Source of the DNA: Oscillospiraceae bacterium | GTDB taxonomy: Bacteria > Bacillota > Clostridia > Oscillospirales > Ruminococcaceae | Assembly: GCA_017427265.1 (NCBI GenBank) | Contig: JAFRTG010000019.1 | Location: 1-64,000, forward strand | Length of the DNA stretch: 64,000 bases | Direction of reading: 5' to 3' | Part shown: one piece after another, positions 1 to 64,000 of the stretch | Layout of the letters: every line of letters begins with the position of its first letter | Position numbering within the stretch: position 1 is the first letter of the stretch | Made by a program: the position numbers and the translations under genes | The notes under the pieces: generated by a model | Database searches by the model: none | Seen by the model: the letters and a program-made list of their open reading frames with translations, nothing else | Told to the model about the DNA's origin: nothing

Positions 1-1
1 A

Positions 2-508
2 CTTGCTGATACCGTTGTAGAAGCTGTAAAATCGGGGGCTATCCGCAAATTCGTAGTCATGGCAGGCTGTGACGGCAGAGCGAAGTCCAGAAGCTACTAT
101 CAGGAATTTGCAGAGAAGCTGCCAAAAGATACAGTTATTCTCACCGCAGGCTGTGCGAAGTACAAGTATAACAAGCTCGACTTAGGCGACATCGGCGGTA
201 TTCCGAGAGTGCTTGATGCAGGACAGTGCAACGATTCTTATTCACTTGCTCTTATCGCCCTGAAGCTGAAAGAGGTATTCGGACTTGACGATGTGAACGA
301 TCTGCCTATCGCCTATAATATTGCGTGGTATGAGCAGAAAGCCGTTATCGTACTCCTTGCTCTGCTGTATCTCGGAGTGAAGAATATTCACCTCGGACCG
401 ACACTGCCTGCGTTCCTGTCTCCGAATGTGGCAAAGGTTCTTGTAGACAGCTTCGGCATTGCAGGCATTACAACCGTTGACGAGGATATGAGGATTTTTG
501 GCTTATGA
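2..508 (+). CDS. hcp: Hydroxylamine reductase / hybrid cluster protein, C-terminal part
   Basis: The reading frame is open from base 2, so the gene begins upstream of the window and only about the last 168 residues are present. They contain the hybrid-cluster ligands of the Hcp family: the Cys of MAGCDGR (the persulfide position), the Cys of [16 protein letters not shown], the Cys of [10 protein letters not shown], and the Glu and Lys of WYEQKAV. Hcp enzymes hold a [4Fe-2S-3O]-type cluster in the cytoplasm; they reduce hydroxylamine in vitro and are linked to nitric oxide and nitrosative stress. The stop codon overlaps the start of the next gene by 4 bases (ATGA), so the two are probably translationally coupled. 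Identification is firm; the physiological substrate is not decided by sequence. Confidence 0.95.
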
Positions 509-978
509 GAAGAAAAGACCGTGAAGTGACCGATCTCAGCGAGATCATAGAGATCATGAAAAACTGCGATGTATGCAGACTGGCTCTGAATGATGACGGC
601 TTTCCGTACATTCTGCCGCTGAATTTCGGTATGGCGGTGAACGAAGATAAGATAACGCTCTATTTTCATAGTGCTTTGGAGGGCTATAAGGTCGGGCTTA
701 TCCAAAAGGATAACAGAGCTTCATTTGAAATGGACTGCAAACATGAGCTGCAATACTTTGAGGACAAGGGCTACTGCACAATGGCATACGAAAGTGTGAT
801 CGGCAGAGGGCATATCCGTATCCTGTCGGAAGAAGAAAAACTGCCTGCCCTGAAACTGCTCATGGCACATTATCATGACGGAAAAGATATGCCGTTCAGC
901 ACGGCGGCGATACCGAGAACGCTTGTATATGCCCTTGAGGTCGAAAGTATATCAGGTAAAAGAAAGCCTGTAAAATAA
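505..978 (+). CDS. NimA-like pyridoxamine 5'-phosphate oxidase-family flavoprotein
   Basis: A 157-residue protein with the split-barrel flavin-binding pattern of the PNPOx-like/NimA family. It opens with RRKDREV, then an [12 protein letters not shown] segment, then [13 protein letters not shown], which is the usual N-terminal block of this family. Members bind FMN or related cofactors. Some reduce nitroimidazoles, but most in anaerobes are uncharacterised oxidoreductases, so drug resistance should not be inferred. It overlaps hcp by 4 bases, so a shared role in redox or nitrosative stress is plausible. A terminator follows at 1018-1047. Confidence 0.85.
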
Positions 979-1017
979 TTCTGACTTTGAACCCATTGGA
1001 TTCAAAGTAGATGATAG

Positions 1018-1047
1018 AAAAGCTCTCAGCAATGAGGGCTTTTTCTT
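1018..1047 (+). terminator. Rho-independent terminator after the nim-like gene
   Basis: Arms at 1018-1028 (AAAAGCTCTCA) and 1033-1043 pair over 11 positions with one G-T pair and a GCAA loop, followed by a T-rich tail. Just upstream, 984-1008 carries ACTTTGAA...TTCAAAGT, an inverted repeat that recurs at 3423-3447 before another terminator. Confidence 0.85.
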
Positions 1048-1057
1048 TTCCTGCCGA

Positions 1058-1086
1058 TTGACCTTTTGACCGCAGTATGGTATAAT
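1058..1086 (+). promoter_or_regulatory. Vegetative promoter for the exonuclease gene
   Basis: TTGACC at 1058-1063, a 17-base spacer, and TATAAT at 1081-1086, 35 bases before the start codon at 1122. Confidence 0.8.
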
Positions 1087-1121
1087 TATTCTAAGAAATA
1101 CCGTATCGGGAGTGATGTGAA

Positions 1122-1652
1122 ATGGCAGTTTATATCGTATTTGACGTTGAAACGCCCAATCATGCGAACGACCGTATGAGTGCGATAGGCATAACAGCGA
1201 TAAAGGATAACAAGATCGTTGCGAACTACTTTTCGCTCGTTGATCCCGAAACGCATTTCGACTACTTCAACACTCAGCTCACTGGCATAGATGCCGATAA
1301 AGTCAAGGGCGCTCCGAACTTCGCAGAGCTGTGGAAGAAGATTGAGCCTATCATGAGCAAGGGTATCCTCGTTGCCCATAATGCCGTATTCGATATGAGC
1401 GTTCTCCGTGCTTGTCTGCGTGATTACGGTATCTCTTGGAAACCAACTGCAAAATACCTTTGTACGGTACAGATCGGCAGGCGTGTTCTGCCGGATATGA
1501 AACATAACCTCAATGTGATGTGCGATTACTACGGTATTGCTCTTGATCATCATCAGGCAGACAGTGATAGTCATGCCTGTGCAGAGATATTGCTACGGTA
1601 TATGGAAAGCGGTGTTGATGTGAGCAAATATATACGGTATTACACATTCTAA
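1122..1652 (+). CDS. DnaQ-like 3'-5' exonuclease (DEDDh family)
   Basis: A 176-residue single-domain exonuclease. The three Exo motifs are visible: Asp8 and Glu10 in FDVETPN (Exo I), Asp91 in HNAVFDMSVL (Exo II), and His144 with Asp149 in HHQADSD (Exo III, DEDDh type). These acidic residues bind two metal ions and remove nucleotides from DNA or RNA 3' ends. The length fits a free-standing exonuclease of the DNA polymerase III epsilon/RNase T group rather than a polymerase-fused domain. It has its own promoter just upstream and is probably monocistronic. The substrate cannot be told from sequence. Confidence 0.88.
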   Translation: MAVYIVFDVETPNHANDRMSAIGITAIKDNKIVANYFSLVDPETHFDYFNTQLTGIDADKVKGAPNFAELWKKIEPIMSKGILVAHNAVFDMSVLRACLRDYGISWKPTAKYLCTVQIGRRVLPDMKHNLNVMCDYYGIALDHHQADSDSHACAEILLRYMESGVDVSKYIRYYTF

Positions 1653-1741
1653 GAGTGATACACAGTAACAATTATTGCTCATGAAGGATTGCTTTATACA
1701 GCACAAAAGAGCCTTGCGCCATGCAAAGCTCTTTTACTCAA

Positions 1742-2251
1742 CTATTTTGCCACAAGCTCCGCAACCTCCTGTGGCGTTTCCTGATATCCGTTCTTCGCCC
1801 AATAAATGTACAGCTTATACACACCGCCGATCTTGTAGACAATCTCCCACGCATTGGCGGTATCGCCCAGCCTTGCGAAGAAACGGCGGTCAAATTCATC
1901 TTCAAGTAAATAGAGTCTATCTATCTTCATCAATATACTGATGAAGTTACGGTGCTTATACATATGCTCGAACAACCATACGATATAGGGTTTCAGGCTC
2001 TCCTGTGTCAGCGTAAGATAGTTTTCATCGGTACTTGACAGCCACTCGTCCGTGACCGTTTCAATATAGTACCTCAGAATATCGTCCTTATCCTGAAAAT
2101 TTCGGTAGAAGGACACTCTGCCCGACTGTGCTTCCGTGATAATATCGACTACCGTGATCTCATGATAATCTCTCTTTTTCAATAGCCTGATGAACGCCGC
2201 TGCGATTCGGTCTTTGACCGTTTCAGGGCGCTTTTTTGTTCCTTTTTTCAT
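1742..2251 (-). CDS. TetR/AcrR-family transcriptional regulator
   Basis: The ATG at 2251 is chosen because GGGAGG lies 12 bases upstream of it; a longer frame begins with TTG at 2281 but would place that ribosome site inside the coding region. The product is 169 residues. Its N-terminal helix-turn-helix (around TVKDRIAAAFIRLLKKRDYHEITVVDI...SFYRNFQDKDDIL) is a clear TetR DNA-binding domain, and the C-terminal part resembles the TetR_C group found next to hydrolase or dehydrogenase genes. It is divergent from the hydrolase at 2396 and probably represses it; an inverted repeat at 2320-2352 overlaps the hydrolase promoter. Confidence 0.88.
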   Translation of the reverse strand: MKKGTKKRPETVKDRIAAAFIRLLKKRDYHEITVVDIITEAQSGRVSFYRNFQDKDDILRYYIETVTDEWLSSTDENYLTLTQESLKPYIVWLFEHMYKHRNFISILMKIDRLYLLEDEFDRRFFARLGDTANAWEIVYKIGGVYKLYIYWAKNGYQETPQEVAELVAK

Positions 2252-2295
2252 AATGATACAAAACCTCCCGAAGTGTACCAAATTGCCCGGAAGTA

Positions 2296-2352
2296 TTGAC
2301 TTTCAGGGCTTTTCATGCTATACTGATGATACAAATGAACCATATTCAGTAT
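2296..2352 (+). promoter_or_regulatory. Hydrolase promoter with candidate TetR operator
   Basis: TTGACT at 2296-2301 and TATACT at 2319-2324 are separated by 17 bases. An inverted repeat, ATACTGA at 2320-2326 and TCAGTAT at 2346-2352, starts inside the -10 box and extends past the expected transcription start, where a TetR repressor would block transcription. The operator role is inferred from position and symmetry. Confidence 0.65.
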
Positions 2353-2395
2353 AACACATAAATCCCATGCTGTCAAGGAAAGGAAGGAATCGGAG

Positions 2396-3379
2396 ATGAA
2401 AAAGGCTATTAAAATCGTACTTGTTATACTGTTGATCTTAGTCATTCTCGTGGTCGTGTTTGTCATGGCATTGGGGAAAATGGCAAAAGAGAGAAACGAT
2501 AATTATTATAAATACACGAACCCTGTGGGAGAGATCGAGACGAAATTTACTCCGATGGGTTCAAGTGACGTTTCAAGCGTGGAATACAAATCGAATAATG
2601 AGCAGATTGGCAGATTTGTGGTTTACTATCCGACACAGCTTGAAAATGAAACGAAAAAATACCCTGTTGTATTATGGGCAAACGGTACTGGCAGCAAATC
2701 GGATACATATACATCTTTCCTGAAACATCTTTCTTCTTGGGGCTTCATAGTTATTTCTAATGATGATGAGAACACAAGGACTGGCGAATCTCTGAATGCA
2801 GGTATTGACCTGCTTATAGCAGAAAACGAAAATGCAGACAACGTGATGTATCAAAAAATAGATATGAGCAATATCGGCATCGGCGGACATTCTCAGGGCG
2901 GACCGGCAGTGTTTAATATGGCAACTGTTCAGCCCCACGCAGATATGATCAAAACGGTGTATGCAGTCAGCGCAACATCATCGTATCATACCAAAGTGTT
3001 CAAAGACGGCTGGGAATATGATATTTCAAAGGTGAATATTCCGACTATGCTGACTGCGGGAACACAAAGTTTTGATGCCGGAACAGCCACTTCTGCCGAC
3101 CAGGAGTCGGACGAGAAAGCGGGAATCATGCAAGGCATCTGTCCTCTGTGGAGCCTGGATGAAAACTTCGGCTTGCTTCCGGATACTGTAGATAAACTCT
3201 ATGTACGCAAAAAGAATGTCGATCACGGAGATTCCTACTTGCAATTTGATGCTTATATGACAGCTTGGTTCATGTGGCAGTTACAAGGCGATACCGAAGC
3301 TGCAAAGGCATTCACTGGTGACAGCCCTGAGATCATGAGCAACCCGCTGTATCAGGATCAGAGGATAGATATGGAATAA
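2396..3379 (+). CDS. Membrane-anchored alpha/beta hydrolase
   Basis: A 327-residue protein with one N-terminal membrane segment (residues about 5-28, VLVILLILVILVVVFVMAL) and an alpha/beta-hydrolase body that would lie outside the cell. The nucleophile elbow GHSQGG places Ser166, and a late DHGDS supplies a likely catalytic His. The pattern resembles the dienelactone hydrolase/chlorophyllase/PET-hydrolase branch of esterases, but the substrate is unknown. Ribosome site AAGGAAGG precedes the ATG. The gene is divergent from, and probably controlled by, the TetR protein at 1742-2251. Ten bases after its stop a good ribosome site (AAGGAG) is followed by an ATG frame of only six codons, which may be a truncated downstream gene. 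Confidence 0.8.
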   Translation: MKKAIKIVLVILLILVILVVVFVMALGKMAKERNDNYYKYTNPVGEIETKFTPMGSSDVSSVEYKSNNEQIGRFVVYYPTQLENETKKYPVVLWANGTGSKSDTYTSFLKHLSSWGFIVISNDDENTRTGESLNAGIDLLIAENENADNVMYQKIDMSNIGIGGHSQGGPAVFNMATVQPHADMIKTVYAVSATSSYHTKVFKDGWEYDISKVNIPTMLTAGTQSFDAGTATSADQESDEKAGIMQGICPLWSLDENFGLLPDTVDKLYVRKKNVDHGDSYLQFDAYMTAWFMWQLQGDTEAAKAFTGDSPEIMSNPLYQDQRIDME

Positions 3380-3454
3380 TAACTATAAGGAGTTTCTATG
3401 AAAATATCAACAATATAAAAAGACTTTGAACCCACCGGAATCAAAGTCGTTACA

Positions 3455-3490
3455 GAGCTGTTGCTATAAGCAATGGCTCTTTTTCTTTTT
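3455..3490 (+). terminator. Rho-independent terminator after the hydrolase
   Basis: GAGCTGTTGCT (3455-3465) pairs with AGCAATGGCTC (3469-3479) over 11 positions including two G-T pairs, followed by a T-rich tail. It is preceded at 3423-3447 by the same ACTTTGA...TCAAAGT inverted repeat seen before the terminator at 1018. Confidence 0.8.
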
Positions 3491-4107
3491 GAAGAAATAT
3501 CTCAGAAGCACAAATTTTGTCTATCTGAAATGGTATAATAAAAGAATTTGAAGAATTGTTTCAGTTATGGAAATTATGTCGAACTGTTTTGGTATAATCA
3601 GGATAGACAAGCATACAGCTCGGTTTTTGTAAGTTCATTGACAGTTCCATACAGACGAATCGAAAGAGATTTTTCTATGGGAGGTGGTAAATGTGTACTG
3701 GACAATGACAATAGATCACGCTCTGCATTGATTGCCTTGCGATAAATCTATGCTGTTACAAAAATTGAGAAGTAGTATGCGGCTTCAAACGGCATAAAGG
3801 CGGTCTGTGCAGTTACAGGCCGCCTTTTTTCTATGTGTATATTGTGATGATTTGGAGAAAACTGTGTGATAGCAGAAACGCTTTATTATGCACAGAATGC
3901 TGATATTTCATCGCAGGTACGCAGTTTTATTGAGTTTGACAGATGATTGAAAGATTTTAGCCAAAACCTTAGATTTTGTGGAGAATAGGCGGTTTTCTGA
4001 AAAACAGGGCGTTTCAAAAATGAGACACCCTGAAACGACGCTATATCTTGCTTTTTCAAGCGTGATAGGTCATAATAGATGTATGCGCACCGAGGTGTGC
4101 ATAGCCG
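3491..4107. other. Intergenic A+T-rich stretch without a convincing gene
   Basis: No frame here has both a ribosome site and protein-like composition. A ribosome-like GGGAGGTGG at 3678-3686 leads only to very short frames. Two TATAAT-like boxes (near 3533 and 3593) have no matching -35. A strong hairpin lies at 3796-3830. From about 3870 to 4060 the sequence is A+T rich with no visible motif. The stretch may hold a decayed gene at the left edge of the mobile region. Confidence 0.4.
3796..3830 (+). terminator. Terminator hairpin in the intergenic region
   Basis: Thirteen-base arms (3796-3808 and 3815-3827, AAAGGCGG.CTGT against ACAG.CCGCCTTT) with a six-base loop, followed by TTT. No intact gene precedes it, which suggests a lost or very short transcript upstream. 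Confidence 0.7.
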
Positions 4108-4254
4108 TATAGTGAACCTATTGCGCAAGGGGTTACTCGATCACTGTATGGAATTGAATATGGTACGATCAAATGAACGAGTGATGTTTGGTTGTCGGAC
4201 GGTTTATGCCGATTGACAGTCTCACTGTGTTCATTTGCACATTTCCGTCCGACA
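4108..4254 (+). promoter_or_regulatory. Structured leader upstream of the XRE regulator
   Basis: Two stems are visible. TATAGTGA near 4110 pairs with TCACTGTA near 4141 (one G-T pair). A perfect 10-base stem joins 4193-4202 (TGTCGGACGG) to 4245-4254 (CCGTCCGACA), ending just before the AGGAAAGGACGGAG ribosome site of the gene at 4275. The second hairpin could influence start-site access. The function is inferred. Confidence 0.45.
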
Positions 4255-4274
4255 GGAAAGGACGGAGATGTTTT

Positions 4275-4766
4275 ATGAAATCTACATATAATGATCCCCA
4301 GGTGAAGCTGAACACCAACCGTAGGGGCAAGACCGATTATGATATAGTAGTCTATGGCACAAGGAGTCTGCGTAAACAGCTTGATGATACCGTAGCTGCT
4401 GCGATCCGCCGATATATGGAAGAAAAGGAGATCGGCACAAGAAAGCTGTCCAGGCTTACGGGGATTCCAAAGGGTACAATCTCCCGTTACCGCAACGGTA
4501 CGGCGAAGTACGATCCCGACTATCTCTGTGCTATCTGCATCGCGCTCAGACTGCAAACTTGCAGACAGCGGCACTTGTTCAGAATGCTCAACTGGAAGAT
4601 GCCTGACGAACGTGGCAGAAAGAGAAACAGAGCCTATATCATCAGGGAGTTCCTTGACGGCTGCTTCTATGATGAGAGCTATACGGTCGCTCTCTGCAAT
4701 CAGCGTCTGGTCGATGCCGGAGAAGTGTCCCTCACTCCGCTGTTCCCTCCGAAGGAGGGCAAGTGA
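4275..4766 (+). CDS. XRE-type helix-turn-helix regulator of the mobile element
   Basis: The ATG at 4275 follows a GGACGGAG ribosome site; the frame also extends upstream, but only through the hairpin-forming leader. The protein has 163 residues. A Cro/C1-type HTH spans roughly residues 45-95 (AAIRRYMEEKEIGTRKLSRLTGIPKGTISRYRNG...PDYLCAICIALRL). The rest is basic and unrecognised. Its stop overlaps the next start by one base (TGATG). It is probably the element's own regulator; no target is visible except the leader in front of it. Confidence 0.8.
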   Translation: MKSTYNDPQVKLNTNRRGKTDYDIVVYGTRSLRKQLDDTVAAAIRRYMEEKEIGTRKLSRLTGIPKGTISRYRNGTAKYDPDYLCAICIALRLQTCRQRHLFRMLNWKMPDERGRKRNRAYIIREFLDGCFYDESYTVALCNQRLVDAGEVSLTPLFPPKEGK

Positions 4767-5200
4767 TGACGGGATTTTTCTATATGCACTTTGGTGATGA
4801 TGTGCCTAAGAACATTGAAAAGGAGTATAACAGGCTTCTTCTGCACGAACAGTATCTTGAAAAAAAGGAGCAGAAGTATCGTATCCAGACGGCTACATTT
4901 GAAGATGTTATCACCGTATGTCCTGATCCCGAAACTCTCCCCATTAACGAGATCGAACTTGAGCGGGAGCGACTTCATAATGAGCGCCTGAAATATCTTC
5001 CTGTTGCTCTCAACCTTCTCAAAGCTGACTATCCCGACCTTTATCGGCTTATCGTGGAGTATTATTACGCTGAGACTAAGACCACAATGGCGGATTTAGG
5101 GAAACGCCACGGTCTGACCACCGAAACAGTACGCTATCGGATAAAGTCTGCCAAAGAGAAACTGAAATTATACATCATCATGCACGAAAACAAGGAGTAG
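4766..5200 (+). CDS. Sigma-70 region 4-like HTH protein of the mobile element
   Basis: The protein has 144 residues from the ATG at 4766, coupled to the regulator before it. The C-terminal third (KADYPDLYRLIVEYYYAETKTTMADLGKRHG and TTETVRYRIKSAKEKLKLYI) has the shape of sigma-70 region 4, as in the small sigma-like proteins common in Clostridial conjugative elements and phages. The N-terminal half is charged and helical (EKEYNRLLLHEQYLEKKEQKY) with no sigma region 2, so it is more likely an activator or transcript-control protein than a complete sigma factor. No target promoter can be assigned. Confidence 0.72.
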   Translation: MTGFFYMHFGDDVPKNIEKEYNRLLLHEQYLEKKEQKYRIQTATFEDVITVCPDPETLPINEIELERERLHNERLKYLPVALNLLKADYPDLYRLIVEYYYAETKTTMADLGKRHGLTTETVRYRIKSAKEKLKLYIIMHENKE

Positions 5201-5362
5201 AATTTGTGCGCAATAACGATTTTTCTTTTTTCGATGAAAAAAATCATGAAAATCTTGCCCGATTCTTCAAATTCTGTGCTTGATATTATAGAGGGCGTTC
5301 GCTCCATGAGCCAATAAGCTCTCTTATCCTCCTTCCTACACGAAGGTTGTGTTTGAGCTGAG

Positions 5363-5407
5363 GGAACGGCACAGCTACTTTGTCCATTTTCAGGCTGTAC
5401 CGTTTCC
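5363..5407 (+). other. Long hairpin in the antirepressor leader region
   Basis: GGAACGGCACAGC (5363-5375) pairs with GCTGTACCGTTTCC (5394-5407), broken only by small irregularities, around an 18-base loop. It lies in the 463-base gap between the sigma-like gene and the antirepressor, which otherwise holds no gene and is filled with hairpins. There is no T-run, so it is not an ordinary terminator. Confidence 0.55.
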
Positions 5408-5467
5408 GGAGGTTCGTTTTTCTTTCATTTTTCGATGCTCTATCGAAACTCCTTTCACTAAGACAGC

Positions 5468-5523
5468 AGAGATGCTGTCGGGAGAGCCTGAGCTTCGGTT
5501 CAGGTTCTGCCAAAAACATCTCT
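5468..5523 (+). ncRNA. Structured RNA element, copy 1 (GTCGGGAG/CTGCC type)
   Basis: Outer stem AGAGATG (5468-5474) with CATCTCT (5517-5523). Inside lie the conserved GTCGGGAG (5477-5484), a variable inner hairpin (AGCCTGA with TCAGGTT) and the conserved CTGCC (5507-5511). Two further copies with different stem sequences but the same GTCGGGAG and CTGCC occur at 6439-6487 and 6517-6572. Different paired bases around the same constant blocks suggest a selected RNA structure. I cannot match it to a named class. Confidence 0.6.
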
Positions 5524-5573
5524 GAATGTGACAGTTCCATTTCTCCTATTTTCATATTGGCAGGAATACTGCC

Positions 5574-5618
5574 ACTCCTGCGTCGGGGGCGGTTCTCCGT
5601 TCCCGACAATTCAGGAGT
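5574..5618 (+). other. Nested perfect hairpin before the antirepressor
   Basis: ACTCCTG (5574-5580) pairs with CAGGAGT (5612-5618) and GTCGGG (5582-5587) with CCCGAC (5602-5607), capped by CGG-TTCT-CCG. A small GGCAG/CTGCC hairpin (5559-5573) adjoins it. It resembles the copy 1 element in using GTCGGG but pairs differently. It ends 46 bases before the antirepressor start. Confidence 0.55.
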
Positions 5619-5663
5619 ACATCACAAACAAAACACCGACAAGATAGAGAGAGGGTGTTCTAT

Positions 5664-6440
5664 ATGAATGAGATCACAATTGCTGTGAAATACGATAATG
5701 ATAATCCCACCGTGAGCGGACGGGAGCTTCATGCTGCTCTTATGGTCGATACCCGTTACATCGACTGGTTCAAAAGAATGTGCGAATATGACTTTGTTGA
5801 GGGCAGGGATTTCAACTTACTCAAATTTGAGAAAGTTCAAATCGAAGGCAACAGGCGTGTTGTAAGAAATATTATCGACCATCAGCTCACCATTGATATG
5901 GCAAAGCAGCTCTGTATGATCCAGCGTACCGAGATTGGCAAGCGATGCCGTGAATATTTCATAAACCTTGAAAAACAGTGGAACAGTCCCGATGCTGTCA
6001 TGGCGAGAGCATTACAGATCGCAGACCAGAAACTGGAGCTTGCCAAACAGCAGAACGGCAGCCTTATCGAAACAACTGCTGTTCAGGCAAAGCAGATCGA
6101 GGAAATGAAGCCGAAGGCGACATATTGCGATATGGTATTGCAATCCGCAGGGCTTATGCCCATAACCACGATTGCAAAGGACTACGGAAAGTCCGCAAAG
6201 TGGCTGAACAAGTGGCTTCATGAACATGGCATACAGTACAAGCTCGGTAAAGTATGGCTTCTGTATCAGAAGTATGCTGATCGTGGCTATGTTAAGTCAA
6301 AGACTTTTACTGTCTTGGACGAGAACGGTGATTCCATTGCCAAACCGAATACACAATGGACGCAGCGTGGAAGAATGTTCATTTACGAACAGTTGAAGAA
6401 AGAAGGTATCCTGCCCCTCATTGAGCAGGACGATAGCTGA
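5664..6440 (+). CDS. Phage-type antirepressor (AntA/AntB plus KilAC)
   Basis: The ATG at 5664 is preceded by GAGAGGG; an in-frame GTG lies nine bases earlier. The product is 258 residues. Residues about 10-80 form an AntA/AntB domain (VSGRELHAALMVDTRYIDWFKRMCEY...GRDFN, then DHQLTIDMAKQLCMIQRTEIGKRCREYF). A short helical stretch follows, then a C-terminal KilAC DNA-binding domain (YGKSAKWLNKWLHEHGIQYK...GYVKSKTF). Phage antirepressors of this kind relieve repression of lytic or excision genes. Its position between the regulators and the excisionase/integrase fits a switch controlling excision. Confidence 0.9.
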   Translation: MNEITIAVKYDNDNPTVSGRELHAALMVDTRYIDWFKRMCEYDFVEGRDFNLLKFEKVQIEGNRRVVRNIIDHQLTIDMAKQLCMIQRTEIGKRCREYFINLEKQWNSPDAVMARALQIADQKLELAKQQNGSLIETTAVQAKQIEEMKPKATYCDMVLQSAGLMPITTIAKDYGKSAKWLNKWLHEHGIQYKLGKVWLLYQKYADRGYVKSKTFTVLDENGDSIAKPNTQWTQRGRMFIYEQLKKEGILPLIEQDDS

Positions 6441-6487
6441 AACGCTGTCGGGAGTATCCGTTCATCGGGTACTGCCTATGGTGCTTC
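6439..6487 (+). ncRNA. Structured RNA element, copy 2 (GTCGGGAG/CTGCC type)
   Basis: It overlaps the antirepressor stop codon. GTCGGGAG at 6447-6454, inner hairpin TATCCG/CGGGTA (6455-6460, 6466-6471), CTGCC at 6472-6476, and a weaker outer stem GAAACGC with GTGCTTC (one mismatch). Confidence 0.5.
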
Positions 6488-6516
6488 ACACACACCTCCT
6501 TGTTTTGAACGACGGC

Positions 6517-6572
6517 TGATGTGCCGTCGGGAGCTTCTATTCCTCGGAGTAGGAGCTGCCAACAGTACATCA
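6517..6572 (+). ncRNA. Structured RNA element, copy 3 (GTCGGGAG/CTGCC type)
   Basis: Outer stem TGATGT (6517-6522) with ACATCA (6567-6572). GTCGGGAG at 6526-6533 and CTGCC at 6556-6560 enclose an inner hairpin CTTCTATT/AGTAGGAG whose eight pairs include two G-T pairs. It lies 118 bases before the excisionase start. Confidence 0.55.
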
Positions 6573-6690
6573 ATCTTTGGGCATAAAAATAACCGACAGA
6601 CGATGTATTTACAGCATCTTGAAAACTGAATATGAAACATCAACGCTATTTGTTTTCTTTTTCTTCTTCCTGAGAGATAGGAGGAGCGTT

Positions 6691-6915
6691 ATGCCGAAAA
6701 AATCTGTTAGACAGATGTTCAGGAAATATCCTGATGTAGTTACGATACCACAAGTATGTGAAATGCTCGGTGTCAGCCGTAACTACGCATACCTATTAGT
6801 AAAGCAGGGAAAGCTCACAAGGCTTGACTTGGGACGCATCGTCAGAGTGACAAAATCCTCTGTGATCGAGCTAAAGGAAAAAAGTTTACAAAAATCGGAG
6901 AATTCCCCAGTGTAA
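6691..6915 (+). CDS. xis: Excisionase (MerR/AlpA-like helix-turn-helix)
   Basis: The ATG at 6691 has a strong ribosome site (AGGAGG) six bases upstream. The 74-residue protein is almost entirely one winged-helix excisionase domain (VTIPQVCEMLGVSRNYAYLLVKQGKL...LGRIVRVTKSSVIELKEK). Proteins of this type bind next to the attachment site and steer the neighbouring tyrosine integrase towards excision. It is followed by the integrase with its own promoter between them. Confidence 0.85.
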   Translation: MPKKSVRQMFRKYPDVVTIPQVCEMLGVSRNYAYLLVKQGKLTRLDLGRIVRVTKSSVIELKEKSLQKSENSPV

Positions 6916-6950
6916 AGCGCCGAAAAAAGGATTAAAGCGGTCTGATCGTA

Positions 6951-6979
6951 TTGCATTATATTTGGTTACGCGCTATAAT
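6951..6979 (+). promoter_or_regulatory. Promoter of the integrase gene
   Basis: TTGCAT at 6951-6956 and TATAAT at 6974-6979 with a 17-base spacer, about 55 bases before the integrase start. The -10 region begins a 13-base string, TATAATAGAGTAG (6974-6986), that is repeated at 8598-8610 on the other side of the gene. Confidence 0.7.
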
Positions 6980-7033
6980 AGAGTAGTCAACAGCAGACTT
7001 CTACCGCTTTCAACTCAAAGGAGGATATTAGAA

Positions 7034-8431
7034 ATGAAAGCAAGTCTGCCTTACAAATACATTACTTCCGTGAAGAACGGAAAGCACTATGTTGTCTTTG
7101 ACTATAAGGATCACAGCGGAAAGCGTAAGCGTAAGTGGGTAAACACGGAATTGCCTGAAAAGTGTTCAAAGAAAGCTCTGAAAGAAGCAGTTGAAGCAAT
7201 CGTCGCAGAGTTTGATAAGAGCATTTCGGAAGGTGAAATCGCTGTCAAGTCTGCAAACGCTGTGCCGTATGCTGTTATGAGTGATGAAACCGCTTCAACT
7301 ATGCTGCTCGATGATTTCTTTACCGAGTGGCTGACATACATCAAACCAAATGTGGCTCGTACTACGCATCTTTGCTATCGCAAGGTCAGCAAGAGATACA
7401 TGGAATACATCAACGAAAACTATCCGAACCTCACACTTGGACAGGTCAATCATAACCACATTCAGAACTATCTCAACTACAAACTGGATAGTGGCTGCAA
7501 GGGCAGTACCGCAAAGCAGTATTATCTCGCATTGCATTCTGCGTTTGCTTACGCTGTAAAAATGGAACTGATACCAAAGCACCCTATGGACAAGTTAGTA
7601 GTACCGAGAGCTGAAAGGCATGAAGCTACCTTCTATAATGCTGATGAGCTGAATGAGCTGTTTGAGGTTTTCAAAGGAGACAAACTGGAGCTTGTGGTGA
7701 ACATCGCAGCGTATTATGGTCTGAGAAGATGTGAGATACTTGGTCTGAGGTGGGATGCGATCGACTTCAAGAACAAGACGATCACGATCCAGCGTAAGAT
7801 AGTAACTGACTACGACGAGAACGGCGATATGAAGATCTTTGTAGAGACCAGGCTGAAAACCAATTCCACCAGAAGAACACTTCCGCTGATTCCTCACATC
7901 GAGGAGATGCTTCTTGAAAAGAAGAAAATGGAAGTCAAGTTCAAAAAGGCTTGCGGAAAGAGCTACAACAAGGAATTTGACGGATTTATCTGCCGTGACA
8001 ACTACGGCAATATGATCTCGCCAGGATATGTGACACAGCACTTCCATTACGTCATTACCCGAAACGGTTTGAAGCATCTGCGTTTCCATGACCTCCGTCA
8101 TTCTTGTGCGAGCTTATTGCTTGCTCATGATGTTCCGATGAAGGCTATTCAGGAGTGGCTCGGACATAGTAATTTTTCTATCACGGCGAATCTTTATAGC
8201 CATTTGGAATACAATGCTAAGGTCAACTCGGCTGAAACAATCGCAAGGGTTCTCGGCGGTAAGTCAGAGGGTAAACCCGAAGCTGAAAAGCCTGCCGAAA
8301 AGAAAAAGACCACAAGAAGAAAGTCAACGTCAAAGGCAGCAAATAAAACACCGCCCAAAAAGACTGGCGGTAGAAAAAAGAAAAGCGATAATCCCGAAGG
8401 CACGGGAGAATCGCAGATGTCAACATTATAG
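7034..8431 (+). CDS. int: Tyrosine site-specific integrase
   Basis: The ATG at 7034 follows AAAGGAGG. The 465-residue protein has an N-terminal AP2-like/arm-binding part (KHYVVFDYKDHSGKRKRKWVN), a SAM-like core-binding domain (about residues 85-190) and a C-terminal catalytic domain. Catalytic residues are visible: Arg231 (GLRRCEI), His352 and Arg355 (FHDLRHS), His378 (GHSN) and nucleophile Tyr388 (LYSHLE). An unusual Lys/Pro/Thr-rich tail of about 65 residues follows (residues about 400-465) with no recognised domain; it may bind DNA non-specifically. It lies at the right end of the element, the usual place beside the attachment site. Confidence 0.95.
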   Translation: MKASLPYKYITSVKNGKHYVVFDYKDHSGKRKRKWVNTELPEKCSKKALKEAVEAIVAEFDKSISEGEIAVKSANAVPYAVMSDETASTMLLDDFFTEWLTYIKPNVARTTHLCYRKVSKRYMEYINENYPNLTLGQVNHNHIQNYLNYKLDSGCKGSTAKQYYLALHSAFAYAVKMELIPKHPMDKLVVPRAERHEATFYNADELNELFEVFKGDKLELVVNIAAYYGLRRCEILGLRWDAIDFKNKTITIQRKIVTDYDENGDMKIFVETRLKTNSTRRTLPLIPHIEEMLLEKKKMEVKFKKACGKSYNKEFDGFICRDNYGNMISPGYVTQHFHYVITRNGLKHLRFHDLRHSCASLLLAHDVPMKAIQEWLGHSNFSITANLYSHLEYNAKVNSAETIARVLGGKSEGKPEAEKPAEKKKTTRRKSTSKAANKTPPKKTGGRKKKSDNPEGTGESQMSTL

Positions 8432-8485
8432 AATATAATCAACGAAAGTGGAATCAAGAAAAAGAAATCAAAAAACGTGTGATTT

Positions 8486-8538
8486 TGGTAGAAAAAATGG
8501 TAGAAAAAAAGTGGCATTCACGCTTATATTCTCTACCA
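8486..8538. repeat. Candidate integrase arm-binding repeats / attachment region
   Basis: TGGTAGAAAAAA occurs twice in tandem (8486-8497 and 8498-8509), and an inverted near-copy (TTCTCTACCA) lies at 8529-8538. Short direct repeats immediately downstream of an integrase gene are typical arm-type sites. The crossover core itself cannot be found without the other end or an empty site. Confidence 0.5.
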
Positions 8539-8607
8539 ACGCTCACTCGAAACGTAGTTAAATCGGGCAGAAACGGAAAAATTTACAATCAAACACATAT
8601 AATAGAG

Positions 8608-8636
8608 TAGACAAATACACGATTTTATGATATAAT
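8608..8636 (+). promoter_or_regulatory. Promoter of the MBL-fold hydrolase
   Basis: TAGACA at 8608-8613 and TATAAT at 8631-8636 with a 17-base spacer, 38 bases before the start codon at 8674. Confidence 0.65.
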
Positions 8637-8673
8637 AGAGAAGGTGCACACAAAGAAAAGGAGCTGGTCGTTT

Positions 8674-9450
8674 ATGCAAGGCAGCAAAATCACAATTACA
8701 TGGTACGGCACAGCTTCCGTGCGGATTACTGCAGGCAGCTCGCAGCTCCTGATTGACCCCTTTTTTCCGTTCCCGGACAGCAGAATCCGGATTGCAGACA
8801 ATGCGTTTGACGGCTGCAGCCATATTCTGATTACGCACGGGCATTTCGATCACATCGGCAGCATCCGTGAGATCGTGCGTCCCGGCACCGCTGTCTACTG
8901 CACGAAGGCGCCTTACCGGAGTCTGCGGAGAAAAGGTGTTCCGGAAAAAAACCTGAAGCAAATCCGGGCGGGCGAAGTATTCAAAATCGGCGCATTCCGG
9001 ATTACAGCCCATCCGGGCAAACACATCCGTTTGAACGCATGGGACTGCCTCAGAGCACTCTGCAGCAGGCGCGTGCGTCAAAACCGGAAGGGAATTCTTC
9101 AAAAGCTGCGGAAATTCGTTTCCTGCCGCGAAAAAAAGGAATCTCTGTGCTATCAGATTGAGGCATACGGCAAACGGATTCTGATGCTCGGAAGCCTTGG
9201 AATTGCACCGGATACGGCGTATCCGAAAGGTGTTGATCTGGCACTCTTTCCTTATCAGGGCTCCGGTCAGCTTTTTGAAATTGCAGCCGGAATCTACCGG
9301 AAGCTCAAACCGAAGGCGGTGCTGCTGATCCACTTCGATGACACGTTTCCTCCGTTCAGCTCTGATGTTGATACTTCAGAAATCCAGGATTATCTCAAAA
9401 AACGAACAGTCGTCTATCAGCTGGAAAACGGCGGCTCACTGGAGCTATGA
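8674..9450 (+). CDS. Metallo-beta-lactamase-fold hydrolase
   Basis: The ATG at 8674 follows AAAGGAG; a GTG at 8644 lies upstream of that ribosome site. The 258-residue protein shows the MBL metal-binding motif HGHFDH (His55, His57, Asp59, His60) and further candidate ligands in TAHPGKH and LIHFDD. It resembles the UlaG/RomA-like branch of small metal-dependent hydrolases (ITWYGTASVRI at the N-terminus is characteristic). There is no signal peptide, so it is cytoplasmic. Substrate unknown. It is the first gene right of the mobile element. Confidence 0.82.
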   Translation: MQGSKITITWYGTASVRITAGSSQLLIDPFFPFPDSRIRIADNAFDGCSHILITHGHFDHIGSIREIVRPGTAVYCTKAPYRSLRRKGVPEKNLKQIRAGEVFKIGAFRITAHPGKHIRLNAWDCLRALCSRRVRQNRKGILQKLRKFVSCREKKESLCYQIEAYGKRILMLGSLGIAPDTAYPKGVDLALFPYQGSGQLFEIAAGIYRKLKPKAVLLIHFDDTFPPFSSDVDTSEIQDYLKKRTVVYQLENGGSLEL

Positions 9451-9507
9451 CAACACATATCTTATTCTGTAACTGCACAGCAGAAATAACCGAAGCGGAG
9501 GCCGGTC

Positions 9508-9957
9508 ATGAAAATAATTATCGAAGCCCCTCAGCCAAACGACGAAGATGCCATTATTGTCCGGTGTGCGGCGCCGGATCAGCGGCTGATTTCCATGCTG
9601 CTTTCATTCCAGACCGCCAAGACGGAGCTGACGGGATATCTGAACGACAGAATTGTCCGTCTGAACTATCAGGATGTGTATTATTTTGAATCGAACGAAA
9701 ACCGCGTTTTTGCGTACTATCAGGAAGATGTTTACGAGATCAGATACAAACTCTACGAACTGGAAGAGCTTTTCGCGCCGCTGGATTTTGTCCGATGTTC
9801 CAAGTCGATGATCGTCAACATGGAAAAAATAGAGTATCTTTCACCGCTGTTCAGCGGCAAGCTGGAGGCGCATCTGAAAAACGGTGAAAAGATTGTCATT
9901 TCAAGACAATACGTGCGGAATCTCAAAGAAAAGCTCGGAATCCAGGAGGTAGACTGA
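9508..9957 (+). CDS. LytTR-type DNA-binding regulator
   Basis: A 149-residue protein with a C-terminal LytTR domain (about residues 50-145: LNDRIVRLNYQDVYYFESNENRVFAYY...FVRCSKSMIVNMEKIEYLSP...SRQYVRNLKEKLG). It has no receiver domain. The ribosome site is GGAGGCC. Stand-alone LytTR proteins paired with a small DUF3021 membrane protein are common in Bacillota and often regulate a neighbouring transporter or their own operon. The stop overlaps the next start by one base, so the pair is co-translated. Confidence 0.87.
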   Translation: MKIIIEAPQPNDEDAIIVRCAAPDQRLISMLLSFQTAKTELTGYLNDRIVRLNYQDVYYFESNENRVFAYYQEDVYEIRYKLYELEELFAPLDFVRCSKSMIVNMEKIEYLSPLFSGKLEAHLKNGEKIVISRQYVRNLKEKLGIQEVD

Positions 9958-10403
9958 TGGTAAAAGAATTTCTGATTTCACTGCTGCATTATTTTGTGGA
10001 TATCACAACCGCTGTGCTGATTGCGGCTGCAATTTTTCTGTCGATATCCGGTCAGCAGATCGACAGCTCGATCCTCTGGCAGATTCTGCTCAGCGGCTTG
10101 ATGACGGCTCTGCCGACGGCCATCCTGCTCTGTCTGGATACGAAAAGCGCCCGGCTTTCCATGATCCTGTGGGGCGCCCATTTCCTTCTGATGTACTTTG
10201 TGACGCTTCTGCTGCTCAAAAAGCTGGGCTGGTGCGAGATCACACCGCTTTCTGCGGCACTGACCTTCCTTGCATCCGTTTTTATTTACTTTTTCACCTG
10301 CTTTGTGCATTACATGGTGGACCGAAAGCATACAACGCTGATGAATGAGCAGCTGAAAAAGCGGTATGTAAAAGAAAAACAAGCAACCTCCGATGATAAA
10401 TAA
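9957..10403 (+). CDS. DUF3021-family membrane protein
   Basis: A 148-residue protein with four predicted membrane segments (near residues 10-33, 40-60, 70-90 and 97-118) and a charged tail. Size, topology and direct coupling to a LytTR regulator match DUF3021 proteins, thought to act as membrane partners that hold or modulate the regulator. Biochemical function unknown. A terminator follows at once. Confidence 0.8.
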   Translation: MVKEFLISLLHYFVDITTAVLIAAAIFLSISGQQIDSSILWQILLSGLMTALPTAILLCLDTKSARLSMILWGAHFLLMYFVTLLLLKKLGWCEITPLSAALTFLASVFIYFFTCFVHYMVDRKHTTLMNEQLKKRYVKEKQATSDDK

Positions 10404-10416
10404 TCCTCTGAACAAA

Positions 10417-10460
10417 CAAAAAGGGCAGAAATCGCAGAAGCCGGTTCCTGCCTTTTTTGT
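10417..10460 (+). terminator. Terminator of the LytTR/DUF3021 operon
   Basis: CAAAAAGGGCAG (10417-10428) pairs with CTGCCTTTTTTG (10448-10459) with one unpaired base, around an 18-19 base loop, followed by TTTTT. Confidence 0.8.
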
Positions 10461-10472
10461 TTTTATCATCCG

Positions 10473-10508
10473 CAAAAAAACGGCTGAGAGCGCTCCTGTT
10501 CTCAGCCG
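10473..10508 (-). terminator. Hairpin oriented as a minus-strand terminator
   Basis: CGGCTGAGA (10481-10489) pairs perfectly with TCTCAGCCG (10500-10508). The A-run at 10474-10480 gives a T-run only on the minus strand. No minus-strand gene enters from the right, so this is either a relic or a block against antisense transcription. Confidence 0.55.
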
Positions 10509-10563
10509 CAGTACACAGATATATGAAAAACATGAAAATTCTGTTTGATTTTGCAGAAGCCGC

Positions 10564-10593
10564 TTGACTTTCCGGCAGTTTCCGTGTTATAGT
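10564..10593 (+). promoter_or_regulatory. Promoter of the lipoprotein gene
   Basis: TTGACT at 10564-10569 and TATAGT at 10588-10593 with an 18-base spacer, 44 bases before the first ATG. Confidence 0.6.
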
Positions 10594-10637
10594 AAAGGAT
10601 ATCATTCCGGAATCAGGGCAGCGGGTTTGCTGCAGAA

Positions 10638-11690
10638 ATGAGAATATTTATGAAAAGAATGCAAATATGCGCCGTCTGCGCTTCTGTTCTGCTTCTGACC
10701 GCGTGCGGCAGCGCGCCGCAGAGCAGCGTGCAGGAAAGCCGGCCGGAAGAATCTGCTGCCGAAATCCTGACAGCGGATCCGGCTGAAAGCGAACTGCCGG
10801 ACATGCAGAGCAGTCTGCCGACCGAATCCGCGGCACAGCCGTCCGTGCTCAGCAAAGAGCTGTTCACGGCAGCGCTGGAAGGAATTGAAGTCGCCGTCAG
10901 CAGCGATTCCGTCACAGAATGCGGAACGGTCAGCGGGCAGCGCTATTCCCTGACGATTGATCTTTCCGGGTGGGCGCAATACACTTCGCCGGAGCAGATG
11001 GTTGTGCTTTCGCGGCTGTTCTGGCAGTGCTATCCGAAAATGTATGCACGGTATGCCGACCTCTCCGACCCGCCGACGGATGTCGTGCTTGCGATCGAAA
11101 ACAGCGGCTACGAAATTGCTGAGGCCGGCGGGAACTTTATTCATCTGCACGACAAGTGGCTCTTTGACAACCCTGAGGACTATGACTGCATCACGCATGA
11201 GCTCGCCCATATCATTCAGAACGGCTGGGACGGCGCATATCTGGAGGACAGCGGCTTCATCGAGCGCTTTGCCGATTGCTGCCGGTACGAATACGCGCTG
11301 GACAGCGGATACTATAATGACGGCGGCTGGACGCTGCAGACACCGGAAACGGAATCCTCCCGCGGAGAATCTGTGCGTTTTTTCGTCTGGCTTGATGTGA
11401 TGTATTCAAATGATTCCACAGATATCATGCGCAGTTTCTTCGATGTCTGCCGCAATATGACATACACGCCGGAGCAGTGGGACGACGCATGGACACAGGT
11501 GTTTGCCGGTACTGCACTCGAAGGAAAAAACGCAGACGAGGTATGGGCGATGTTTGCCGCATCTGATTTTGCAAACCTCTCATCCTACGGGATGCACGGC
11601 GAAATCTCAGATCTCCTGCGTACCTATCCGGTCCGGACCGCCGCAGACAACCTTACGCTTCGTCAGCATCCCCGGATGCAAATGCAATGA
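10638..11690 (+). CDS. Lipoprotein with basic secretory protein-like metallopeptidase domain
   Basis: A 350-residue protein with a lipoprotein signal (lipobox LTAC, Cys23) and a Ser/Glu-rich spacer to about residue 75. The folded part contains a zincin motif HELAH (His187, Glu188, His191) followed by GFIERFADCCRYEY, the layout of the basic secretory protein (BSP) peptidase-like family. It would be anchored on the outer face of the membrane. The ribosome site is weak and a second in-frame ATG lies at 10650. The 3' end overlaps the end of the convergent gene at 11653 by 38 bases. Confidence 0.72.
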   Translation: MRIFMKRMQICAVCASVLLLTACGSAPQSSVQESRPEESAAEILTADPAESELPDMQSSLPTESAAQPSVLSKELFTAALEGIEVAVSSDSVTECGTVSGQRYSLTIDLSGWAQYTSPEQMVVLSRLFWQCYPKMYARYADLSDPPTDVVLAIENSGYEIAEAGGNFIHLHDKWLFDNPEDYDCITHELAHIIQNGWDGAYLEDSGFIERFADCCRYEYALDSGYYNDGGWTLQTPETESSRGESVRFFVWLDVMYSNDSTDIMRSFFDVCRNMTYTPEQWDDAWTQVFAGTALEGKNADEVWAMFAASDFANLSSYGMHGEISDLLRTYPVRTAADNLTLRQHPRMQMQ

Positions 11691-12237
11691 TCGCATCCAG
11701 ATTATCAAAGATGAACTGCTGTGCATTCCTGTCATAGATCACATAATACGCCGTGTTCCCCTGCTCGTTGACGAAGGAGGTCTCCCGGATGCCGAGCCTT
11801 TCGCCTTCCGGCGTCGGGACTCTCCGCATATGTCCCGCATCTGTTTCGATCTCGGTCAGCATTCCGGCTGACACCAGCCAGCGAACAAGAACCGTGACCT
11901 TCAGCCGCTGCATTTTTTCTGTGTCAATTAGGCTGTTCACCGCCGCAGTCACTTTGGAAGCGGACAGCCGGGATGTATGCGGCTTCAGCTGCGCAAGCTG
12001 CTCCGCGGTCAGGGAGAGGGGTGCCTTTTTGGAACGCGGCGTTTTCTTTTTCTGCACCTCGCCGCCGTTGTCGATCACCTTTTGCAGTACGCCGGAAACG
12101 TAAAACAGGCAGCGCGAAATGCGCACCTGATTGACGGTATCGCCCTCCGGAACAGGCTTACCGGAAAGCGGGTCAAATCCGTTTGCAAGTGCATCAATAT
12201 ACTGCTTGGCTCGCTGCATGATTTCAAGCTCTGTCAT
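11653..12237 (-). CDS. Conserved hypothetical protein
   Basis: The ATG at 12237 follows AAAGGGTGA; an in-frame GTG lies nine bases upstream. The 194-residue protein has an N-terminal part (MQRAKQYIDALANGFDPLSG..PEGD and VRISRCLFYVSGVLQKVI) of a type common in Clostridial genomes but with no known function, and a central winged-helix-like stretch (SASKVTAAVNSLIDTE...LVRWLVSAGMLTE) that may bind nucleic acid. It has no signal peptide. It is convergent with the lipoprotein gene. I do not assign a function. Confidence 0.6.
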   Translation of the reverse strand: MTELEIMQRAKQYIDALANGFDPLSGKPVPEGDTVNQVRISRCLFYVSGVLQKVIDNGGEVQKKKTPRSKKAPLSLTAEQLAQLKPHTSRLSASKVTAAVNSLIDTEKMQRLKVTVLVRWLVSAGMLTEIETDAGHMRRVPTPEGERLGIRETSFVNEQGNTAYYVIYDRNAQQFIFDNLDAIIAFASGDADEA

Positions 12238-12342
12238 AATCTTCACCCTTTCTGCAAACTGTCACATTCAGATTGTTTATAATATTACTATAACACATTA
12301 TGATTAAAAAAACAAGATGAAAGAAAGAATCCGGTATAAAAA

Positions 12343-12394
12343 GATGATTTGTGATGCGGGGTTGTCCGCAGGCTCCTGCCGGGGACATATCCCC
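12343..12394. repeat. Decayed fragment of the GGTATC-ended repeat family
   Basis: The stretch (GATGATTTGTGATG..., then TGCCGGGGACATATCCCC) matches the left part of the repeats at 29201, 29447 and 32940, but the ends are missing. It lies in the 306-base gap before the SNF2 gene, which otherwise holds only that gene's promoter. Confidence 0.55.
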
Positions 12395-12454
12395 TAATCA
12401 ATCCCTCTTTTTTATATCATCTGCAATTTGCCGCTTCCCGCAAGTTCTCCCTGC

Positions 12455-12483
12455 TTGATTCTTTTGTATTCTTATGATATAAT
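12455..12483 (+). promoter_or_regulatory. Promoter of the SNF2-esterase genes
   Basis: TTGATT at 12455-12460 and TATAAT at 12478-12483 with a 17-base spacer. The leader contains a CCGGCAG...CTGCCGG hairpin near 12500-12520 before the GGGAGGTGG ribosome site. Confidence 0.75.
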
Positions 12484-12543
12484 AGCATTAAGCAAATCTT
12501 CCGGCAGCATACTGCCGGATTACTCTGCACGGGAGGTGGTTTC

Positions 12544-14691
12544 ATGGCAAGACCGTTCGGCGCAAAAGAAGCAAAAATACTGGCAGAAGAACACCGCACG
12601 CTGCTCAGCAGACTTGAGGCGGAACAGGCTGCCGCGCCGTCTTACCGCGAAAATATCAGGCAGTATTCAGATCAGCTTGTCGCACAGAGCGTGTTATCCG
12701 TCCTGCGGGACGTTCCGGTCGAAGAGCTCAACAACGGCAAGGAAAAGCGTTCCTTCCGGGTGAAGGCGCTCCGGGACAGCGGTTATCAGACAATCGCAGA
12801 CCTCGCGCCCGCTTCCGTGCATTCAATCGCTTCCGTTTACGGCATCAGCGAGGATGCCGCAAATTCCATCCGGCGCATCGTCGATGATATGGCGGCACAG
12901 GCCGGGCAGGGCTGCAAAATCCGTCTCAGCACGGACAACAAAACCCCGGAAGCATCGGAGCTGGTTTCCGCAATCTACCGCTACAAACAGTTTCAGCCCC
13001 TTGCAGCTCCGCTTGAACAGCTGATACAGACAAACCGCAGCGAGGTATCGGCTGCTGTCTCCGATCTGGAGGCCGTCAGCGGAACGCTGAAATGGCTGTT
13101 CGGCTCCAAAGAAAAAAAGCAGAAGGCAATGGAAGCCTTTTGCCGGCTGACCGAGCTGAAAATCGACACTTACGGCACCGAAGCAGAATCCTTACTGTCA
13201 GCGATTCAAACGCTCCGTGACAGCACAAGTGCAGATGCATGGGATGACTTCACGGCGAATCCGGTACAGTTCATCAATATTCTGGAGGAGATCAATCCGG
13301 GCATTCTCGGCAATGACGATGTCCGTTACGGTCTGCCGGAGGATCTTGCCCGTGAAATTCAGGATGAATGCTATTTTCCGGACGGTCTGCTCTGCGAGCT
13401 GCGAAGATATCAGGAATGGGGCGTCAAATATATTCTCCATCAGGAGCGTGTGCTGCTCGGCGATGAAATGGGACTCGGCAAAACCGTTCAGGCAATCGCC
13501 GCGATGGTTTCGCTCAAAAACACCGGCGCATCGCATTTTCTGGTTGTATGCCCTGCAAGCGTCATCACGAACTGGTGCAGGGAAATCCGGAAAATGAGCA
13601 AGCTCAGCGTCACAAAGATACACGGCGGTTCCAGAGCAGCTGCATTTCAGTCATGGCTGGAAACAGGCGGTGTCGCCGTTACGACATACGAAACAACCGG
13701 CTTCTGCGTCATGCCGGAAGCCTTCCGGTTTTCCATGCTGGTCGTTGACGAAGCACATTATATCAAGAATCCGGAAGCGAAACGAACCAAGCATGTGAAA
13801 GCGCTCACCGGCCACGCAGAGCGGCTGCTTTTCATGACCGGCACCGCGCTGGAAAACAAGGCCGCAGAAATGGTCTCGCTGATTAACATTCTGCAGCCGG
13901 AAATCGGCGCACGCATTCAGGGCATGACCTTTATGGCTTCTGCACCGCTGTTCCGCAAGACCGTTGCGCCGGTTTATTACCGCAGAAAGCGCGAAGAAGT
14001 CCTCACCGAGCTGCCTGACCTGATCGAAAGCAGGGAATGGTGCACGATGTGTCCTGCGGAGGAAGCAGCCTATGAGCAGGCCGTTCTTTCCGGAAACCAA
14101 ATGGAAGCCAGACGGGTCTCATGGAATGTGCCCGACCTCAGGGAATCCGCAAAAGCTGCCCGGCTGCTGGATCTGATCGAAGATGCCGAAGCAGACGGCC
14201 GCAAAATCATTGTTTTTTCGTTTTTTCTTGATACGCTCCGCAGCATCGCGCAGCTGCTCGGAAGCCGCTGTCTGAATCCGATCAGCGGCGCCGTCTCCCC
14301 GCAGCGCAGGCAGGAAATCATTGATGAATTCGATCAGGCTCCGCCCGGCACGGTGCTTGCAGCGCAGGTGCAATCCGGCGGAACCGGGCTGAATATTCAG
14401 TCTGCAAGCGTCGTGATTCTCTGCGAACCGCAGCTGAAGCCGTCCGTTGAGAATCAGGCAATCTCCCGCGCTTACCGGATGGGGCAGACGCGCAATGTTC
14501 TGGTCTATCGCCTGCTGTGCGAGAACTCTGTCGATGAGAAAATCATGACACTGCTGGAGGACAAGCAGGCCATCTTCGATGCATTCGCAGATCAGTCTGA
14601 AGCTGCAAACGAAAGCAGAGAGATCGACGAACGCACCTTCGGAAACATCATCCGGGAAGAAATCGACCGGATCAATGCCAAAAAACAATAA
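12544..14691 (+). CDS. SNF2-family DEAD/DEAH-box ATPase
   Basis: A 715-residue protein. Residues about 70-115 form a helix-hairpin-helix-like stretch (RVKALRDSGYQTIADLAPASV and SIASVYGISEDAANSI). The ATPase core starts near 285 with the Q-like RRYQEWGVKYIL. Walker A is GDEMGLGKT (306-314), the Walker B box is DEAH (402-405), motif III is MTGTALEN, and the C-terminal lobe has SGGTGLNIQSAS and QAISRAYRMGQ (about 638-648), the SNF2 motifs V and VI. Such enzymes translocate on double-stranded DNA. The specific role of this free-standing form is unknown; repair, chromosome handling or defence are possible. An esterase gene follows 20 bases later. Confidence 0.9.
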   Translation: MARPFGAKEAKILAEEHRTLLSRLEAEQAAAPSYRENIRQYSDQLVAQSVLSVLRDVPVEELNNGKEKRSFRVKALRDSGYQTIADLAPASVHSIASVYGISEDAANSIRRIVDDMAAQAGQGCKIRLSTDNKTPEASELVSAIYRYKQFQPLAAPLEQLIQTNRSEVSAAVSDLEAVSGTLKWLFGSKEKKQKAMEAFCRLTELKIDTYGTEAESLLSAIQTLRDSTSADAWDDFTANPVQFINILEEINPGILGNDDVRYGLPEDLAREIQDECYFPDGLLCELRRYQEWGVKYILHQERVLLGDEMGLGKTVQAIAAMVSLKNTGASHFLVVCPASVITNWCREIRKMSKLSVTKIHGGSRAAAFQSWLETGGVAVTTYETTGFCVMPEAFRFSMLVVDEAHYIKNPEAKRTKHVKALTGHAERLLFMTGTALENKAAEMVSLINILQPEIGARIQGMTFMASAPLFRKTVAPVYYRRKREEVLTELPDLIESREWCTMCPAEEAAYEQAVLSGNQMEARRVSWNVPDLRESAKAARLLDLIEDAEADGRKIIVFSFFLDTLRSIAQLLGSRCLNPISGAVSPQRRQEIIDEFDQAPPGTVLAAQVQSGGTGLNIQSASVVILCEPQLKPSVENQAISRAYRMGQTRNVLVYRLLCENSVDEKIMTLLEDKQAIFDAFADQSEAANESREIDERTFGNIIREEIDRINAKKQ

Positions 14692-14711
14692 CACAGCAGA
14701 TAAAGCAGGTG

Positions 14712-15350
14712 ATGAACACGGAAATTTTCAGATTCGGGAATCCGGATGCTGCTGCAGTCCTGATTCAGCCGGTTGACGCCCGCGAGCCGGCAGCGATCGA
14801 AACCGAGCTTGCTGCCATACAAACGCTGACGGATACTGCGTTCTGCCTGACGGCTGTCAGGGTCGATCACTGGAACACTGACCTCTCTCCGTGGGAAGCA
14901 CCCGCCGTATTCGGCAGCGAAGACTTCGGAGAAGGCGCGGCAGATACCCTGCACGAAATTCTGAAGCTCACTGCCGATCCGGAGAAAACATATTTCATCG
15001 GCGGCTATTCGCTGGCCGGGCTGTTTGCACTCTGGGCTGCGCATCAGACAGATGTGTTCAAGGGTACTGCCGCAGCCTCGCCGTCTGTATGGTTTCCGGG
15101 CTTTACGGAATACATGAAAGCGCACAGCATCCGGAGCCAATGCGTGTACCTGAGCCTCGGTGACAAGGAAGCCAAAACCCGGAACGCCGTCATGGCATCC
15201 GTGGAGGATAAAATCCGGGAAGTATATGATCTGCTGAACGGACAGGGCGTCCGCTGCGTTCTGGAGCATAATCCGGGCAATCATTTCCGGGATGCCGAAC
15301 TCAGAACCGCCAAAGCCTTTGCATGGGTCATGCAAAGCCATTGTCCGTGA
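14712..15350 (+). CDS. Putative esterase (alpha/beta-hydrolase)
   Basis: A 212-residue protein with the nucleophile elbow GYSLAG and a C-terminal His in GNHFRD, the pattern of the esterase D-like/enterochelin esterase-like hydrolases. SLGDKEAKTRN probably carries the acid residue region. It has no signal peptide. The start is uncertain: the ribosome site is weak, and an in-frame GTG directly precedes the ATG. It is probably co-transcribed with the SNF2 ATPase, though no functional link is evident. Confidence 0.72.
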   Translation: MNTEIFRFGNPDAAAVLIQPVDAREPAAIETELAAIQTLTDTAFCLTAVRVDHWNTDLSPWEAPAVFGSEDFGEGAADTLHEILKLTADPEKTYFIGGYSLAGLFALWAAHQTDVFKGTAAASPSVWFPGFTEYMKAHSIRSQCVYLSLGDKEAKTRNAVMASVEDKIREVYDLLNGQGVRCVLEHNPGNHFRDAELRTAKAFAWVMQSHCP

Positions 15351-15381
15351 TATGAATGCGAAAAGGAAAGGAGCCTGAACA

Positions 15382-16071
15382 ATGAGCTCAGAATATTCAG
15401 AAAATGCGGCACGTTTTCCGCTGTATAACAGAGTCAGAACGGAACATGATATTCGTGTGTACATCGAAGAACAAAACAAGTCCATGCATGCAATGGGCTT
15501 CACAGAGCACAGCTTTGCACATATCGGCGTTGTTGCAGAGCGTACAGGCTATATTCTCGAAACACTCGGAAAGGACGATCACACCGTTGACCTTGCATTG
15601 ATTGCGGCATGGATGCACGACCTCGGAAATGTCGTGAACCGTGTGGATCACAGCCAGTCCGGTGCGCTGATGACATTTTATCTGCTCGATAAAATGGGAT
15701 TTGCCGCAGAGGACATTGCGCCGATCATCCGTGCAATCGGAAACCACGATGAGGGCAGCGGCGTGCCGGTCAGCGACATGGCAGCCGCACTGATTCTGGC
15801 CGACAAATCCGATGTCCGGAGAAACCGCGTCCAGGACATGCCTGAGGATTTCGATATCCACGACCGTGTGAATTATTCCGTCACATCCTCGCAGCTCAAG
15901 ATCAATCAGGAGCATACCGCCATCAAGCTGAAGCTGACGATTGATACCCGATACGGCGAAATCGGTGAATACTTTGAGATTTTCATGGAGCGTATGCTCC
16001 TCTGCCGGAAAGCTGCCAGATTCCTGAATCTGGAGTTTCACCTGATTATCAATGAACAGACGCTGATGTAA
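15382..16071 (+). CDS. HD-domain phosphohydrolase
   Basis: A 229-residue protein with an excellent ribosome site (AAAGGAG). The HD signature is present: His in FTEHSFAHI, the His-Asp pair in AAWMHDLGNVVN, a later His in IGNHDEGSG and Asp in LILADKSDVRRNR, as expected for a metal-dependent phosphohydrolase. The C-terminal part (KLKLTIDTRYGEIGEYFEIFMERMLLCRKAARFL) is typical of a widespread but uncharacterised Clostridial HD family. Substrate unknown. It ends at the bidirectional terminator shared with the convergent dockerin gene. Confidence 0.82.
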   Translation: MSSEYSENAARFPLYNRVRTEHDIRVYIEEQNKSMHAMGFTEHSFAHIGVVAERTGYILETLGKDDHTVDLALIAAWMHDLGNVVNRVDHSQSGALMTFYLLDKMGFAAEDIAPIIRAIGNHDEGSGVPVSDMAAALILADKSDVRRNRVQDMPEDFDIHDRVNYSVTSSQLKINQEHTAIKLKLTIDTRYGEIGEYFEIFMERMLLCRKAARFLNLEFHLIINEQTLM

Positions 16072-16096
16072 CCGCGCTGCCCTTTTAGATTGATAA

Positions 16097-16133
16097 AAAG
16101 CGGACAGGTCTTTCTGTGACCTGTCCGCTGTCT
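16097..16133. terminator. Bidirectional terminator between convergent genes
   Basis: AGCGGACAGGTC (16099-16110) pairs perfectly with GACCTGTCCGCT (16118-16129) around a seven-base loop. An A-run on the left and TCTTTT on the right let it work on both strands. Confidence 0.85.
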
Positions 16134-16134
16134 T

Positions 16135-18285
16135 TTATGCTGCCGGATCTTCCGGCTGAACCTGTGTCAGAGCCGCACTGGATTCAAACCGGATGTCGTA
16201 GCTGTAGTTGATGCCGTCAAACACAACATACTGCGAACGCGGGAAGAATTCAGCCAGCGCTCCAAGTTCCAGCGTTGCTTCTGCGGTACTGCCGTCCCCC
16301 TGCACCGATACTGTAACGGAACTGCCCTCGATCTTTTCGATCGTCAGGATCGGTGCTCCTGCGCCGTTTATGCGCACATTCTGATACCAGTGCCCATGCG
16401 AATCCTCATAGAAGCGGTCACCCGCACAGACATCGAACACCGTCTCAAAGCTGCCGCTGCCGAGCGGCTTTCCTGCAACGCTGTATCCGCCGTATGAGGT
16501 CTTGACAATCAGCACGACACCGCTTTCCGCATCTGCTTTCATACGGGCAAGCATAGCCTGCTTCATTGCAGTCAGATCGCAGGCGTTCAGACGGTCATCA
16601 TTGCAGAAATCTGCTGCCTTCCAGTTTTTGATGACCGCATCGGGATCGCCGAGCAGCCAGCGCTGAAGCAAAACTGCATCCGCAATGTCGAAGCTGCCGT
16701 CGGCGTTCAAATCACCTTCTGCGGCAAATCTCACCTTCACGGTGATATCTGCGATGGTATCTGTCAGCATATTGACGGTGATGACATCGTCAGTATCACA
16801 TTTGCCGTTTTCATACACCGCAGTACAGCTGTAGCCCAGCGGCAGGGATTCCATCCAGAGCTTGTACTGCTCCTCACTGAATATATTTCCGATCGCTGCC
16901 CTGCCGGGATTCGATTTGATCTCACAAAACTGCGGATAATTATAATGCTCCGGACCGTCGGCATACTCGCCGACAAGATAATCAAGATAGAAACTCTTCT
17001 TTTCGGAATACGGATATACAACAGGCAGGCCGGTATCCGCGTCCATGACAGATACGCGGGCTTCTCCCGGTTTCAGAATCATGCTGCACTGATCCAGTGC
17101 ATAGAAGGTGCCGCCGAGTGTTTCCGCGGGTTCTGCATCCTGTCCGGGCGGCATCAGGTCAAGCCGCAGATCGAACGGACCGTCCTGCCGCGCCTGATAG
17201 ATCTCCACCCATGCAGCCTCACCGCCGTCCTGCTGTACGACTTCGTTCATGGTACGGAACTGATTGCAGGCATTGAACGCGATTTGCACGGCGCCGGTTG
17301 TCGGCTGCTTTTGCCAGTTATATCCGGTTCCGGCGCCCGATGTCAGCAGAAAGGCGATCTGATCGCCGTGCACCAGAATCCGCTCGTCCTCATTATAGCG
17401 CGTGTAAAACTCCGTATAACTGTCCGGCGCCCATCCGCAGGGGTCTGTCTCGGTGATACGCAGATCGTCTCCGATCCGGAACGTGTACGGATTTGCCGCC
17501 ACAGAACTTTCGCATTCATCATGAATAATCTCTGCTTCGCCTGCACAGACCGGCTGATAAAGATCAACCCGGAAATAATAGCCTTCTCCGTTGGTGAAGT
17601 GCTGCGAAAAAATGCAGTCAAGTGATTCACCGGTCTGGTATACCTTGAAATAATGATCGAGCGGCAGACTGGATTCAACAGGCACATACTCTGCAAAAAC
17701 CGTGCAGAGAAAACCGTCGTAAACGCGCGTTGTGCCGCGTTGATTACAGAATGACACTGCGCTGTCAAAATCGACGGGAAGCCACTGCGGCAGTTTGATC
17801 TCCGTGACATTCAGATCATCATCAATCTGAAAGCGGAACGGAACCGGCGTTTTCTGTGCATTCTGCGGAATATTATAAATATCTGCCGTGCCTGCCTTCA
17901 GAGGCTTGAAAACATAAATATGATACACAGATCCGTACTGACTCTCTGTGACGGTATCGGAGACGGTTTCAAACATCTCCGGCGTAACGGAAAACTGATA
18001 GCGCGGTTCAGGCATCGTGCCCGGTGCCCACTCCCCATACACAAGACAGACCAGTCCGTCTGCAATGCGCGTGCCCTGTTTCAGCGTTTCAACAGAACCG
18101 GGCGCCTGCAGCGACCTGAGAAAAGCTGCCGCGCTTTCGTAGTCCGTCGGAACCCAGTCAGGCAGTTCAACCGCAGCTTCCGTTTCTTCGGCAGCAGAAA
18201 CCGCCAAAGAAGGCGCTGCGGCCGGTACAGCTGCCAGCATCGTGCAGGATGCTGCAAGCAAAAATGCGAATCGCATAGCTTTCAT
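16135..18285 (-). CDS. Secreted dockerin-containing protein with three N-terminal repeats
   Basis: A 716-residue protein with a signal peptide (residues 1-32, cleavage near AVSA-AEE). Two, probably three, related modules follow, starting LPDWVPTDYESAAAF (41), LPQWLPVDFDSAVSF (165) and DPCGWAPDSYTEFY (281), each followed by a GLVC/GFLC-like strand; they match no domain I can name. A type I dockerin lies at about 523-582, with calcium loops GDLNADGSFDIADAV and ADFCNDDRLNACDLTA. An unusual feature is that about 130 residues follow the dockerin. It should be exported and held by a cohesin scaffold, but no catalytic motif is visible. Promoter at 18332-18360. Confidence 0.8.
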   Translation of the reverse strand: MKAMRFAFLLAASCTMLAAVPAAAPSLAVSAAEETEAAVELPDWVPTDYESAAAFLRSLQAPGSVETLKQGTRIADGLVCLVYGEWAPGTMPEPRYQFSVTPEMFETVSDTVTESQYGSVYHIYVFKPLKAGTADIYNIPQNAQKTPVPFRFQIDDDLNVTEIKLPQWLPVDFDSAVSFCNQRGTTRVYDGFLCTVFAEYVPVESSLPLDHYFKVYQTGESLDCIFSQHFTNGEGYYFRVDLYQPVCAGEAEIIHDECESSVAANPYTFRIGDDLRITETDPCGWAPDSYTEFYTRYNEDERILVHGDQIAFLLTSGAGTGYNWQKQPTTGAVQIAFNACNQFRTMNEVVQQDGGEAAWVEIYQARQDGPFDLRLDLMPPGQDAEPAETLGGTFYALDQCSMILKPGEARVSVMDADTGLPVVYPYSEKKSFYLDYLVGEYADGPEHYNYPQFCEIKSNPGRAAIGNIFSEEQYKLWMESLPLGYSCTAVYENGKCDTDDVITVNMLTDTIADITVKVRFAAEGDLNADGSFDIADAVLLQRWLLGDPDAVIKNWKAADFCNDDRLNACDLTAMKQAMLARMKADAESGVVLIVKTSYGGYSVAGKPLGSGSFETVFDVCAGDRFYEDSHGHWYQNVRINGAGAPILTIEKIEGSSVTVSVQGDGSTAEATLELGALAEFFPRSQYVVFDGINYSYDIRFESSAALTQVQPEDPAA

Positions 18286-18331
18286 AATCCCCCTCCGTTC
18301 CGGCTGTTTGACATATTGGTTACTATATCAT

Positions 18332-18360
18332 ATTATATCATATCTGAACGAAGAATGCAA
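18332..18360 (-). promoter_or_regulatory. Promoter of the dockerin protein gene
   Basis: On the minus strand, TTGCAT (18360-18355) and TATAAT (18337-18332) with a 17-base spacer. The rest of the gap up to 18543 shows no gene. Confidence 0.7.
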
Positions 18361-18543
18361 GTGAAGCAGTCTTTTTTTGTGCATTTTAGAATCAGTCAGA
18401 CCGAAACCGGCAGCCGATACCATAAATGCTGATGCCGATACAACCCGTGTCCGGACTTTCTGTGCAAGATGCCATTTTGCATAATAAGCCGAAGGAAGAA
18501 AAACCGGAAGCATGTGCATCTTCACGAATTTCTATTGTGTATC

Positions 18544-18596
18544 TTGACAGTGCTGCCTTTCTGTGCTATGATAACAGTGTTAGGTAACGCTGTTAT
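18544..18596 (+). promoter_or_regulatory. Promoter and palindromic operator of the TetR-ABC operon
   Basis: TTGACA (18544-18549), a 17-base spacer and TATGAT (18567-18572). A 26-base palindrome with 11 of 13 positions matching (18571-18596, ATAACAG.GTTA...TAAC.CTGTTAT) starts at the -10 box. Symmetry and position are those of an autoregulatory TetR operator. Confidence 0.75.
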
Positions 18597-18613
18597 GTAT
18601 CGGAGATGAAAAT

Positions 18614-19231
18614 ATGGAAAAGGAATATGCAAACCGCGAAAAACTGATTGCATGTGCAAAAATAGAATTTCTGGAAAAGGGATTTGCCAAGGCTTCTCTG
18701 CGGTCGATCAGTGCCGCAGCCGGCATGACGACCGGTGCGGTCTACTTTTTCTGCAAGGATAAAAACGGACTGTTCGGTGCAGTTGTCGAGGAGCCGCTGC
18801 AAAAGCTCATGCAGGCCATCCATCAGCATTTTTCAGATGACATGAAAACGGACGTTTCGCATTTTCAGCATATTGACGGCGACCATGACGACTTTGCCGC
18901 GCTGATGATCTCGCTGCTTTATGCTGACCGCGATGCTTTTCTCATTCTGCTGGACAAGTCTGCCGGTTCAAGCTACGAAGGCATCATCGACCGTTTTATC
19001 GGGATGATCGAGCAGCACAATCTCGCGCTGGCACAGAAATATGCCGCTGCCTTTCCGGGCAAGCGTGTGAACCGGTATTTTCTGCACTGGATGGCACATG
19101 TGGAAATCAATGCCTATGTGCATCTGCTGACGCATGAAGCAGACCCGGAATGTGCGCTGAGGGAGATTAAGCCGGTCATGAATATGATGGTTGAGGGCTG
19201 GCTTGCGCATATTTTAGAGGACGATATCTGA
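18614..19231 (+). CDS. TetR/AcrR-family regulator of the ABC transporter operon
   Basis: A 205-residue protein. The N-terminal HTH is a textbook TetR domain (REKLIACAKIEFLEKGFAKASLRSISAAAGMTTGAVYFFCKDKNGLF, residues about 6-52). The C-terminal ligand domain has no recognisable subfamily. It is the first gene of a run with an ABC ATPase, an FtsX-type permease and a methyltransferase. A palindrome overlapping its promoter suggests autorepression, and a second small palindrome (19263-19278) precedes the ATPase gene. The inducer is unknown; a membrane-active compound exported by the transporter is plausible. Confidence 0.88.
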   Translation: MEKEYANREKLIACAKIEFLEKGFAKASLRSISAAAGMTTGAVYFFCKDKNGLFGAVVEEPLQKLMQAIHQHFSDDMKTDVSHFQHIDGDHDDFAALMISLLYADRDAFLILLDKSAGSSYEGIIDRFIGMIEQHNLALAQKYAAAFPGKRVNRYFLHWMAHVEINAYVHLLTHEADPECALREIKPVMNMMVEGWLAHILEDDI

Positions 19232-19262
19232 AAGGGGCACAGCACCCTTTCTGTATCCATAA

Positions 19263-19278
19263 GTTAGCTATATCTAAC
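19263..19278 (+). promoter_or_regulatory. Short palindrome before the ABC ATPase gene
   Basis: GTTAG (19263-19267) and CTAAC (19274-19278) with a six-base CTATAT centre, directly before the AGGAGG ribosome site. It shares GTTAG with the larger TetR operator and could be a second binding site. Confidence 0.4.
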
Positions 19279-19291
19279 AAGGAGGACAATC

Positions 19292-19993
19292 ATGTATTTA
19301 CAGGTGAAGGACGTCAAAAAAAGCTACGGTAAGGACACAAGCTATGTGCAGGTGCTGAAGGGCATCAGCACAGGTCTGGAACGCGGACAGATGTGCGTGA
19401 TTCAAGGGACAAGCGGCTCCGGAAAATCCACGCTTCTGAACTGCATCGGCGGTCTGGATACGATGGATTCCGGCTCCATTACCGTTGACGGCAGGGAGAT
19501 TTTCGGACTCAGGCCTGCGCAGCTTTCGGATTACCGCCGCGAGAATCTCGGTTTTATTTTTCAGTTCTACAACCTCGTGCCGAACCTGACTGTTCGCGAA
19601 AATATCCAGATCTGTCAGCACATCGCAGATAAACCGCTGAACATGGACGAGCTGCTCGAAACGCTCGGTCTGACGGAGCATCAGAACAAATTTCCGGCGC
19701 AGCTCTCCGGCGGTCAGCAGCAGCGGTGCGCGATTGCAAGAGCCCTCATCAAAAATCCGAAGCTGCTGCTTTGCGACGAACCGACCGGCGCACTCGATTC
19801 CAAAACAAGCCGTGATATTCTGGTTCTGCTTGAGGAAATCAACGCAAAATACGGCACAACCATGCTGATCGTCACGCACAACAATTCGATCAAAAACATG
19901 GTGCACAAGGTCATTCTCATCAAGGACGGACTGGTGAAAAAGGAATACCTGAATGAGAAAAGAATCCCCGCCGCGGAACTGGAGGATTTGTAA
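19292..19993 (+). CDS. ABC transporter ATP-binding protein (MacB/FtsE-like)
   Basis: A 233-residue ATPase with Walker A GTSGSGKST (residues about 38-46), Q-loop FQFYNLVPNLTV, signature LSGGQQQR, Walker B LLLCDEPTGALD and switch His in VTHNN. The NLVPNLTV and DEPTGALDSKT wording is that of the MacB/LolD/BceA class, which powers FtsX-type permeases. Ribosome site AAGGAGG. It overlaps the permease gene by one base. The pair probably moves a membrane-active substrate or lipid-linked compound rather than importing nutrients. Confidence 0.93.
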   Translation: MYLQVKDVKKSYGKDTSYVQVLKGISTGLERGQMCVIQGTSGSGKSTLLNCIGGLDTMDSGSITVDGREIFGLRPAQLSDYRRENLGFIFQFYNLVPNLTVRENIQICQHIADKPLNMDELLETLGLTEHQNKFPAQLSGGQQQRCAIARALIKNPKLLLCDEPTGALDSKTSRDILVLLEEINAKYGTTMLIVTHNNSIKNMVHKVILIKDGLVKKEYLNEKRIPAAELEDL

Positions 19994-22695
19994 TGAACAA
20001 GGTACTCAGAAAGCGGCTCCTGCGCGATCTGCGGACAAATTTCGGGCGGTATCTCGCACTGTTTCTGCTGTTTGTAATGGGAATCTATCTGGTCATTGCG
20101 ATCGTCGGTTCATCCGAAATGATTCTTCAGGGAACCGAAAACCAAAAGTCGTTCAATATGGTCGAGGACGGACAGTTTACGGTCTTTCTTCCGCTTACTG
20201 ATGACGATTTGTCTGCACTGACAAAAGACGACACCGTGATCGAGCCGATGTTTTCCATGGATCTCAAAACAGACGAAAATGCGACATTGCGGCTGTTCCG
20301 GAACCGTGACAAAATTGACCTGATACAGCTTGACGAAGGCTCCGCCGCCAAGCAGAACGGTGAAGCTGTGATCGAAAAGGGCTATGCCGAAGCGCATAAT
20401 CTGCATCCCGGTGATACGGTCAAAGCAGGCGGAACGGATTTCAGAATCACAGGCATCGGCTCTGTCCCGGACTACGATATGTGCATTGCAAAATTCAGTG
20501 ATTCGGCAGTCGAGCGAAGCGCATTCGGCCTGCTGTTTGTAACGGCGGAGCAGTATGATGCGATCAGGGACACCGGGACACAGAATGCAGAAGAATACAC
20601 GTATGCCTATCGGCTCGGAGACAGCACCGATGAAGCGCTGAAAGAAAAGATCCGCGAAATCAAAATCGAGCCGGAGCAGATCGAAAACAAGTATTTCCGC
20701 GAAACGGTTGATGACATATTGCAGGAGCGCCGTGACATCGAAAACGGCATCGGCGAGCTGAAAGACGGCGCAGACGAACTGGCTGACGGACTGAAAAAAC
20801 TGACGGATCATAATAAAGAGCTGCATGATGCGGCGGATGCATTATTTGCACAGTATCTGGCGCAGGCCAATCAGCAGCTTGCAAAGCAGCACATTAAACT
20901 GACAGAAGAAAATTACGCAGATACGCTGGAAACGCTGATCGGGGCAACACATTCCGCAGAGCTTGCAGGACTGAAAGCAAGTCTTGACGAACTCGCAGAA
21001 TTCAGAAACGGCATCTATGATTATACGGACGGCGCAAAGGAAGCAGCAGACGGTTCGGCCGAACTTGCGGACGGCGTGACCGAATTGCAGGACAACACAG
21101 ACGAACTGCTTGACGAGGTGTTCAGGCTGGATATCGAAAACCTGACATCATTTGTGAAAGCGGAGGACAATATCCGCATTGCCGCTGCGGCCGGTGACGT
21201 CATCATGGATAAAAACGCCGGACTGGTTGCCGGAATCATCATACTTGCGCTGTTTTCGTATGTTCTGTCGGTATTCGTCGTGCATCAAATCGAGCAGGAG
21301 CAGAGCGTCATCGGTGCTCTCTATGCGCTCGGTGTGAAGAAGAAAAATCTCATGCTGCACTATATCACCATGCCGACACTGGTCGCATTTTTTGCAGCAC
21401 TGACCGGCGCATCGCTTGGTTTCGGGTTCGGTGCGGCATCGCAGGCAAAGGATTCCTATGCGTACTTTTCGCTGCCGGTTTTTCCTGTGATCTATCCGGC
21501 CTATCTGGTCATTTATGCGATCGTGCTTCCGCCGGTCATATCCGCGATTGTGAACGCCGCCGTCATCAACAAAAAGCTCTCGCGCACCGCACTTTCCCTG
21601 ATGAAAAATGAGCAGTCCGCGGGCAGCTACAGGCAGTTCTCGCTGAAAACGAAGCGCTTTCCGCTGCTGTTTGCAATCCGGCAGCTCGTCCGCGAATCGC
21701 GTTCCGCCGTCACAATGGTTCTGGGAATGTTTGTCTCCGTCATGGTCGTGATTCTGGGGCTTGACTGCTACGTGATGTGCAAGGCGGTCAATGACGATAC
21801 CGTCACATATACGAAATATTCGTATCAGTATCTCTACAAATATCCGGAGAAAACCGTACCGAAGGGCGGAGAAGCAGCCTACATCGAAACACTCAGTACG
21901 GACAGCACGGGCTACACGCTGGATGTGACGGTCATCGGCATTGACGGCGACAACAAATATTTTGATGCGAAACCGGAAAAAGGCAAAACAAAGGCAGTCG
22001 TCAATTCGTCTTTGGTTGAGCGCTTCGGCTACAAAACCGGCGACCGTGTGATCTTCTCCGATTCCGCGGCAGACGCGGATTACAGCTTTACCGTAACGGG
22101 CATCAGCGATTATTCCGTCGGCTTCACGGTCTTTATGGATATTGAAAGTATGCGCGAATTGTTCGGTCAGGATGCGGACTATTTCAATGCTGTTTACGCG
22201 GATCAGGCGCTCGATATTGACGAGGGCAGGCTGTATTCCGTCACAACCAGAGAAGATGTGACGCGCAGTGCAAGCGTTTATGTCAAGCTGATGCTCTCGC
22301 TTGTTAAAACTATGATCGCAGCAGGCAGTGTCATTTTCTGCGTCGTGATGTATCTGATGATGGGCGTCATGATCGACCGTGCCGCATCGGGTATCTCGCT
22401 GATTAAGATCTTCGGCTACCGTCCGAAGGAGATCCGGGCGCTGTATCTGAACGGCAATCTGCTGACCGTCGCAGCCGGCGCACTGATTGCCGTGCCGCTT
22501 GCGAAAGCTGTGATGGATGCGATCTATCCGAGCTTTATCTGCAATGTGGCCTGCTCCATGAAGCTCGCATTTCCGTGGCAGCTTTATGCGCTCATTTACG
22601 CGGCTGTGATTCTGATTTATTTCATCATCAACGGTTTGCTGATCGGGAAAATCAACAGAATCTCACCCGCTGAAATCCTGAAGAACCGGGAGTAA
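19993..22695 (+). CDS. FtsX-type ABC transporter permease
   Basis: A 900-residue permease. A first membrane segment near residues 22-44 is followed by a large external region with a helical, coiled-coil-like part (about 235-380, rich in ELADGLKKL and AELADGV repeats). Three membrane segments lie at about 405-520, a second external domain follows, and a final FtsX core of three segments lies at about 770-890 (MYLMMGVMIDRAASGISLIKIFGYRPKEI). The duplicated FtsX layout matches permeases paired with BceA-like ATPases. It forms one transcript with the TetR regulator and ATPase. The substrate is unknown. Confidence 0.87.
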   Translation: MNKVLRKRLLRDLRTNFGRYLALFLLFVMGIYLVIAIVGSSEMILQGTENQKSFNMVEDGQFTVFLPLTDDDLSALTKDDTVIEPMFSMDLKTDENATLRLFRNRDKIDLIQLDEGSAAKQNGEAVIEKGYAEAHNLHPGDTVKAGGTDFRITGIGSVPDYDMCIAKFSDSAVERSAFGLLFVTAEQYDAIRDTGTQNAEEYTYAYRLGDSTDEALKEKIREIKIEPEQIENKYFRETVDDILQERRDIENGIGELKDGADELADGLKKLTDHNKELHDAADALFAQYLAQANQQLAKQHIKLTEENYADTLETLIGATHSAELAGLKASLDELAEFRNGIYDYTDGAKEAADGSAELADGVTELQDNTDELLDEVFRLDIENLTSFVKAEDNIRIAAAAGDVIMDKNAGLVAGIIILALFSYVLSVFVVHQIEQEQSVIGALYALGVKKKNLMLHYITMPTLVAFFAALTGASLGFGFGAASQAKDSYAYFSLPVFPVIYPAYLVIYAIVLPPVISAIVNAAVINKKLSRTALSLMKNEQSAGSYRQFSLKTKRFPLLFAIRQLVRESRSAVTMVLGMFVSVMVVILGLDCYVMCKAVNDDTVTYTKYSYQYLYKYPEKTVPKGGEAAYIETLSTDSTGYTLDVTVIGIDGDNKYFDAKPEKGKTKAVVNSSLVERFGYKTGDRVIFSDSAADADYSFTVTGISDYSVGFTVFMDIESMRELFGQDADYFNAVYADQALDIDEGRLYSVTTREDVTRSASVYVKLMLSLVKTMIAAGSVIFCVVMYLMMGVMIDRAASGISLIKIFGYRPKEIRALYLNGNLLTVAAGALIAVPLAKAVMDAIYPSFICNVACSMKLAFPWQLYALIYAAVILIYFIINGLLIGKINRISPAEILKNRE

Positions 22696-22711
22696 CGAAA
22701 GGAGAATTGCT

Positions 22712-23317
22712 ATGTTCTGGGACAAGGTGTCACCGCTGTACGATTTCTTTGAAACGGTTTATAACCGCCGCGTCTATACCAACACCGGAAAGTGCGTCGC
22801 TGCGTACATTTCCAGTGAGGATACCGTTCTGGAATGCGCCTGCGGAACGGGCGCAATCAGTGAACCGGTCGCACAGAAATGCAGGCTGCTGATTGCCACG
22901 GATATGGCAGAGGGGATGCTGCGGAAAACCTATCAGAAGTGCAGCAAATACGGCAATGTCAAGGTTCGGCACGCCGATCTGATGCACCTGAAATGCCGGA
23001 ACAACCGCTTTGATAAGGTCATCGCAGGCAATGTCATTCATCTGCTGGATGATCCGGAGGCAGCGATCAGAGAACTGCTGCGCGTCTGCAAGCCGGGCGG
23101 AAAGGTCATCATTCCGACTTATATTAACAGGGACGGTCAAGATCTGAAAGCAGTCATCAGTCTGCTTGAGAAAATCGGGGTACACTTCAAGCGACAGTTC
23201 GATTTTGCATCGTACAAACAGTTCTTTGCGGATGCGGGATATCCGGATGCGGAATTCAGCATTGTGGAGGGAAAAATGTCCTGTGCGATTGCAGTGATTC
23301 AAAAAACGGCATCATAA
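22712..23317 (+). CDS. Class I SAM-dependent methyltransferase
   Basis: A 201-residue protein with a good ribosome site (AAAGGAG). The SAM-binding motif I is VLECACGTGAISEPVA, then ATDMAEG (motif post-I), ADLMHLKCRNNRFDKVIAGNVIHLLDDP (motifs II-III) and LLRVCKPGGKVIIPTY. This is the UbiE/COQ5-like methyltransferase fold. The start MFWDKVSPLYDFFE resembles small methyltransferases found next to ABC-type resistance genes. As the last gene of the TetR-ABC operon it may modify the exported compound or the envelope; the substrate is not deducible. Confidence 0.85.
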   Translation: MFWDKVSPLYDFFETVYNRRVYTNTGKCVAAYISSEDTVLECACGTGAISEPVAQKCRLLIATDMAEGMLRKTYQKCSKYGNVKVRHADLMHLKCRNNRFDKVIAGNVIHLLDDPEAAIRELLRVCKPGGKVIIPTYINRDGQDLKAVISLLEKIGVHFKRQFDFASYKQFFADAGYPDAEFSIVEGKMSCAIAVIQKTAS

Positions 23318-23360
23318 AAAAACAGGCTGCGCAGCAACACTGCGCGGCCTGTTCCGCTTC
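23314..23360. terminator. Bidirectional terminator between methyltransferase and HAD genes
   Basis: Fourteen-base arms, 23321-23334 and 23340-23353 (AACAGGC.GCGCAG with CTGCGC.GCCTGTT), and a run of A on the left that gives T on the minus strand. It mainly serves the minus-strand HAD gene. Confidence 0.8.
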
Positions 23361-23410
23361 ATCCGCATCCAATCAGATTTCCGCAGATTCTGTTCAAATA
23401 CATGTCCTGT

Positions 23411-24232
23411 TCACAGGACATGCTGTTCCAGCCAATGTGCAACGCCGTCCGAATCATTGGACGGGATCACGGCAGAGGCATATGCTTTCAGCGCATCGTC
23501 TGCATTCTGTACCGCATAGGCCTCATCCGCAAGCTGAAACATGTCAATATCGTTTTGGCCGTCACCGAACACCACAAGCCGGTCACACTGCAGCAGATTC
23601 TGCAGCTGCCGGATTGCATTGGCTTTGCTTGCAGCCTGCGGCATCAGTTCAAGCCACTGCTCCCCCGAATAGATATCCCGCTGATACACACAGTGGTATT
23701 TGTCCCGGTAGGTTTCGTACAGCGGCCTGAGCTTTTCCGGCGTATCTATGCAGGTAAAATAAAACTTGCTTCCGGCATGGAGCGCCGGCGCATTTTCCGC
23801 AGCATTTGTGCGGATATCGCCCTTCCGGCTGTCCAGAAAGCACTGCATTCCCCGCGTACAGAGCGACGGCACAAACGAGAACTTCTCCTGCCCGTCAATC
23901 ATGGCATAGACAATCGGGAACACCCCATGCGCGAACAGATCATCCAGCAGCGCATCCGCAGATACATCAAAATAGTTTTCGATCATGCGCTGCCCCGTTG
24001 CATTGTCGATGACGAATGCGCCGTTATAGACAATCAGCGGAATTTCTGCGGTCATGCCCGCCGTGACCTTCTGCGCGGTCACAAACGATCTTGCCGTCGC
24101 ATACGAAAAAAGCATGCCCTGCGCGGTCAGCCGGTTGATGACGCTGTTTGTATAATCAGACGTCCGCTCATTGCTCCGCAGCAGCGTGCCGTCCAGATCA
24201 GACACATATAATGTACGCTTTTTCTGCTGCAT
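23411..24232 (-). CDS. Cof-type HAD-IIB phosphatase
   Basis: A 273-residue protein with HAD motif I SDLDGTLL (nucleophile Asp near residue 12), motif II in YATARSF, motif III Lys in SKANAI and motif IV FGDGQNDIDMF. The long cap between residues 85 and 190 makes it a type IIB enzyme of the Cof family, which dephosphorylates sugar phosphates and similar small molecules. It overlaps the sugar kinase upstream by one base and is surely co-transcribed, so its substrate may be a hexose phosphate linked to that kinase. A perfect hairpin (23401-23422) straddles its stop codon. Confidence 0.88.
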   Translation of the reverse strand: MQQKKRTLYVSDLDGTLLRSNERTSDYTNSVINRLTAQGMLFSYATARSFVTAQKVTAGMTAEIPLIVYNGAFVIDNATGQRMIENYFDVSADALLDDLFAHGVFPIVYAMIDGQEKFSFVPSLCTRGMQCFLDSRKGDIRTNAAENAPALHAGSKFYFTCIDTPEKLRPLYETYRDKYHCVYQRDIYSGEQWLELMPQAASKANAIRQLQNLLQCDRLVVFGDGQNDIDMFQLADEAYAVQNADDALKAYASAVIPSNDSDGVAHWLEQHVL

Positions 24233-25161
24233 TACAGCAGCTCCGTCGGCGCGGGGAGTCCCTTCAGCAGATTATCCATACGGGAGCGCGTTGCAATCCA
24301 CTCGCTGAAGGCTGTTGCAGAGCCCGCCGCGATTCCCATGCGCAGAGCTTCGGTCAGGTCCCTGCCGGATGCACAGCCCGCCAGGAATCCGCCGAGCATC
24401 GAGTCGCCGGAGCCGACAGCATTCTTGACCTCGCCGTGCGGCGCCGAAAGATGCCAGATCCGCTGTTCCTTGCTGAACAGCAATGCGCCGTCTGCACCGA
24501 GCGAAAGCAGCACATTCTCAGCGCCCATCTCGATCATCTGTCTGCCGTAGGGCAGCGCGTCCCACCATGTTTCAATCTCCGTGCCGAATACCGAGCAGAG
24601 TTCACGCAGATTCGGCTTGACAACAAAGGGGTGTTCCTTCAGCGCTTCCCGCAGCGCCTCGCCCTCGGCGTCCACGGCAAAGCGAACGCCCGTATCTGCA
24701 AGTGCCCGCATAATATCCGCATAATGCGAGGCCGGCGCACCTGCCGGCACCGAGCCTGCAAGCACAATATAATCTCCGTCGCCGTATTTGCGCAGTTTAT
24801 CGACAAGGAGCCCTGTATCTGCTGCGGAAACCGAAATGCCTCTGCCGTTCAGCTCCGTGACGGCAGTATGTTCCTTCACCTTGAGGTTGATGCGGTTCAT
24901 CTGGTTCGGCAGAACGATCCAGTCGGTCGGAATCTGGGTGCGCTGCAGCTGTTCGGCGATCATCGTGCCGGTTGTTCCGGAGAGATAACCGTAAACTGTG
25001 GTCGGAATCTGCAGCTGCTGCAGAACCAGCGAGACATTGACGCCCTTGCCGCCTGCAGTGATGCGTTCATGCGAGGTGCGGTTGACTGTATTGAGCACGA
25101 GCGGTTCTTCCAGCAGAACCGTATAGTCAACGGCCGGATTCATGGTAACGGTTGCGATCAT
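24232..25161 (-). CDS. fruK: 1-phosphofructokinase-type PfkB sugar kinase
   Basis: A 309-residue PfkB-family kinase. MIATVTMNPAVDYTV at the start and AGGKGVNVS are the hexose-phosphate kinase signatures (1-phosphofructokinase or tagatose-6-phosphate kinase). The C-terminal motif AVGSGDSMLGGFLAG carries the catalytic Asp and anion hole. The enzyme phosphorylates fructose 1-phosphate to the 1,6-bisphosphate in the usual case. No fructose PTS or FruR gene is next to it, so the exact sugar remains open. It is followed by a coupled HAD phosphatase. The leader contains a CTGCCGG/CCGGCAG hairpin. Confidence 0.82.
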   Translation of the reverse strand: MIATVTMNPAVDYTVLLEEPLVLNTVNRTSHERITAGGKGVNVSLVLQQLQIPTTVYGYLSGTTGTMIAEQLQRTQIPTDWIVLPNQMNRINLKVKEHTAVTELNGRGISVSAADTGLLVDKLRKYGDGDYIVLAGSVPAGAPASHYADIMRALADTGVRFAVDAEGEALREALKEHPFVVKPNLRELCSVFGTEIETWWDALPYGRQMIEMGAENVLLSLGADGALLFSKEQRIWHLSAPHGEVKNAVGSGDSMLGGFLAGCASGRDLTEALRMGIAAGSATAFSEWIATRSRMDNLLKGLPAPTELL

Positions 25162-25241
25162 GAGAAAGCACTCCTCTTATAAATTGTATCGGTTCAAGAG
25201 CTGCCGGTCGCATTCGGCACAATCCGGCAGATTCTGTTCTC

Positions 25242-25270
25242 ATTATACCATATCAGACAGGAAAACACAA
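25242..25270 (-). promoter_or_regulatory. Probable promoter of the fruK-HAD operon
   Basis: Minus-strand TATAAT (25247-25242) with TTGTGT (25270-25265) 17 bases upstream. The -35 is a weak match. Confidence 0.5.
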
Positions 25271-25423
25271 TGGAAAAAACGAAAAATCCGAAAAAGCATT
25301 TTAATCAGCTCTGCCCGATGCACCCGGAGGGAAGGGAAAGCGTACACTTTTTTATATTGGGAGGACTCGTCTGCCGGCGCCCGGAAGGAAATGCCTGCGG
25401 GGGCTCCCCGCCCGCCTGCTGCG

Positions 25424-25452
25424 TTGACAAATATCAGGAATTATGGTACAAT
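25424..25452 (+). promoter_or_regulatory. Promoter of the membrane protein operon
   Basis: TTGACA (25424-25429), a 17-base spacer and TACAAT (25447-25452), 60 bases before the ATG at 25513. Its position inside a longer open frame that begins at 25270 argues against that longer start. Confidence 0.78.
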
Positions 25453-25512
25453 AGCTTCAAAGTCAAAAACATGATTTCTGCTGTGTCAGTATACGTCAAA
25501 GGAGGTGCCGCC

Positions 25513-26823
25513 ATGCCTGCAGGACGGTTCCGCAGCTCCCTCTGCTTATCGGCCATCATCTGCCGCGTCATGTTCTGGACGCCGCTCTGGGTTCTGCTGC
25601 TTGCCCACTATCCGGATTCTCCGTTTCTGCCGACCGTCGCAGCGGCTTTTCTCATTGCAGCCGGCAATGCAGCCGCAGTCCGCACTGTCGGCACGCGCGC
25701 CGGCTTCCGTTCGCGCCGCACGCTGCTGCTCGGACTGCTGTTCACATTCTGCGCTACGGTGCTCTGTATCGGAACGCTGCTGCTGATCGGATGCAGCCCG
25801 TTTCCGGCGTTCTGCATCACCTGCTGGGCTGTTTTTCCGGTACTGTATAAGCTCTCGGCAGACCCCTACCTGCTCTTTACCATCGAACACTTTATCATGT
25901 TCCTGAGCTTTGCAGTTGCAGCGCAGGGCTTTCTGTACCTGAGCGATATCACGAATTATCTGCAATGGTTCCTGTGGAGCACCGGCGCGGTTGCTGCACT
26001 GTTCTTTCTGCAGCGAAATCAGTTCATGCTGCAGCGGATGGTCAACCGGCGCAGCAACACCGAAACCGCCGTCCCGCAGGAGATCCGGCGGAGCAATCTG
26101 ACAATCGTCTGCATACTGCTGCTGTTCTGTGCCGTTCTCTTTATCTTCCGCGCACCGCTGACTGCCCTGCTGGAACGCATGGCAGCGCTTGCCAAAGCCG
26201 CCGTAATCAAGCTCATCAGCCTGCTTATGACGGATGAACCGTTTGAAAACATCGAAGAAGAAGCAGAAAACGGTTTGCCGCTGCCTGAGATGAAATCCCA
26301 CGAATGGCTCGGCTATCTCTGGGCGCTGCTCTGGATTCCGCTCATCATGATTGTGATTCCGGTCTGGAAGTTCCTGCTTTCGGATTGGGTCGATCTGCTC
26401 CGGGCGTTCATCGCGGATATTGCCGCCCGTCTGCGCGGAAAGGTCAAACCGGAATATAAAAAAATCGACCAGCCCGCTTTTTCCGATACCGAAACAAAGC
26501 TGCGCCGGACACGCACCCCTGACAGGAAACGCACATGGCGAAAGCAGCTGCGAGCCTGGCAGGCACTGCCGGACAGCCGTGAAAAATTTTATGCCGGCTA
26601 TCAGCTGCTGATTACGGCGCCCGCATGGTCGGACGATGAGCTCCGCGCATCGGATACCGTGCGCGAAATCCGCGAAAAATGGCTGCAGCACCATACACCG
26701 CAGAATGCGCTGGATGCAGTCACCGCCGACTATCACGCGGACTGCTATGCGGAGCAGGGACTGCCCCCGCAGGCCGTCCGGGAGCTGACCGAGGCGCTGC
26801 ATACGCTGCGCGCGATGCGCTGA
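25513..26823 (+). CDS. Membrane protein with cytoplasmic DUF4129-like tail
   Basis: The ATG at 25513 has a strong ribosome site (AAAGGAGG) and a promoter just upstream. The 436-residue protein has about six membrane segments in its first 215 residues, a Glu-rich loop, another membrane segment near 265-285, and a C-terminal soluble part of about 130 residues (WRKQLRAWQALPDSREKFYAGYQLLI... and DTVREIREKW). That tail has the general look of DUF4129 regions in membrane proteins near transglutaminase genes, but the match is weak. Function unknown. It is followed by another membrane protein and an HI0933 flavoprotein, probably in one transcript. Confidence 0.6.
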   Translation: MPAGRFRSSLCLSAIICRVMFWTPLWVLLLAHYPDSPFLPTVAAAFLIAAGNAAAVRTVGTRAGFRSRRTLLLGLLFTFCATVLCIGTLLLIGCSPFPAFCITCWAVFPVLYKLSADPYLLFTIEHFIMFLSFAVAAQGFLYLSDITNYLQWFLWSTGAVAALFFLQRNQFMLQRMVNRRSNTETAVPQEIRRSNLTIVCILLLFCAVLFIFRAPLTALLERMAALAKAAVIKLISLLMTDEPFENIEEEAENGLPLPEMKSHEWLGYLWALLWIPLIMIVIPVWKFLLSDWVDLLRAFIADIAARLRGKVKPEYKKIDQPAFSDTETKLRRTRTPDRKRTWRKQLRAWQALPDSREKFYAGYQLLITAPAWSDDELRASDTVREIREKWLQHHTPQNALDAVTADYHADCYAEQGLPPQAVRELTEALHTLRAMR

Positions 26824-26868
26824 ACCGCACGCAGCTTTTGGCAACATACACCTGAAAAGAGGAATCAA

Positions 26869-27978
26869 ATGGGAATTCAACCGAAGGAGCTCTGCGGGCT
26901 GACCGGCCTGCAATACGATCAGAAAGCGCGTACCTTCTGGGGTACGCTGCAGGGCTATCCCCTCTTTCTGACAGTCATTCCGCGGCGGGATCTGTTCCTG
27001 TACCGGCTCATCGTCAATGCACCCGACGGATTTGACGAACAGAATATGAAAGAAACACTTGAAAAATGGCGTCTGGATCATCCGGGCATCTCGGATCTGG
27101 TCTACCGCGACAGAGCACTTTCCGCAGTGGTCTCGGTCAAAAAAAAGGATGCAGCTGCATCTGCTGCGGGAAATGCCGCCGCACTGACCGCACTGGCGGC
27201 CGAGCTGCGTCTGCGCCCCTGCTGCATGGCCTGCGGCAGAGAACTGAATTATCAGCTCTATCTGCTCGACGGCGGCGGCGTGACACTCTGTCCGCAGTGC
27301 AGGCCGTTTCTGGAAGAAAAAATCGAACATGCCGAATCGGAGCAGACCAAAGTCTCCCCGAACCGCGCCGGAATCGTCATCGGCGCACTGGCAGGCGCTG
27401 TCCTGACCTTTCTGCTGACATGGTTTGTGCTGCAATATAGCAGCATGGCGCTCCTGACCGGCTATGCCTGCTCGATCCTCTGTATTTTTGCTGCAAAGAA
27501 GCTCGGCAAAAAAATGACGCTGCCTGCAATCATCCTCTGCGCCGTGCTCTGTGTACTTGGCGGTTCTGCCGGAACCGTACTGCATCAGGCCGGTGAAATC
27601 GCATCTGTGCATCAGGCGCAGGCAGAAGATACCGAAAAAATCAGGGATAATTCGCAGCAGATTATCAATCAGTTTGAAGCAATGACGCCCGAACAGCAGG
27701 AAGCGGCAAAAGCGGAATTCGGAGACAAACTGGATATGGAAATCTACCGCAGCAATATTCAGAATGCAGAGCTGATTCTCGGCAACCAGACTACAGAAAG
27801 CTGTCTGCGGAATCTGCCCGCACTGCTGAAACAGCCGCTCTACAAGAACTTCCGGCACCGGCTGTTCAAAAGCCTTTTCGGCTTTCTGGCTGCCGTGCTG
27901 GGCGGCACAGTGCTGACCGCGCCGAAAATGCTCGCGGCCGACAGCGGAAAGCATACACTGCGGGAGCTCTCAGCATGA
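26869..27978 (+). CDS. Hypothetical membrane protein with a zinc ribbon
   Basis: A 369-residue protein in three parts: an N-terminal soluble region of about 110 residues, a four-Cys zinc ribbon (CMACG at about 122-126 and CPQC at about 144-147), and three or four membrane segments (about 165-250 and 335-352) with a helical, Glu/Gln-rich stretch between. I recognise no family. Ribosome site AGAGGAA. It overlaps the next gene by four bases (ATGA), so the two are co-translated. Confidence 0.6.
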   Translation: MGIQPKELCGLTGLQYDQKARTFWGTLQGYPLFLTVIPRRDLFLYRLIVNAPDGFDEQNMKETLEKWRLDHPGISDLVYRDRALSAVVSVKKKDAAASAAGNAAALTALAAELRLRPCCMACGRELNYQLYLLDGGGVTLCPQCRPFLEEKIEHAESEQTKVSPNRAGIVIGALAGAVLTFLLTWFVLQYSSMALLTGYACSILCIFAAKKLGKKMTLPAIILCAVLCVLGGSAGTVLHQAGEIASVHQAQAEDTEKIRDNSQQIINQFEAMTPEQQEAAKAEFGDKLDMEIYRSNIQNAELILGNQTTESCLRNLPALLKQPLYKNFRHRLFKSLFGFLAAVLGGTVLTAPKMLAADSGKHTLRELSA

Positions 27979-29225
27979 GCGGCAGTGTGATCGTCCTCGG
28001 CGGCGGTGCGGCAGGCCTTGCGGCGGCCATCGCAGCAGCGGAGCACGGCTGCTTTGTCACGGTGCTCGAACGGCTGCCGCGCGTCGGCAAAAAGATTCTG
28101 CTGACCGGAAACGGCCGCTGTAATCTCGGACACACGGGCTTTGATTTTTCGCACTATCACGGCAGCCTGCCGCAGGCCGAAGGCATCCTCGCCGGATTTG
28201 ATACCGCTGCATACTTCCGGAAATTCGGACTGCTGACCCGCGCAGACAGCGAAGGCAGACTGTATCCGATGAGCGGAACAGCCGCCTCTGTTCTGGACGC
28301 ACTGCGTTTTGCTGCCGAACAGCGCGGTGTACGCATCCTCTGCGAGCAGCAGGCAGACGGTCTCACGCAGACGGGCAGAAATTGGAAGGTTTCCTGCGGC
28401 AGTCAGGTTTACGCTGCGGACACTGTGATTCTTGCCGCGGGCGGTTCTGCAGCCCCGAATTGCGGAACCGACGGCAATCTGTTTCCGATTCTGCGGAAAA
28501 TGGGTTATGCAATTCAGCAGCCGCGCCCTTCGCTCTGTCCGGTTCCGACCGACGCTGCGCGTGTAAGGGCACTGAAAGGACTGCGCGTCCGGGCGGCAGT
28601 CTCTGTCGTATCCGGAGGCAAAATTCTGAAAAACGAGGCGGGAGAGGTGCAGTTTACCGACAGCGCACTCTCCGGCATCTGCGTATTCAACCTGTCCCGG
28701 CTGACCGCGGAATCCGGGAACCGCACGGAGCTCATGCTTGATCTGCTGCCGGATTTTTCTGCCGCTGAGACAGAAGCGCTGATAAACGAGCTGATCTCTC
28801 TGCGGGGGACGCTGCCGGCAGGCGATCTGCTGACGGGAATTCTCCCGAAACGCATCGGGGAAGGATTGGTCAAATCGGCAGGCGGAAGCTGTCAGCTTGC
28901 CGCATCAGACATGCCCGCCGACGTCCGCAGAAAGCTCTGTGCCTTGCTGAAGGACTGGCGCTTTCCCGTCACCGGCACTGCGAAATTTGCACAGGCACAG
29001 GTCACGGCCGGCGGTGTCAAGGGCGAATGCGTCACCGGCACGCTGGAATCCAGACTGCACCGCGGACTCTTTTTCTGCGGCGAACTGCTCGACCTGGACG
29101 GCGACTGCGGCGGCTATAACCTGACATGGTGCTGGGCCTCCGGAGAGACTGCCGGAAATGCAGCAGCGGCATCTGCAAGCACACCAAAGCGCCCGCCTAA
29201 GGTATCGCTTCGCGATGATTCATAA
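27975..29225 (+). CDS. HI0933/YhiN-family FAD-dependent oxidoreductase
   Basis: A 416-residue flavoprotein. The N-terminal dinucleotide-binding motif is VIVLGGGAAGLAAAIAAAEHG, followed by the family hallmark PRVGKKILLTGNGRCN; the C-terminal hallmark GELLDLDGDCGGYNLTWCWASG is also complete. Members bind FAD and are annotated as aminoacetone oxidase-like or HI0933-like; their substrate is not established. The last residues, VSLRDDS and the stop, are encoded by the first 25 bases of a mobile-looking repeat (29201-29388), so the native C-terminus has been replaced or shortened. Confidence 0.87.
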   Translation: MSGSVIVLGGGAAGLAAAIAAAEHGCFVTVLERLPRVGKKILLTGNGRCNLGHTGFDFSHYHGSLPQAEGILAGFDTAAYFRKFGLLTRADSEGRLYPMSGTAASVLDALRFAAEQRGVRILCEQQADGLTQTGRNWKVSCGSQVYAADTVILAAGGSAAPNCGTDGNLFPILRKMGYAIQQPRPSLCPVPTDAARVRALKGLRVRAAVSVVSGGKILKNEAGEVQFTDSALSGICVFNLSRLTAESGNRTELMLDLLPDFSAAETEALINELISLRGTLPAGDLLTGILPKRIGEGLVKSAGGSCQLAASDMPADVRRKLCALLKDWRFPVTGTAKFAQAQVTAGGVKGECVTGTLESRLHRGLFFCGELLDLDGDCGGYNLTWCWASGETAGNAAAASASTPKRPPKVSLRDDS

Positions 29226-29388
29226 TGAGGGCTTTGCCCTCAAACTCCCGCCGGGGACGTATCCCCAGACTCCGCTTTTGTATATTATTACGCAGTTACA
29301 TACATTTCATCAAAGCGGGATTCCAAAGGGTTCCGACCCTTGAACTGAGTTTTGAGAGGAGCCACATTCCCATTCCATTGGAGATACC
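29201..29388 (+). repeat. Inverted-repeat element copy 1 (GGTATC...GATACC, 188 bp)
   Basis: It begins GGTATCGCTTCGCGATGATTC and ends CCATTGGAGATACC, so its ends are imperfect inverted repeats. The interior (GAGGGCTTTGCCCTCAAACTCCCGCC, GGGACGTATCCCC, CATTTCATCAAAGCGGGATTCC) is shared with the copies at 29447, 32940 and 38428. It has no transposase; size and ends suggest a MITE-like non-autonomous element. It overlaps the last 25 bases of the flavoprotein gene. Confidence 0.75.
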
Positions 29389-29404
29389 GCTTGATCGACA
29401 GAAT

Positions 29405-29432
29405 AATGCCTCTCCTGTTCAGGAGAGGCATT
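29405..29432. other. Perfect 13-bp-stem hairpin between two repeat copies
   Basis: AATGCCTCTCCTG and CAGGAGAGGCATT are separated by TT. No T-run on either side. Copies at 32940, 38428 and 43106 are also followed by a GC-rich hairpin after a GACAGA-like link, so this may be part of the insertion context. Confidence 0.6.
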
Positions 29433-29446
29433 CGCTTGCAGAAAAT

Positions 29447-29634
29447 GGTTCCGCTGCGCGATGATCTGTGATGAGGGCTTTGCCCGCAAGCTCCCGCTGG
29501 GGACATATTCCCAGACCCCGCTTTTGTATATCATAACGCAGTTACATACATTTCATCAAAGCGGGATTCCAAAGGGTTCCGACCCTTTGGCAGGGTTTGG
29601 GGCAGAGCCCCATTATAAATCCATCGGAGATACC
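29447..29634 (+). repeat. Inverted-repeat element copy 2 (188 bp)
   Basis: Same family and orientation as copy 1; left end GGTTCCGCTGCGCGATG (one or two changes) and right end CCATCGGAGATACC. The interior adds GACCCTTTGGCAGGGTTTGG and GGGGCAGAGCCCC, themselves small hairpins. Confidence 0.75.
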
Positions 29635-29657
29635 GCTTTAATCGCCCCCGAAAATTG

Positions 29658-29721
29658 ACAACGCCCGCAGCAGACCTGTTTCTGCGCGTGAACTTCACGC
29701 ACGGTCCGGAGCGGGTGTTGT
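29658..29721 (-). other. 64-base nested hairpin beside a minus-strand -10 box
   Basis: The arms ACAACGCCCGC and GCGGGTGTTGT close a structure containing GACC/GGTC and GCGTGAA/TTCACGC stems. On the minus strand a TATAAT box (29731-29726) lies just upstream, so a short structured RNA could start here. No good -35 is seen. The rest of the gap to the upp stop codon is A+T rich and empty. Confidence 0.4.
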
Positions 29722-29835
29722 ACACATTATACTGCAAAATTATGAAAAATATGTGAAATTGCCATCACATTCACGGAATTTTCACAAAAAATTCAGGTTC
29801 ATCGCAAAATCATAACAAAATGAAAGGTTTGCGGC

Positions 29836-30465
29836 TCACTTCGTACCGAAAATGCGGTCACCTGCATCGCCGAGTCCGGGAACGATATACGCATTCTCAT
29901 TCAGGTGGCTGTCCACGCAGCCGCAGTAAATGTCAATGTCCGGATGCGCTTCCTGCAATGCCTTGAGACCCTCCGGCGCAGCGATAATACACATGAACTT
30001 GATATTGGTGCATCCCTTTTCCTTGATGAAATCAACCGCCTGAATGGCCGAACCGCCGGTTGCAAGCATCGGGTCCGGCAGAATGACAAGGCGCTCATCA
30101 ATGCCGCCGGGCAGCTTGCAGAAGTATTCGTGCGGCTCATGCGTGACCTCGTCGCGGTACAGGCCGATGTGACCGACCTTTGCCGACGGCACCAGCGCGA
30201 GGATACCGTCCACCATACCGAGCCCGGCGCGCAGAATCGGCACGATTGCGAGCTTTTTGCCTGCAAGCATCGGCTCCATCGCTGTTGCGATCGGCGTCTT
30301 GACCTCGACCAGCTCAGTCGGAAGATCACGCAGCGCCTCGTAGCCCATCAGCATTGCGATCTCCTCAACCAGAATGCGGAAATCGCGCGTGCCGGTCTTT
30401 TCGTCCCGCAGCAGCGTGATTTTATGCTGGATCAGCGGGTGCTCAAGAATAACAGTTTTGCCCAT
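29836..30465 (-). CDS. upp: Uracil phosphoribosyltransferase
   Basis: A 209-residue enzyme of normal length. The PRPP-binding loop is [10 protein letters not shown], the N-terminal [16 protein letters not shown] and the C-terminal [13 protein letters not shown] are family hallmarks, and RAGLGMVDG is conserved. It makes UMP from uracil and PRPP in the cytoplasm. It is the last gene of a minus-strand run uraA-orf-upp, which pairs uptake of uracil with its conversion to UMP. Confidence 0.97.
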
Positions 30466-30479
30466 AAGATTACGTCCTT

Positions 30480-31073
30480 TCAGGTTTCAGTGTGGGAAAT
30501 TTTCCTGCCGACCCGAACAGCCGCAAGCTGCAGGATCAGCGCCGTCAGAAACGGCATGACAACATAAATCACAAACAGATACGCCCTTCGCAGACTGCTG
30601 CCTGCGTTCAGCAGAATCAGCGCATAGACGCCGCTCGCAGCGATCATTAAGCAGGTCACAGCCGGTACGAGCGTCCGCGAACGGTCACGGCCGGTCACTG
30701 CGCGGAGCATCAGACTCAGCCAGAGCCCCGCTGCTGACACGCCGGATATCATCATCGCCCAGATGCACGCCGAAAAGACCATGTCCCGCTGATCTGAGCG
30801 GTAGACCGCTGACAGCCCGCTGACGGCCGCAATGATCGTAAACAGCACGGCATTCTGCGAAGTCCTTGCCGGCGGCGGAAGCTGCGCGGCATCCTGCAGC
30901 ATGTCAGACGCAAGCAGCGTCACGGCCGCATCGCCGGCCGGTATCCGTGCTCCGGCTTCGCTGCACAGCGTTCCGGCTGCAGCTTCATATGCATCCGCCG
31001 GTGCGCTCTGCAGCTGACCGTCAGATGCCTGTTCCTTCGGCTCCTGTTTTGGGAGCCGTTCCTCGTTTTTCAT
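30480..31073 (-). CDS. Hypothetical membrane protein in the uracil operon
   Basis: A 197-residue protein with a hydrophilic, Ala/Glu-rich first half (to about residue 72) and four membrane segments in the second half (about 75-90, 100-122, 135-155 and 163-187). I recognise no family. It lies between uraA (36 bases) and upp (14 bases) on the same strand, so it is likely co-transcribed; an accessory role in uracil uptake is possible but is only inferred from position. Confidence 0.6.
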
Positions 31074-31109
31074 AGCAGTTCTCCGCCGGTGAAACTTACA
31101 CCGGTTCTG

Positions 31110-32636
31110 TTATTTCCGCTTCTTCTTATTTTTCCGTTTCTTTGCATTCTTATTCTGATTGCTGCGGTACTGCGGCTTCGGCGCTGCTGGCGCTTCTGCC
31201 TGTGCCGCTGCCGTTGTCTTTTTCTTCACAGGAACGGGCTCCGCAGCAGGTTCGGGTTCGCTGTCCGCTGCGCCGGAAAGGATCAGATTGGTCAGGATGC
31301 CAAGAATCAGCGCCGTTGCAATTTCCGTAATCGTGACATCCCCGAAGTGCAGGCTCAGGCCGCCGATGCCGGCAATCAGAATCACAGAGGCCACAAACAG
31401 ATTGCAGTTCCGGTCAAGATTGACCTTCTGCAGCATTTTCAGACCGGAGACGGCAATAAAACCGTACAGCGCGATGCAGACGCCGCCCATGACACAGGAC
31501 GGGATCGAATCCACAAACGCGACCAGCGGCGTGATAAACGAGAAGATAATGCAGCCGATCGCTGCCGCCAGAATGGTCAGTGTACTGGCGTTTCCGGTGA
31601 TTGCCACGCAGGCAATGGATTCGCCGTAGGTCGTGTTCGGACAACCGCCGAAGAACGCGCCGGCCATTGAACCGATGCCGTCACCGAGCAGTGTGCGGGA
31701 AAGACCGGGGCTTTCCAGAAGGTCTCTGCCGATGATGGAGGACAGATTCTTGTGATCCGCAACATGCTCTGCAAAGACCACAAACGCAACCGGAACATAG
31801 GCTGCGAAAATCGTTGCAACGTAGGATGCGGGGATATCGTCGGTGCAGCTGAGTGCGCCGAGAAATGTCAGCTTCGGTACGCTGAGGAAGGTTCTCAGGG
31901 AAACCGCGCCGTCCGGCATCATGTAGCTGCTGAAAACGGAGAAATCAATCAGCTTGAGCTCGTTGATGTTCAGCGCCGTGCCGATCGCTGTCAGCGCAGC
32001 CGCTGCTGCATAGCCGACCAGAATACCGATGATAAACGGAATCAGCTTTGCCATTTTCTTGCCGTAGGTTGAACAAAGCATAACCGTAACAAGCGTAATG
32101 ATTCCGCAGATGATTGCGGCATAAGGAGAAGCTGCCATGACGCTTGTACCGTCTGCCGCTGTAATCATCACATCGCCCTTCTGCAGATCACTGACGGCAT
32201 TTCCGGCAAGCGAAAGACCGATGATTGCGACCGTCGGACCGATGACAACTGCGGGCATCAGAAAGTTCAGCCAGCGGACACCGACCGCCGAAACAATCAG
32301 TGCAATCACCACATAAACCAGACCGGCCAGCGCTGCACCGAAAATCAGGCCGAGCATTCCGAGCTGCATAGACACGCCGCCCGCAAATGCTGCCGACATC
32401 GAACCGAGAAACGCAAAGGATGATCCCAGAAACACCGGGCTTTTGAATTTTGTGAACAGCAGATAAACGATCGTGCCGACGCCGGCGCCGAACATGGCCG
32501 CCGCAGGGGTCAGGCCGTTGCCGATAATCATCGGAACTGCGATCGTTGCGGCAAGAATCGCAAGCATCTGCTGAAGCGCAAAAATCACCAGTTTTACGCC
32601 GCGCGGTTTGTCCGCAATGTCATAGGTTAGCTTCAT
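31110..32636 (-). CDS. uraA: Uracil permease (UraA/NCS2 family) with basic tail
   Basis: The ATG at 32636 follows AGGAGG; the frame extends further upstream but only through a leader that contains the promoter and a terminator. The 508-residue protein has the NCS2 layout of about 14 membrane segments, with the transport motifs VVFAEHVADHKNL (the Glu/His uracil-binding segment) and GGCPNTTYGESIA. It imports uracil with protons. The last 70 residues are an unusual Ala/Pro/Lys-rich cytoplasmic tail. Expression is probably controlled by attenuation in the leader. Confidence 0.93.
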   Translation of the reverse strand: MKLTYDIADKPRGVKLVIFALQQMLAILAATIAVPMIIGNGLTPAAAMFGAGVGTIVYLLFTKFKSPVFLGSSFAFLGSMSAAFAGGVSMQLGMLGLIFGAALAGLVYVVIALIVSAVGVRWLNFLMPAVVIGPTVAIIGLSLAGNAVSDLQKGDVMITAADGTSVMAASPYAAIICGIITLVTVMLCSTYGKKMAKLIPFIIGILVGYAAAAALTAIGTALNINELKLIDFSVFSSYMMPDGAVSLRTFLSVPKLTFLGALSCTDDIPASYVATIFAAYVPVAFVVFAEHVADHKNLSSIIGRDLLESPGLSRTLLGDGIGSMAGAFFGGCPNTTYGESIACVAITGNASTLTILAAAIGCIIFSFITPLVAFVDSIPSCVMGGVCIALYGFIAVSGLKMLQKVNLDRNCNLFVASVILIAGIGGLSLHFGDVTITEIATALILGILTNLILSGAADSEPEPAAEPVPVKKKTTAAAQAEAPAAPKPQYRSNQNKNAKKRKNKKKRK

Positions 32637-32663
32637 GAAAACAATCCTCCTTTTGGCGCGGCA

Positions 32664-32735
32664 GAAAAAAAGCCCCGTCTGTTTTTGCAGACAAGGCAGC
32701 TGCGGCTGCTCTGGGTCAATGCGAGAATGTCTGCA
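32664..32735 (-). promoter_or_regulatory. Leader attenuator of the uracil operon (PyrR-type candidate)
   Basis: On the minus strand GCCTTGTCTG (32697-32688) pairs with CAGACGGGGC (32681-32672), followed by eight T: a strong terminator before the ribosome site. Upstream, GCAGACA (32735-32729) can pair with TGTCTGC (32693-32687), which would break the terminator. A CCAGAG motif between them recalls PyrR-binding loops. This layout fits pyrimidine-controlled attenuation. Confidence 0.65.
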
Positions 32736-32760
32736 TCGGGGTCGCCGCGTGATTGTTTTT

Positions 32761-32789
32761 ATTATACTACCCGTGGTGCGGTTTGTCAA
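32761..32789 (-). promoter_or_regulatory. Promoter of the uracil operon
   Basis: Minus-strand TTGACA (32789-32784) and TATAAT (32766-32761) with a 17-base spacer, giving a leader of about 115-120 bases. Confidence 0.85.
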
Positions 32790-32939
32790 GCATTTTTCGT
32801 GAAAATCTCCGGAATCATCCGCAGCAGGATGAAATTTTTTTGCTATAATAGCGACATAGCAGATTTGTAGAATCTTGCAGAGCAGCCAGAAACAGAAAAG
32901 GCGCCGACTTGATTGTCAGCGTCTCAGCTTACAGAAAAA

Positions 32940-33136
32940 GGTATCGCTGCGCGATGATCTGTAATGAGGGCTTTGCCCTCAAACTCCCACCGGGGACGTA
33001 TCCCCGGACCCCATTTTTGTATACATCAAATAGGGATTTCAAAGGATTACGAAACTTTGACGGGGGTTGGATGCGTTTTCGCGCAAGCTCATATCGAAGC
33101 GGGTGAGAACCCCATTCTCAATCTATCGGAGATACC
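32940..33136 (+). repeat. Inverted-repeat element copy 3 (197 bp)
   Basis: It begins GGTATCGCTGCGCGATGATC and ends CTATCGGAGATACC. The left part is almost identical to copies 1 and 2; the middle is diverged. GGCGCCGAC...GTCAGCG hairpin-forming strings lie on both sides (32900-32925 and 33152-33183), as if a terminator had been duplicated or interrupted. Confidence 0.72.
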
Positions 33137-33151
33137 TCTTTATCGACAGAC

Positions 33152-33183
33152 AAAGGCGCCGACCAAATCGTCAGCGCCTTTTC
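33152..33183 (-). terminator. Terminator after the C39-dockerin-SGNH gene
   Basis: AAAGGCGCCGAC and GTC(A)GCGCCTTTT pair around CAAATC; A and T on the two flanks allow use on either strand. It lies 20 bases past the stop of the minus-strand gene. Confidence 0.7.
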
Positions 33184-33203
33184 TCATATATGCTGCGTTT
33201 TTT

Positions 33204-35873
33204 TCAGCGTGTTGAGTCTGATTCCGTTTTCCGTCCCGTGATATATGCCCGAATCGCATCAAGGGTTGCATCGTCATAGTGAAGACCGTCGTCAATAAAG
33301 GACGCAGCCTGACCGGTCATCTCTTTGACGGTCACAAACGCGGCATTTTGCAGCGTTTCGCTGTCTGCGGCAGCCTTTTGCAGCGCAGTGTTATAGCTTT
33401 CCACGGCGCTGTTGAAGGCCTGCGGCTGCACGCCGAGCACGGTGCCGTCCGTGCGGCCGCCGTCGATGCCGACGATCGTGATCTGCGGTGTAAGCGTTTT
33501 TCCGTCAACCGTGCAGGTAATCCCCTGCAGCTGCTCAGCAGCCTTGACGACAGCGCTGATATAACCGGCATTGAGCTTCCCGTTATAATCGTAATCATTG
33601 ACGGTTGCAAAGAGGAAAATCCTTGAAGAACCGTTGTTTTTCAGCTGTTCCTCTGCGCAGCTGCGAATCTGAGCCGCTGCATCCGCGGTAAAGATCGTGC
33701 CGCTTCCTGCATAATGTCCGCCCCAGACTGCAAACACGGCAAAATCGGATGTGCCGCAGCGCTGCTCGCGGATACCGAGCTGACAGCAACGGCTGTCACC
33801 GATCACGATGGTACCGGACCGGTACGCCTCGGAATCCTTCAGCGTGCAGAACGCATCCTCGTTGATGCCGTTCTTGCCCTGTGCGGTCAGCAGTCCTTCC
33901 GGATAGCCGGTATTTTCCGCCCACGCGGAATAGTCCGCGAATTTGCTGAACGGAGCAGGCGCGGTCACTGTTGTCACCGTTGTCGTGACCTGCGCGGTAG
34001 TCGTTTTCACGGTCGTGGTCGTTTTAGCGGTGGTTGTCGTTTTGGCAGTTGTAGTTGCCTTTGCGGTGGTTGTCGCTTTCGCGGTCGTGGTCGCTTTTGC
34101 GGTGGTCGTTGCCTTCGCCGTCGTTGTTGTCTTTGCCGTGGTAGTCGTTGTGCCGGTCGTAGTGGCGGTCGCTGCCGCGATCGTCTGCTTCGGTTTATGA
34201 ATCAGCTCGTCCCATGTGACCGGTTCCTTCACGATCGAATGATGGACATAATACTGCAGAATATACCGCGTGTCCTTCAAAGTGATTTTGCCGTCGCCGT
34301 CGATATCGCAGGCCGTTTCCTCTGCAGAATCCAGACCGCTTGCTTCACCGACAAACAGATACGTATAAGCGGAGAGGGCTTTCCGCGCGTCAACAAGGTC
34401 GATTTTGTGATTGCCGTTGATATCGCCTCTTTCGAGCACCTTTGTCCAGTGCGCGTAGACGGAGTGCGGCAGCGTCTGCTTCATTTCAGTGTCCGGCGTG
34501 ACAGCAGTTCCGCCGTCGGGTTCCGTAAACCAGCCGTCAAAGCGGTGATTGTCGCGTTCCGGTACCGGCAGGCTGCCGAAAACGCCTTCATACGGAATGC
34601 TGCGCATCGCCTCCGTGACATTGCCGCCGACAGCGTCAAACGAGACATTGACGTTGCCGGAAACCTTGAGCGTCAGCGTATCAGTTTCCAGATCACCGAA
34701 GTAATTCGTGAGCTTCGCTCTGCACTGATAAACGCCCGGATGCTCCGGCGTCCATTGCGTGCGGACGGATTTCCTGTGATTGCCGTCGAGCGCTTCCGCA
34801 GCAGATTTGTCCCAGACAGTCGTTCCTGTTTCATCCTGAATCTGAACATCGTAGCTGACAGCAGGGCTGCCTGCAATCTCAAATTCCACCGGCTTTCCGG
34901 CCTCAAGGTCTCCTGAAATCAGGCTGATCTTCGCAGAATCCGGCTTTTTGTCGTAGACCGAGAAGGAAACCCGGTTGCTTTCGGCACTGCCGTAGGCATT
35001 GGTGCCTTTTGCCTTGCAGTAATAATCGCCTGCATAGCTGAACGAGCAGCCGAAATGCTGTACCGAGGAACGTGCGCTGTCATTGACATTGACAGAAGCA
35101 ATGAACGAATCATCGGAGCCGAAAAAGTCCATCTGATACTGGTTTCTGGTATTGCTGTCCAGCGTAAAGAGCACAGACTCGCCCGTCGCATAGAGCGATT
35201 GCGGCAGCGTCAGCTTTGCGTATTCCGGCTTTTTGATATTGGAGATCAGCGCATACCACATGCCGTTGGTGTTGCCCTGCGTGAGCTTTTCGCCGGGCAC
35301 CCAGCCGACCGGCTGCAGTCCGCGGCCGTTGGAGACCGCGCTTTCAATGACCTGATAGGTCTGATAGAGTTCATCGTAGCCTGTGACGGCGATGAAGTGA
35401 CCGGGCACATGCAGCACGGCAACGCCGCCGTTTTTCAGATGCTCGATGAACCGCTCGTCAAAGACATTTCCGGCATAGGTGCCCGCGATGGTAAAGCCAT
35501 AGGCCTCGCCCCATTTCTCCTCAACATTGGCGTAGAGGATATCGCGGTAGGTGCCGCCCGCGCCGGGACGCAGCGCACCGATATCGACCGCCCAGTCCGA
35601 AATCTCGACCATGTCGATGACATGGCTGTTGAGTGCATAGATCGCATTGCAGAAGGAAAAGATGCCGCAGGCCGAGGTATACAGCGAATTGCCGGCATAG
35701 GAATACTTGGTGTAGGTAATTTCTTTCCACTTTTCGTCCCACTGATTATAAAGCCGGCCGTCAGCCGCTTCGGCATGAAGAGCAGGTACGGCAGAGGAAA
35801 TCTGCATACGGAATCCCGCGGTGCAGAACATGACTGCAGCAAGCAGTCCGCAGAGTAACCGTTTCTTTTTCAT
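33204..35873 (-). CDS. Secreted C39-like peptidase / dockerin / SGNH-hydrolase fusion
   Basis: An 889-residue exported protein. A signal peptide (1-37) is followed by a C39-like papain-fold domain (about 40-215) with Cys69 in SACGIFSF and His159 in GHFIAVTGYD. Ig-like modules fill about 218-405. An InlB/Listeria-Bacteroides repeat (408-476, ...FDGWFTEPDGG) and a type I dockerin follow (482-545, loops GDINGNHKIDLVDAR and CDIDGDGKITLKDTR). A Thr-rich linker (566-640) leads to an SGNH/GDSL-like esterase domain with GDS at 692-694 and DGLH at 862-865. This puts a peptidase-like and an esterase-like domain on one cohesin-docked protein. Substrates unknown; activity is inferred from residues. Confidence 0.83.
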   Translation of the reverse strand: MKKKRLLCGLLAAVMFCTAGFRMQISSAVPALHAEAADGRLYNQWDEKWKEITYTKYSYAGNSLYTSACGIFSFCNAIYALNSHVIDMVEISDWAVDIGALRPGAGGTYRDILYANVEEKWGEAYGFTIAGTYAGNVFDERFIEHLKNGGVAVLHVPGHFIAVTGYDELYQTYQVIESAVSNGRGLQPVGWVPGEKLTQGNTNGMWYALISNIKKPEYAKLTLPQSLYATGESVLFTLDSNTRNQYQMDFFGSDDSFIASVNVNDSARSSVQHFGCSFSYAGDYYCKAKGTNAYGSAESNRVSFSVYDKKPDSAKISLISGDLEAGKPVEFEIAGSPAVSYDVQIQDETGTTVWDKSAAEALDGNHRKSVRTQWTPEHPGVYQCRAKLTNYFGDLETDTLTLKVSGNVNVSFDAVGGNVTEAMRSIPYEGVFGSLPVPERDNHRFDGWFTEPDGGTAVTPDTEMKQTLPHSVYAHWTKVLERGDINGNHKIDLVDARKALSAYTYLFVGEASGLDSAEETACDIDGDGKITLKDTRYILQYYVHHSIVKEPVTWDELIHKPKQTIAAATATTTGTTTTTAKTTTTAKATTTAKATTTAKATTTAKATTTAKTTTTAKTTTTVKTTTAQVTTTVTTVTAPAPFSKFADYSAWAENTGYPEGLLTAQGKNGINEDAFCTLKDSEAYRSGTIVIGDSRCCQLGIREQRCGTSDFAVFAVWGGHYAGSGTIFTADAAAQIRSCAEEQLKNNGSSRIFLFATVNDYDYNGKLNAGYISAVVKAAEQLQGITCTVDGKTLTPQITIVGIDGGRTDGTVLGVQPQAFNSAVESYNTALQKAAADSETLQNAAFVTVKEMTGQAASFIDDGLHYDDATLDAIRAYITGRKTESDSTR

Positions 35874-35905
35874 CGGAACCTCCTGTAAAAATAATTGGCA
35901 GAATC

Positions 35906-35934
35906 ATTATAGCATACTTTTCCGGATAATGCAA
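35906..35934 (-). promoter_or_regulatory. Promoter of the C39-dockerin-SGNH gene
   Basis: Minus-strand TTGCAT (35934-35929) and TATAAT (35911-35906) with a 17-base spacer; ribosome site AGGAGG follows. Confidence 0.72.
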
Positions 35935-36137
35935 GATTTTTTCCTAAAAAATCAGCAGCAGCTATTATTTCGCAAGATAGAACAAACAAGAAGCAATTCA
36001 TGTCCCGCGGAAGCGCTGCGTATCATACAGGAAAAATATGCACAGCCAAGTGCATGAAAGCTGAAATATTGTATAATCCTTCTGAAATTTTGTTATAATA
36101 TCACAAAAACGAGAGGGGAAATTCAGCACTTTACCGC

Positions 36138-36166
36138 TTTTCAACTGCCGGAGAATGTGCTATAAT
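36138..36166 (+). promoter_or_regulatory. Probable promoter of the transglutaminase-dockerin gene
   Basis: TATAAT at 36161-36166 with a weak TTTTCA 17 bases upstream. A second TATAAT-like box lies near 36094. Otherwise the 361-base gap between the divergent genes shows no gene. Confidence 0.5.
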
Positions 36167-36234
36167 GAAACTATAGCGATTCAGACTTGAATCCGGGTGT
36201 GAGGGAAAAGGCTGACTGATACGGAGGTGTTAAA

Positions 36235-38427
36235 ATGATTCAAAAAATGCGAAAAACAGCAGCCGCGCTGCTGTCAGCGGTCATGCTGCTGACGGTTCAG
36301 CCTGTGCCGGCTGCATCTGCGGCAGAGGCTGAAGCGGCCGCAGATACGTTCCGGAATATGGTGCGGAATGCCTGGGAGCACCGGACCGAAACGCTCAATC
36401 TCCGCACGCTGGGCATGAGCTTTGACGAAGTTTCTGACAATTATTACGATATGCTGTATACCGATGCCGGATGGTTCTATGTTGATTCCAGCTTCCGGTA
36501 TTCGACTTCCCGCGGCATCGTAACGAGCATCCAGATCAAATACAGCTATGACGCATCTCAGATTCCCGCTATGATTGAGCAGTTCAATGCAGAGACTGCC
36601 CGGATCACGGCGATGCTGCAGCCGAACTGGTCGGATGCGGAAAAGGTTCTGTTTTTCCACGATTATCTCGCGGAGCACTGCGAATATGATCTGACCTATG
36701 AGTATTCGGACGCCTATGCAGCGATGATCGGCGGCACAGCGGTCTGTCAGGGCTATGCGCTGGCGATGTGTGTGCTGTGCAGAGCGGCAGGTGTTCCGTG
36801 CTATGCGATCACCAGCGACGAACTGCGGCACATGTGGAATGTGGTGAAGATCGACGGGCACTGGTATCAGGTCGATGCAACCTTTGACGATTCCACGCCG
36901 GATATGCTCGGACGCACCGCACACAGATTCCTGCTGCGGAGCGACAGCGATATGATGGATGATACGACCCATCAGGCCTCGGACTGGAATTGTTTTTCCG
37001 ACGGCGAAGAGATCGTCTGCGACTCCGACGCATATCAGAATGCGTTCTGGAACGGCGCGGTTGATACCTGCGAACCGCTTCCGGACGGCACATGGATCTA
37101 CGCCGTACAGAATCCGCCGGAGCAGGTGGTACAAACCACGGATATCTATGCAATGATCTGCCGCGGTTCATTTGACGGCGTTCAGGCTCTCGAAAAGGTT
37201 GATGCCATGTGGCCGACACTCCGCGGCTCGTATTATACGACATGCTATGTCACAACGGAGGTCTACGGCGACAGGATCTACTATATAAAAGATGCGCAGA
37301 TTCTTTCGATGCCGCTGAACGGCGGGGAAAAAACGGTTGTCTATACGCTGACGGCAGCGGAAAAGCAGCTCGGAAGTATTTACGGCATGAAGATTGACGA
37401 AAACGGTCTGCTGACGTATCAGATCATGGCTACGCCCGCCTTTGCAGACGACAGCTATCAGATTGACAAGACATTCGGAACGGTGCAGCTGTCTCCGCCG
37501 GAACAGGTCACGGAGACAACTCCTGTTCTCACGACAACGGCCGAAACAACTGTAACCTCAACGACGACCACCACGGTCACGACGACAAGGGCAACCACAA
37601 CCAAAGCAACTACAACCAAGGCAACCACAACCAAGGCAACCACAACCAAGGCAACCACAACCAAGGCAACCACAACCAAGGCAACCACAACCAAGGCAAC
37701 CACAACCAAGACAACCACAACCAAGACAACCACAACCAAGACAACCACAACCAAGACAACCACAACCAAGACAACCACAACGAAAGCATCTACAACAAAC
37801 GCAACCACAACAACCATGACAACAACCGCAGCAGTCAAAAAGCCTGTACTGGAGATAGAACCGGGCGGCAAACGCGAATATGTCTGCGGAGAAACGCTTG
37901 ATCTGTCCGGCATCACCGCTTCTGTCTATGCAGAATCGTCCGGATGGGAGTTGTTCTATTATATTGTCAGCGCACAGCCGATTACCGGCAGTGATTTTGA
38001 TGTGGACGCATCTGCGTTCAATTCCGCAGTGCCCGGCGAATACCGCATTGTCGTGTATTATGCGCAGGATCACGCTGTCAGCGGCAGCTTCACCGTAACC
38101 GTGCGGCAGCCGGAAACGACAACCGTCACGACAACGACGGCGACGACAGCCGCACCTGTGACAACGACAGTCACGACAACAGCAGTCACAACAACCGTGA
38201 CCACAACGGCAAAGGTGCCGGTTATCACAAAGCGCGGCGACTGCAACCTGGACGGCTCTGTGGATGTTTCGGACTGTGTCATGATGCTGCGGTTCATCTC
38301 CGGCGACAGCGCCATGAAGATCTCGGATACCGGTCTGCGGAATGCCGACTGCAACGATGACGGCAATGTCACAGAGGATGATGTCACCATGATTTTGCGG
38401 TATATCGCAAGGCTCGGCACGCTGTAA
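36235..38427 (+). CDS. Secreted transglutaminase-like protein with dockerin
   Basis: A 730-residue exported protein. The signal peptide is 1-30. A transglutaminase-like domain (about 125-235) has the full triad: Cys171 in GGTAVCQGYA, His199 in ELRHMWNVV and Asp214 in YQVDATFDD, the bacterial 'transglutaminase-like cysteine protease' pattern. A propeller-like or receptor-like stretch follows (about 280-420). A Thr/Lys repeat linker (about 435-545), an Ig-like module (about 555-625), a second Thr/Val linker and a C-terminal dockerin (GDCNLDGSVDVSDCV and ADCNDDGNVTEDDVT) complete it. It may crosslink, cleave or bind protein at the cell surface complex. The TAA stop directly abuts a repeat element at 38428. 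Confidence 0.85.
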   Translation: MIQKMRKTAAALLSAVMLLTVQPVPAASAAEAEAAADTFRNMVRNAWEHRTETLNLRTLGMSFDEVSDNYYDMLYTDAGWFYVDSSFRYSTSRGIVTSIQIKYSYDASQIPAMIEQFNAETARITAMLQPNWSDAEKVLFFHDYLAEHCEYDLTYEYSDAYAAMIGGTAVCQGYALAMCVLCRAAGVPCYAITSDELRHMWNVVKIDGHWYQVDATFDDSTPDMLGRTAHRFLLRSDSDMMDDTTHQASDWNCFSDGEEIVCDSDAYQNAFWNGAVDTCEPLPDGTWIYAVQNPPEQVVQTTDIYAMICRGSFDGVQALEKVDAMWPTLRGSYYTTCYVTTEVYGDRIYYIKDAQILSMPLNGGEKTVVYTLTAAEKQLGSIYGMKIDENGLLTYQIMATPAFADDSYQIDKTFGTVQLSPPEQVTETTPVLTTTAETTVTSTTTTTVTTTRATTTKATTTKATTTKATTTKATTTKATTTKATTTKATTTKTTTTKTTTTKTTTTKTTTTKTTTTKASTTNATTTTMTTTAAVKKPVLEIEPGGKREYVCGETLDLSGITASVYAESSGWELFYYIVSAQPITGSDFDVDASAFNSAVPGEYRIVVYYAQDHAVSGSFTVTVRQPETTTVTTTTATTAAPVTTTVTTTAVTTTVTTTAKVPVITKRGDCNLDGSVDVSDCVMMLRFISGDSAMKISDTGLRNADCNDDGNVTEDDVTMILRYIARLGTL
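37588..37812 (+). repeat. 15-base tandem repeat coding for the Thr/Lys linker
   Basis: About 14-15 units of GCAACCACAACCAAG, some starting ACA in place of GCA, encode A/T-T-T-T-K. Units in the centre are identical, so the copy number is likely to vary between strains by slippage, in frame. Confidence 0.85.
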
Positions 38428-38623
38428 GGTATCGCTGCGCGATGATTCATAATGGGCTCCGCCCAAACCCGCAAAGGGTCGTAACCCTTTGGAATCCCAC
38501 TTTGATGAAATATTTGTAACTGCGCCTTTATATACAAAATGGGATACGTGGATATGGGGCGTTTGAGGGCATGGCCTTCATGACAGGTCATTGCTTCACG
38601 ACGGTCACTCCATCAGAGATACT
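38428..38623 (-). repeat. Inverted-repeat element copy 4 (196 bp, opposite orientation)
   Basis: The ends are GGTATCGCTGCGCGATG and CATCAGAGATACT. The interior reads as the reverse complement of copies 1 and 2 (for example AAAGGGTCGTAACCCTTTGGAATCCC against their GGGATTCCAAAGGG). It is inserted exactly after the TAA stop of the transglutaminase gene. Confidence 0.72.
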
Positions 38624-38645
38624 ACTTATATGCTTATATGCAGAC

Positions 38646-38682
38646 AAACCGCCTGACTGTATCAAAAACAGTCAGGCGGTTT
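38646..38682. terminator. Hairpin terminator between convergent genes
   Basis: AAACCGCCTGACTG (38646-38659) pairs perfectly with CAGTCAGGCGGTTT (38669-38682). It sits between the repeat element and the end of the minus-strand DD-peptidase-like gene; T-runs are short on both strands. Confidence 0.65.
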
Positions 38683-38706
38683 GGTTCATTGCGGAACAGT
38701 GCTGTA

Positions 38707-40095
38707 TCACTTGCCCTTTCGCTGGAGATGTCCTGCGCGGGCAGCCTCGCGCTTTTTACGCTCATCATGATAGCGGAATGCAAAATAGACACATGCTGCG
38801 ATATAAAGAATCGAAAAGACAATCGCAAGCACAACTGTATTGCGCAGATACTTGGAACGGAAGAAGCCGGGAATCTCGCTCAGATTATAACGCCAGAACG
38901 AACGCTGCACGTTGCTGACTGCAACGACGTCAACCTCTGCAAGCGTTTCGCCGGAGAGCTTCAGTGTCAGCTTGCCGAGCTTGTCACCTGCCATGACCGG
39001 CGCATCCACTTCTTTCGGCCAGTCATTGATCCGCTGCACGCTTGTCATACTGGTCGTGTCGCACCAGATGCAGGAGTAACCCTTTTCCGGCCGGAGCACA
39101 ACATAATCTTCGCCTTCGGCATTCCGGACATTGACCTCGCCGAGCTCCTCGTTCGGAGAGAGCAGCTCACGGAACGACAGATGCACAAACGCCCATTCCA
39201 GAATGTTTCTCGCATCCTCAAGGTGATAGAAGCGGTTGTTGCCCTCCAGATCCTTCATCGGTGCGCCCATGCAGACAACCAGATAATTGTTGCCGTCGCG
39301 GGAGCCCTTGCAGGCGATGCAGCGTCCGCCCTCGGTAGAGTTTCCGGTTTTGATGCCGCGGACACCCGCGAAATAATTGTCACTGGATTCGTCCACCATG
39401 AGGTTGGAGTGCTTCCATGTCCATGCGTCCTCTTTTCCGAGTGATGCGGCACTCGACGGCGTATACACATTTGTGCAGGCCATATTCTCAAACTTCGGCA
39501 CCTTCAGTGCGTAGACCAGAAGCGTCATCATATCGCGCGCGGTCGAAAGCTGACGGGCGCTGTAGAGACTTGTGCCGTTCGTGAACCGCGTATTCGCCAT
39601 GCCGATCTCCTCGGCCTTGGCATTCATCATCTCGGTAAAGGTATCCTGACTGCCCTTTCCGAAATGGTCAGTCAGCATATAGGCGGCCTCGCAGGAGGAG
39701 GTCAGCAGCATGGCATAGAGCAGATCCTCAACGGTCAGCTCGTCGCCCGCCTCGATGTGCGCATAGCGGAGATCCTCCGGATAATCGTCCGCCTTGAAGA
39801 TTTCGTACATGTCTTCCTTGGCCTTGATTTTTTCCTTTGTGATATCCTCGCAGTTTTCGAGCACGAGCACCGCGGTCATGATCTGAACCAGCGCGCCCGG
39901 CATCTGCTTCATATCTGCGCTTTTCTCATAGACAATCTCTCCGATATCAAGATTCATCAGAACGGCAGATTCACTCTGCACGGTGGCATTCGGTGTAAAG
40001 AGCAGCGCTTCTGCCCGGATCGCGGACAGATTTCCGATCATAACCGCTGCTGTGATGAGCGCAGCGAGCACGGTAGAAAGAAAGCGTCTGTGCAT
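38707..40095 (-). CDS. DD-carboxypeptidase-like protein lacking the catalytic Ser and Lys
   Basis: A 462-residue protein with a signal peptide or anchor (about 1-28), a DacF/PBP5-type domain and a C-terminal membrane segment (about 420-445), the usual DD-carboxypeptidase layout. In active enzymes the SxxK box follows a Pro-Ala or Pro-Gly pair before KIMTA. Here that box is Ala68-Leu-Val-Gln71, within MPGALVQIMTA, so both the nucleophile and the general base are replaced. The SxN motif reads SSC (133-135). The KTG box is intact (249-251). The frame is complete with normal ribosome site and terminator, so this looks like an expressed non-catalytic homologue, perhaps a peptidoglycan-binding or scaffold protein, rather than a pseudogene. 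Confidence 0.85.
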   Translation of the reverse strand: MHRRFLSTVLAALITAAVMIGNLSAIRAEALLFTPNATVQSESAVLMNLDIGEIVYEKSADMKQMPGALVQIMTAVLVLENCEDITKEKIKAKEDMYEIFKADDYPEDLRYAHIEAGDELTVEDLLYAMLLTSSCEAAYMLTDHFGKGSQDTFTEMMNAKAEEIGMANTRFTNGTSLYSARQLSTARDMMTLLVYALKVPKFENMACTNVYTPSSAASLGKEDAWTWKHSNLMVDESSDNYFAGVRGIKTGNSTEGGRCIACKGSRDGNNYLVVCMGAPMKDLEGNNRFYHLEDARNILEWAFVHLSFRELLSPNEELGEVNVRNAEGEDYVVLRPEKGYSCIWCDTTSMTSVQRINDWPKEVDAPVMAGDKLGKLTLKLSGETLAEVDVVAVSNVQRSFWRYNLSEIPGFFRSKYLRNTVVLAIVFSILYIAACVYFAFRYHDERKKREAARAGHLQRKGK

Positions 40096-40263
40096 TTCGA
40101 TTCATCTCCTGTTTTTACTCTGGCTTATCCGATAGGACGCGATTATTCTTATTATACCAGAAAAATCGAAAAAAGGGAATACCTTTTCCGAATTTTTTGC
40201 GAAAAAATTCATAATTGCAGGAGAATGCAGCGGAATCTGACGGATTCGCGGGCGTTTTGCCGC

Positions 40264-40298
40264 AAAAAGATACGCACCCTGATGTCAGAGTGCGTATC
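40264..40298 (-). terminator. Terminator after the broken LRR-dockerin gene
   Basis: GATACGCAC (40269-40277) pairs with GTGCGTATC (40290-40298); the A-run 40264-40268 gives a T-run on the minus strand. Confidence 0.75.
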
Positions 40299-40348
40299 GG
40301 ATATTCTGAATTCGTCTGAATTTTGTTTTCAAATTGGCTTCGAACGAT

Positions 40349-41050
40349 TTATTTTTGGGTCAGAAGATAATCAGGCAGAAAGATATTTTCATCTAGTGTT
40401 TTCGACACAAACTTTTCTGTGTGATAATTCAGAAGCAGAAGGGAATCTCTTGCGTCTATTTTGCCGTTGCTGTTGATATCTGCTTCAATCCGCTCTGTTT
40501 CGGTTAGGATGCTGTCCATATGCAGAACCGACACAGTAGTATACTCCTCAAGGACTTTTCTTACATCTCTCTGATCGACATCACCGCTATGATTCAAATC
40601 ACCGAGTGAAAACGGGATATATGTAAAGCCGTGCGCTTGCGCATACTGATACAGTTTATCGTCCTTTAAGTCTGTACCCTCCGGAGGAGGCGGGCAGCAG
40701 AACTGTTTGACATTGCCGGGAAATGCTGTGTTTGAAATGTCAGTATTCCGATTGTTGACGACAACCCGTGTCAGCTTGGTATCCTTAAATGCATTATCAT
40801 GGATTTTCGTCACAGAATACGGGATGATCACATTGTCCAATGCAGTACAGTTCTGGAATGCGCACGGGCCAATTTCTTTCAGCGTCCGCGGAAGGTTGAT
40901 TGTTTCCATCGCAATGCAGGTATTAAATACATAGCTTTCAATGATTTCCAGCCCAACAGGAAGTTGGACTTTTTCCAAAGCAGTGCAGTTACTAAATGCA
41001 CTGTAACCAATCTTTTTGGCCGGAACTGCCTTTTTTCAAGAGTTTTTCAT
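40349..41050 (-). pseudogene. Broken BspA-type LRR protein with dockerin
   Basis: The remaining 209 codons encode BspA-type leucine-rich repeats (LPRTLKEIGPCAFQNCTALDNVIIP) and a C-terminal dockerin (GDLNHSGDVDQRDVR and ADINSNGKIDARDSL). There is no normal start. Upstream in the same frame a ribosome site (AAGGAGA) and ATG at 41050 read M-K-N-S-stop, then continue KKAVPAKKIGYSAFSNCTALEKV. So the start, one stop codon and the distal LRR are joined in frame, and most of the signal peptide and N-terminal repeats are missing. This suggests an internal deletion plus a nonsense change. An intact relative lies at 50288-51433. Confidence 0.75.
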
Positions 41051-41280
41051 TTTCATTCTCCTTCGATCATTGTAATTGTATTGTTTTTCGTGTTCTGTGA
41101 TGTAAATAGCCAAAATGAGACAGTCTTCAGACAAAAAATAATATATCATATGATTCTTTCCGAATTATAAATACAATATTAAAATTCTGTAAAAGTATGC
41201 AGATTCGACCCGCAGCGTGCAAAGCATATGCCGTGTGCGGGCTGTGCTGCCGTGCGGTCAGGAATATTTGTGCATTTCAC

Positions 41281-41309
41281 TTGACTTTAACGCTTTTTTG
41301 TGCTAAAAT
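41281..41309 (+). promoter_or_regulatory. Promoter of the acyl-CoA synthetase gene
   Basis: TTGACT (41281-41286) and TAAAAT (41304-41309) with a 17-base spacer. The 41057-41280 part of the gap is A+T rich and empty. Confidence 0.75.
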
Positions 41310-41383
41310 AGAACTATTCCGTGCAGACGGCGTCCGCATCCGGGCGGTCTGCTGATTTTCATAAACGAAAGGACGTAATAAAC

Positions 41384-43021
41384 ATGCCGATTATTGATAT
41401 CCTTGAACGCAATGCCGCACTCTACGGCAACGATACTGCGCTGGTGGAGCTCAATCCTGCCGTGATTGAGCCGCGCCGCGTCACATGGAAGGAATATGAA
41501 CTGATTGAACCGCGCCGCCCCAACATCTACCGCCGCGAAATCACATGGAAAGTCTTTAACGAAAAAGCGAACCGCTTTGCACACTTCCTGATCTCCCGCG
41601 GCGTCAAAAAGGGCGACAAGGTTGCGATCCTGCTGATGAACTGCATCGAGTGGCTGCCGATTTACTTCGGAATTCTGAAGGTCGGAGCGCTTGCCGTGCC
41701 GCTCAATTTCCGCTATGCAGCAAGTGAGATCGAATACTGCGTCGGGCTTGCGGATGTCTCCGTGCTCGTGTTCGGTCCGGAATTCATCGGCAGAGTCGAG
41801 GAGCTGGTCGATACACTCGGCAATGACCGGATGCTGCTTTATGTCGGACAGGGCTGTCCGGGCTTTGCAGAAAGCTATGACACCCTGACCGCAAACTGTC
41901 CCAGCACGACGCCTTCGATCCTGCTGACGGACGAGGACGATGCAGCGATCTACTTCTCATCCGGTACGACCGGATTCCCGAAGGCGATTCTGCATAATCA
42001 CGAAAGTCTGATGCATTCGTGCAAGGTCGAGCAGGCACACCACGGTCAGACCAAGGATGATGTGTTCCTCTGCATTCCGCCGCTTTATCACACCGGTGCA
42101 AAAATGCACTGGTTCGGCAGCTTCCTGGTCGGCGGAAAGGCCGTCCTGCTGAGCGGCGTGACCCCGAATGTCATTCTGGACGCGGTTTCCTCTGAGAAAT
42201 GTACGATCGTCTGGCTGCTCGTTCCGTGGGCACAGGATATTCTTGACGCGATCGAAAGCGGCAAGGTTTCGCTCAGCGATTATGAGCTTTCTCAGTGGCG
42301 GCTCATGCATATCGGCGCACAGCCGGTGCCGCCGAGCCTCATTACCAGATGGAAGAAATACTTCCCGCATCATCAGTACGATACCAACTACGGCCTGAGT
42401 GAGTCAATCGGACCGGGCGCGCTGCACCTCGGTGTGGAGAATATCCACAAGGTCGGTGCGATCGGCAAGGCCGGCTTCGGCTGGGAAAGCAAGATCATCG
42501 ATGAGAACGGTGAGATCGTTCCGCGCGGCGAAGTCGGAGAGCTCTGCGTCAAGGGGCCGGGTGTCATGACCTGCTACTATCACGATGAGGAAGCCACAAA
42601 GGCGGTTCTGACCCCGGATGGCTGGCTCCGCACCGGCGATATGGCACGCGAGGATGAGGATGGCTTTGTTTTCCTTGTAGACCGCAAGAAGGACGTGATC
42701 ATTACCGGCGGTGAAAACCTCTATCCGGTTCAGATCGAGGACTTCATCCGCTCGAACAGCAAGGTCAAGGATGTTGCCGTGATCGGCCTGCCGGACAAGC
42801 GTCTTGGTGAGATTGCCGCGGCAATCATCTCGATCAAGGAAGACTGCACCTGCACCGAGGAGGAAATGAACAAGTTCTGCGAGGCACTTCCCCGCTATAA
42901 GCGGCCGCGCAGGATCATCTTTGCAGAGGTTCCGCGTAATCCCACCGGCAAGATCGAAAAGCCGAAGCTGCGCAAAATGTACGGCGCTGACAAGCTCGTT
43001 GCCGAGCAGAACCAGAGCTGA
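41384..43021 (+). CDS. Acyl-CoA synthetase / AMP-forming ligase (ANL superfamily)
   Basis: A 545-residue enzyme from the ATG at 41384 (ribosome site GAAAGGA). The AMP-binding signature is IYFSSGTTGFPKA, the A5 region is NYGLSESIGPG, the A7-A8 hinge is GWLRTGDMAREDEDGFVFLVDRKKDVI and the A10 Lys is in NPTGKIEK. These mark a carboxylate-CoA ligase of the fatty or aromatic acyl class; the substrate is not decided. Near the N-terminus there is an extra stretch with two related strings (IEPRRVTWKEYEL and IEPRRPNIYRREITWKVF), which looks like a small internal duplication. It has its own promoter and terminator. Confidence 0.88.
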   Translation: MPIIDILERNAALYGNDTALVELNPAVIEPRRVTWKEYELIEPRRPNIYRREITWKVFNEKANRFAHFLISRGVKKGDKVAILLMNCIEWLPIYFGILKVGALAVPLNFRYAASEIEYCVGLADVSVLVFGPEFIGRVEELVDTLGNDRMLLYVGQGCPGFAESYDTLTANCPSTTPSILLTDEDDAAIYFSSGTTGFPKAILHNHESLMHSCKVEQAHHGQTKDDVFLCIPPLYHTGAKMHWFGSFLVGGKAVLLSGVTPNVILDAVSSEKCTIVWLLVPWAQDILDAIESGKVSLSDYELSQWRLMHIGAQPVPPSLITRWKKYFPHHQYDTNYGLSESIGPGALHLGVENIHKVGAIGKAGFGWESKIIDENGEIVPRGEVGELCVKGPGVMTCYYHDEEATKAVLTPDGWLRTGDMAREDEDGFVFLVDRKKDVIITGGENLYPVQIEDFIRSNSKVKDVAVIGLPDKRLGEIAAAIISIKEDCTCTEEEMNKFCEALPRYKRPRRIIFAEVPRNPTGKIEKPKLRKMYGADKLVAEQNQS

Positions 43022-43070
43022 ACGGGCAGTGCCCGCGGCTGATGTCCGCCGTAATCGTATAACCAAACAT

Positions 43071-43104
43071 AAAAGGCGCCGGTTTCAGCAACCGACGCCT
43101 TTTT
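43071..43104 (+). terminator. Terminator of the acyl-CoA synthetase gene
   Basis: AAAAGGCG.CGGTT and AACCG.CGCCTTTTT pair around TCAGC with one C-A mismatch, followed by T. Confidence 0.8.
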
Positions 43105-43105
43105 A

Positions 43106-43123
43106 CAATCCATCGTAGATACT
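43106..43123 (+). repeat. Right-end fragment of the GGTATC repeat family
   Basis: CAATCCATCGTAGATACT matches the right ends of copies 1-3 (CCAT.GGAGATACC). As in the full copies, a GACAGACAG link and a GC-rich hairpin follow. The rest of the element is absent. Confidence 0.5.
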
Positions 43124-43140
43124 GCCTGATTGACAGACAG

Positions 43141-43185
43141 ACCGCCCGACTGTTTTTGACACAGCCGGGCGGTTTGCTTTTTATC
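43141..43185 (+). terminator. Second hairpin terminator before the DAHP synthase gene
   Basis: ACCGCCCG.CTGT (43141-43153) pairs with ACAG.CGGGCGGT (43161-43173), followed by TTTGCTTTTT. It lies 51 bases past the end of the minus-strand DAHP synthase gene. Confidence 0.7.
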
Positions 43186-43235
43186 TGTTGCAGTATTTCC
43201 GGGGATGCATTCCCCTGTCCGGTATTTCGCTGCCC

Positions 43236-44267
43236 TTACAGCATTTCGGCAAGTTCAAGGATCAGACGCTCGGACTTTTCCCAGCCGAGGCAGGGGTCGG
43301 TGATCGACATGCCGTAGCAGCCGCCGTCAACCTTCTGCGCGCCGTCCTCGATATAGCTTTCGATCATGAAGCCTTTGACCAGCTTTTTGATCTCGTTATT
43401 GTAACGGCGGGCACTGAGCACTTCCTTGCAGATACGCGGCTGCTCCAGCGGATTCTTGCCGGAGTTCGCGTGGTTCGTATCAATGATCGCAGCCGGGGTC
43501 GCAAAATCGCCCGCTGCATAGAGTGCTGCAAGCCGGGTCAGGTCTTCATAATGATAATTCGGCAGGGACTGTCCGTGCTGATTCATATAGCCGCGCATGA
43601 TCGCATGAGCCAGCGGGTTGCCCGTCGAATGCACTGCCCATCCGCGGTAAATGAACGAATGACCGTGCTGTGCCGCCGTGATGGCGTTCATCATGACAGA
43701 AAGATCGCCGGAGGTCGGGTTCTTCATGCCGACCGGAATCGGCAGACCGCTGGAAACCAGACGGTGCTCCTGATTCTCAACTGAACGCGCACCGACCGCC
43801 ACATAGGCAAGCAGGTCGTCCAGATATCTGTGGTTTTCCGGATAAAGCATCTCGTCTGCGCAGGAAAAACCGGTTTCCTTCAGTGCACGCATATGCAGTT
43901 CCCGCGTTGCGATGATGCCCTTGAATACGTCAGGCTTGGCGTTCGGATCCGGCTGGTGCAGCAGACCCTTATAGCCTGCACCGGTCGTGCGGGGCTTATT
44001 TGTATAAATACGCGGAATGATAAAGATTTCATCCTTTACCTGTTCCTGCACCTTCCGCAGCCGGCTGATATAATCCAGCACGGCGTCCGGATTGTCCGCA
44101 GAGCACGGTCCGATAATCAGAATCAGACGGTCATCCTCGCCGGCGAAAATCTTCCGGATCTCCTCGGCGCGGGAAGCAATGATCTGCTCCATTTCCGGTG
44201 TCACAGGATACATTTCCTTGGTATCCTTCGGGATTGTCAGTTTGCGTTCAAATTCCATGTTCATCAT
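43236..44267 (-). CDS. aroF: 3-deoxy-7-phosphoheptulonate (DAHP) synthase
   Basis: A 343-residue class I (AroFGH-type) enzyme of normal length. Visible hallmarks are LIIGPCSADNPDAVLDY, FIIPRIYTNKPRTTGAGYKGLLHQPDPN (substrate loop), ADEMLYPEN, GARSVENQEHR and DTNHANSGKNP. It joins phosphoenolpyruvate and erythrose 4-phosphate in the first step of the shikimate pathway. The AroFGH type is usually inhibited by an aromatic amino acid; which one cannot be told. Three ATG codons lie within the first four codons, so the exact start is open. Promoter at 44336-44364. Confidence 0.95.
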   Translation of the reverse strand: MMNMEFERKLTIPKDTKEMYPVTPEMEQIIASRAEEIRKIFAGEDDRLILIIGPCSADNPDAVLDYISRLRKVQEQVKDEIFIIPRIYTNKPRTTGAGYKGLLHQPDPNAKPDVFKGIIATRELHMRALKETGFSCADEMLYPENHRYLDDLLAYVAVGARSVENQEHRLVSSGLPIPVGMKNPTSGDLSVMMNAITAAQHGHSFIYRGWAVHSTGNPLAHAIMRGYMNQHGQSLPNYHYEDLTRLAALYAAGDFATPAAIIDTNHANSGKNPLEQPRICKEVLSARRYNNEIKKLVKGFMIESYIEDGAQKVDGGCYGMSITDPCLGWEKSERLILELAEML

Positions 44268-44335
44268 AGGGTTTCAGATGCTCCTTCAATCAAAAATGGG
44301 ATATGCGTCAGGTTCAAAGCCGTCGTTCGGTTTAT

Positions 44336-44364
44336 ATTATACAGCATATTTTGGAAAATGTCAA
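44336..44364 (-). promoter_or_regulatory. Promoter of the DAHP synthase gene
   Basis: Minus-strand TTGACA (44364-44359) and TATAAT (44341-44336) with a 17-base spacer. The leader is about 65 bases long with no T-box or attenuator visible. Confidence 0.82.
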
Positions 44365-44402
44365 CCCTTTAACGCATAAAAGCACTAAATTTTTTGATAT
44401 GT

Positions 44403-45644
44403 TCAGTAGAGCTTCCCTTCATAGTATTGCAGCAGCAGGAGCGTCACGCCGTCATAACTGTTTTCCTGCAGGATATCCGCCTGTGTCTCCCAGCCGAAAT
44501 CAGCGGTATCCTCAATGACATTCTGCACGGCGGGCATGTCGTCGATCGGATGTGCATCCGCCTCATAGACCTCCCGCTCGATCTGATTGGCAGCGTCCAG
44601 AATCCGGCCGGCACGTTCGCTGAGCTGCGGCCACTCACCGAGCAGTTCTGCTTCCGCCTCCATGATCTCCTGAATTCTGGCAATCAGAATCTCCTTCGGT
44701 GTTTCGTGAATATCCATGCCGTCCAGCGTCGGGAGCAGACCCTGCGCAGTAAGCTGGTCTGCGAGCTGTTCGCGTGCCTCCGTGTAATCCGGGTCCAGAT
44801 AACGGTACATATCATAAAAGCCGCTGAAACGCAGGAAGGGATCATCCGCCTCAGCCAGCGCGATCTGGCTGAGCAGATTGGCCTCGTTTTCTTTATAGTA
44901 TCCCTTGTGATGCGAAAGCTCATGCGCATCCAGCACCGGCAGAAAGGTCGGGCTGACATATTTGTTATGCGTCGGCTCCATCGTATAGGGATAGTTGTAG
45001 CCGCCGATATTCATGCGGTTCAGGATATCGGAGCAGAGCGCGGTTTTGACCGGCGGATAATAGCCGGAAAGCCGCGGATAATGCAGTGCAAGCGCCTGCA
45101 TCGACGCCGCGATCTTCGGATGCAGCTCCTCCGCCGTCGGGAACTGCACGCTGCCGTCGTCCGCAACGGGAATCTCCTTTGCAGCCGCATTCATGCCCGA
45201 AACCGCATGTTCAAACACCGCGGCGATCTGCTGATAATCATATTCCGTGCGCAGATCGGGATTCCCCTGTCCCAGCACCGTGCCGCGGAACGGAATCACC
45301 CAGTTGAATGTATACACAAACACAACGCAGACCAGCGTTATCAGGAGCGCTTTGAAATAGCCGCCGCAGAATTTGCGGTATTTCGGCTTTTTGCGCAGAA
45401 ACGGCAGCAGAATCAGAAAAATCACCGCAAGCAGCACAAGCAGAATACCGAGATACATCAGAATCTCACCGACCGCAACCGGAATCCGTGCGGTCAGAAT
45501 GCTGACGGCATCCGCCAGAATGCCGTAGACATGGTCGCCGTACCAGTCACAGAATCGCGGAAAACAGCCTGCAATGTTCATCACGATGCTGACTGCAAGC
45601 AGAGTCAGCAGAATTTTCCGGTATTTTGATTTTCGTTCTTTCAA
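44403..45644 (-). CDS. DUF3810-family membrane zinc peptidase
   Basis: The start is a TTG at 45644, preceded by AGGGG and by a promoter whose transcript would begin only about 25 bases upstream. The 413-residue protein has three N-terminal membrane segments (about 10-27, 58-82 and 99-117) and an external domain with the zincin motif HELSH (His241, Glu242, His245) followed by KGYYKENEAN, where Glu252 is a likely third ligand. Together this matches DUF3810 proteins, putative metallopeptidases of unknown substrate. It is a single gene. Confidence 0.8.
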   Translation of the reverse strand: MKERKSKYRKILLTLLAVSIVMNIAGCFPRFCDWYGDHVYGILADAVSILTARIPVAVGEILMYLGILLVLLAVIFLILLPFLRKKPKYRKFCGGYFKALLITLVCVVFVYTFNWVIPFRGTVLGQGNPDLRTEYDYQQIAAVFEHAVSGMNAAAKEIPVADDGSVQFPTAEELHPKIAASMQALALHYPRLSGYYPPVKTALCSDILNRMNIGGYNYPYTMEPTHNKYVSPTFLPVLDAHELSHHKGYYKENEANLLSQIALAEADDPFLRFSGFYDMYRYLDPDYTEAREQLADQLTAQGLLPTLDGMDIHETPKEILIARIQEIMEAEAELLGEWPQLSERAGRILDAANQIEREVYEADAHPIDDMPAVQNVIEDTADFGWETQADILQENSYDGVTLLLLQYYEGKLY

Positions 45645-45675
45645 GCAAATCCCCTGCCTTCCGGCTTTTTTTACT

Positions 45676-45704
45676 ATTATAGCAATAAAAAACAGGCGTG
45701 TCAA
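45676..45704 (-). promoter_or_regulatory. Promoter of the DUF3810 gene
   Basis: Minus-strand TTGACA (45704-45699) and TATAAT (45681-45676) with a 17-base spacer. It rules out the upstream extension of the reading frame. Confidence 0.82.
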
Positions 45705-45776
45705 GCGGCAGATTCCGGTAAAACTGCCGGAACTGCAGATGCCGGAATCCTGCAAAAAGATTTTTATATTTTGCTC

Positions 45777-45805
45777 TTGACAAAGAGCGCGTTTTCTGGT
45801 AAAAT
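45777..45805 (+). promoter_or_regulatory. Promoter of the rpsF-ssb-rpsR operon
   Basis: TTGACA (45777-45782) and TAAAAT (45800-45805) with a 17-base spacer. Confidence 0.82.
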
Positions 45806-45825
45806 ATTAGGGTACGGTTTTTCGT

Positions 45826-45890
45826 ATGCGGCCGGCAGATTCCGGCCGATTCCTTGTCCGCCCGAAATTTCTGAACGGACGGGCTTTATC
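45826..45890 (+). promoter_or_regulatory. Structured leader of rpsF (S6:S18 leader candidate)
   Basis: A GGCCGG/CCGGCC hairpin is followed by GTCCG...CGGAC (or, mutually exclusive, GCCCG...CGGGC) stems containing CCG. Leaders that bind the S6:S18 complex are known at this operon in many bacteria and use a CCG motif; the match here is only by position and motif. Confidence 0.4.
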
Positions 45891-45910
45891 CAGAAGGAGG
45901 TGTATCAAAC

Positions 45911-46204
45911 ATGGCGAAGATTTCTGCAAGCTACGAGCTGATGCTGGTGCTCAGCATTGCAAAGGGTGAGGAGGCTGTCCAGAGCACCTGGGCTAAGTTC
46001 AAGGAACTCATCGAAAAGAATGCAGAGCTCGGCGAGGTTGATGAGTGGGGTAAGCGTAAGCTGGCCTATCCGATCAACTACGAGACCGAAGCATACTACA
46101 TCGTGGCTCAGTTCACATCTGCTCCGGAATTCCCGGCAGAGCTGGACCGTATCCTGAATATCACGGACGGTGTGCTGCGCTCCATGATTACGGTCACAGA
46201 GTAA
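45911..46204 (+). CDS. rpsF: Small ribosomal subunit protein S6
   Basis: A 97-residue protein of typical length, with YELMLVLS at the start, WGKRKLAYPINYETEAYYIV in the middle and ILNITDGVLRSMITV near the end, all S6 hallmarks. It binds S18 and 16S rRNA in the platform of the small subunit. Ribosome site AGAAGGAGG. First gene of the conserved rpsF-ssb-rpsR operon. Confidence 0.97.
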   Translation: MAKISASYELMLVLSIAKGEEAVQSTWAKFKELIEKNAELGEVDEWGKRKLAYPINYETEAYYIVAQFTSAPEFPAELDRILNITDGVLRSMITVTE

Positions 46205-46229
46205 TTCTCAGAAAGAGGAGGTTCGGTTT

Positions 46230-46775
46230 ATGCTGAACAAGGTTATTATTATGGGACGTCTTGTCGCTGACCCTGAGTTCCGGCAGACGACCTCCGGTAT
46301 TCCGGTTTGCCGGATCCGCGTTGCAGTGGATCGCCCTTTTCGTAAAGATCAGGAGCGGCAGACCGACTTTATCAATGTCACTTGCTGGAGAAACACCGCT
46401 GAATTCGTTTCCCGTTATTTTTCAAAAGGTAAGATGATTATTGTGGAGGGCAGCCTTCGCAACAATGATTATACCGATAATAACGGCGTTAAGCATTACA
46501 GCATGGAAGTTCAGGCTGATAATGTGATGTTCGGCGAATCAAAAGGCAGTTCGCAGGGCGGCGATTATTCGCAGCAGGGCAGCTACCAGCAGCAGGGCGG
46601 CGGTTACGGCCAGCAGCAGGGCGGCTACAATAACGGCGGATATCAGCAGAACGGCGGCGGTTATCAGAATAACAGCTACCAGAATGCACCCGCAGCGCCC
46701 CAGCAGGATGCGCTTTCCATCGGTGACATCGGTGAATTTGAAGAAATTCTCAGCGACGGCGAGGTTCCGTTCTGA
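46230..46775 (+). CDS. ssb: Single-stranded DNA-binding protein
   Basis: A 181-residue SSB. The OB fold covers residues 1-105 (MLNKVIIMGRLVADPEFRQTTSGIPVCRIRVAV and FINVTCWRNTAEFVSRYFSKGKMIIVEGSL). A Gly/Gln/Asn/Tyr-rich disordered linker follows (about 110-155) and then an acidic tip ending DGEVPF, close to the partner-binding DDDIPF tip. It coats single-stranded DNA in replication and repair. It sits between rpsF and rpsR as in most Bacillota. Confidence 0.97.
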   Translation: MLNKVIIMGRLVADPEFRQTTSGIPVCRIRVAVDRPFRKDQERQTDFINVTCWRNTAEFVSRYFSKGKMIIVEGSLRNNDYTDNNGVKHYSMEVQADNVMFGESKGSSQGGDYSQQGSYQQQGGGYGQQQGGYNNGGYQQNGGGYQNNSYQNAPAAPQQDALSIGDIGEFEEILSDGEVPF

Positions 46776-46809
46776 GCAACAGATTTCCTGAAAAGGAGGG
46801 AAATGTATC

Positions 46810-47058
46810 ATGCCTATGGATCATGAAAGACCGCAGCGCGGCGGCAAGAGACCGCGCAGAAAGGTTTGCATGTTCTGCGCTGACAAGGTACAGAACATCG
46901 ACTATAAGGACATCAACCGTCTGAAGAAGTGCATGACCGAGCGTGCAAAGATTCTGCCCCGCAGAGTCACCGGCACCTGTGCCTATCATCAGCGTCAGCT
47001 GACTACGGCTATCAAGCGCTCCAGATACGTTGCACTGATTCCGTACACTGCAGACTAA
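46810..47058 (+). CDS. rpsR: Small ribosomal subunit protein S18, zinc-binding form
   Basis: An 82-residue S18 with [47 protein letters not shown] and [13 protein letters not shown]. The CxxC near the N-terminus plus the later Cys and His form the zinc-binding (C+) version. It pairs with S6 in the small subunit. Ribosome site AAAGGAGGG; a strong terminator follows at 47071. Confidence 0.97.
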
Positions 47059-47070
47059 TCTGTCAGTTTC

Positions 47071-47100
47071 AAAGTCCGGGGATTTTTCCCCGGACTTTTT
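47071..47100 (+). terminator. Terminator of the rpsF-ssb-rpsR operon
   Basis: AAAGTCCGGGG (47071-47081) pairs with CCCCGGACTTT (47088-47098) around a six-base loop, followed by T. Confidence 0.92.
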
Positions 47101-47285
47101 ATTTTGCCTGTAAGGCGACGTTTCTTCCAAAAATTCATGCACATTGTGCACAAATCCGGCCGGATCGTTTTATGCAAAACACAGATTTTGCAGGATTTCT
47201 TCGGATTTTGGCGAAAAAGCGTGCGCAATGTGCTATAATAAAGCAGTACAGGCTTTTGCCAATCTTGCTCTTACGGAGGAAGTCT

Positions 47286-48251
47286 ATGAACGTCACCATC
47301 TGCTCCCGCAGGGACATCGAAACCCTGACGGTACGCGGAGAATTCCCGCGGAACACCGCGGTCATCAGCTTTTACGATACCCCGGATAAACGGGTGCGCA
47401 GCGAGCATTATTCCGCGCCGGACTACTCCCGCCTCAAGTGCCGGCTCTATCAGGTCGCCATTGATGACGTTGACCCCAATGACCTCAGCGACTACGGCCT
47501 GACGGTGGAGAGCTTCTTCCCGGAAGCAGACGATATTGCCGCGTTTATCTATGAAGTCTACCGCGCAGGCGAGGACATCATCTGCCAGTGCGATTACGGC
47601 GACAGCCGCAGCGCAGGCTGTGCCGCTGCGATCAAGGAGCACTTTACGCATGACGGCATTTCCGTCTTTGCCGATTACCGGCTCTGCCCGAACCAGATGA
47701 TCTATAACAAAATTCACGATGCGCTTGACCGCTACCGCAGATACGAAAGCAGCGAATATTACTACTGCGCAAAGCCCGACGAAATCCGCTCCCGGATGGA
47801 GCATGTCGCAGGCTTTGCCGAAATCAGCGATTCGCTCAGCTTTTCTGATAAGGTCGCCTGCATTGACGCAAAGGATCGGCTGGAACAGCTGCTCCGCGAG
47901 CAGGAGCTGCTCTGCACCGGCTGGGACGATGCCATGCGCGGCTTTACCGGCGGCAGACCGTGCAGATTCATCTCTCTGCGCATGACCGGCACCGAATGGA
48001 TCGCAAGCGGTTCTGAGAGCGGCCCTGTCATCGTGCGGAAATCGCATCTCTATGCCGGCGAGCCGATCAACATTCAGATGCGGATGTTCAAAATCAAACA
48101 GGAACGCCGCCGTCACCGCGATATCGTGCGGCGCGAGGTGCTGTTCGGACGGTGCAGTCTGCGCGAATTCGATCTGCTCGGCGTCATGTTCTGGGACTCC
48201 GACGAGCGGCAGATCGCCGTCACCCCGCTGATTCTGACCAATATGACCTGA
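47286..48251 (+). CDS. Protein tyrosine phosphatase-like protein
   Basis: The ATG at 47286 has the only good ribosome site (ACGGAGG); an upstream in-frame extension runs back into rpsR and is not coding. The 321-residue protein has an N-terminal half with the PTP/dual-specificity phosphatase pattern: a C-x5-R loop, Cys102 to Arg108 in QCDYGDSRSAG, after AFIYEVYRAGEDII. The general-acid loop is less clear (YQVAIDDVDPNDLSDYG). The C-terminal half (from about 165) is unrecognised. It could act on protein or inositol phosphates; the substrate is unknown. Confidence 0.65.
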   Translation: MNVTICSRRDIETLTVRGEFPRNTAVISFYDTPDKRVRSEHYSAPDYSRLKCRLYQVAIDDVDPNDLSDYGLTVESFFPEADDIAAFIYEVYRAGEDIICQCDYGDSRSAGCAAAIKEHFTHDGISVFADYRLCPNQMIYNKIHDALDRYRRYESSEYYYCAKPDEIRSRMEHVAGFAEISDSLSFSDKVACIDAKDRLEQLLREQELLCTGWDDAMRGFTGGRPCRFISLRMTGTEWIASGSESGPVIVRKSHLYAGEPINIQMRMFKIKQERRRHRDIVRREVLFGRCSLREFDLLGVMFWDSDERQIAVTPLILTNMT

Positions 48252-48257
48252 ATATGC

Positions 48258-48300
48258 AAACGGCAGCACCGTCAAACCGGACGGGCTGCCGTTTCTGCTT
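48258..48300 (+). terminator. Terminator of the phosphatase-like gene
   Basis: AAACGGCAGC (48258-48267) pairs with GCTGCCGTTT (48285-48294), enclosing CCGTC/GACGG, followed by a T-rich tail. Confidence 0.82.
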
Positions 48301-48367
48301 TTATATGCAAAAACGAAAGCAGTTCTGTCAATTTTCTTATATTTTTCTGAATTCCTGCAGGGCCGCC

Positions 48368-48396
48368 TTGCAACGCTCCGGGAAATATGATATAAT
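48368..48396 (+). promoter_or_regulatory. Promoter of the GH25 gene
   Basis: TTGCAA (48368-48373) and TATAAT (48391-48396) with a 17-base spacer. Confidence 0.75.
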
Positions 48397-48453
48397 ACGT
48401 AAGAACAGACGAATAATGTCGAATCCTGTCTGATTTGATACTGAGGTGAATCT

Positions 48454-49614
48454 ATGAAAATCAAACGTGTACTCGCTGCGTGTGCGACGTTCCTGACGGC
48501 GCTGGGCATCATCGGCGGACTGGCATTTACCGTCCACCGCCGCAACAATACGATTGCGCTTCTGCGCCGCTCACTGGAGCAGCAGGGAGAAGATCCCGAC
48601 CGCTTGATTTCCGTCGAGCCGATCGAATACACGCCGGTTCCGGTCGATCATTTCTATGAACGGCGCGGCCATAAAATCCTGCTGCAGCAGGATGTTTACG
48701 GCGAAATCTGGCTGCCCGTCCTTGCAGATGTGCCGCTCTCCTCTCACCCGCTGGAAAATATGAAAATGCTGCCGAACGGCCGCATGATCTCCTATGACGA
48801 AAACGGCAATCTCAACGCGCTGACCGGCATTGACATCTCCTCACACAACACCGTCGAGGACTGGAACGCCCTCAAGGCAGACGGCATTGATTTTGTCATG
48901 CTGCGCGCGGGCTACCGCGGCTACGGCGTCGGAACCGGCAAGCTGACAAAGGACGAAAAATTCCGGCAGTATTACCATGCCGCCAAGGAGGCCGGGCTGC
49001 TCGTCGGCGCATATTTCTTCTCGCAGGCGATCACAGAGGAGGAGGCCGTCGAGGAAGCGATTCTGACCGCACAGCAGCTTGAGGGCTGCGAGCTCGATTT
49101 TCCGGTCGCCTATGACTGGGAGCTGATTCTCCATGATGACGAGGGCGCCCGCACCGATAATGTGCCGGTCGATACGCTGACCGACTGCGTCCTCGCTTAC
49201 TGCCAGAATATCGAAGCATTCGGCTACAAGGCCATCGTATACCAGAACAAGCGCACGACGCTGTTCAAGCTCGATCTGCCGCGCATTAAGGATATCCCGT
49301 TCTGGCTCGCGGAATACGGCGACGGCCCGACCTATATCTACGATTATGACATGTGGCAGTACAGCTGCAGCGGAACCGTGGCCGGCATCTCCGGCAATGT
49401 GGATCTGAATCTCTGCTTCCGCGATTTCTCGCAGGAAGGCAATCCACCGGTTTGTCTGCCGGCACCGGATATTTCGCAGATTACCGCTGCGCCTGCATCT
49501 GAGGATGTCCCCGCAGATGAACCTGTTGTTCCGAACGAGGATGCATTTATAGATGAGCCGCTGCCGGATGAAGAGATTCCGACGGACGAGCCGGCTGCTC
49601 CCGCCGCAGAATGA
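48454..49614 (+). CDS. Membrane-anchored GH25 lysozyme-family protein
   Basis: A 386-residue protein with one N-terminal membrane segment (about 5-27), a spacer, and a GH25 muramidase domain (about 122-330). The catalytic residues of the family are visible: Asp127 in TGIDISSHN, and Asp221 and Glu223 in AYDWEL. FVMLRAGYRGYG and MWQYSCSGTVAGISGNVDLNLCF are further hallmarks. The last 55 residues are acidic and Pro-rich, probably disordered. It should cut the glycan strands of peptidoglycan outside the membrane, in wall turnover or remodelling. Confidence 0.92.
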   Translation: MKIKRVLAACATFLTALGIIGGLAFTVHRRNNTIALLRRSLEQQGEDPDRLISVEPIEYTPVPVDHFYERRGHKILLQQDVYGEIWLPVLADVPLSSHPLENMKMLPNGRMISYDENGNLNALTGIDISSHNTVEDWNALKADGIDFVMLRAGYRGYGVGTGKLTKDEKFRQYYHAAKEAGLLVGAYFFSQAITEEEAVEEAILTAQQLEGCELDFPVAYDWELILHDDEGARTDNVPVDTLTDCVLAYCQNIEAFGYKAIVYQNKRTTLFKLDLPRIKDIPFWLAEYGDGPTYIYDYDMWQYSCSGTVAGISGNVDLNLCFRDFSQEGNPPVCLPAPDISQITAAPASEDVPADEPVVPNEDAFIDEPLPDEEIPTDEPAAPAAE

Positions 49615-49624
49615 TTCTCTCGAC

Positions 49625-49653
49625 TTGCATTTTGTTTCGATCTGTGCTATAAT
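49625..49653 (+). promoter_or_regulatory. Promoter of the DUF5662 gene
   Basis: TTGCAT (49625-49630) and TATAAT (49648-49653) with a 17-base spacer. Confidence 0.72.
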
Positions 49654-49689
49654 AAAGGCATAGTCTGAAAGGAACCGAGGCGAATCACC

Positions 49690-50214
49690 ATGCACCCGAT
49701 CGCGCATTTCCGCACTGTCCAGCGGCACCGGCATATGGTGCTGCGGCACTGCATCAAGGCAGGCATCCCGCTGCAGGGATTGCTTCACGATCTTTCCAAG
49801 TTCACGCCGGCTGAATTTATCCCCGGCATGATGTATTATCAGGGCACGCGCAGCCCCAATGAGGAGGAACGCGAACGCTACGGCTATTCCTCTGCGTGGA
49901 TGCACCACAAGGGCAGAAACCGGCATCACTTTGAATACTGGAATGACCTCAACCCGAAGTCCAAGGTCTACGAGCCGGTCGAGATGCCGACGCGCTATCT
50001 CATCGAGATGTTCTGCGACCGCGTTGCCGCAAGCAAGATCTACCGCGGAGACAAATATCAGGACTGCGATCCGCTGAATTATTATCTGCAGGGCATGGAG
50101 CACAAGCGTCCGATTCATCCGAAAACCGCGAAAAAGCTGCACTTCCTGCTCAAAATGCTCGCTGAAAAGGGCGAGGATGCAACCTTTGCCTATATCCGCC
50201 GCATGAGAAAATAA
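49690..50214 (+). CDS. DUF5662 family protein (HD-like)
   Basis: A 174-residue protein with several conserved His/Asp groups: HRHMVLRHCIKAGI, LLHDLSKFTPAEF and AWMHHKGRNRHHFEYW. This is the DUF5662 pattern, which recalls an HD-type metal phosphohydrolase (the HD pair in LLHDLSK), although enzymatic activity has not been shown for the family to my knowledge. No signal peptide. It has its own promoter and a terminator shared with the convergent LRR gene. Confidence 0.82.
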   Translation: MHPIAHFRTVQRHRHMVLRHCIKAGIPLQGLLHDLSKFTPAEFIPGMMYYQGTRSPNEEERERYGYSSAWMHHKGRNRHHFEYWNDLNPKSKVYEPVEMPTRYLIEMFCDRVAASKIYRGDKYQDCDPLNYYLQGMEHKRPIHPKTAKKLHFLLKMLAEKGEDATFAYIRRMRK

Positions 50215-50235
50215 AGATGATAAGTGAGAAAAAAC

Positions 50236-50275
50236 AAATCCGCCGATGTGCAGAACACCGGCGGATTTCGTTTTA
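50236..50275. terminator. Terminator between convergent DUF5662 and LRR genes
   Basis: AAATCCGCCG (50236-50245) pairs with CGGCGGATTT (50259-50268), followed by CGTTTT; A-rich on the other side, so probably bidirectional. Confidence 0.82.
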
Positions 50276-50287
50276 TTCGCATTTGCA

Positions 50288-51433
50288 TTATTTGTTCAGA
50301 ATGATCTGCTTGATGCGCGAGAAATCGGAGGCATCCAGCTTGCTGTCCTTGTTGAGATCGGCGATCTTCGCCTGATCTTCGGTCAGCGTGCCGGTCGTCA
50401 GCAGATATTTCAGCAGCATTCCGGCATCGGTGCGGTCGCACTGGCCGTCTGCGTTGATGTCACCCGCGACCTCCTCCATCGGCTGATGGCTCTCATCAAA
50501 CACAATATTCGCTCGCTTCAGGAATGCATCATCCGAGGATTTCTGCACGCTGTTCCAGGCAGACTGATTGCCGTAGAACGTAATTGTAGCGGTGGCGGTG
50601 TTATCTATGAACGCACCTCCATCAATCGACTTCAGCTTGCCGGAAATTTTCAGATCCGTCAGCTTATTGCAGGATCCGAACGCGCCCCATCCGATTGTTT
50701 CGGCACCGTTCAGCTCTGCGGAGGTCAGGTTCGAGCAGTACCAGAATGTGTCTTCGCAAATATTCGTCACGCTCGACGGAATCACGATCGAGGTGATCTT
50801 CTCATTTTTGGAGAACGCACTTCCAGCGATATATTTGACGCCGGACGGAATCGTCACCTTACCGGTACAGGTACGGCCGTCCACCACAGCACCGTTGACA
50901 ATCACCAGCGGATCCTTTTTGCGCTGTGCTTCCAGCCACGGCGTATTGTCAAATGAGTATTCGCTCGTCTCAACAAGATGATCCGGGAAGTTCACCTCGC
51001 TCAGTGATTTGCATGATTCAAATGTACGGAGTTTCATTCTTTTCAGGCTGTCCGGAAGCGTCACCGAGGTAAGATTGTCGCAGTAGCCGAATGCATACAT
51101 GCCGATTTCTTCAATCGTATCCGGAAATACAATGCTCTTGATACCGGTCATCTGATATGCATACATGCCAATCGCGGTTACCGGAAGATTGTCAATCGAC
51201 GACGGAATCTCAAGTGTATCCTTCACCGATTTGCTGCCGAGAAGCACAATGTGATCCGCATACTTCTGATAGGAATATGTGCCGTTGTCCTCATACGTAA
51301 AATCGTCCTCTGCATACGCTGTGAGCGGTGCCGCAGAGAACATGCCCTTTCCTGCTGCTGCCGGTACACCGGCTGTCAGCATGACCGCGGCCAAAAACGC
51401 TGCGGCCTTCATAACACTTTTGCTTGTTTTCAT
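50288..51433 (-). CDS. Secreted BspA-type LRR protein with C-terminal dockerin
   Basis: The ATG at 51433 follows GGAGGGG. The 381-residue protein has a signal peptide (to about residue 40, ending near LTAYAED), six or more BspA-type (TpLRR) repeats (for example FPDTIEEIGMYAFGYCDNLTSVTLPDSL), and a dockerin at about 322-381 (GDINADGQCDRTDAG and ADLNKDSKLDASDFS). BspA repeats usually bind proteins or surfaces, and the dockerin would fix it to a cohesin. It is probably the intact relative of the broken gene at 40349. Its leader holds a 22-base perfect palindrome. Confidence 0.88.
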   Translation of the reverse strand: MKTSKSVMKAAAFLAAVMLTAGVPAAAGKGMFSAAPLTAYAEDDFTYEDNGTYSYQKYADHIVLLGSKSVKDTLEIPSSIDNLPVTAIGMYAYQMTGIKSIVFPDTIEEIGMYAFGYCDNLTSVTLPDSLKRMKLRTFESCKSLSEVNFPDHLVETSEYSFDNTPWLEAQRKKDPLVIVNGAVVDGRTCTGKVTIPSGVKYIAGSAFSKNEKITSIVIPSSVTNICEDTFWYCSNLTSAELNGAETIGWGAFGSCNKLTDLKISGKLKSIDGGAFIDNTATATITFYGNQSAWNSVQKSSDDAFLKRANIVFDESHQPMEEVAGDINADGQCDRTDAGMLLKYLLTTGTLTEDQAKIADLNKDSKLDASDFSRIKQIILNK

Positions 51434-51466
51434 ATTTTCCCCTCCTGTAATTTTAACCGTTCTGCA

Positions 51467-51488
51467 AACCTGCCGGTACCGGCAGGTT
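51467..51488 (-). promoter_or_regulatory. Perfect 22-base palindrome in the LRR-dockerin leader
   Basis: AACCTGCCGGT is followed immediately by its reverse complement. It lies between promoter and ribosome site, so it could be an operator or a leader hairpin; no T-run follows. Confidence 0.6.
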
Positions 51489-51523
51489 ATTCTGCTTTCC
51501 TCCGTGCAGAACACTGCATCTCT

Positions 51524-51552
51524 ATTATACACGATTATTCTGAGAAAGTCAA
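51524..51552 (-). promoter_or_regulatory. Promoter of the LRR-dockerin gene
   Basis: Minus-strand TTGACT (51552-51547) and TATAAT (51529-51524) with a 17-base spacer. Confidence 0.78.
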
Positions 51553-51670
51553 TCACAAAAAAGTACAACTTTTACAAACCTCATCAGATTTTTACCCGGT
51601 ATGCAGCAGAGATTCGTTTTTCATCTCGATTCGGATAAAAGATATCCGTCTGCATCCTGCTGAAGCCATA

Positions 51671-51881
51671 TTGACACGCACGGAATTTCGTGTTAAAATC
51701 AACTTGTATGAAAGAAAATTGCGATAAGGAAACCGGAAGCGTTCCGCAACTGATCGGGCAGCATTCTGAGCTGACAAATGCAGAACCGAACCGTTTTTCT
51801 GACTGCTGCGGAACAGCACCGCTTTCATTCCAGACAAAACACAGCCTTGATCTCTCTGACAGATTCAAGGCTGTGTTTTTT
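51671..51881 (+). ncRNA. Candidate small RNA gene with promoter and terminator
   Basis: TTGACA (51671-51676) and TAAAAT (51694-51699) with a 17-base spacer predict a transcript from about 51706. A long hairpin, AAACACAGCCTTGA paired with TCAAGGCTGTGTTTT (about 51838-51879), with a T-run ends it after about 175 bases. Between them are nested pairings: ATGAAAG (51708-51714) with CTTTCAT (51822-51828), GTTCCGCA (51741-51748) with TGCGGAAC (51807-51814), and GCATT with AATGC (51761-51781). No gene follows on this strand and no ribosome site precedes the only frame. The terminator also serves the minus-strand sortase gene. Confidence 0.6.
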
Positions 51882-52548
51882 ACGTTTCTTTTTCATCTGT
51901 TTCTTCCGTGATCCGGTCCGCACGGACGGTCACGCGGCTTTGTCCGCTCAGGGTACAGGTATACAGCGTCAGATCCCAGTCCTCGGCACTGCCGCTGAAC
52001 ATCTGCGCGACATCCTGTCCGGCGATCACTTCCATAAAGGAAACGGCATATTCATGCTTTTTTCCGGCAGCATCCGTAAAGATGATCGGATCACCGGCTG
52101 TCAGTTCACCGATTCTGCCGAAATGCGATGCATAATTATGCGCTGCAATAATCAGGTCATTGGTCTCCGCAGAGCCGCTGTAGCGGCAGGGCGTTTTTTT
52201 CAGTGCAGGATAGCTCCAGCTGCTTTGAACAGGCAGTTCGATTTCCAGCGCCGGCAGCTCCAGATAACCGCAGTAAGCTGCGTCATCGAGCAGAATCTCA
52301 GCAGACGCTTCACTGCTTTCCGGTGCAGCCCCGTATTCTGCAAAGAGATCCGGTGCAGTATCCGCCGCACTGTCCGGTGCGCTGTCAGCAGGCGCTTCCG
52401 GAATGCGTTCCTTCAGCGTGCTGAGAACCGCGCCCGCATACTGCGCCGCATCTTTGCTCTCCTGAATATTATTCACGCAGAGAACGCCTGCAGAGAGAAT
52501 CATCAGAAGGCCAAGCAATACAACGAGCTTCCATGTATTATTCTTCAT
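51880..52548 (-). CDS. Sortase (not class C) of the left pilus operon
   Basis: The ATG at 52548 lies inside the end of the pilin gene (11-base overlap); no separate ribosome site is clear, so it is probably translationally coupled. The 222-residue protein has one N-terminal membrane segment (about 7-25), an acidic Ala/Pro spacer (50-85) and a sortase core with His137 (AAHNYASHFG), Cys198 (LYTCT) and Arg205 (GQSRVTVRA). It lacks the C-terminal membrane segment and lid of class C, so it may be a housekeeping or class B/D-like enzyme that anchors the finished pilus. It is the last gene of the left pilus operon. Confidence 0.83.
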   Translation of the reverse strand: MKNNTWKLVVLLGLLMILSAGVLCVNNIQESKDAAQYAGAVLSTLKERIPEAPADSAPDSAADTAPDLFAEYGAAPESSEASAEILLDDAAYCGYLELPALEIELPVQSSWSYPALKKTPCRYSGSAETNDLIIAAHNYASHFGRIGELTAGDPIIFTDAAGKKHEYAVSFMEVIAGQDVAQMFSGSAEDWDLTLYTCTLSGQSRVTVRADRITEETDEKET

Positions 52549-53524
52549 GCTTTTTCTTTCCCGCACGCATGGAAATGCCTGCACCGACCAGCAGCACGCC
52601 GCCGAGCGAAAGCGGCAGCACCGGCCACCAGAGCTGACCCGTCTGCACGAGCTTGTTCGGCGGAGCCGTCGTCACGGTTGTAACCGTTGATGCAGCTGTT
52701 GTTCCGGTTCCGGGCGGCGCTGTGGTTTCCGCCGTTTCGGAATCAGAGTTCTGAATCACAAACTGCGTGCTGTTATAGTCAATCATGACCTTATACGGCA
52801 CAGGAATATCCCGTTCTGCGACAGTCCATTCGGCGTCGTCATCCAGTGCAGTCCACGAATACGTCCAGCTGTTTTCTTCGTTCAGGGTCGCTGTTTTATT
52901 CAGCGCACCGTCTTTATACAGATCGACAGTCAGGCTGTCAGGACGCTTCTGATACCGGTTGTCGTCATCATTCCAGACCTTTTTGACTGTCAGCTTTTTC
53001 TCATCGCCGGAGAGCAGCGTGAAATAAAATTTCGGGTATGCGTCGTAGTCAATCGAAGCATCCGCGTCTCTGATTTCGATCAGCATTGTGGACGGGAAAT
53101 AACAGGTTTCGCCCACCTGCAGATTCTTTCCGTCTGCAAGGTAGAGGCCGTTTTCCAGTCCGCCGAATGCCAGCTCGCCGGCAGTACCGGTCTTTCCCTG
53201 TGCAATCGGCTGCACGCCTGCTGAAATGAGATAGCTTTCAACTGTCTTTGCAGCAGTATCAATCGTATCCGGAGAAAGGTCGCCGAGATCCATGCTGTAT
53301 CCGGAAAGCGCAGGGATAAATGCAATCTCCGAACCGTCCCGTTCTCCGACCCGGTAGAGCTTCCATTCCATTCCGCTGAGAATCGTTCCGTCCTGCCGGC
53401 AGATCAGCGTAATGGTTTTATCGGCAGCAGCAGCGGCCTTTCCGCCCGGCTGCATCATCAGCAGCACAGGCATTCCCGCAAGCAGCAGCGCCAGCCGTGC
53501 TTTTTTCCTGGTTTCCGGCATCAT
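52538..53524 (-). CDS. Pilin with Cna-B domain and LVQTG sorting signal
   Basis: A 328-residue surface protein. Signal peptide 1-34, an N-terminal pilin domain (about 36-170) with a pilin-type YPK (163-165), and a Cna-B domain (about 178-258: KKLTVKKVWNDDDNRYQKRPDSLTVDLYKDG). A Thr/Pro linker (265-290) precedes a sorting signal LVQTG (292-296), a hydrophobic stretch and a basic tail. LVQTG differs from the usual LPxTG in having Val in place of Pro. Two sortase genes flank it, so it is likely polymerised by the class C enzyme through Lys165 and anchored by the other. Assignment as the shaft subunit is inferred. Confidence 0.8.
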   Translation of the reverse strand: MMPETRKKARLALLLAGMPVLLMMQPGGKAAAAADKTITLICRQDGTILSGMEWKLYRVGERDGSEIAFIPALSGYSMDLGDLSPDTIDTAAKTVESYLISAGVQPIAQGKTGTAGELAFGGLENGLYLADGKNLQVGETCYFPSTMLIEIRDADASIDYDAYPKFYFTLLSGDEKKLTVKKVWNDDDNRYQKRPDSLTVDLYKDGALNKTATLNEENSWTYSWTALDDDAEWTVAERDIPVPYKVMIDYNSTQFVIQNSDSETAETTAPPGTGTTAASTVTTVTTAPPNKLVQTGQLWWPVLPLSLGGVLLVGAGISMRAGKKKHEE

Positions 53525-53527
53525 GAA

Positions 53528-54436
53528 TCACCCGTCCTTTCCTTTTTCATCCAGTTCCTTTTGAACCGTATAAGCTGAATGGTACCGTTTTCCGCTGCGT
53601 TTTCCGCTCAGTGACCAATATATAATCAGAATCACGGCAAGCGGCACAATGAGGAACGGCAAAGCTGTCATATTATCAATGAGGATCGCGTCGGCCGGAA
53701 TCCGGATCCGATGTGCTTCCGCATCCTCATCTTCGGCGGCAACTGTATCAATCCGGTGACCTCTGACCAGCAGTCTGTGCGTATTGATGCCGTAGGGCGT
53801 ACAGGTCATCAGCGTCACGAGGTCTTTTCCGGGTTCGGGGCGAAGTGCGTCCGTCTCATACGGGAGTACAACAGAGATCTTGTCAACCTCATAGGTAAAG
53901 ATATCGTCCAGAATCGAAATGCTGAACTGATCGTCCTCCGTCAGCTGATCGAGCTCCGTAAAGAGCTTGGCAGAGGGCAGGCCTCTGTGCGCGGAGATCA
54001 CGGAATGACAGCCCGCGCCGCCGACCGGAAGCGAGGTACCCTCCAGATGTCCGACGGCAATATTGAGCACCTCAGGGCTTGTGCCGTGATAAACAGGCAG
54101 ATGCACCCCGATCTTCGGAATATCAATATATCCGATGATGCCGGTTCCCGGCACATCCAGAATACTGCTGTAATCCGGAATCGTCTCATGCTCTGCAAAC
54201 GGATCGCTCAGCTTCGCCAGCGCGGAATTGTAGGCGTGTGCCTGCTCCAGCATCGCCTCCTTTTCCGATGTATCCAGCACGCCGACGGCTTTGTTATAGT
54301 TATCAATGACTCTGGTCTGTCTCTGCTCATTCCACCAGTTGCTGAATGCCGGATACAGAAAAATGGCAATTCCGAGCAGCATGACGAAAATAAGAGCAAG
54401 GGTCAGCAGAATCTCCGAGGCTTTTTTTTTACGCAT
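53528..54436 (-). CDS. srtC: Class C (pilus-assembly) sortase
   Basis: A 302-residue enzyme with membrane segments at both ends (about 8-30 and 255-275), the class C topology. The active-site lid is Asp78-Pro79-Phe80 in KLSDPF, and the catalytic residues are His150 (SAHRGLP), Cys212 (LMTCTPYG) and Arg221 (NTHRLLVRG). Class C sortases join pilin monomers by isopeptide bonds. It overlaps the signal peptidase gene by eight bases and precedes the LVQTG pilin by three bases, so all are one transcript. Confidence 0.95.
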   Translation of the reverse strand: MRKKKASEILLTLALIFVMLLGIAIFLYPAFSNWWNEQRQTRVIDNYNKAVGVLDTSEKEAMLEQAHAYNSALAKLSDPFAEHETIPDYSSILDVPGTGIIGYIDIPKIGVHLPVYHGTSPEVLNIAVGHLEGTSLPVGGAGCHSVISAHRGLPSAKLFTELDQLTEDDQFSISILDDIFTYEVDKISVVLPYETDALRPEPGKDLVTLMTCTPYGINTHRLLVRGHRIDTVAAEDEDAEAHRIRIPADAILIDNMTALPFLIVPLAVILIIYWSLSGKRSGKRYHSAYTVQKELDEKGKDG

Positions 54437-55028
54437 TGGGATTCACCAGCTGATGCGGCTGATCGAAGGGATACAGCCGGAACTGCACAACGCCGAGAAT
54501 GTTTTCGTCCGGCACACAGCCGAATACGGAATAACGGCTGTCTACGGAAGAGGCGCGGTTATCGCCCATGACAAACCAGCGGTTGTCCTTTACAGTATAC
54601 GGAAATTCGATATCGCATTCCCCGCGCACGGTTTCCGTGAGATACGGCTCATCCAGCAGCGTTCCGTTCACCGTGACATTTCCGTTTTCGTCCAGATCGA
54701 CCGTATCGCCCGCCACGGCAATGACGCGCTTCAGCAGGAGCTTTTTATTATAGTATAGTGCAATGATATCCCCGCGATTTGCGGTTTTCAGTTTGTTGCA
54801 CAGCACAATCTGGTTGCCGGACAGCGTCGGCTCCATGCTTGTGCCGGTCACGCGGACAACAGGAAGCAGCAGCCACGAAATCAGGATGACAGCCGCAGCG
54901 GCCTCCATGAGCGAAAGAAACGTGTTTTTGAGTGTCGCAGCAAACTGCTTCCGGTAGCGCCGGCGGTTCAGCTCCTTTCTGAACTGTTCCGCGGTCGGAA
55001 TCTGGTCAAGGCTTGTGAACTTATGCAT
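54429..55028 (-). CDS. lepB: Signal peptidase I of the left pilus operon
   Basis: The ATG at 55028 follows GGGGAAG. The 199-residue enzyme has a cytoplasmic N-terminus, one membrane segment (about 39-57), and the type I catalytic dyad Ser64 (GTSMEPTL) and Lys100 (LLKRVIAVAGD), with GDNRASSVDSRY as box E. It removes signal peptides after export. Its place in a pilus operon suggests a dedicated peptidase for pilin precursors. It overlaps both neighbours by eight bases. A related enzyme is encoded in the right arm at 56340. Confidence 0.93.
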   Translation of the reverse strand: MHKFTSLDQIPTAEQFRKELNRRRYRKQFAATLKNTFLSLMEAAAAVILISWLLLPVVRVTGTSMEPTLSGNQIVLCNKLKTANRGDIIALYYNKKLLLKRVIAVAGDTVDLDENGNVTVNGTLLDEPYLTETVRGECDIEFPYTVKDNRWFVMGDNRASSVDSRYSVFGCVPDENILGVVQFRLYPFDQPHQLVNPNA

Positions 55029-55188
55029 CGGCTTCCCCTTTGCTGTCACGCTCTCCGCCGGAAAGCAGGAGCACCTTTGCACGCAGTGCATCGTTCTGCT
55101 CCTTCAGCTCGTCAACTTCCTTTCTGAGATAGTAGAGCATTTCAATCAGGTCGTCTTTTTTGGATTTTCGCAATTCTTTATCAGTCAT
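55021..55188 (-). CDS. Small MTDKE-type coiled-coil protein, left arm
   Basis: The ATG at 55188 follows GGAGGG. The 55-residue protein (MTDKELRKSKKDDLIEMLYYL at its start) is predicted to be one amphipathic helix or coiled coil with no membrane segment. The first 20 residues are clearly related to the start of the plus-strand protein at 55814 (MTDKEFKRLRRSDLIEILYEY). Both are the first gene of a pilus operon, directly before a signal peptidase, so they may mark the assembly site or bind the peptidase. No known function. Confidence 0.75.
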   Translation of the reverse strand: MTDKELRKSKKDDLIEMLYYLRKEVDELKEQNDALRAKVLLLSGGERDSKGEADA

Positions 55189-55813
55189 AAATCCCTCCGG
55201 CGTTTTCCCGTCAGTCCGATGCAGATGCTTTCTCTTCCTATTATACAACGAAAGGGAAGGCAAGTCAACCAAAGAAGGAAAAAAAACGCCGGAATTCAAA
55301 AAAACTGTCATATCATATAATTTAGGCACCTGAAAATCGTGCACAATGCCCCAGATTCCCGCAAAAGCTTCTTAATATTTTCTTAAAATATTACCAATGG
55401 TATTTTACCGGGATATGAACACATTGCGGTACCTGACAAAAGCTGATAATCTGTATATCATTTTTCATTAAAACATCTCACGCAAAAATTGCTTTCCAAA
55501 ATGCGTTCCGTTTCTGACCCTTTCCACAAGAACGATAGACAAGTGTTGTGTAGTTTGCACTAAAATCAAATAACCCCTCAAAAAACCGCTAAAACAGATT
55601 GACAAACCGGACAGATGATGATATAATTAGATCATAAAAGAGATGGCAAGATAGTAATTATTATATATTCAAAAATACAATGTAATTTGAAACAAATTGC
55701 TGCTTTGCAGCCGGAGACCGCGAAATCCAAATTATGAAGTAAATATTAACTTATACATTTTGTAAATGCAAACGGATGCTTAAATTTAATATTATGCAAA
55801 ACAGGAGTTCCGC
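55189..55813. promoter_or_regulatory. Divergent control region of the two pilus operons
   Basis: No gene is seen in these 625 bases, which are A+T rich. The minus promoter is TTGACT (55268-55263) with TATAAT (55245-55240), spacer 17. The plus promoter is TTGACA (55599-55604) with TATAAT (55622-55627), spacer 17. The plus transcript then has a leader of about 180 bases with a GCTGC/GCAGC hairpin near 55700. The minus leader is only about 45 bases. I could not match the long leader to a named riboswitch. Confidence 0.75.
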
Positions 55814-56350
55814 ATGACAGATAAAGAATTCAAACGGCTGCGGCGCTCTGATCTGATCGAAATACTATATGAATATCAGCAGCGCGAAAAGGCACTGCAG
55901 GATGAGATTGCCGGGCTCAGAGCAAAGCTGGAATCCCGGGAACTGAAGCTCAAAAATGCAGGCTCGATCGCCGAAGCCGCTGTGAAGCTGAACGAACTGT
56001 TTGAAACAGCGCAGAAAACTGCGGATGATTACGTCGAACAGATCAGGCGGAATGCCGAACAGGAAATCAGAGAAATCAAAGAGGCTGCCGAACTGGAAGC
56101 AGCGGAGATTATCCGCAAAGCCAGAGAACAGTCCGGTACAGAAGCCGTACAGGCACCGACGCAATCCGCTGCGGAAGCCGAACCCGGACAGTTGCCGGAG
56201 CAGCCCGCTGCGGATGCTGTTCAGGTACAAACGGCGGAACAGGCTGCGGCAGCAATCGCGCAGTTCGAGTTTCCGAAAACAGCGTATGCTGCTGAAGGTC
56301 TGATGCAGAATCCGGCAGTCTTTGAAGGTGAAAAAGAATATGCAGGATAA
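55814..56350 (+). CDS. MTDKE-type coiled-coil protein, right arm
   Basis: A 178-residue cytoplasmic protein with ribosome site AGGAG. Residues 1-110 are strongly helical and coiled coil, including a DivIVA-like stretch (AAVKLNELFETAQKTADDYVEQIRRNAEQEIREIKEAAELEAAEIIRKAREQ). The rest is Ala/Gln/Pro/Glu-rich and probably disordered. The first 20 residues match the left-arm protein at 55021-55188. DivIVA-like helices often mark poles or division sites, so a role in placing pilus assembly is possible but is inference. It overlaps the signal peptidase gene by 11 bases. Confidence 0.75.
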   Translation: MTDKEFKRLRRSDLIEILYEYQQREKALQDEIAGLRAKLESRELKLKNAGSIAEAAVKLNELFETAQKTADDYVEQIRRNAEQEIREIKEAAELEAAEIIRKAREQSGTEAVQAPTQSAAEAEPGQLPEQPAADAVQVQTAEQAAAAIAQFEFPKTAYAAEGLMQNPAVFEGEKEYAG

Positions 56351-56918
56351 TCATCAGGAACCAATCATTGTTCCCTCTGAGGAACAGGTCGAATCCGAAC
56401 TCAACCGGATACGGTACCGGAAGAAATTTTTCCGGACTCTGCTGAATACCGTTGCCGTGCTGATCGTTGTCGCGGCGGCAGCAGTTCTGGTATCCACCAT
56501 CTTCATGCCGGTGATTCAGGTCTCAGGCGACAGCATGAGCCCGACCCTGAACGACGGCGACATTCTGGTTACATTTAACACCGATCATATTGAATACGGC
56601 GATTTGTGCTGCGTTTCATGGCAGAACAAAATGCTGCTCAAGCGTGTAATCGGACTGCCGGGCGATACGGTCTCCATCAGGGAGGACGGCAGCGTTTACG
56701 TCAACGGTACGCTTCTGGATGAACCCTATGTCATCGAGAAGAGTATCGGAGACTGCGAGATCTCATTCCCCTATGCGGTGCCCGATAATCAGATCTTTAT
56801 TCTCGGGGACAACCGGATACGCTCGGTTGACAGCCGGAACAAAGACATCGGCAGCATCACAAAGGAGCAGATCATCGGAAAGGTGCTGTTCAGAATCTGG
56901 CCGCTCGGCAGCAGCTGA
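56340..56918 (+). CDS. lepB: Signal peptidase I of the right pilus operon
   Basis: The ATG at 56340 lies within the end of the coiled-coil gene and is preceded by GAAGGTGA. The 192-residue enzyme has one membrane segment (about 38-56) and the dyad Ser65 (GDSMSPTL) and Lys101 (LLKRVIGLPGD), with GDNRIRSVDSRN as box E. It is clearly a paralogue of the left-arm enzyme, and the two even share the N-terminal LNRxRYRK string. It is placed directly before the giant tip adhesin, whose signal peptide it may process. Confidence 0.93.
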   Translation: MQDNHQEPIIVPSEEQVESELNRIRYRKKFFRTLLNTVAVLIVVAAAAVLVSTIFMPVIQVSGDSMSPTLNDGDILVTFNTDHIEYGDLCCVSWQNKMLLKRVIGLPGDTVSIREDGSVYVNGTLLDEPYVIEKSIGDCEISFPYAVPDNQIFILGDNRIRSVDSRNKDIGSITKEQIIGKVLFRIWPLGSS

Positions 56919-56958
56919 CTTTCAGAACACTTTTGACGAAAGGAGGAGCAGATTGCAG

Positions 56959-59900
56959 ATGAAACGGAACCTTGACAACTTTTTGACTGAACTGCGCAAA
57001 AAGAAGACACAGCGCCGTCGGATGCTGTCACTTCTGCTTGTCCTTTCGCTGTTTGTAACGTCCGGCGTTTCGTGGGCACTCCACGGCGTGGGCATGACAA
57101 TGGCCAACGAAGCGGAGTGCGGTATCGAAGAACACACGCACACGGACGAGTGTTACGAAAAAGTGCTTGTGTGCACGCTCGAAGAGGACGAAGCGCATAC
57201 ACATACGGATGCATGTTATGAGATGCAGCTCATCTGCGGCAAAGATGAGCACATTCACGACATCAGCTGCTACACCGGCGAGGAACGCCCGTCTGACGAT
57301 GCCGCACTTCTGACAGCAGAGCTTGCGGACGGCACAGATCCCGAAGAAATCGAGCTGTATGAAGATACAGAGGATTCCGGTTATGACGGCATGTTCTCAG
57401 TAACGGCCGACGAAACCGGCGACGGTGAAGGTGAAGGCAGCGAAGGCGGTGAAGGTGAAGGAACCGGCACCGATACCGGTCCGCCGCCGACAATCCAGAC
57501 GGTTGACAACATCGCAGAGGGCATCAAGTTCACGCTGTTTGATTACGGCAACTCCCTTCTGGAATCTCAGAATAACCATTACGGTTATGTCTGGGACAAT
57601 GACAATCATGTCTGGACGCACCCGAACGCGAACATGACAGACGGCATCAACGCCGGCAGAAATTATGACGATGACATCCTGTTCTTCGCGTACGGTACGC
57701 CTGTAGACCAAAACCGGAACGATCCGAATGATCCCGTTCATAATTATGTCGATGCAAACGGTGTACGTCAATACGCACCGGACAAAAACAGTTATTCCGG
57801 TGACTACAATGCTTATACTATTGACGGCGTAACCTACGCCCCGTATCCGGGCAACAGACCGGTTTCGGGAATCGTGAGCGATGCGCTTCCGAAAAACCGG
57901 GAAAACAGCTCAGAAAACGGCTACCCGACAATCAACAACAGCGCAAATCACTCGCTTGCGTATCTGTTCAATCCGGATTCGGTCTATGATGCTGAGGGCG
58001 TCAGAACAACGTATACGGATGTCAACCATCTGCTGAAAGAGCAAATCAATCAGGATACAGGTGTCAGACATCTCGTTTTCAACAGCAATGAGAATTACGC
58101 CTATTACAATAAGGCGACCGGCGATTTCGAGGTATATAACACAACCTTCGAGATTGTAAACAAGGATCATCACAAAGCAGATACCACCGACCACTATAAA
58201 ACATATGACCAAGACCAGCCGGACGGCCATAAAAAGGGCGACAATGTCTATTATGCGGAACAGTTGAATGACGGTTTCATGATCGGCTTCTTCCCGTTCG
58301 ATGAATATGACGCATACAGAAATGACCCGAACTTCGACGGTGCCGGTTATAATCACCATTTCGGCATGACAATGGAAGCGAGCTTCACCAACACACCGTA
58401 TGACGGAGTCAATGTCAAAGAACCGATTTCGTTTAAGTACAGCGGTGACGATGACATGTGGGTTTTCGTGGACGGAAAGCTCGTGCTGGATATCGGCGGT
58501 ATCCATGAGCCGGCCGGCGGTATGATTGACTTCTCCAACGGCCTTGTCTGGGTACAGGATAACGGCAACAACGGAAAAACGCTGGCAACCGTGAAGGAAG
58601 AGCTGAATTTAACCGACAGTGAATGGGAAGCACTTCCGAAGCCGATCGGTATCGACACACAGAATTCGCTCACAACGGACGGAAACAAGTGGGTCGTGAC
58701 ACCGATGAGCACCTATATTTCTAACTGGACCAGCGACAATGCTTCCTACGTAAACGGCACGCATGAGATCAAGATGTTCTATCTGGAGCGCGGCGGATGC
58801 TATTCCAACCTCGCAATGGAGATGAACCTTCCGACACTCAAGCCGCTGAGCGTCATGAAGAATGTTGACTATCAGGAACATCTGGTCAAGGGAGAATATG
58901 AGGACGACTACTACGAATTCGAGCTCCGGGAGCTGGTAGACGGTGAGTGGATCGTCCCGATGGACATTCCCCCTGAGGACAGGAGCTTCTCGATTCAAGC
59001 CGGAAAAAGAAAGCTCATCGAGGGACTCGGCCAGAACAGAATCTTCAAGGTCATTGAGAAAAATGTGAACACGGATGTCATTGACCGTGTCAAGGTCAAC
59101 GGTGAAGAATGCGATATTGCGGAAGGCACGGTCAGCAGTACAGGCAATGCACTTGAGGATCTCAACAGCTACACCTTCGAGAACCGAATTCGTGAAGAAT
59201 TCACCGATGTCTATATCAAAAAGAAATGGGAAGGCTCAACGGCCAGCGGCTTCACAGTCAAATACAGAATCCTGCGAACGGATTCCAAGTCAGGCGAAGT
59301 GAAGCAGGTCGCGCTCGTCGAAGAGGATGAGACAACCCATAAGCTCACCAAAAGGAGAGTCTTTACCATTCCGCCTGATAAATGGGAGGAGGGTGTCCAC
59401 AAAGACCACCTTCTCTCCCGCTACGGAGACCGCACCTACACCTACAGTGTCGAGGAACTGAATGTCCCGAACGGATATGAGGCGAAGTACAGCGTAAAGC
59501 AAACGACCAATGATCTCGGGCAGATAGTGACAACTGCGACAATCACCAACACGGACGTTACCAAAAAGGACATCTATGTGAAAAAACAGTGGGATAACGT
59601 CCCCGATGGAAACGAACCGCAGATTCAGCTCCGTCTCACAAGAACCCGGATCGGGTATGAAGGTCAGCAGCCGACTTCACTGACAGTCAATATCCTCGAT
59701 GAAGGCGGCAACCTGATCAAAACGCAGACATTCTATGCAACCGATGCCAATAAGCTCTATGCAGGCGGCAGCGTAGAAATTGCATACAATGTCCCGAACG
59801 GCGTAGCGCTGTATGACGGTGATACCGCTTATCCGCAGAAAACCATCACGGATGGAACCGGATCAACAACCAAGATCCTTTCAGAGGATGGAGCAAACAA

Positions 59901-61596
59901 TGAAAACGATACACTCTATGTAAAGTTTGAGCGCGATGAAGGCATCCTTTGCGTTTACAATCTGGCGCCGATTCCGGAGGTTCAGGAAGGCGGTACGCCG
60001 GTTGTCCCCAATGTCGTGACATTCAAGGTCATAACAGACAAAGCGGAGGACTCGCTGCTCCTGCTGCATCACTCCTTTACTCGAGGTACAAACGGATGGG
60101 TCGCGCAGGGCGATGCTACGATTACATCTAGCGGAAACGGGCCATACGCAAAGGGCGATGCAATGCTGGTTCAGGGTAGAACAGGCGCCTGGAACGGCGT
60201 AAAGTACTATCTTGACCCGGACAAGTTCAAGCCGAACAAGACCTACACGTTCAGTGCTTATGTGAAAAGCCCGGACGCGGAACAGGATTTCATGATGACC
60301 TTCAACAACGGCCTGAATGAGTACGAATGGATCACGAATCCGGCAGTTACGGTGGGGAACGGATGGACGCATCTGACAGGAACAATCCCGCTCACCAAGA
60401 AGATCGACCCGTACAACATGTTCCTTCTGATCGAAACGACTTCAGGCACATCGAATTTCTACGTGGATGAGTTCACGGCGATTGAAGGTTCGGCAAATGT
60501 CTGGGTTGAGCCGGTTGATGGAAATGTGCATGTGGGCAGCGGAGAGACAACCGCATCGGAAGTCACAGTGTATAACAGAGCATTTTCAGAAACAATACCG
60601 GATGACTGGATAACAAGAGGCACTGCCAGTATCGGTGTCCATGAAGGCCAGTCAGGCTATCTCCGGTTTTCTAATCGCCAAAGCAATGATGCCGGTATTC
60701 AAATGGATGTCAGTTCCCTGCTACAAGCCGGACATACTTACCGTTTTGAGCTGAATGCACAGCGTGACGGAGAATATTATGCTTCCGATTATGTCCGTAT
60801 GGTTCTTGCTTATCAGGACGGCGGCAACGGTCAATGGGAATGGCTTTGTGAAACGAACCTTGCTGACAGCAATTCAGACCATTATCTGCCGGCAAGCAGC
60901 AATGAGACATTCACGATTCCGGCAACTGCGGATATGACCAATGCAACGTTGTATTTTGAAACAAACACTACAGATTCGTTCCGAATCTGCAATCTGAAAA
61001 TCATTGATACAACGCCAAGTGCAGTTCCGGTATCGGGCAACAAAGCCGGATACAAGATCGAAAACGGGGAGTACGTCTCCGACTACAGCAACTACACAAT
61101 CATCCCGGACTGGAACTCGGTGACAAATCCGAAGCATCTGAAAGGCAATCAGTATGTACTGGATCCGGATTTTGAACCCAAAGTTATCACACTCCCCAAC
61201 AGCGAAGGAGAGGCGTGGGTATACCACTGGCAAAACTATGACATTGCCGCAAGCGATCCGCATTATTTCGAGGAGGATCGTGAAAACTACCTCTACAAAT
61301 ACCAGATTGAAGAGGTGTGGATCGACAGCAGCGGCAATGTGATCCGGGAAACATCACCCGGTTCCGGCAAGTGGGTCAGCGATAATGAGGATTATATCGT
61401 GACCTACGAAAACAATGATGTTGCAACAAATGATTCGGACAATCCGATCGTTGTGACAAATAAGTACATCTGGTACAGGCTGCCGGCGACCGGCGGCATG
61501 GGAGTGGATGCGATTTACGTATCCGGCATACTCCTGACGTTCACAGGTTTTATTGGCGGATACGCCTTGAAGCGACGCGAAAGGAGGTTCAAATGA
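56959..61596 (+). CDS. Giant pilus tip adhesin with fibro-slime, Cna-B and carbohydrate-binding modules
   Basis: A 1545-residue surface protein. The ATG at 56959 is 12 bases from AGGAGG; an in-frame TTG at 56953 has better spacing and may be the true start. A signal peptide covers about 1-45. Next come His/Cys-rich segments (EHTHTDECYEK, AHTHTDACYE, EHIHDISCY) of a kind seen in SpaA-like pilins, an acidic Gly/Glu linker, and a fibro-slime/PA14-like region (about 200-640, with YSGDDDMWVFVDGKLVLDIGG near 492-512). Two Cna-B-like modules lie at about 750-1000. Two modules resembling CBM4/9/22-type carbohydrate-binding domains follow (about 1028-1178 and 1201-1353). The sorting signal is LPATG (1508-1512). 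Confidence 0.85.
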   Translation: MKRNLDNFLTELRKKKTQRRRMLSLLLVLSLFVTSGVSWALHGVGMTMANEAECGIEEHTHTDECYEKVLVCTLEEDEAHTHTDACYEMQLICGKDEHIHDISCYTGEERPSDDAALLTAELADGTDPEEIELYEDTEDSGYDGMFSVTADETGDGEGEGSEGGEGEGTGTDTGPPPTIQTVDNIAEGIKFTLFDYGNSLLESQNNHYGYVWDNDNHVWTHPNANMTDGINAGRNYDDDILFFAYGTPVDQNRNDPNDPVHNYVDANGVRQYAPDKNSYSGDYNAYTIDGVTYAPYPGNRPVSGIVSDALPKNRENSSENGYPTINNSANHSLAYLFNPDSVYDAEGVRTTYTDVNHLLKEQINQDTGVRHLVFNSNENYAYYNKATGDFEVYNTTFEIVNKDHHKADTTDHYKTYDQDQPDGHKKGDNVYYAEQLNDGFMIGFFPFDEYDAYRNDPNFDGAGYNHHFGMTMEASFTNTPYDGVNVKEPISFKYSGDDDMWVFVDGKLVLDIGGIHEPAGGMIDFSNGLVWVQDNGNNGKTLATVKEELNLTDSEWEALPKPIGIDTQNSLTTDGNKWVVTPMSTYISNWTSDNASYVNGTHEIKMFYLERGGCYSNLAMEMNLPTLKPLSVMKNVDYQEHLVKGEYEDDYYEFELRELVDGEWIVPMDIPPEDRSFSIQAGKRKLIEGLGQNRIFKVIEKNVNTDVIDRVKVNGEECDIAEGTVSSTGNALEDLNSYTFENRIREEFTDVYIKKKWEGSTASGFTVKYRILRTDSKSGEVKQVALVEEDETTHKLTKRRVFTIPPDKWEEGVHKDHLLSRYGDRTYTYSVEELNVPNGYEAKYSVKQTTNDLGQIVTTATITNTDVTKKDIYVKKQWDNVPDGNEPQIQLRLTRTRIGYEGQQPTSLTVNILDEGGNLIKTQTFYATDANKLYAGGSVEIAYNVPNGVALYDGDTAYPQKTITDGTGSTTKILSEDGANNENDTLYVKFERDEGILCVYNLAPIPEVQEGGTPVVPNVVTFKVITDKAEDSLLLLHHSFTRGTNGWVAQGDATITSSGNGPYAKGDAMLVQGRTGAWNGVKYYLDPDKFKPNKTYTFSAYVKSPDAEQDFMMTFNNGLNEYEWITNPAVTVGNGWTHLTGTIPLTKKIDPYNMFLLIETTSGTSNFYVDEFTAIEGSANVWVEPVDGNVHVGSGETTASEVTVYNRAFSETIPDDWITRGTASIGVHEGQSGYLRFSNRQSNDAGIQMDVSSLLQAGHTYRFELNAQRDGEYYASDYVRMVLAYQDGGNGQWEWLCETNLADSNSDHYLPASSNETFTIPATADMTNATLYFETNTTDSFRICNLKIIDTTPSAVPVSGNKAGYKIENGEYVSDYSNYTIIPDWNSVTNPKHLKGNQYVLDPDFEPKVITLPNSEGEAWVYHWQNYDIAASDPHYFEEDRENYLYKYQIEEVWIDSSGNVIRETSPGSGKWVSDNEDYIVTYENNDVATNDSDNPIVVTNKYIWYRLPATGGMGVDAIYVSGILLTFTGFIGGYALKRRERRFK

Positions 61597-61673
61597 CTTG
61601 ATCTTCCCGGAACCCGCTGAAAACAAAAGAAGCATCCAAAACAAAAAAATTTATGAAAACGGAGGATAATATC

Positions 61674-63446
61674 ATGAAGATGAGTAAAAGATTTGCAGCG
61701 CTGCTGACAGCAGGCCTGCTCGTAATGACCCCATGCGTCACCGTCGGCATGACTGCATTCGCAGGTGCAGACGACACCTACACAATCACAGTGGATGGTG
61801 ACAACACCGGCTACACCTACACAGCTTATCAGATTCTCACAGGTGAAGTAACAGACAAAAGCGGCACAAATGTTCTGTCCGATATCGCATTTGCACCGGC
61901 AATCGAGGCGAACAAAGCTGCTTTTCTGGAAGCTCTTGCCGGCTCTGCCTTGCTGAAAACCGGCAGCGCCGCTGATTTCAATGCCAGCATGACTGCACAG
62001 GACGTGGCGAATGTGCTTGAAGGATATCAGACCAGTGCAGACAAGGATACAAAACTCGCTGAATTTGCAAGAATCGCAAAGGCTTATGTTTCAAGCACAG
62101 CGGAACCGGCCGCCAGTCCGATCACTGTGACGGGAAGCGGTTATTATCTCGTGGAAGAAAACTCTGCACCGGAGGGAAATGTCTATTCCCGCTTTATGAT
62201 GGATGTTGTCGGAAATGCGACTGTTTATCCGAAGAGAGACCTTCCGGAACTCACGAAAAAGGTTACCAGTCCGAACGCCAATACGGCCGGCACCGCAAAT
62301 TCTGCCAGTATCGGCGATACTGTCTCGTTTGAACTGAATTCCGATATGCCTGACATGACTGGTTATGTCAAGTATTATTACGTCATCAATGATACACTTG
62401 CAGAAGGCCTGACATTCGATCCGGCTTCTGTTGTCGTTCGGATCGGTGATGATACATCCGATCCGCTGACGCTCGGTACGGACTATGAAGTGCAGACCGG
62501 AACTGCTGCCGACGGCAACACCTTCCAGATTGTCTTCAAGAACTTTATCAACAGAACAGAAGCAAAAGATACACCGATCAAAGTCACGTACAATGCCGTG
62601 CTGAACGAGAATGCAGACTGCACGAAGACAGGCAATCTGAACACCGCAAACCTGACCTACTCCAACAACCCGAATAAATACGCTGTCGGCACTCCGCCTG
62701 ATGGCGATGAACCTGAGAACCCGAATGACAAAACAGTGGTCGGCAAAACAACTGATCAGCAGACCAAGACCTACTCCGCCAACATTCAGCTCAACAAGGT
62801 TGATGGCAGCACCCCGGCAAAAGCACTGGCCGGCGCAAAGTTCAGAATCGCAGGCACAGGTGTCAAGTATGTACTGCTTAACGGCACTGCTTACGAATAT
62901 ACTGCAGACGCCTCCGGCACATACTACAAGCTGACAGACGGCACCTACACCGAAACCGCCCCGACTGCTGCAACGCAGGCACAGTATACCGGCTATGACA
63001 GCGAGAAGGATTCTTACGCAAAGTACAAGCTGGTTGAGGCTAACGGCGTCGCGACAGCAACCATTGAGAATATCTGCAAGGAAGCATATGTCGACGATCA
63101 GGGCGTCCTGATCTTCAAGGGTCTTGGCCCGGGTGAGTACACCATTACCGAAATTGAGGCTCCGGCAGGTTACAACAAGCTCACTACCCCGATCGTAATC
63201 GAGATCACCAATGAAGCGCCTACCTTTGATACCCCCAACTGGGCAGCAACAAAGGACGGTGCGGCTATCGAAATGGATAACACCACCGCAACGGTATCGT
63301 TTAACGTCGTCAACCACGAAGGCAACACGCTGCCTTCGACCGGCGGCATGGGCACCAAGCTGTTCTATCTGGTCGGCGGCCTGCTGGCAGTCGGTTCGGG
63401 CGTGATTCTCGTCACCAAGAAGAGAATGGCAAACACCAAAAAGTAA
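61674..63446 (+). CDS. spaA: SpaA-type major pilin (shaft subunit)
   Basis: The ATG at 61674 follows GGAGG. The 590-residue protein has a signal peptide (1-31), an N-terminal domain ending in the pilin motif VYPK (Lys187), an isopeptide D1-like domain (about 190-350), a Cna-B domain (about 375-530) with the E-box YTITEIEAPAGY, and LPSTG at 553-557 with a membrane stretch and basic tail. These are all the parts of a sortase-polymerised shaft pilin: the sortase joins the LPSTG Thr of one subunit to Lys187 of the next. It lies between the tip adhesin and a class C sortase. Confidence 0.93.
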   Translation: MKMSKRFAALLTAGLLVMTPCVTVGMTAFAGADDTYTITVDGDNTGYTYTAYQILTGEVTDKSGTNVLSDIAFAPAIEANKAAFLEALAGSALLKTGSAADFNASMTAQDVANVLEGYQTSADKDTKLAEFARIAKAYVSSTAEPAASPITVTGSGYYLVEENSAPEGNVYSRFMMDVVGNATVYPKRDLPELTKKVTSPNANTAGTANSASIGDTVSFELNSDMPDMTGYVKYYYVINDTLAEGLTFDPASVVVRIGDDTSDPLTLGTDYEVQTGTAADGNTFQIVFKNFINRTEAKDTPIKVTYNAVLNENADCTKTGNLNTANLTYSNNPNKYAVGTPPDGDEPENPNDKTVVGKTTDQQTKTYSANIQLNKVDGSTPAKALAGAKFRIAGTGVKYVLLNGTAYEYTADASGTYYKLTDGTYTETAPTAATQAQYTGYDSEKDSYAKYKLVEANGVATATIENICKEAYVDDQGVLIFKGLGPGEYTITEIEAPAGYNKLTTPIVIEITNEAPTFDTPNWAATKDGAAIEMDNTTATVSFNVVNHEGNTLPSTGGMGTKLFYLVGGLLAVGSGVILVTKKRMANTKK

Positions 63447-63479
63447 AACTCCTGCAAACTGAACGCAGACAACCGGATG

Positions 63480-63511
63480 GCAGCGGGGGGGAGATTTCTC
63501 CCTCCCGCTGC
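63480..63511 (+). promoter_or_regulatory. Strong hairpin between shaft pilin and sortase genes
   Basis: Fourteen paired bases (63480-63493 with 63498-63511, one G-T pair) and a four-base ATTT loop, with no T-run. It probably stabilises the pilin message or limits read-through into the sortase gene, giving more pilin than enzyme. Confidence 0.65.
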
Positions 63512-63540
63512 GCATTCTATCCACGGATAAGGAACCGAAA

Positions 63541-64000
63541 ATGAAGCAGAAAATAGCGAAATACACACTGGTCTTTATGTTCTTCCTCGGTCTTGCGCTG
63601 CTGCTGTATCCCCCTGTCAGTGACTATATCAACGCACGGAATCAGTCGAGGGTTGTACAAAGCTATCAGGATACGGTAAACAAAATCGGCGAAGATGAAA
63701 AGACGCACATTCTCGAACAGGCAAGGCAGTACAATGAGCGGCTGGCTGATACGCCAAATGCTTTCTACGAACCGGAATCCGTCGAAGGCTACGCAGAAAC
63801 GCTTGATATCACCGGTACCGGCATCATGGGGTATCTGAATATTGACAAGATTCATCTTGAACTGCCTGTGTATCACACAGTCGAACCGGATGTGCTGCAA
63901 ATCGCAGTCGGACATCTGCCGGGAACCAGTCTGCCGGTCGGCGGAAAAGGCACGCATACCGTGCTCTCCGGACACAGAGGTCTGCCGAATGCAAAGCTCT
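63541..64000 (+). CDS. srtC: Class C (pilus-assembly) sortase, N-terminal part
   Basis: The gene runs off the right edge after about 153 codons. The N-terminus has a membrane segment (about 7-24), then a helical stretch (YQDTVNKIGEDEKTHILEQARQYNERLAD), the sortase strands GTGIMGYLNIDKIHLELPVYH and VGHLPGTSLPVGG, and SGHRGLPNAKL, where the His is catalytic. It matches the left-arm class C sortase almost motif by motif. The usual Asp-Pro-aromatic lid is not evident; NAFYEPES lies at that position. The catalytic Cys and Arg are beyond the window. It is likely the enzyme that polymerises the shaft pilin before it. Confidence 0.9.
   Translation, partial: MKQKIAKYTLVFMFFLGLALLLYPPVSDYINARNQSRVVQSYQDTVNKIGEDEKTHILEQARQYNERLADTPNAFYEPESVEGYAETLDITGTGIMGYLNIDKIHLELPVYHTVEPDVLQIAVGHLPGTSLPVGGKGTHTVLSGHRGLPNAKL

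Follow-up and report, generated by a model that had tools for sequence, protein, structure and literature searches.

The window analyzed here, a stretch of 64,000 nucleotides from an Oscillospiraceae bacterium, carries three copies of a short structured element among the antirepressor, excisionase and integrase genes of an apparent mobile element, and raises the question of whether these copies represent a selected RNA and, if so, what such an RNA might do there. An earlier note on this DNA had taken them for a structured RNA that might time an excision switch; the copies are real, lie on the forward strand where that note placed them, and have their pattern nowhere else in the window. The features on which the argument relies are as follows:

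4275..4766, + strand: HTH_26 (Cro/C1-type) regulator gene (PF13443, E 3.4e-08), its start set inside an open reading frame listed from 4188
4763..5200, + strand: sigma-70 region 4-like gene, upstream of copy A (PF04545, E 3.2e-06)
5462..5524, + strand: RNA copy A (type A); P1 5462-5467/5474-5479, loop AGAGAT, P2 on a GGGAG/CTGCC base, tail CATCTCT pairing with the loop
5664..6440, + strand: antirepressor gene ant (AntA and KilAC), between A and B (PF03374, E 1.5e-36; PF08346, E 6.6e-23)
6432..6490, + strand: RNA copy B (type B); the 5' strand of its P1 enters the ant stop codon at 6438-6440
6511..6574, + strand: RNA copy C (type C), hairpins; P1 6511-6516/6523-6528, loop TGATGT, P2 6534-6555
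6529-6533, 6556-6560 and 6565-6571, + strand: GGGAG, CTGCC (constant base) and tail GTACATC of copy C
6602..6608, + strand: 3' strand of P4, GATGTAT, alternative partner of the C tail GTACATC; type C only
6613..6632, + strand: boxA-like AGCATCTTGAAAACTGAATA before xis, so called from its likeness to rRNA boxes
6691..6915, + strand: excisionase-like gene xis (HTH_17; PF12728, E 2.9e-10)
7034..8431, + strand: tyrosine integrase gene int (PF00589, E 2e-22)

The pattern GTCGGGAG-N(4,34)-CTGCC has three matches in the window, all on the + strand, against a mean of 0.10 in shuffled sequences (0 of 100 shuffles reach three). A near-identical pattern has seven exact matches in the organism's own genome, among which only A, B and C reach E <= 0.001 with the covariance model, and the strands of the three copies fold far below shuffles (z of -6.6, -3.7 and -5.9, respectively). 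The element is about 60-70 nt long and consists of a 6-bp hairpin, P1 (GACAGC/GCTGTC in A, GATAGC/GCTGTC in B and GACGGC/GCCGTC in C; consensus GAYRGC/GCYGTC), directly abutted by a second hairpin, P2, in which a constant base, GGGAG/CTGCC, forms four pairs round an internal G.G (replaced by C-G in loci L113, L127 and L132) and carries variable arms. A short linker then leads into a class-specific 3' tail that is able to pair with the P1 loop (loop and tail being AGAGAT/CATCTCT for A, TGAAAC/GGTGCTTCA for B and TGATGT/ACATCA for C), and this loop-tail pairing, which partly uses the GC of the P1 3' strand, is a pseudoknot or an alternative fold to P1. As regards the earlier description, the copies were correctly located, and each copy begins 6-7 nt sooner with the conserved hairpin P1, which had been overlooked; the ‘outer stem’ does exist as a pairing, one that joins the P1 loop with the 3' tail and forms no plain enclosing stem; and the supposed ‘constant loops’ are mistaken, the constant letters being mostly paired and GGGAG/CTGCC forming the base of the inner hairpin.

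Loop-tail duplexes are most stable within their own class (mean energies of -8.7 for A, -5.1 for B and -4.9 for C, against -0.6 to -5.0 across classes, in 38 distinct sets); the A loop pairs with the B tail as stably (-5.0) as the B loop does, which counts against the antitermination reading developed below. A CTCC stretch upstream of P1 was considered as a switch partner of GGGAG and rejected, being absent from many copies (it lies within 30 nt upstream in 26 of 58 distinct upstream sequences, and at -60 to -31 in two, the latter counted over all rows). The stretches CACCTCCTT (6492-6500, preceding C) and ACTCCTTTC (5449-5453, preceding A) resemble the 3' end of 16S rRNA, and similar stretches are found 12-17 nt 5' of P1 in many copies. 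Between A and ant, at 5557-5618, are two more strong hairpins (the second being ACTCCTG-C-GTCGGG...CCCGAC-AATT-CAGGAGT), which fall outside the RNA family and are also present in related loci.

A covariance model built from A, B and C only (R1) finds the RNA elsewhere, much as the earlier note had proposed to look for it: at E <= 0.001 it matches in nine of 297 genomes of the same family, the own genome included, and in one of 391 genomes of a class sample (the own genome), while a refined model (R2) matches in four of 394 genomes of an order sample (the own genome and three weak ones), counts in which absence is not firm since the searches score 13-17 candidates per genome, a part of the total. 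The three weak order-level matches (E 4e-4 to 6.8e-4), beside which no element proteins were found, were judged to be chance. Scanning of genome contigs with GTCGGGAGN{8,36}CTGCCAAYAGTAYA, a pattern biased towards type C, yielded 44 stretches, all 44 of which R2 matches at 46 bits or more; going by record titles, 28 come from Ruminococcus, two from Oscillospiraceae, seven from ‘Clostridia bacterium’, three from Bacillota, one from Lachnospiraceae, two from Alistipes and one from Rhodospirillales, the last three stretches belonging to metagenome bins that may be misbinned. In a viral collection, one of 71 stretches carrying the pattern (L096) holds two good copies; another (L042, 26.1 bits) was judged a chance match, and the other 69 have no match above 20 bits. 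After reverse-strand model matches (dropped as shadows of the same stems) and duplicate places had been removed, 96 forward matches remained (67 distinct), of which 94 could be segmented, giving 65 distinct sets.

Known families offer no counterpart. Rfam 15 (4227 families, including C4 and the known riboswitches) has no match at gathering score in the window, in agreement with the earlier note, which could assign the copies to no class; by E-value, positions 5200-7000 give six matches, all far below gathering (the best, MIR5998, at 18.9 of 180 bits), and six related loci give two tRNAs only. Among phages and plasmids, a 1501-bp query matched ant genes only, in six phages and one plasmid, and the C leader gave short, low-significance matches in seven phage records and one plasmid, none at 0.01. 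No description of this RNA family, the existence of which is near certain, was listed in searches of the open-licence PubMed Central literature on mobile-element RNAs, antitermination, boxA or Ruminococcus RNA motifs.

Whether structure itself has been maintained was judged on 34 copies less than 93% alike, in a MAFFT alignment fitted to no model, over 24 pairs including the pseudoknot. Paired cells amount to 94.5%, against 80.0 in shuffles; 15 of the 24 pairs have changed on both sides, against 9.9, and such cells number 137, against 38.7, although the copies form three related classes and cells count sequences, so that events are fewer than cells. The covariation score is 0.505 against 0.207, no measure being equaled by any of 500 shuffles, and it falls to 0.07-0.14 when partners are slid by 1-3 columns. 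Double changes occur in all three helices (4/6, 3/5 and 8/13 pairs), and RNAalifold alone recovers P2 and part of P1. The pseudoknot pair at columns 12-67 is non-standard (A.C) in 16 of the 34 copies, a further point against antitermination. In the 65 distinct copies, G-U pairs exceed A-C pairs by 31:7 in P1 and 89:1 in P2 (120:8 in total), an excess which argues that one strand is selected, in the sense of the genes, and that it acts as RNA rather than as duplex DNA. The compensating stem changes reported earlier are thus confirmed, on the three copies and on the wider copy sets, as is the view that they mark a selected structured RNA.

The surroundings of the RNA were compared in 48 loci (the 44 stretches, L034, L035, L096 and the window), with genes located by tblastn. 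The copies of the window had been said to precede the antirepressor and excisionase genes; they do so, copy B also overlapping the end of ant, and many genomic copies adjoin the same genes. A sigma-70 region 4-like gene lies upstream in 31 loci, ant is present in 26, and int lies downstream in 43; 13 of the 17 loci without the sigma-like gene have less than 1 kb of upstream sequence (the others being L124, L135, L152 and L153), and three of the five without int have less than 500 nt left (the others being L150 and L152). An open reading frame with a ribosome site follows the boxA-like sequence in 47 of 48 loci, united by a profile that was built from those same frames and so gives no independent proof that all are excisionases. 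Contig ends permitting, 15 loci hold one copy, 18 hold two and 15 hold three, arranged as A-ant-B-C or, without ant, as A-C or C alone.

In Ruminococcus flavefaciens FD-1, the element has a MobA-type relaxase gene upstream (one is also present in L164), and genes for hydroxylamine reductase, PNPOx and an exonuclease lie in the interval. The exonuclease is found at the left of the window as well, preceded by open reading frames that, judged by sequence, look like PNPOx and the end of hydroxylamine reductase, and on the strength of these shared genes the window's element is taken to be mobilizable and to run off the left edge. Attachment sites, sought as direct repeats in six elements, gave chance-level 13-mers in three and none in three. 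Compared with L111 and L112, the window is a mosaic (sigma gene 99-100%, ant 85-88% and copy C nearly identical; xis 39-41% and int 46% identical), in which a module seems, from the sequences, to have been exchanged right after copy C; these loci, with their diverged xis and int, keep the P4 strand and the box after the near-identical C. At 3435-3503 of L152 there is a strayed C copy with no xis or int found downstream, which may be a decaying remnant.

Downstream of C, the order is a conserved stretch, GATGTA, (C)AGCATCTTGAAAACTGAATA and xis. About 27 nt beyond the C tail, GTACATC, lies its complement GATGTAC, and the pairing of the two, of which both sides have changed in L152, beats 95% of shuffles in 17 of 20 distinct type-C sets; a corresponding downstream partner for the A and B tails was rejected (0 of 11 A sets and one of seven B sets beat 95% of shuffles). 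In the 180 nt that follow C, every one of the 41 distinct leaders has CTTGAHAAY, where background predicts 0.024, and 30 of the 41 have the stricter CTTGAAAAYTRAA, where it predicts 0.009. CTTGAHAAY also occurs after A or B in 28 of 40 windows, which are read as reaching past C in tandem loci, and the box itself occurs once in the 64-kb window; A and B have neither a boxA nor a P4 of their own, which counts against antitermination. The rRNA leader and spacer are where boxA lies in other bacteria, and R. flavefaciens FD-1 has ACAGCATCTTGAAAATTAAACAA before its 16S rRNA and two further sites of this kind in the spacer. The box of the C leader matches these host-clade sites; no 16S was found in the own assembly, so that the likeness to boxA rests on the rRNA of another species.

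Elsewhere in the own genome the box has a single exact match, CCTTGAAAACTGAATATTG, located at about 1501-1515 of L175 (contig C29, minus strand), near a tRNA and with no RNA copy nearby. At 6660-6691 of the window, the minimum-energy fold pairs the xis ribosome site AGGAGG with a run of pyrimidines upstream of it, and comparable CTCC...GGAG hairpins are present in other C leaders.

Taken together, the reading put first, at a rough probability of 0.45, is that a family of cis-acting RNAs resembling put or canT, carried in the sense transcript of the regulation and integration genes of mobilizable elements in Ruminococcaceae, antiterminates the xis-int operon together with boxA. Its evidence consists of sequence, covariation, strand, gene context and boxA likeness, from which we infer transcription, antitermination, a partnership with RNA polymerase and Nus factors, and a switch; it is preferred to regulation of a riboswitch-like kind and to an operator on account of the parallel with the canT region, the boxA likeness and the parallel with put in size and shape. 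Transcription would start at or before the HTH and sigma-like genes, and each RNA, on emerging, would influence RNA polymerase during elongation in the manner of put or canT. Copy C would lead into an rRNA-type boxA, loading host NusB-S10 and other Nus factors, and the modified polymerase would read through terminators in the ant-xis-int operon and, after circularization, continue over the junction to the genes of the opposite end. The tail of type C would pair either with the P1 loop or with the downstream GATGTAC, and C may thereby be switchable. Counting against this scheme, no clear intrinsic terminator lies between C and xis in the window. The earlier suggestion of a timer for excision stands as a suggestion: the position of the copies fits control of ant, xis and int, and the evidence, being of sequence, points more to transcription elongation (through boxA and the parallel with Tn916 canT) than to a timer as such. 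More tentative is the further claim that a new class of antiterminator is involved, in which a pseudoknotted two-hairpin RNA, in one to three copies and with a host-like boxA, would modify polymerase for expression of xis-int and of the circle.

The best surviving alternative, possible though on balance unlikely, is that the copies are cis regulators of ant and xis resembling riboswitches or attenuators, in which a ligand or protein would stabilize the pseudoknot, and the tail, once freed (to join P4 in C), would alter expression of the next gene. Such a view accommodates the finding that single copies and tandem pairs alike occupy leaders of ant or xis, the invariant core with its variable arms, the two partners of the type C tail and the enclosure of the xis ribosome site in a hairpin. 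It is harder to reconcile with the want of an expression platform shared by all three types (P4 being confined to C, and no terminator being seen after C in the window), with tandem A-C loci that have no ant (for example L113, L127 and L141), where two sensors would serve one gene, and with the position of B on the ant stop codon.

The constant GGGAG/CTGCC base with its invariant G.G resembles a protein-binding internal loop, and the repetition of the element up to three times in a transcript (15, 18 and 15 of the 48 loci having one, two and three copies) might likewise suit an RNA-binding protein, of the element or of the host, that controls translation or stability rather than elongation, as an operator or an RNase guide; the proteins of the module are, by Pfam, DNA-binding types, and the RNA persists where ant is absent (ant being present in 26 of 48 loci), so that this explanation appears improbable. 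A structure of single-stranded DNA serving transfer or replication, such as a single-strand origin or part of an oriT, would draw on the relaxases of FD-1 and L164 and on the fact that strand bias by itself cannot separate RNA from single-stranded DNA; it is made very unlikely by the 89 G-T or G-U pairs among 390 scored P2 pairs, with one A-C, which is more than expected if wobble is as costly as in DNA, and by the situation of the copies, which lie in leaders, share the orientation of the genes and neighbor an rRNA-type boxA. Regulator-bound DNA palindromes or functionless inherited repeats, for which the relatedness of the elements, the common descent of the three tail classes and the counting of sequences rather than events might speak, are scarcely credible given the 120:8 ratio, double changes inside classes and the collapse of the score on sliding.

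The antitermination reading is best set against Tn916, in which the gene order (sigma-70 gene, HTH gene, xis, int) is the same as in the element. According to its description, canT, between orf8 and xis of Tn916, is a cis-acting, orientation-specific, processive antiterminator and most likely an RNA (PMC11658703). The RNAs of the window likewise lie between an orf8-like regulator and xis, on the sense strand, and the orf8-xis region of Tn916, in its pCF10/Tn925 copy, also has a boxA-like box, TTGTTCTTTGAAAACTGAATA (L185, minus strand, about 17085-17067), which resembles the E. faecalis rRNA leader CCTTTGAAAACTGAACAAAG; the term boxA does not occur in the canT paper (PMC11658703). R1 gives no match at E <= 10 on this record, and no homology to canT in sequence or structure was found. 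Unlike the RNA of the window, canT is about 450 nt long, with no defined motif published (PMC11658703), and the boxA-like box lies 5' of the essential region, so that the order is reversed: the box precedes the essential region of canT and follows RNA copy C. The active fragment reported there comprises 452 bp, nt 126-577 after orf8 (PMC11658703), and begins at TTGAAAACTG, inside the boxA-like box and thus without its 5' half; the coordinates agree, in that the three bases mutated in the published work, at nt 283, are ATA in this record, as stated (PMC11658703). An intact box is therefore not needed there, and boxA is not shown to matter for canT. A module of E. faecalis NZ_CP143580 with this gene order (L171, 6877 and 6939) has a doubled stretch with ATTGAAAATTAAATA between a sigma-70/HTH pair and xis-int. 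For boxA in Bacilli an E. faecalis record was used, a sample of 149 genomes of the phylum being unfit as a test (TTCTTTGAAAACTGAATA has one match in it, L186, whose neighborhood reads like the canT region of Tn916).

With the leaders of rRNA and of the lambda nut type, the C leader shares its end in a host rRNA-type box, often preceded there by a hairpin; A and B, unlike those leaders, have no box, and we know of no counterpart of the pseudoknotted RNA in them. The put RNA of phage HK022 is, in the available passages, an RNA of about 70 nt with two stem-loops that acts in cis, is present in two copies per phage genome (putL and putR, in early operons), has a triplex within its first stem, stem I, and targets the beta-prime zinc-binding domain (PMC9378689). 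The window RNA is similar in having about 70 nt and two adjacent stem-loops, a likeness of size and shape by description; put comes from an E. coli phage, the text on it has 0 occurrences of the word ‘pseudoknot’, and those passages make no mention of boxA (PMC9378689). The LoaP-dfn hairpin, EAR and conAn2 are, as far as their accounts were available, Gram-positive RNA signals of processive antitermination, to which no likeness of the present RNA is claimed.

For the biology of mobile elements, the comparison yields a strongly covarying RNA family in a constant gene setting, draws attention to a boxA-like box in the canT region of Tn916 that the canT paper does not mention, and offers a hypothesis, open to test, for the coupling of excision and gene expression in mobilizable elements of gut Firmicutes. 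If the further claim of a new antiterminator class is true, a boxA-containing leader before xis would be a design common to the Ruminococcus family, to Tn916 and to the related E. faecalis module, each of these three systems having an RNA part of its own.
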